Notes under the pieces: generated by a model
Database searches by the model: none
What the model was told of the DNA's origin: nothing
What the model saw: only the letters and a program-made list of their open reading frames with translations
Position numbers and translations under genes: made by a program
Shown: positions 1 through 10,751 of the stretch, piece after piece
Position numbering within the stretch: position 1 is the stretch's first letter
Layout of the letters: every line of letters begins with the position of its first letter
From: Oscillospiraceae bacterium
GTDB lineage: Bacteria > Bacillota > Clostridia > Oscillospirales > Acutalibacteraceae
NCBI GenBank assembly: GCA_902796295.1
Contig: CADBOL010000237.1
Span: 1-10,751, forward strand
Reading direction: 5' to 3'
DNA: 10,751 nt

Positions 1-1
1 C

Positions 2-388
2 GATATCAAGCTCATTGACGCATCGGGCGAGTATGTTCCCGTAAAAGGCAAGGGCAAAGCGGTCCCCGAAAAGAAGGAACCGCTTGAGGAGGTCATCGAC
101 AAGATAAATATGCTCTTCGGCGGCCAGTTCACCGAGGCCGACAAGGTTATCATAACAACCCTGCATGATAAGCTGATAGGCGACAGGAAGCTCAAGAAGA
201 ACGCTCAGACCTCCGACCTTCAGCTCTTTGCGGAGAGCATCTTCCCGAAGGTGTTTGATGACGCCGCACAGGAAAGCTATGTTGAGCAGACCGAGGCGTT
301 TACCTCGATGTTTGAGCAGAAGGCGAAGTATTCCGCAATTATGGCGGCTCTCGCCGAGATGCTGTATAAAGAATTCAACAGACCGTAA
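2..388 (+). CDS. Type I restriction endonuclease subunit R, C-terminal end (partial)
   Basis: The reading frame is open from the left edge (frame beginning at base 2) and stops with TAA at 386-388; about 128 residues are visible. The segment reads EEVIDKINMLFGGQFTEADK followed by a charged helical stretch and ends in EFNRP. I recognise this as the extreme C-terminal helical region of HsdR-like type I restriction subunits, which couple a PD-(D/E)XK nuclease to a SF2 DNA translocase; that region helps contact the methylase/specificity complex. The catalytic and helicase domains and the hsdM/hsdS partners would lie to the left, outside the window, so function rests on resemblance of this tail only. 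An internal ATG at 110 is not a believable start because the homologous frame continues upstream of it. It converges on the rubrerythrin gene with a shared terminator between them. Confidence 0.7.
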   Translation, partial: DIKLIDASGEYVPVKGKGKAVPEKKEPLEEVIDKINMLFGGQFTEADKVIITTLHDKLIGDRKLKKNAQTSDLQLFAESIFPKVFDDAAQESYVEQTEAFTSMFEQKAKYSAIMAALAEMLYKEFNRP

Positions 389-398
389 AAAAAGAAAT

Positions 399-423
399 GC
401 CCGCGCCGTTAAACGGCGCGGGC
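399..423. terminator. Bidirectional intrinsic terminator
   Basis: A GC-rich inverted repeat with arms 399-410 and 412-423 (12 bp, in practice about a 10-bp stem with a small loop) lies between two convergent genes. On the minus strand it is followed by a T-rich run (ATTTCTTTTTTT), which makes a textbook Rho-independent terminator for the rubrerythrin gene. On the plus strand the downstream sequence (TCAGTTATTT) is a weaker U-tract that could still serve the restriction gene. Confidence 0.85.
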
Positions 424-456
424 TCAGTTATTTAAAGCGATATAAAGGGCTCCGGA

Positions 457-1002
457 TTAACCGAAGTATCTGTCGAGTAACCCTTTGAGAGCCTTGCCGT
501 GTCTGGCTTCGTCCCTTGCCATCTCATGAACGGTGTCATGAATTGCGTCGAGGCCGAGCTCTTTTGCTTTCTTTGCGAGAGCGGTCTTGCCCGCTGTGGC
601 GCCGTTTTCCGCTTCAACTCTCTTCTTGAGGTTGACTTCGGTGCTGTCGGATACAACTTCACCCAGAAGCTCGGCGAATTTCGCGGCGTGCTCCGCCTCT
701 TCATAAGCGGCTTTTTCCCAGTAAAGACCTATCTCGGGATAGCCCTCGCGGAATGCGACTCTTGCCATGGCGAGATACATGCCGACTTCGGAGCACTCGC
801 CCGTGAAATTGTCTCTCAGGCCCTGAATAATCTCCTCGTCAACGCCTTTTGCGATGCCTACAACGTGCTCCGCAGCCCAGGTGAGGCCTTCTTCTTTAAC
901 CTCTGTGAAGCTGCTGCCGGGCGCCTTGCAGATGGGGCACTGCTCGGGGGGCTCGTTTCCTTCGTGAACATAACCGCAGATGGGGCAAACATACTTTTTC
1001 AT
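457..1002 (-). CDS. Reverse rubrerythrin (rubredoxin-like domain + ferritin-like diiron domain)
   Basis: A 181-residue cytosolic protein of the rubrerythrin superfamily, which reduces hydrogen peroxide to water using electrons passed through a rubredoxin-like iron site to a diiron centre; it is a main peroxide defence of strict anaerobes. Visible order is reversed relative to classical rubrerythrin: a rubredoxin-type Cys4 site comes first (CPICGY at Cys6/Cys9, CPICKAP at Cys22/Cys25), then the four-helix ferritin-like domain. Candidate iron ligands are Glu69, Glu102 with His105 (EEAEH), a Glu in VEAEN near 130-132, and Glu165 with His168 (DEARH). This order matches the 'reverse rubrerythrin' type described in Clostridium. 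The ATG at 1002 is preceded by GGAGGAAG at good spacing. It has its own promoter at 1047-1075 and a strong terminator, so it can be monocistronic, although read-through from the HAD gene upstream is possible. Confidence 0.93.
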
Positions 1003-1028
1003 AAAATCTTCCTCCGTGTTTTGTTTTC

Positions 1029-1038
1029 GTTATATAAC
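1029..1038. promoter_or_regulatory. Palindrome at the rubrerythrin transcription start (possible operator)
   Basis: GTTATATAAC is a perfect 10-bp palindrome lying just downstream of the -10 box, at or right after the predicted transcription start. The position suits a repressor site on a peroxide-response gene. It does not match the 15-bp PerR consensus well, and a short AT-rich palindrome can arise by chance, so this is only a candidate. Confidence 0.3.
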
Positions 1039-1046
1039 CTGATGTA

Positions 1047-1075
1047 ATTATATTTGGTTTACCTTATTTTGTCAA
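1047..1075 (-). promoter_or_regulatory. Consensus sigma-A promoter for rubrerythrin
   Basis: On the minus strand, TTGACA (plus bases 1070-1075) and TATAAT (plus bases 1047-1052) are separated by exactly 17 bases, matching the vegetative consensus at all 12 positions. The -35 hexamer lies within the last codons of the HAD gene (stop at 1059-1061). The start of transcription would fall near 1040, giving a leader of about 38 bases before the ATG. Confidence 0.85.
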
Positions 1076-1688
1076 GCATTTCGGTCAGAGAATCGACCAC
1101 CCTTGCGCCGGATTCCTCAAGGCGTGAGGTTTTCTCGTGGCCCGTCGTGAGCAGCACGCAGTCCGCGCCGATTTCCCGGGCGAGAGCGCTGTCGTGCTCC
1201 AGGTCTCCGATTACAAGCGGATGCTTTGATCCTTTTGATTTTATATAGTTTTTCGCTCTTTCGATTTTTGACTCGGCGAGATAGTTTTCCGAGCCGAGTA
1301 TCGCGTCAAAATATTCCGTAACACCGTATTTTTCAACGTTTTCGGTGAGCTGGGTATTATTTGACGATGATACGATTATCTGGAGACAGCCCGCTTCTCT
1401 GAAAAATTCAAGCGCCTCGCGGCTGCCCTCCGAGAGCCCGCAGTCTCCGAGATGGCGGAGATACCCCTCATTGTATTCCCTTAAAATTGAGTTGTAATCC
1501 TCATTGTCGAGGTCAAAGACTTTTTCGTAAAACCTGATTATCGGCACGCCTATGCATTCTTTATATCTCACTATATCCATTTCATCCATGCGCCGTGCCC
1601 TGAGCATATCGTTGACCGAGCGCAGAGACGCCGACACATCGTCGAGCAGAGTGCCGTTCCAGTCCCAGATTATGCAGTCGTAATTCAT
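1059..1688 (-). CDS. HAD-superfamily hydrolase, phosphoglycolate phosphatase-like
   Basis: A 209-residue cytosolic protein of the haloacid dehalogenase superfamily, likely a small-molecule phosphatase. Motif I is DWNGT (nucleophile Asp9), motif II Ser107 in IIVSSSNN, motif III Lys141 in ESKIERAK, and motif IV GDLEHD with Asp162 and Asp166. The helical insert between motif I and motif II is a C1-type cap as in phosphoglycolate phosphatase and beta-phosphoglucomutase relatives. The second motif I acid, normally Asp in DxD, is Asn11 here, which would remove the usual general acid/base; the substrate cannot be told. I chose the ATG at 1688 because GGGAG sits 8 bases upstream; the in-frame ATG at 1709 has no ribosome binding site and overlaps the predicted -10 box. 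It is divergent from malQ, and its 3' end carries the rubrerythrin -35 element. Confidence 0.85.
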   Translation of the reverse strand: MNYDCIIWDWNGTLLDDVSASLRSVNDMLRARRMDEMDIVRYKECIGVPIIRFYEKVFDLDNEDYNSILREYNEGYLRHLGDCGLSEGSREALEFFREAGCLQIIVSSSNNTQLTENVEKYGVTEYFDAILGSENYLAESKIERAKNYIKSKGSKHPLVIGDLEHDSALAREIGADCVLLTTGHEKTSRLEESGARVVDSLTEMLDKIR

Positions 1689-1707
1689 AGAACCAACTCC
1701 CGGAGCC

Positions 1708-1736
1708 ATTATACTATAAATAATTATTTAAAGCAA
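1708..1736 (-). promoter_or_regulatory. Predicted promoter of the HAD gene
   Basis: On the minus strand, TTGCTT (plus 1731-1736) is followed after 17 bases by a perfect TATAAT (plus 1708-1713). Transcription would begin near 1701, giving a very short leader whose first bases are the GGGAG ribosome binding site (plus 1697-1701). The -10 box is convincing, the -35 box is weaker. Confidence 0.55.
1717..1730. repeat. 14-bp AT-only palindrome between divergent promoters
   Basis: TAAATAATTATTTA is a perfect palindrome that fills most of the spacer of the HAD promoter and lies just upstream of the malQ -35 box. It could be an operator serving both divergent promoters, or simply AT-rich promoter DNA; pure A/T palindromes of this size are not strong evidence alone. 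Confidence 0.3.
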
Positions 1737-1738
1737 TG

Positions 1739-1767
1739 TTTACTTTTTACGCTCATTGTGATATGAT
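1739..1767 (+). promoter_or_regulatory. Predicted promoter of the malQ operon
   Basis: TTTACT (1739-1744) and TATGAT (1762-1767) are spaced by 17 bases, with a TGn extended -10 element at 1759-1761. The start would be near 1774, leaving a leader of about 34 bases before the TTG start. It lies back to back with the HAD promoter, and the -35 boxes are only two bases apart. Confidence 0.6.
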
Positions 1768-1796
1768 TTAACAGAGAATATCAAATAATATCCGGC

Positions 1797-1802
1797 AGGT
1801 GA
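1797..1802 (+). promoter_or_regulatory. Ribosome binding site that decides the malQ start
   Basis: AGGTGA lies five bases upstream of TTG 1808. A GTG at 1799 in the same frame falls inside this Shine-Dalgarno sequence and lacks one of its own, so the TTG is the better start. Confidence 0.65.
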
Positions 1803-1807
1803 AACAA

Positions 1808-3244
1808 TTGAAAAGACAAAGCGGAATTTTAATGCACATTTCCTCTCTCTACGGCGATTACTCAACAGGAAGCTTCGGAAAAAACGCGAAGGATTTTATC
1901 GATTTCATAAAGGATAAAGGCTTCTCCGTGTGGCAGGTGCTTCCTTTTACGGTGACGGATTTCCACAATTCGCCCTATAAATCGGTTTCGGCATTCGGCG
2001 GCAATCCTTATTTTGTCGATCTCGAGCTTCTTTTTGAAGACGGGCTTCTCACCCGCGCCGAGCTTGACGGTGCGAAGCAGAAATCCCCCTGGGTAAGCGA
2101 ATATGAGCGCCTTGCGGAGGAGCGGCTTCCTCTTCTCAGAAAAGCGTCAAAAAGATTCAAAGATAAAGCGGCGATTGACAAATTCATGGATTCTCATCCT
2201 CACATTGAATCATTCTGCCGTTTTATGACTCTCAGGGAGCAGAATAATCTCGCAACCTGGCAGGAGTGGAAGATAAAGGAAATCACAGACACAGACACTC
2301 TCGATATGTGGAGATTCATCGAGTATGAGTTTTTCACCCAGTGGGCGGAGATAAAAAAATACGCCAATAAAAATGGTGTCAAGATAATAGGCGACATACC
2401 CATATATGTCAGTGATGACAGCTGCGATGTCTGGGAAAATCCGGAGTATTTCTGCGTGAATACCAAGGGCTATCCCGATAAGGTCGCGGGAGTTCCGCCC
2501 GATTATTTCTCGGCGGACGGCCAGCTCTGGGGCAATCCACTCTATAACTGGGCTGCGATGAAGGCCGACGGCTTCAAGTGGTGGAGAGAGAGGATGCGCC
2601 ACACGCTCGAGATGTTTGACGGCGTCAGGATCGACCATTTCAGGGCGGTTGAATCCTACTGGGCGGTTGACTCAAAAGAAAAGACCGCCAAAAACGGCAA
2701 ATGGCTTCCCGGCCCCGGTATCGATTTTGTAAACGCGATAAAAGAGGGAAATGAAGATAAAATCATTATAGCCGAGGATCTCGGCGATATCACCGACGAG
2801 GTGCGCGCTCTTGTTGAAGAGAGCGGTTTCCCCGGGATGAGGATACTTCAGTTTGCCTTCCTTGATGACGGAGACAGTATCCATCAGCCTCACAATTACA
2901 TAAAGAATTCAGTGGCATACACGGGCACTCACGATAATAATACAATCTTCGGTTATCTGTGGGAGTGCAGCGATGCCGAGAGGCGCAGACTGCTTGAATA
3001 CTGCAATTTCACGGGCGATGACTGGGGCAAGGCCTCGCCCTGGCTCATACGCGCCGTATTCGCGAGTGTGAGCGATCTTGCGATAATACCGGTACAGGAT
3101 TATCTGATGTACGGATCGGATACGAGGATCAACAAGCCGGGAATCGCGCAGGGAAACTGGAGCTACAGGGTTACAAAAGATCAGCTTCAGAATGCGGACG
3201 GAGAGTTTTTCAGAAATCTTAACAGGATTTACAAGAGATATTGA
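1808..3244 (+). CDS. malQ: 4-alpha-glucanotransferase (amylomaltase, GH77)
   Basis: MalQ transfers alpha-1,4-glucan segments between maltodextrins in the cytosol, releasing glucose and building longer chains for phosphorylase. With the TTG start it has 478 residues, close to the usual ~500 of bacterial amylomaltases, and begins MKRQSGILMHISSL as the family does. GH77 signatures are present in order: DIPIYVSDDSCDVW near 196-209, nucleophile Asp276 in DGVRIDHFRA, general acid/base Glu323 in IIAEDLGD, and the transition-state-stabilising Asp376 in YTGTHDNNT. The region after them ends normally in a basic tail, so the gene appears complete and active. It is first in a plus-strand block; the next gene starts one base after its stop, indicating translational coupling. 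No other maltodextrin genes (phosphorylase, transporter) are visible here. Confidence 0.95.
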   Translation: MKRQSGILMHISSLYGDYSTGSFGKNAKDFIDFIKDKGFSVWQVLPFTVTDFHNSPYKSVSAFGGNPYFVDLELLFEDGLLTRAELDGAKQKSPWVSEYERLAEERLPLLRKASKRFKDKAAIDKFMDSHPHIESFCRFMTLREQNNLATWQEWKIKEITDTDTLDMWRFIEYEFFTQWAEIKKYANKNGVKIIGDIPIYVSDDSCDVWENPEYFCVNTKGYPDKVAGVPPDYFSADGQLWGNPLYNWAAMKADGFKWWRERMRHTLEMFDGVRIDHFRAVESYWAVDSKEKTAKNGKWLPGPGIDFVNAIKEGNEDKIIIAEDLGDITDEVRALVEESGFPGMRILQFAFLDDGDSIHQPHNYIKNSVAYTGTHDNNTIFGYLWECSDAERRRLLEYCNFTGDDWGKASPWLIRAVFASVSDLAIIPVQDYLMYGSDTRINKPGIAQGNWSYRVTKDQLQNADGEFFRNLNRIYKRY

Positions 3245-3245
3245 T

Positions 3246-4508
3246 ATGGGATTTTTTGATTTCAGCGATAAGATACTTGACGCCGCGCGTCAGGCGGAGA
3301 TAGAAGCCGCGCGCAGCTTCGGCGATATTGAAGAAACGGGAGAATACAATCAGCAGAAGGTTCTTTCCGCGTTTATCGATAACGCGGTGACAGAGCCTGA
3401 TTTCGGCGCGACAACGGGCTACGGATACGGCGACAGGGGCCGTGACAAGCTCGATGCCGTTTTTGCCCGCGCATTCGGGGCAGAAGACGCGATAGTCCGT
3501 CACAGCTTCGTCAGCGGCACTCATACGCTTTCGGTTGCGCTTTTCGGTATTCTGCGGCCGGGTGATGTGATGCTGAGCGTTACCGGCACGCCTTATGATA
3601 CGATTCATTCCGTTATCGGCCTTTCGGGCTCCGGCATGGGCTCGCTCAGGGATTTCGGAGTGAGATATGAGCAGGTTGAGCTTAATGCCGACGGCAGACC
3701 GGATATCCCGTCGGTAATTGAGGCGGTTAAGAAACTCAATCCGCGTATGGTATATCTGCAGAGGTCAAGGGGTTACACCCTGAGGCCCAGCTTATCGGTT
3801 GCGGAAATCGGTGAGGTTGCCGCCGCAGTTCACGGCATAAGCAATGCTGTGGTTATGGTTGACAACTGTTACGGTGAGTTTGTTGAGAAAACGGAGCCCG
3901 TTCAGGCGGGCGCGGACCTTATGGCAGGCTCTTTGATAAAGAACCCCGGAGGCGGCATTGCCCGCACGGGAGGATATATCGCAGGGCGTAAAGACCTTGT
4001 CGAGCTCTGCTCATACAGGGCTACGACAGCGGGCCTCGGCAAGGAGGTCGGCTGCACAAACGGTGTCAGCAGAGACATGTATATGGGATTTTTCAACGCT
4101 CCGACGGCTGTCGCCGCGGCTCTTAAAACCGCCGTGTTTGCTGCTTCCCTTTTTGAAACGCTCGGCTTTGAAGTTTCGCCCGCAAGTGATGAGAAGAGGC
4201 ACGATATTATTCAGACGATATGCCTTGAAAACAGTGAGCGCCTTTGTGAATTCTGTAAAGGCATTCAGTCCGGCTCTCCGGTTGACTCATTCGTTGTGCC
4301 CGAACCCGCGCCGATGCCGGGCTATGACAGCGATGTTATCATGGCGGCGGGCACATTCATTATGGGAGCTTCTATCGAGCTTTCCGCCGACGCGCCCCTG
4401 CGCGAGCCCTATGCCGTGTGGATGCAGGGCGGTCTTAATTATCCTTCGGGCAAGACGGCGGTTATGTTTGCCGCCGAAAATCTGTATAAGGCCGGGTTGC
4501 TGAAATGA
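3246..4508 (+). CDS. PLP-dependent enzyme, methionine gamma-lyase / 'aluminum resistance' family
   Basis: A 420-residue cytosolic fold-type I PLP enzyme of the family annotated as aluminum resistance protein or methionine gamma-lyase family protein (Pfam Met_gamma_lyase, widespread in Firmicutes). Family hallmarks visible are EYNQQKVLSAF near 33-43, TGYGYGDRGRD near 57-67, SGTHTLSVALFGILRPGD near 90-107 (cofactor phosphate side), Asp206 in VDNCYGEF (pairs with the pyridine nitrogen) and the Schiff-base Lys232 in GSLIKNPGGG, followed by a TGGY segment. The true substrate of the family is poorly established; a lyase acting on a sulfur amino acid is inferred from homology. The frame is open back to an ATG at 3192 inside malQ, but the family N-terminus matches the ATG at 3246, which lies one base past the malQ stop; its ribosome binding site is weak, implying coupling. 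It overlaps the next gene by 4 bp. Confidence 0.88.
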   Translation: MGFFDFSDKILDAARQAEIEAARSFGDIEETGEYNQQKVLSAFIDNAVTEPDFGATTGYGYGDRGRDKLDAVFARAFGAEDAIVRHSFVSGTHTLSVALFGILRPGDVMLSVTGTPYDTIHSVIGLSGSGMGSLRDFGVRYEQVELNADGRPDIPSVIEAVKKLNPRMVYLQRSRGYTLRPSLSVAEIGEVAAAVHGISNAVVMVDNCYGEFVEKTEPVQAGADLMAGSLIKNPGGGIARTGGYIAGRKDLVELCSYRATTAGLGKEVGCTNGVSRDMYMGFFNAPTAVAAALKTAVFAASLFETLGFEVSPASDEKRHDIIQTICLENSERLCEFCKGIQSGSPVDSFVVPEPAPMPGYDSDVIMAAGTFIMGASIELSADAPLREPYAVWMQGGLNYPSGKTAVMFAAENLYKAGLLK

Positions 4509-5203
4509 AATATGACGGAATAACGAGAGATACGCTTTTCCTGATGGCGGATAACCGCTTCAGGAATTCAAAAGCGTTTTATGATGAGCATAAAGAGGAG
4601 CTTAAAGCCGGGATAACCGTACCTCTCAGGCAGATTGCGGGAGAGGTGGTCGGCGACCTGCTGAAGCTTGATGAAAAGATGGTTTCGGTGCCCGTGAAGA
4701 TGGTGTCGAGATTCAGACGCGATACCAGATTCACAAAGGATCAGAGCCTTTACCGCGACCATATGTGGATTATGTTTATGCGTGATAAACACGCTTACAG
4801 AGGCTATCCCGCCTTCTGGTTTGAGGTTACCGCCTCCGATTACTCAATGGGTATGGGTATGTTCATGACTCCGCCCGCGCAGATGAGGCTTTTCCGCAGA
4901 TATCTCAGAGAGAAGCCGGAGGAATTCAGAAAGGCGGCATCAAAAGCCGAAAGAAACGGCTCGTTTATTTACGGGTCTGAGTATAAGCGTCTGCCGGAGG
5001 ACTGCCCTGCGGGGCTTGAGCCCTACTACGGCAGGAAGGAATTCGGATTTATAAAATATTCCGACAGTCTCGATGATCTTAAAGATGAGAGGATAATCGA
5101 CATCGTCAGAAAGACATATAAAGATTATGCCCCGATGTTCGCCTTCCTCTTTGATATAGCAGAAGAATTCAACACATCCCGGGAAGGAGAGAATCAGCCG
5201 TGA
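4505..5203 (+). CDS. DUF2461 domain protein (TIGR02453-like)
   Basis: A 232-residue predicted cytosolic protein without signal peptide or membrane segment. It fits the DUF2461 family: an N-terminal FLMADNRFRNSKAFYDEHK (the family's L..NN..xWF..Nk pattern), then the core signature near 67-86 with Arg-rich SRFRRDTRFTKDQSLYRDH, followed by FWFEVTASDYSMGMGMF, and helices rich in Arg/Lys/Glu. No catalytic function is established for the family, and nothing in the sequence assigns one. The ATG overlaps the stop of the preceding PLP enzyme gene (ATGA, 4 bp), and its own stop overlaps the start of the following gene by 4 bp, so it is firmly embedded in the operon and probably co-translated. Confidence 0.85.
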   Translation: MKYDGITRDTLFLMADNRFRNSKAFYDEHKEELKAGITVPLRQIAGEVVGDLLKLDEKMVSVPVKMVSRFRRDTRFTKDQSLYRDHMWIMFMRDKHAYRGYPAFWFEVTASDYSMGMGMFMTPPAQMRLFRRYLREKPEEFRKAASKAERNGSFIYGSEYKRLPEDCPAGLEPYYGRKEFGFIKYSDSLDDLKDERIIDIVRKTYKDYAPMFAFLFDIAEEFNTSREGENQP

Positions 5204-6090
5204 TCACAGATATAATTGCCTTTATCATGACGTTTCTGATGTCAATAAATCTCATTGCTCCGTTTTCACCCGTTACAAAGGTTAATAAGACGGATTCGCC
5301 CGAAACACAGACTCAGGCGGATATTCTGATAATGACATATAATGTCAAGGTCAGCGGAGTGGCTCAGTATGCTCCCAAAACAAGAGCTCCCTATGTTGTT
5401 GATACCGTTATGAAAAACATGCCCGATTCCGCCGGATTCCAGGAGGTCAGCCCCGAATGGTACGGCTGGCTCAAAGAGGGGCTCAAGGGTTATTCCTGTG
5501 CGGGCGAAGCGAGAAACGGCGACGGTACAGGCGAAGCAAGCCCGATATTTTATAAATCGGATAAATACGAATGTACCGGCAGCGGCACTTTCTGGCTCTC
5601 GGAAACTCCCGACACAGCCTCAAAGGGCTGGGACGCGATGTATAACAGAGTCTGCACATACGTGATTCTCAAAGATAAGCAGACCGGTTTTACCTACGCG
5701 CATTTCAACGCCCATTTTGACCATATCGGATTTATCGCGAGAAATGAGTCCGTCTCGCTTGTATCGGCAAAAATCGCTTCTCTCTGCCCGGATATTCCCG
5801 TGGTTTTCACGGGTGATCTCAATGACAATGAGGGCGGAGTAATGTATGACCGCATTATCGAATCTGGAATGCGCGACTCGAAATACCTCGCAGAAAAAAC
5901 CATGGATATGGGTACATATCACGGCTATTCAAAGATAACCGAGCTTACGAGGACGAAGCCCATCGATTTCGTATTTGTGAATGCCTACTGTAAATCGGCA
6001 GCCTCATACGGGGTGCTCACCGAAAAATATGACGGCATTTATTCATCGGATCATCATCCGCTCAGAGTTGAGCTGACACTTGCGAACTGA
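5200..6090 (+). CDS. Membrane-anchored or secreted endonuclease/exonuclease/phosphatase (EEP) family protein
   Basis: A 296-residue protein with an N-terminal hydrophobic segment (about residues 3-22), then a short polar linker and a complete EEP fold (DNase I / exonuclease III / sphingomyelinase / inositol phosphatase superfamily), metal-dependent phosphodiester or phosphoester hydrolases. Conserved positions: Asn48 in MTYNVK, Glu82 in GFQEV, His172 in HFNAHFDH, Asp206 and Asn208 in TGDLND, Asp256 in IDFVFV, and Asp284-His285 in SSDHH. All active-site residues expected for catalysis are present. The substrate could be a nucleic acid, a phospholipid or an inositol phosphate, and the export signal points to an outside target. 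The GTG start overlaps the previous stop (GTGA) and has AAGGAGAG just upstream. It is a close paralogue of the next gene, sharing a long FW-SETPD-SKGWD block and DKQTG. Confidence 0.88.
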   Translation: MITDIIAFIMTFLMSINLIAPFSPVTKVNKTDSPETQTQADILIMTYNVKVSGVAQYAPKTRAPYVVDTVMKNMPDSAGFQEVSPEWYGWLKEGLKGYSCAGEARNGDGTGEASPIFYKSDKYECTGSGTFWLSETPDTASKGWDAMYNRVCTYVILKDKQTGFTYAHFNAHFDHIGFIARNESVSLVSAKIASLCPDIPVVFTGDLNDNEGGVMYDRIIESGMRDSKYLAEKTMDMGTYHGYSKITELTRTKPIDFVFVNAYCKSAASYGVLTEKYDGIYSSDHHPLRVELTLAN

Positions 6091-6092
6091 AC

Positions 6093-6098
6093 AGGAGG
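6093..6098 (+). promoter_or_regulatory. Ribosome binding site deciding the second EEP start
   Basis: A perfect AGGAGG lies 8 bases before ATG 6107. The frame is open back to a TTG at 6080 that overlaps the previous gene, but that codon has no Shine-Dalgarno, and the ATG start aligns with the EEP fold's first strand. Confidence 0.8.
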
Positions 6099-6106
6099 CT
6101 CTGAAT

Positions 6107-6865
6107 ATGTACAGAGTAATGTCACTTAATGTCCTCTGCTGGGGTGAGGGCGAAAACTGTATTGAAAACAGAATTCCGCTTGTTATCGAAATCATAAAGA
6201 AATACGCGCCGTCATCTTTCGGAGTTCAGGAGGCGCATAAAAAATGGATTGACGCGCTCACCGCCGGTCTGCCCGGTTATAACTATGTCGGTGTCGGCAG
6301 AGAGGACGGCAAGGAAGACGGCGAATATTCGGCCGTATTCTATCAGAAAGACAGATTCGATGCCTCCGATTACGGCAATTTCTGGATTTCGGAGACTCCG
6401 GATGTCCCCTCAAAGGGCTGGGATTCCGCCTGCACAAGAATCGCGACATATGTTAAACTCACCGATAAGCAGACGGGTGAGAGCTATGTTCATTTCAATA
6501 CTCACCTTGACCATATCGGCAGACAGGCTCAGATAAACGGCGCCAAAATGATTCAGGAAAAGGCGGCCTCCTTCGGCGGAGTGCCGGTTGTCGCGACCGG
6601 AGATTTCAATGTTGAGCAGGGCTCCGACTGCTATAACACTATGGTTAGCGCAAATATGGCAGACGCGAGATTCCTCGCTCCGGATACAGATGACTGCTAT
6701 ACGTTTCATTGGTTTAAGCCCGATGAATACCACGACACCATAGATTTCATTTTTGTTGACAAGGCAACTGTCAGACCCGTGAAATTCAAAGTTGTTAACG
6801 AAAAGGTCAACGGCAGGTTTTATTCCGACCACTACGCGGTTTACTCAGATATAGAGCTTGTTTAA
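6107..6865 (+). CDS. Cytosolic EEP family hydrolase, paralogue of the preceding gene
   Basis: A 252-residue protein starting almost directly at the first strand of the EEP fold (MYRVMSLNVL), so it has no export signal and should be cytosolic. Catalytic positions: Asn8, Glu42 in GVQEAHKKW, His133 in HFNTHLDH, Asp166 and Asn168 in TGDFNVE, Asp213 in IDFIFVD, and Asp241-His242 in YSDHY. All are intact. The middle of the protein is very similar to the previous gene product (FWISETPDVPSKGWD and TDKQTG against FWLSETPDTASKGWD and KDKQTG), which supports a tandem duplication followed by loss or gain of the signal sequence. The family is often annotated as endonuclease/exonuclease/phosphatase; the exact substrate is not predictable. 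It begins 16 bases after the previous stop and is followed 38 bases later by the ATPase-like gene. Confidence 0.88.
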   Translation: MYRVMSLNVLCWGEGENCIENRIPLVIEIIKKYAPSSFGVQEAHKKWIDALTAGLPGYNYVGVGREDGKEDGEYSAVFYQKDRFDASDYGNFWISETPDVPSKGWDSACTRIATYVKLTDKQTGESYVHFNTHLDHIGRQAQINGAKMIQEKAASFGGVPVVATGDFNVEQGSDCYNTMVSANMADARFLAPDTDDCYTFHWFKPDEYHDTIDFIFVDKATVRPVKFKVVNEKVNGRFYSDHYAVYSDIELV

Positions 6866-6891
6866 TCGGATGTCCGCCCGAAAATCCGCAC

Positions 6892-6900
6892 GGAGGTGAT
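6892..6900 (+). promoter_or_regulatory. Strong ribosome binding site of the ATPase-like gene
   Basis: GGAGGTGAT, an almost full complement to the 16S rRNA 3' end, directly precedes ATG 6904. Such a strong site suggests that the degenerate ATPase-like protein is actively translated rather than being a relic. Confidence 0.8.
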
Positions 6901-6903
6901 ACA

Positions 6904-8418
6904 ATGCCCGGTAAAGACAAAAACGGCAGAATTAAATATGATAAATTTGATTATAAAGTCGGAAGCAAGTCTGAGCTTATCGGCTTTGCCCTGGCTATTA
7001 TTCTGCTCGCTGTATCCCTTGTGCCTCTGATTCCGGATTTTCCGGCCGATCTTATGTGTATGATAAGCGCTGTGCTCTGCAGTTATCCGGTAGTCATTGA
7101 TGCCTTTTACGGCTTAAAAAAGAAAAAGCTCAAAAAGCCCCTGCTGCTTGTAATAATAATTATCGGCCTTATGATAATCGGCAGATTTTTTGATGCCGCT
7201 GTGTGTGCCGTGCTTATAAGGGCGGGAGATATGGCGGAAAAGGCGGTATCCCGCAGAGAAAAGAAGCTGCTTGCCGGCCGCAGTAAGGCGATAGCAGAAA
7301 CCGGTCACCTTGTCAGAGAAGACGGCGGCTCCGAGATTACGGATGCTTCCGATATAGCGGTAGGAAACGCTTTCGCCGTTCTTCCGGGTGAGGTTATGCC
7401 TGTTGACGCTCTCATAGAAGAGGGGAAAGGCGCTTTTGATATGTCGCTGATTACGGGTGATACAACTCCGGTATTTGCCGGGCCCGGCGACACTGTTCCG
7501 GCGGGCGCGGTAAACGGGCAGAGCACGGTTTACTGCATAGCTTACAGAGATAAAGATTCATCTGCCGCCTGCAGGATTTACAAAGCCGTTTCGGATGCGT
7601 GCGGCAAAGAATTCCCCGGCGCAAAACACAGAAAAACCGCGAAGTATTTATCCGCTCTGTTTATTATCTCGGGTATATTGATTGCGGTAATCGGCAGCAT
7701 TGTGACAGGCAGTCCCTTTGATTATATCTGCAGAGGGCTCGGCGTGTGCGCTCTGTGTTTTGCCGGCTCCGCTCTTTCGGGGTCACGCCTTATTGCTGTT
7801 TCTTCTCTGATTGACACCGCCGGAGCGGGCGCGGTGCTGACCTCTCCCGAAGGCATGGGCAAGCTGATAAAATCAAAGGTGATTCTGCTGTGTGAAGAGG
7901 TTTTTGCGAAGCGCTCACCTGAAATCAAGTCAGCGGTCGCTCTGTTTAAGAATTACGGAGTCAGAGAGACAGACGTGGTGATTCCCGAGGGTGAAACGGC
8001 AAAGGCCGCTTTCGCAAAGCAGTGCGGAATCGACAGAGTCTTCAGCGGCGATGAGCTGAGCATAAAAACCGATCAGAAGCTTATAATTGACAGCAGCGAA
8101 ATGACAGTCAGCGAAAGATATGCCGCCGACGGTGATTTCAAGGCGGTTTACAATTATCTCGGATTTGATAAAGAAGCGGATGCCGTATTCACAGGCCCCA
8201 ATCTGCTCAGGGCGGCAGGCGTTATAAGAAAATGCCTCAGATACCGCGGCGTGATGCGTATTTTTACATTATTCTTTGCCGCTCTCAAGATTGCCGCGGC
8301 GGTGCTTGCAGGGCTCGGAATAATCCCTGTGTGGGTATCCTTTGCATCCGACATTGCAATCCTTGCTTTCGCGTTTATCGCCTGCCTCGGCGCAGGGAAA
8401 ACGGCAAACGGAAAATAA
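6904..8418 (+). CDS. Degenerate P1B-type (heavy-metal) ATPase-like membrane protein, probable pseudo-ATPase
   Basis: A 504-residue integral membrane protein with the layout of a Zn/Cd/Cu-type P1B ATPase but without its catalytic core. Hydrophobic segments lie near 24-43, 47-67, 79-93, 94-108, 246-268, 271-297, 453-473 and 475-497, matching the eight helices of the family. The actuator domain (about 110-235) is clear: VGNAFAVLPGEVMPVDAL, DMSLITGDTTP, GDTVPAGAVNG; the essential TGE is TGD (Asp186). The CPC metal motif is replaced by Gly-Val-Cys (280-282). Where FDKTGTLT should stand the sequence is LCEEVFAK (329-336), so the phosphorylated Asp appears to be Cys330. The region to the last helix pair is only about 120 residues, lacks the HP motif and GDGxND hinge, and has little nucleotide-binding domain. 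Residues 375-387 and 425-450 still resemble the GID and EADVVL segments. There are no stops or frameshifts, so it is not an obvious pseudogene. Function is unknown: perhaps a regulatory or metal-sensing scaffold. Confidence 0.8.
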   Translation: MPGKDKNGRIKYDKFDYKVGSKSELIGFALAIILLAVSLVPLIPDFPADLMCMISAVLCSYPVVIDAFYGLKKKKLKKPLLLVIIIIGLMIIGRFFDAAVCAVLIRAGDMAEKAVSRREKKLLAGRSKAIAETGHLVREDGGSEITDASDIAVGNAFAVLPGEVMPVDALIEEGKGAFDMSLITGDTTPVFAGPGDTVPAGAVNGQSTVYCIAYRDKDSSAACRIYKAVSDACGKEFPGAKHRKTAKYLSALFIISGILIAVIGSIVTGSPFDYICRGLGVCALCFAGSALSGSRLIAVSSLIDTAGAGAVLTSPEGMGKLIKSKVILLCEEVFAKRSPEIKSAVALFKNYGVRETDVVIPEGETAKAAFAKQCGIDRVFSGDELSIKTDQKLIIDSSEMTVSERYAADGDFKAVYNYLGFDKEADAVFTGPNLLRAAGVIRKCLRYRGVMRIFTLFFAALKIAAAVLAGLGIIPVWVSFASDIAILAFAFIACLGAGKTANGK

Positions 8419-8422
8419 TAAA

Positions 8423-8448
8423 AAGGGCAGGCTGTCCGGCTTGCCCTT
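8423..8448. terminator. Hairpin after the ATPase-like gene (imperfect terminator)
   Basis: Arms 8423-8432 and 8439-8448 form a 10-bp stem (one G-U pair) with a 6-base loop, starting five bases after the stop codon. On the plus strand it is followed by AAAAATATTT rather than a U-run, so it is a poor Rho-independent terminator in the gene direction. On the minus strand it is followed by TTTTTATTATTTT, a better tract. It may act as partial terminator or 3'-end stabiliser. Confidence 0.55.
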
Positions 8449-8453
8449 AAAAA

Positions 8454-8482
8454 TATTTGAAAAATTCAAAATAATTCAAATA
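8454..8482. promoter_or_regulatory. TATTTGAA/TTCAAATA repeat cluster upstream of the sigma factor gene
   Basis: TATTTGAA at 8454-8461 is exactly inverted as TTCAAATA at 8475-8482, and a third half-site AATTCAAA at 8463-8470 repeats directly at 8473-8480, exactly one helical turn (10 bp) apart. The arrangement, in the only gap between the ATPase-like gene and the sigma operon, suggests a protein-binding site. I could not find a convincing -35/-10 pair here; TTGAAA at 8457-8462 is a possible -35 box. Confidence 0.35.
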
Positions 8483-8513
8483 CTTTTTGTCTTTTTAACG
8501 TTATGTTTACCGG

Positions 8514-8522
8514 AGGAGGTGA
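8514..8522 (+). promoter_or_regulatory. Perfect Shine-Dalgarno of the sigma factor gene
   Basis: AGGAGGTGA is a full 9-base complement of the 16S rRNA 3' end, four bases before ATG 8527. It rules out the in-frame ATG at 8503, which lies upstream of this site and has no ribosome binding site of its own. Confidence 0.85.
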
Positions 8523-8526
8523 GAGA

Positions 8527-9066
8527 ATGACAAATCACGAAATCGATAAACTTATGAAAAGAATTGCCCTTGGAGATATGGCTGCTCTTGAGGAGCTTTA
8601 CAGAAACATGAGCAAGCCCGTGTATTTCTATGCGCTGCGCCTTGTCGGAGATCCCGTTGCCGCCGAGGATGTGATGCAGGATACATTTGTCTCCGTTATG
8701 CGCTCTTCAGGCACTTACAACGCAGAGGAAAAAGGTAAGGCGTGGCTGTTTACGATAGCGAAAAACAAGGCGGCGGATATAATCAGAAAGCGCTCGGACC
8801 TTGTTTCCGGCGGCGAGATTGAGGATGTTGCCGACAGGAGAGATTTCACAACACAGTCCGATAACAGCATCGCGGTCACAAATCTGCTCAATCAGCTGAG
8901 CAAAAAAGAACGTGATATTGTCACGCTGAGGCTTTTCGGCGATATGACTCTCACTCAGGTTTCAAAGGAGCTTGATATTCCCAAAGGCACGGTGTTCTGG
9001 ACTTACAGCAACGCCGTGAAAAAGCTCCGCAGGTATTATACGGGAGGCGAAAAGGATGAAAAGTAA
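8527..9066 (+). CDS. ECF-type RNA polymerase sigma factor
   Basis: A 179-residue sigma-70 family factor of the extracytoplasmic function type, with only regions 2 and 4. Region 2 (about 20-90) shows ALEELYRNMSKPVYFYALRL and the core-binding and -10 segment AAEDVMQDTFVSV, then GKAWLFTIAKNKAADIIRK. Region 4 (about 115-170) shows LSKKERDIVTLRLFGDMTLT and the helix-turn-helix VSKELDIPKGTVFWTYSNAVKKLRRY. The recognition helix has FWTYS in place of the common KSRLH, as in some clostridial ECF groups. It would direct RNA polymerase to stress or envelope genes, probably including its own operon. It overlaps the next gene by 11 bp, the usual linkage to an anti-sigma factor. Strong translation is predicted from its perfect Shine-Dalgarno. 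Confidence 0.93.
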   Translation: MTNHEIDKLMKRIALGDMAALEELYRNMSKPVYFYALRLVGDPVAAEDVMQDTFVSVMRSSGTYNAEEKGKAWLFTIAKNKAADIIRKRSDLVSGGEIEDVADRRDFTTQSDNSIAVTNLLNQLSKKERDIVTLRLFGDMTLTQVSKELDIPKGTVFWTYSNAVKKLRRYYTGGEKDEK

Positions 9067-10141
9067 ATTTGAAAAAGAGCTAAGAGAAAAAGCATATTCC
9101 GCAGTTCCCGACGGATGGGATGAGGTAGAGAAAAAGGCAAAGGTTTTTGAGCCCTCGGGAATAATCAATAAGGCAAAGAGCAGCCCGGTTAAAACCATTG
9201 CCGCCGCTGCCGCGGCCGTTGCCGTTGTTATCGGCGCCGGTTTTGCAATAAAGGCGATGCAGAGAAGCCCGGTTCCCTATGAGGCGGATGATATTGAAAC
9301 AATTCAGGCCGCAGTGACTGAATCCGGAGAGCCGGCTGACGAATCCGCGGCGTCAGACAGTGAACAGACAGCCCCCGCAGCGTCGGAAGGTGATGCGGAA
9401 GTATTCGATGCTGCTGAAACAGTTTCCGAAACAACGTCGAAAAAAACGAATCTGCTCTCCGCGGAAGATACTTCGGCAGATAAAAAGGACAAAACGGAAA
9501 AATCCGCAAAAGAGCAAAAGAATACCAAAGCCGGAAATAAGGACTCAACTTCAGCCCTCGCCGAGAGAAAGACGTCATCGGCGGATTCTTTGAACGCGCA
9601 GGCTCAGACGGCAGCTGAAACCACCACGGCAGCCCCGGAAACGGCAGTATCAATGAACTATACATACGTTATCAACAGCGGTAAATATAAGGATTACTGT
9701 CCGGGCAAGGTTATCGAAAAAGACAGGGTCGGCGAAAAAATCGGGTCGGTAACCGTTACGGGTTACTGGGAAGGTTTCGGCGCCGTAAGTGAGAATAAGA
9801 CACAAAGAGAAACACTCTCGGCCGATGTGTATCAGATTGAAGGCGTTTCCGATGATGTCGCTGTCTGTCTTAAATTCAATGATAAGGGAGACGCGCTGAC
9901 CACAAATCATTATTATGTTGTGATAAACCCGAAAGCCGACTATTCTCCGGTCAGAGAGTATTGTATCGCGGTGCCAAATACCCGGATTGCCGAGGATAAT
10001 ACGGATAAAAATGTACCCACCGCTAGCAATCCCTATTATCCCGAGCAGTCAAAAGAAGCGGAGCTCACGCGCGGCAAAACCGAGACCGTGACGGCGGTAA
10101 CAAGCAAAGCGCATACCGAAACACAGACCGTTTCCGGATAA
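9056..10141 (+). CDS. Single-pass membrane protein, probable anti-sigma factor
   Basis: A 361-residue protein with an N-terminal cytoplasmic part of about 45 residues (charged, helical, including VPDGWDEVEKKAK), one Ala-rich membrane helix (about 46-66), a low-complexity Ser/Thr/Ala/Glu/Lys linker (about 75-198), an extracellular domain (about 199-315) with EKIGSVTVTGYWEGFG, SADVYQIEGVSDDVAVCLKF and NHYYVVINP, and a Thr-rich tail. The overlap with the sigma gene and the topology (short cytosolic part, single helix, outer domain) support an anti-sigma role, but no zinc-finger (HxxxCxxC) motif is present, so this is inferred from position and layout. The outer domain resembles the envelope domains of many unnamed Ruminococcaceae anti-sigma-like proteins. 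ATG 9056 has GGGAGG at 9042-9047, eight bases upstream. Two Cys (215 and 303) may form a disulfide outside the cell. Confidence 0.72.
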   Translation: MKSKFEKELREKAYSAVPDGWDEVEKKAKVFEPSGIINKAKSSPVKTIAAAAAAVAVVIGAGFAIKAMQRSPVPYEADDIETIQAAVTESGEPADESAASDSEQTAPAASEGDAEVFDAAETVSETTSKKTNLLSAEDTSADKKDKTEKSAKEQKNTKAGNKDSTSALAERKTSSADSLNAQAQTAAETTTAAPETAVSMNYTYVINSGKYKDYCPGKVIEKDRVGEKIGSVTVTGYWEGFGAVSENKTQRETLSADVYQIEGVSDDVAVCLKFNDKGDALTTNHYYVVINPKADYSPVREYCIAVPNTRIAEDNTDKNVPTASNPYYPEQSKEAELTRGKTETVTAVTSKAHTETQTVSG

Positions 10142-10152
10142 GGAGACAGACT

Positions 10153-10751
10153 ATGAAAAAGATTATTATAATTATCATAGCGGTTCTGCTTGCGGGTATT
10201 ATCATCCCCGTACCCAAAACATATGCGGACGGTACAAAATCATACAGCGCGCTCGCTTACAAAATCGTAAAATGGAACAGACCTTTTTACAAGAATCTGA
10301 TGTTCACTCAGACGGAGGTTTACAAGTTCCCCCATTCGCTTAAATCCGTTGACGAACTCTGGGAGGGAATGGAGATAGACCCCGCCGTCAGTCTGATGAC
10401 AGGCACGGCGGAAATAACGGATGACGGGCGGATTCTTTTAAGAATAACCGAAGACACCGGCAGCTTCAAAGAGGGAGACACCGCCGATATTACGGATTAT
10501 ACGGATTTTGAAGTCAAAGACGGCGATATACTAAGTGTGGAGTATCTGCCGGAGCTTTATTCAAAGGGGCCGATGATTTCGGAAATCGTTGATATCAAAA
10601 GGGTTTCAGAAGCCGGAACCGATAAGAAAGCGACGGAAACCGAATCCGTTAATGCAGATGAAGGAACAGACCCGGAGACCTGTGAAGAAAATCCTTCTTC
10701 AACAAGTATGCCGTCAACAGCCGTTGTTACAAATCCGTATAAATTCAATAC
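10153..10751 (+). CDS. Membrane-anchored or secreted protein of unknown function, 3' end outside the window
   Basis: The frame is open from ATG 10153 to the right edge with no stop; 199 residues are visible. AAGGAG at 10140-10145, overlapping the previous stop, gives a good ribosome binding site 7 bases upstream. The N-terminus is MKK followed by a run of Ile and other hydrophobic residues to about position 20, then PVPKTYADGTKSYSALAYKI: a signal peptide or anchor. The motifs DGTKSYSALAYKIVKWNRP and KSVDELWEGM recall a small unnamed family of exported proteins common in gut Clostridia near similar sigma/anti-sigma genes; I know of no function for it. From about residue 150 it becomes Thr/Ser/Glu-rich like the linker of the preceding protein. 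It is third in the sigma operon and may be an accessory sensor or target of the same signalling system. Confidence 0.7.
   Translation, partial: MKKIIIIIIAVLLAGIIIPVPKTYADGTKSYSALAYKIVKWNRPFYKNLMFTQTEVYKFPHSLKSVDELWEGMEIDPAVSLMTGTAEITDDGRILLRITEDTGSFKEGDTADITDYTDFEVKDGDILSVEYLPELYSKGPMISEIVDIKRVSEAGTDKKATETESVNADEGTDPETCEENPSSTSMPSTAVVTNPYKFN

Follow-up and report, generated by a model that had tools for sequence, protein, structure and literature searches.

P-type pumps are treated as machines with domains that work only together, and in the P1B pumps the MA-MB platform lies at the cytosolic membrane surface. Human TMEM94/ERMA has a P-type fold in which ATPase activity was not detected (PMC12134183); its status is disputed, passages of a further paper recording the replacement of its GDGVND motif and arguing that it is a Mg ATPase (PMC13322241). 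For the apicomplexan cyclase PfGCbeta, parts of PMC6592433 describe a degenerate ATPase domain and discuss regulation of the cyclase by the P4-ATPase domain. The original prediction for the gene described here held that a P-type pseudo-ATPase of this kind was not known to have been described. The precedents of TMEM94 and PfGCbeta make that too strong; a bacterial P1B case did not appear among the matches listed from open-licence PMC papers, judged by titles and the beginnings of abstracts. No open-licence PMC paper was found that joins a P-type ATPase with a pseudo-ATPase or pseudoenzyme, and no such class is named in excerpts of a review (PMC10654040).

The window, the whole stretch of 10,751 nucleotides that was analysed, comes from an Oscillospiraceae bacterium and contains on its forward strand (6904-8418) an unbroken 504-codon gene whose frame is open from start to end. 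Judged by its sequence, the gene is a descendant of a P1B metal ATPase in which the catalytic machinery has been lost. Its features, and the two genes ahead of it, are as follows.

5200..6090, + strand: EEP-family hydrolase 1 (PF03372) with a hydrophobic N-terminus; Pfam score 24.9 bits against a cut-off of 24.5; L032 and L033 have it at the equivalent position
6107..6865, + strand: EEP-family hydrolase 2 (PF03372); Pfam score 33.6 bits for the searched span 6080-6862; gap of 38 bp to the pseudo-ATPase gene
6892..6896, + strand: Shine-Dalgarno sequence GGAGG, 7 nt 5' of the ATG, from the sequence
6904..8418, + strand: predicted P1B-ATPase-derived pseudo-ATPase gene, 504 aa; open frame, PF00122 only, motif-less relatives, model pLDDT 85.1
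6937..6975, + strand: N-terminal motif YDKFDYKVGSKSE at residues 12-24, confined to the pseudo clade (8/8 pseudo, 0/12 active orthologues)
6976..7128, + strand: helices MA-MB, residues 25-75; identity above that of active pumps, helices 22-38 and 45-72 in the model
7291..7605, + strand: actuator domain, residues 130-234, with TGE changed to TGD
7759..7767, + strand: alignment column of the CPC metal site, occupied by F-A-G at residues 286-288 (alignment and SsZntA mapping)
7825..8205, + strand: P-domain remnant, residues 308-434, under the weakest constraint
7888..7893, + strand: junction L329/C330, the point at which DKTGT and the N domain (~110 residues) are absent (from alignment with active orthologues and the relatives of 603-621 aa)
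8287..8352, + strand: TM5 Lys462 to TM6 Asp483, equivalents of SsZntA K693 and D714 (8/8 pseudo, 12/12 active)

The encoded protein is without DKTGT, CPC, TGE, HP and GDGxND, and the alignment shows the nucleotide-binding domain to be deleted. PF00122 is its sole Pfam domain match, and with NCBIfam TIGR01525 it scores 98.9 bits, below the cut-off of 346.25 (the active orthologue L078 scores 484.5 bits). The P1B layout of MA-MB, six helices and actuator domain is present in the protein, and its AlphaFold model is a P1B scaffold without the N domain and with the full eight-helix membrane domain (pLDDT 85.1, below 50 for residues 1-5 and 8-16). An intact 504-codon gene for a P1B scaffold without its catalytic core, as originally predicted, is thus borne out by the frame, the motifs and the absent nucleotide-binding domain; an unrelated fold was looked for, and the predicted structure was the P1B scaffold. 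By the established mechanism, the P-type cycle cannot run without the phosphorylatable Asp, the nucleotide domain, GDGxND and the metal thiols, and catalytic activity has presumably been lost.

Nine relatives besides the window protein are without DKTGT, CPC and GDGxND. In the protein search these were the 9 of 108 matches (P0002-P0010) that list an actuator domain without a HAD domain, and the profile search of the same database at E 1e-50 returned the identical nine among its 17 matches and no extra member; in both searches, scoring was limited to the 7996 candidates with most words in common. A lone altered copy among DKTGT homologues had been looked for, and instead the eight of these ten proteins that entered the tree form one clade. 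The short forms P0002-P0005 (498-504 aa) resemble the window protein in that the N domain is gone. At 418 aa, P0006 is a fifth short relative; it is similar to P0005 but lacks about 80 internal residues, and it sits on a 1586-base contig, so that the internal gap may be an assembly effect. In the long forms P0007-P0010 (603-621 aa), the motifs are dead and the N-domain region is still there, and the model of P0008 (pLDDT 88.7) has strands and helices across it. All four long forms keep TGE, have CPS in place of CPC, and have lost the phosphorylated Asp and GDGxND; TGD is found in 4/4 short forms. P0002 (97% identical) and P0006 were left out of the alignments and the tree. The motif scan reports an HP match in P0009 that sits in DGYHPDE, outside the N-domain motif, and its TGE pattern misses P0009 and P0010, both of which carry TGE in the alignment.

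The named records are metagenome assemblies, which would be in line with an assembly or sequencing artefact. However, the short forms, at 58-97% identity, and the long forms, at about 32%, come from several sources, so that an assembly error was rejected and an artefact of any sort has a negligible probability. Beyond the known members, none of comparable strength was found in 200 genomes of the bacterial family (next best 123.8 bits) or in 394 genomes of the order (next best 330.5 bits, the active gene of G488). Of the 59 loci given for the family, order and own-genome searches, 58 have both DKTG and GDGxND, and L002, cut by its contig, has DKTG. A pattern scan of the genome contigs for the N-terminus gave 83 pattern matches that came down to three loci, the patterns being drawn from the pseudo clade's own N-terminus so that the scan favours this clade. 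A second P-type-ATPase-like family was also observed (L090, 3596-5941 on the minus strand, 781 aa; own-genome copy L116, G000:C261). It matches CopA and TIGR01525 weakly, DKTG is absent from its eight aligned members, and it has matches in 56 of 60 genomes of the bacterial family at 1e-20; it is possibly a widespread pseudo-ATPase, and differs from the window gene in architecture.

Within the genus (45 genomes), the pseudo form occurs in four (G000, G236, G226 and G241), a small group of rumen-type Clostridia, and an active orthologue in 12; the remaining 29, in a sample where many genomes are incomplete, have weaker matches only, two having none at 1e-20. DKTGT, CPC, TGE, HP and GDGxND are present in 12/12 active orthologues, and DKTGT is missing in 8/8 pseudo proteins. 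In a tree of 27 rows, the eight pseudo proteins form one clade (100/100) inside the 12 active orthologues of the same genus, with the active L078 as its sister (98/96). The stems are long (0.69 for all pseudo proteins, 1.16 for the short forms) and the branches within the short clade are 0.06-0.29, pointing to a burst of change with slower evolution afterwards. The stages from active pump through motif-dead full-length protein to N-domain-less protein appear all to persist in one genus. A MraY-like gene (by eye) adjoins the active gene or lies one gene off in 12/12 loci, and in L033 it lies two genes downstream of the pseudo gene, with the EEP pair upstream. Near one active P1B gene, L081 (6107-9523) encodes a 1138-aa protein that by eye resembles a Cas12a nuclease.

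Tree, synteny and alignments show the gene to be the vertically inherited orthologue of an ordinary P1B (Zn/Cd-type) ATPase. In an ancestor shared by a few species of a single clostridial genus, it came to stand directly behind an EEP hydrolase pair, probably through a rearrangement to which the MraY-like and EEP synteny and the genes following EEP2 elsewhere point, and it lost its catalytic residues; in one branch the N domain was lost as well, presumably at a later step.

Selection on the core-less protein had been predicted, and signs of it were found. For the window and L032, the one short-form pair with DNA, dN/dS inputs are 0.322/2.322 (NG86), 0.343/1.673 (LWL85) and 0.324/2.624 (ML), giving roughly 0.12-0.21, a ratio that is rough because dS is near saturation; a value near 1 had been looked for. 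The long-form pair L033-L034 gives 0.498/1.955 (NG86). Window and L032 differ at 135, 126 and 297 first, second and third positions of 498 codons. Neutral simulation to a pairwise difference of 0.41 produced 16.6 stops on average over both copies, and 0/200 runs per setting were free of stops; the observed pair has zero stops at a difference of 0.37. Judged from these codon data, the pseudo-ATPase gene shows purifying selection and would count as a pseudoenzyme, combining homology to an enzyme, lost catalytic residues and such selection. Relative to EEP2, dN is 3.15 for the short pair, 3.17 for the long pair and 1.92-3.18 for six active-active pairs, which places the present constraint near the loose end of the range of working pumps; it is 3.44-5.95 for 16 pseudo-active pairs and 4.55-6.55 for four short-long pairs. 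The pseudo gene evolves faster than its surroundings, with a window-L032 identity of 0.58 against 0.81-0.89 for four neighbours.

The gene might instead be a slowly decaying pseudogene of a redundant pump, still open by chance, with the N-terminal part held trivially, for example by translation coupling. Local decay does occur: the pseudo-ATPase of L033 (G241), one of the four genomes, has an in-frame TGA at codon 155 (10430-10432) with the rest open. The internal gap in P0006, the stepwise loss of domains, the presence of the pseudo form in only 4 of 45 genus genomes, and other DKTGT P1B genes in G000, G236 and G241 that could cover the metal function would also fit decay. P0007, highly similar to the L033 protein, is open, but database proteins are open by construction, so that openness is tested by the four genomes with DNA only. 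Among these, the window and L032 frames are open at 58% identity, and that of L034 is open up to the contig end, which cuts it so that comparisons with it cover 459-489 codons. These open frames, the stops in every simulation run, the low dN/dS and a new N-terminal motif kept across the pseudo clade argue against decay, which we consider improbable.

The constraint is distributed unusually along the protein. Mean pairwise identity (eight pseudo versus 12 active proteins) is 0.94 versus 0.31 in the N-terminus (12-24), 0.67 versus 0.40 in MA-MB, 0.46 versus 0.61 in M1-M2, 0.53 versus 0.56 in the actuator, 0.42 versus 0.62 in M3-M4, 0.28 versus 0.58 in the P remnant and 0.40 versus 0.64 in M5-M6; the two sets differ in overall divergence, and it is the pattern along the protein, not the single values, that counts. 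Constraint has shifted: the N-terminal motif and MA-MB are the best kept and the P remnant the least, opposite to what the active pumps show. The motif YDKFxYxVGSKSE is present in 8/8 pseudo proteins and 0/12 active orthologues, and each of the four pseudo genomes has a single match to a DNA pattern for the first part of the motif, the other 41 genus genomes having none. The DNA under the YDKF motif, TATGATAAATT (window 6937-6947 and equivalents), is identical in 4/4 genomes, third positions included. The low model confidence of much of the N-terminal region would suit a linear motif that becomes folded on binding a partner.

A transport protein that has become passive, its membrane core conducting or binding some other ion by way of acidic residues that are still there and of the Lys/Asp pair, would be in keeping with the complete eight-helix membrane domain of the model and with the membrane residues, whose roles in SsZntA are taken from parts of PMC6305203 and PMC8880997. 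The equivalents of K693 and D714, K462 and D483 in the window protein, are kept in 20/20 proteins (8 pseudo and 12 active); the E202 column holds D in short and Q in long forms, and the E214 column D in 7/8 pseudo proteins and E in 1/8. In this mapping the E184 column looks one-shifted around a gap and D348 lies where the short forms have a gap, so that neither is drawn on here, and the ORF taken for L122 does not align and was left uncounted. However, M1-M2, M3-M4 and M5-M6 are less conserved in the eight pseudo than in the 12 active proteins, the excess conservation lying in the N-terminus and MA-MB, and the Lys/Asp pair may serve folding alone, so that we regard a passive conduit as rather unlikely.

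The membrane thiols for metal were lost stepwise, both in the four short forms and one of two in the four long forms. Cys and His are absent from the N-terminus in 8/8 pseudo proteins, with at least two Cys in 10/12 active ones; the N-terminus of the sister L078 has one Cys only and two His. Sensing of metal through the old sites, as originally suggested, therefore does not hold up well: both transmembrane-site Cys of the window protein are gone, and with these ligands lost it is unlikely. A broader role in metal regulation or sensing, for example by pairing with the cell's true P1B ATPase, would draw on the P1B ancestry and on the DKTGT P1B paralogues in G241, G236 and, as pieces at contig ends, G000. 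The same lost ligands stand against it, as do the neighbours, since no metal gene was seen beside the pseudo-ATPase in the L032-L034 loci, where the EEP genes are the constant neighbours. The chance of such a role appears small.

EEP2 is separated from the pseudo-ATPase gene by 38, 28, 19 and 28 bp in the 4/4 pseudo genomes. No terminator-like site was found on the + strand in 5000-9000, and a promoter scan gave no more sites than in shuffles. EEP-family matches occur in 45/45 genus genomes, a set independent of the pseudo-ATPase: in G220, G233, G214 and G228 the gene after EEP2 is something else, and L113 and L115 have EEP2 with the pseudo-ATPase absent. The EEP genes thus do not need the pseudo-ATPase. 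In L110, L114 and elsewhere in the genus they also stand in tandem, two or three together. Downstream, the surroundings vary, with sigma factor genes in the window and Suf-like genes (by eye) in L032; directly downstream, at 8503-10141, the window has a sigma-70-family gene and then a gene whose product contains a single hydrophobic segment and may, by eye, be an anti-sigma factor, both absent in L032. A HAD-type gene (by eye) lies at 1059-1709 of the window and is present in L033 too. Trans-complementation by a separate N-domain gene was considered, and none was recognised by eye among the window ORFs; a defence system was set aside, PADLOC giving no match for the pseudo-ATPase or either EEP protein.

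Descent from a P1B ATPase, catalytic loss and selection are, taken together, probable. That the pump was rebuilt into an ATP-independent membrane hub, with selection moved to the N-terminal motif and MA-MB for binding a new partner, possibly the EEP hydrolases, stands at about even chances. As a mechanism we tentatively propose an ATP-independent, pump-derived membrane adaptor, because conservation is highest in the parts that P1B pumps have at the cytosolic surface of the membrane. The strictly conserved and probably disordered N-terminal motif would form a partner-binding surface with the MA-MB pair; the core would be held folded by the actuator domain together with the pair of TM5 Lys and TM6 Asp, and the P-domain remnant would be a passive cap. 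Expression of the pseudo-ATPase would be coupled to EEP1-EEP2, and the EEP pair is the likeliest putative partner, a guess from the operon only. An old ATP-driven pump thus seems to have been reused for a new job that needs no ATP. This natural series, which leads from a pump to a protein without the N domain and has its controls in the active sister genes, shows which parts of the scaffold are reusable and offers a direct test of the roles of the MA-MB platform and actuator domain without ATP. Such proteins can be mistaken for metal pumps when annotation relies on nothing but the actuator domain.

Among known systems, the ZntA/CadA pumps (P1B-2, Zn/Cd) and the direct orthologues L078-L089 resemble the window protein in tree position, in the eight-helix layout with MA-MB, in the actuator domain and in TM5 Lys and TM6 Asp. 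It differs from both in the absence of DKTGT, CPC, TGE, GDGxND and the N domain, in its new N-terminal motif and in its upstream genes. TMEM94/ERMA has a P-type fold without TGES; it is, however, a eukaryotic protein of ten helices that keeps an N-like domain and an Asp (DKQGI), and it is absent among the 50 matches listed for the window protein's model. PfGCbeta is P4-type and fused to a cyclase, whereas the window protein is of P1B type, stands alone and lacks the N domain. With TMEM94 and the degenerate cyclase ATPase domains, the kind is already known; a bacterial, N-domain-less form within a stepwise series is new.
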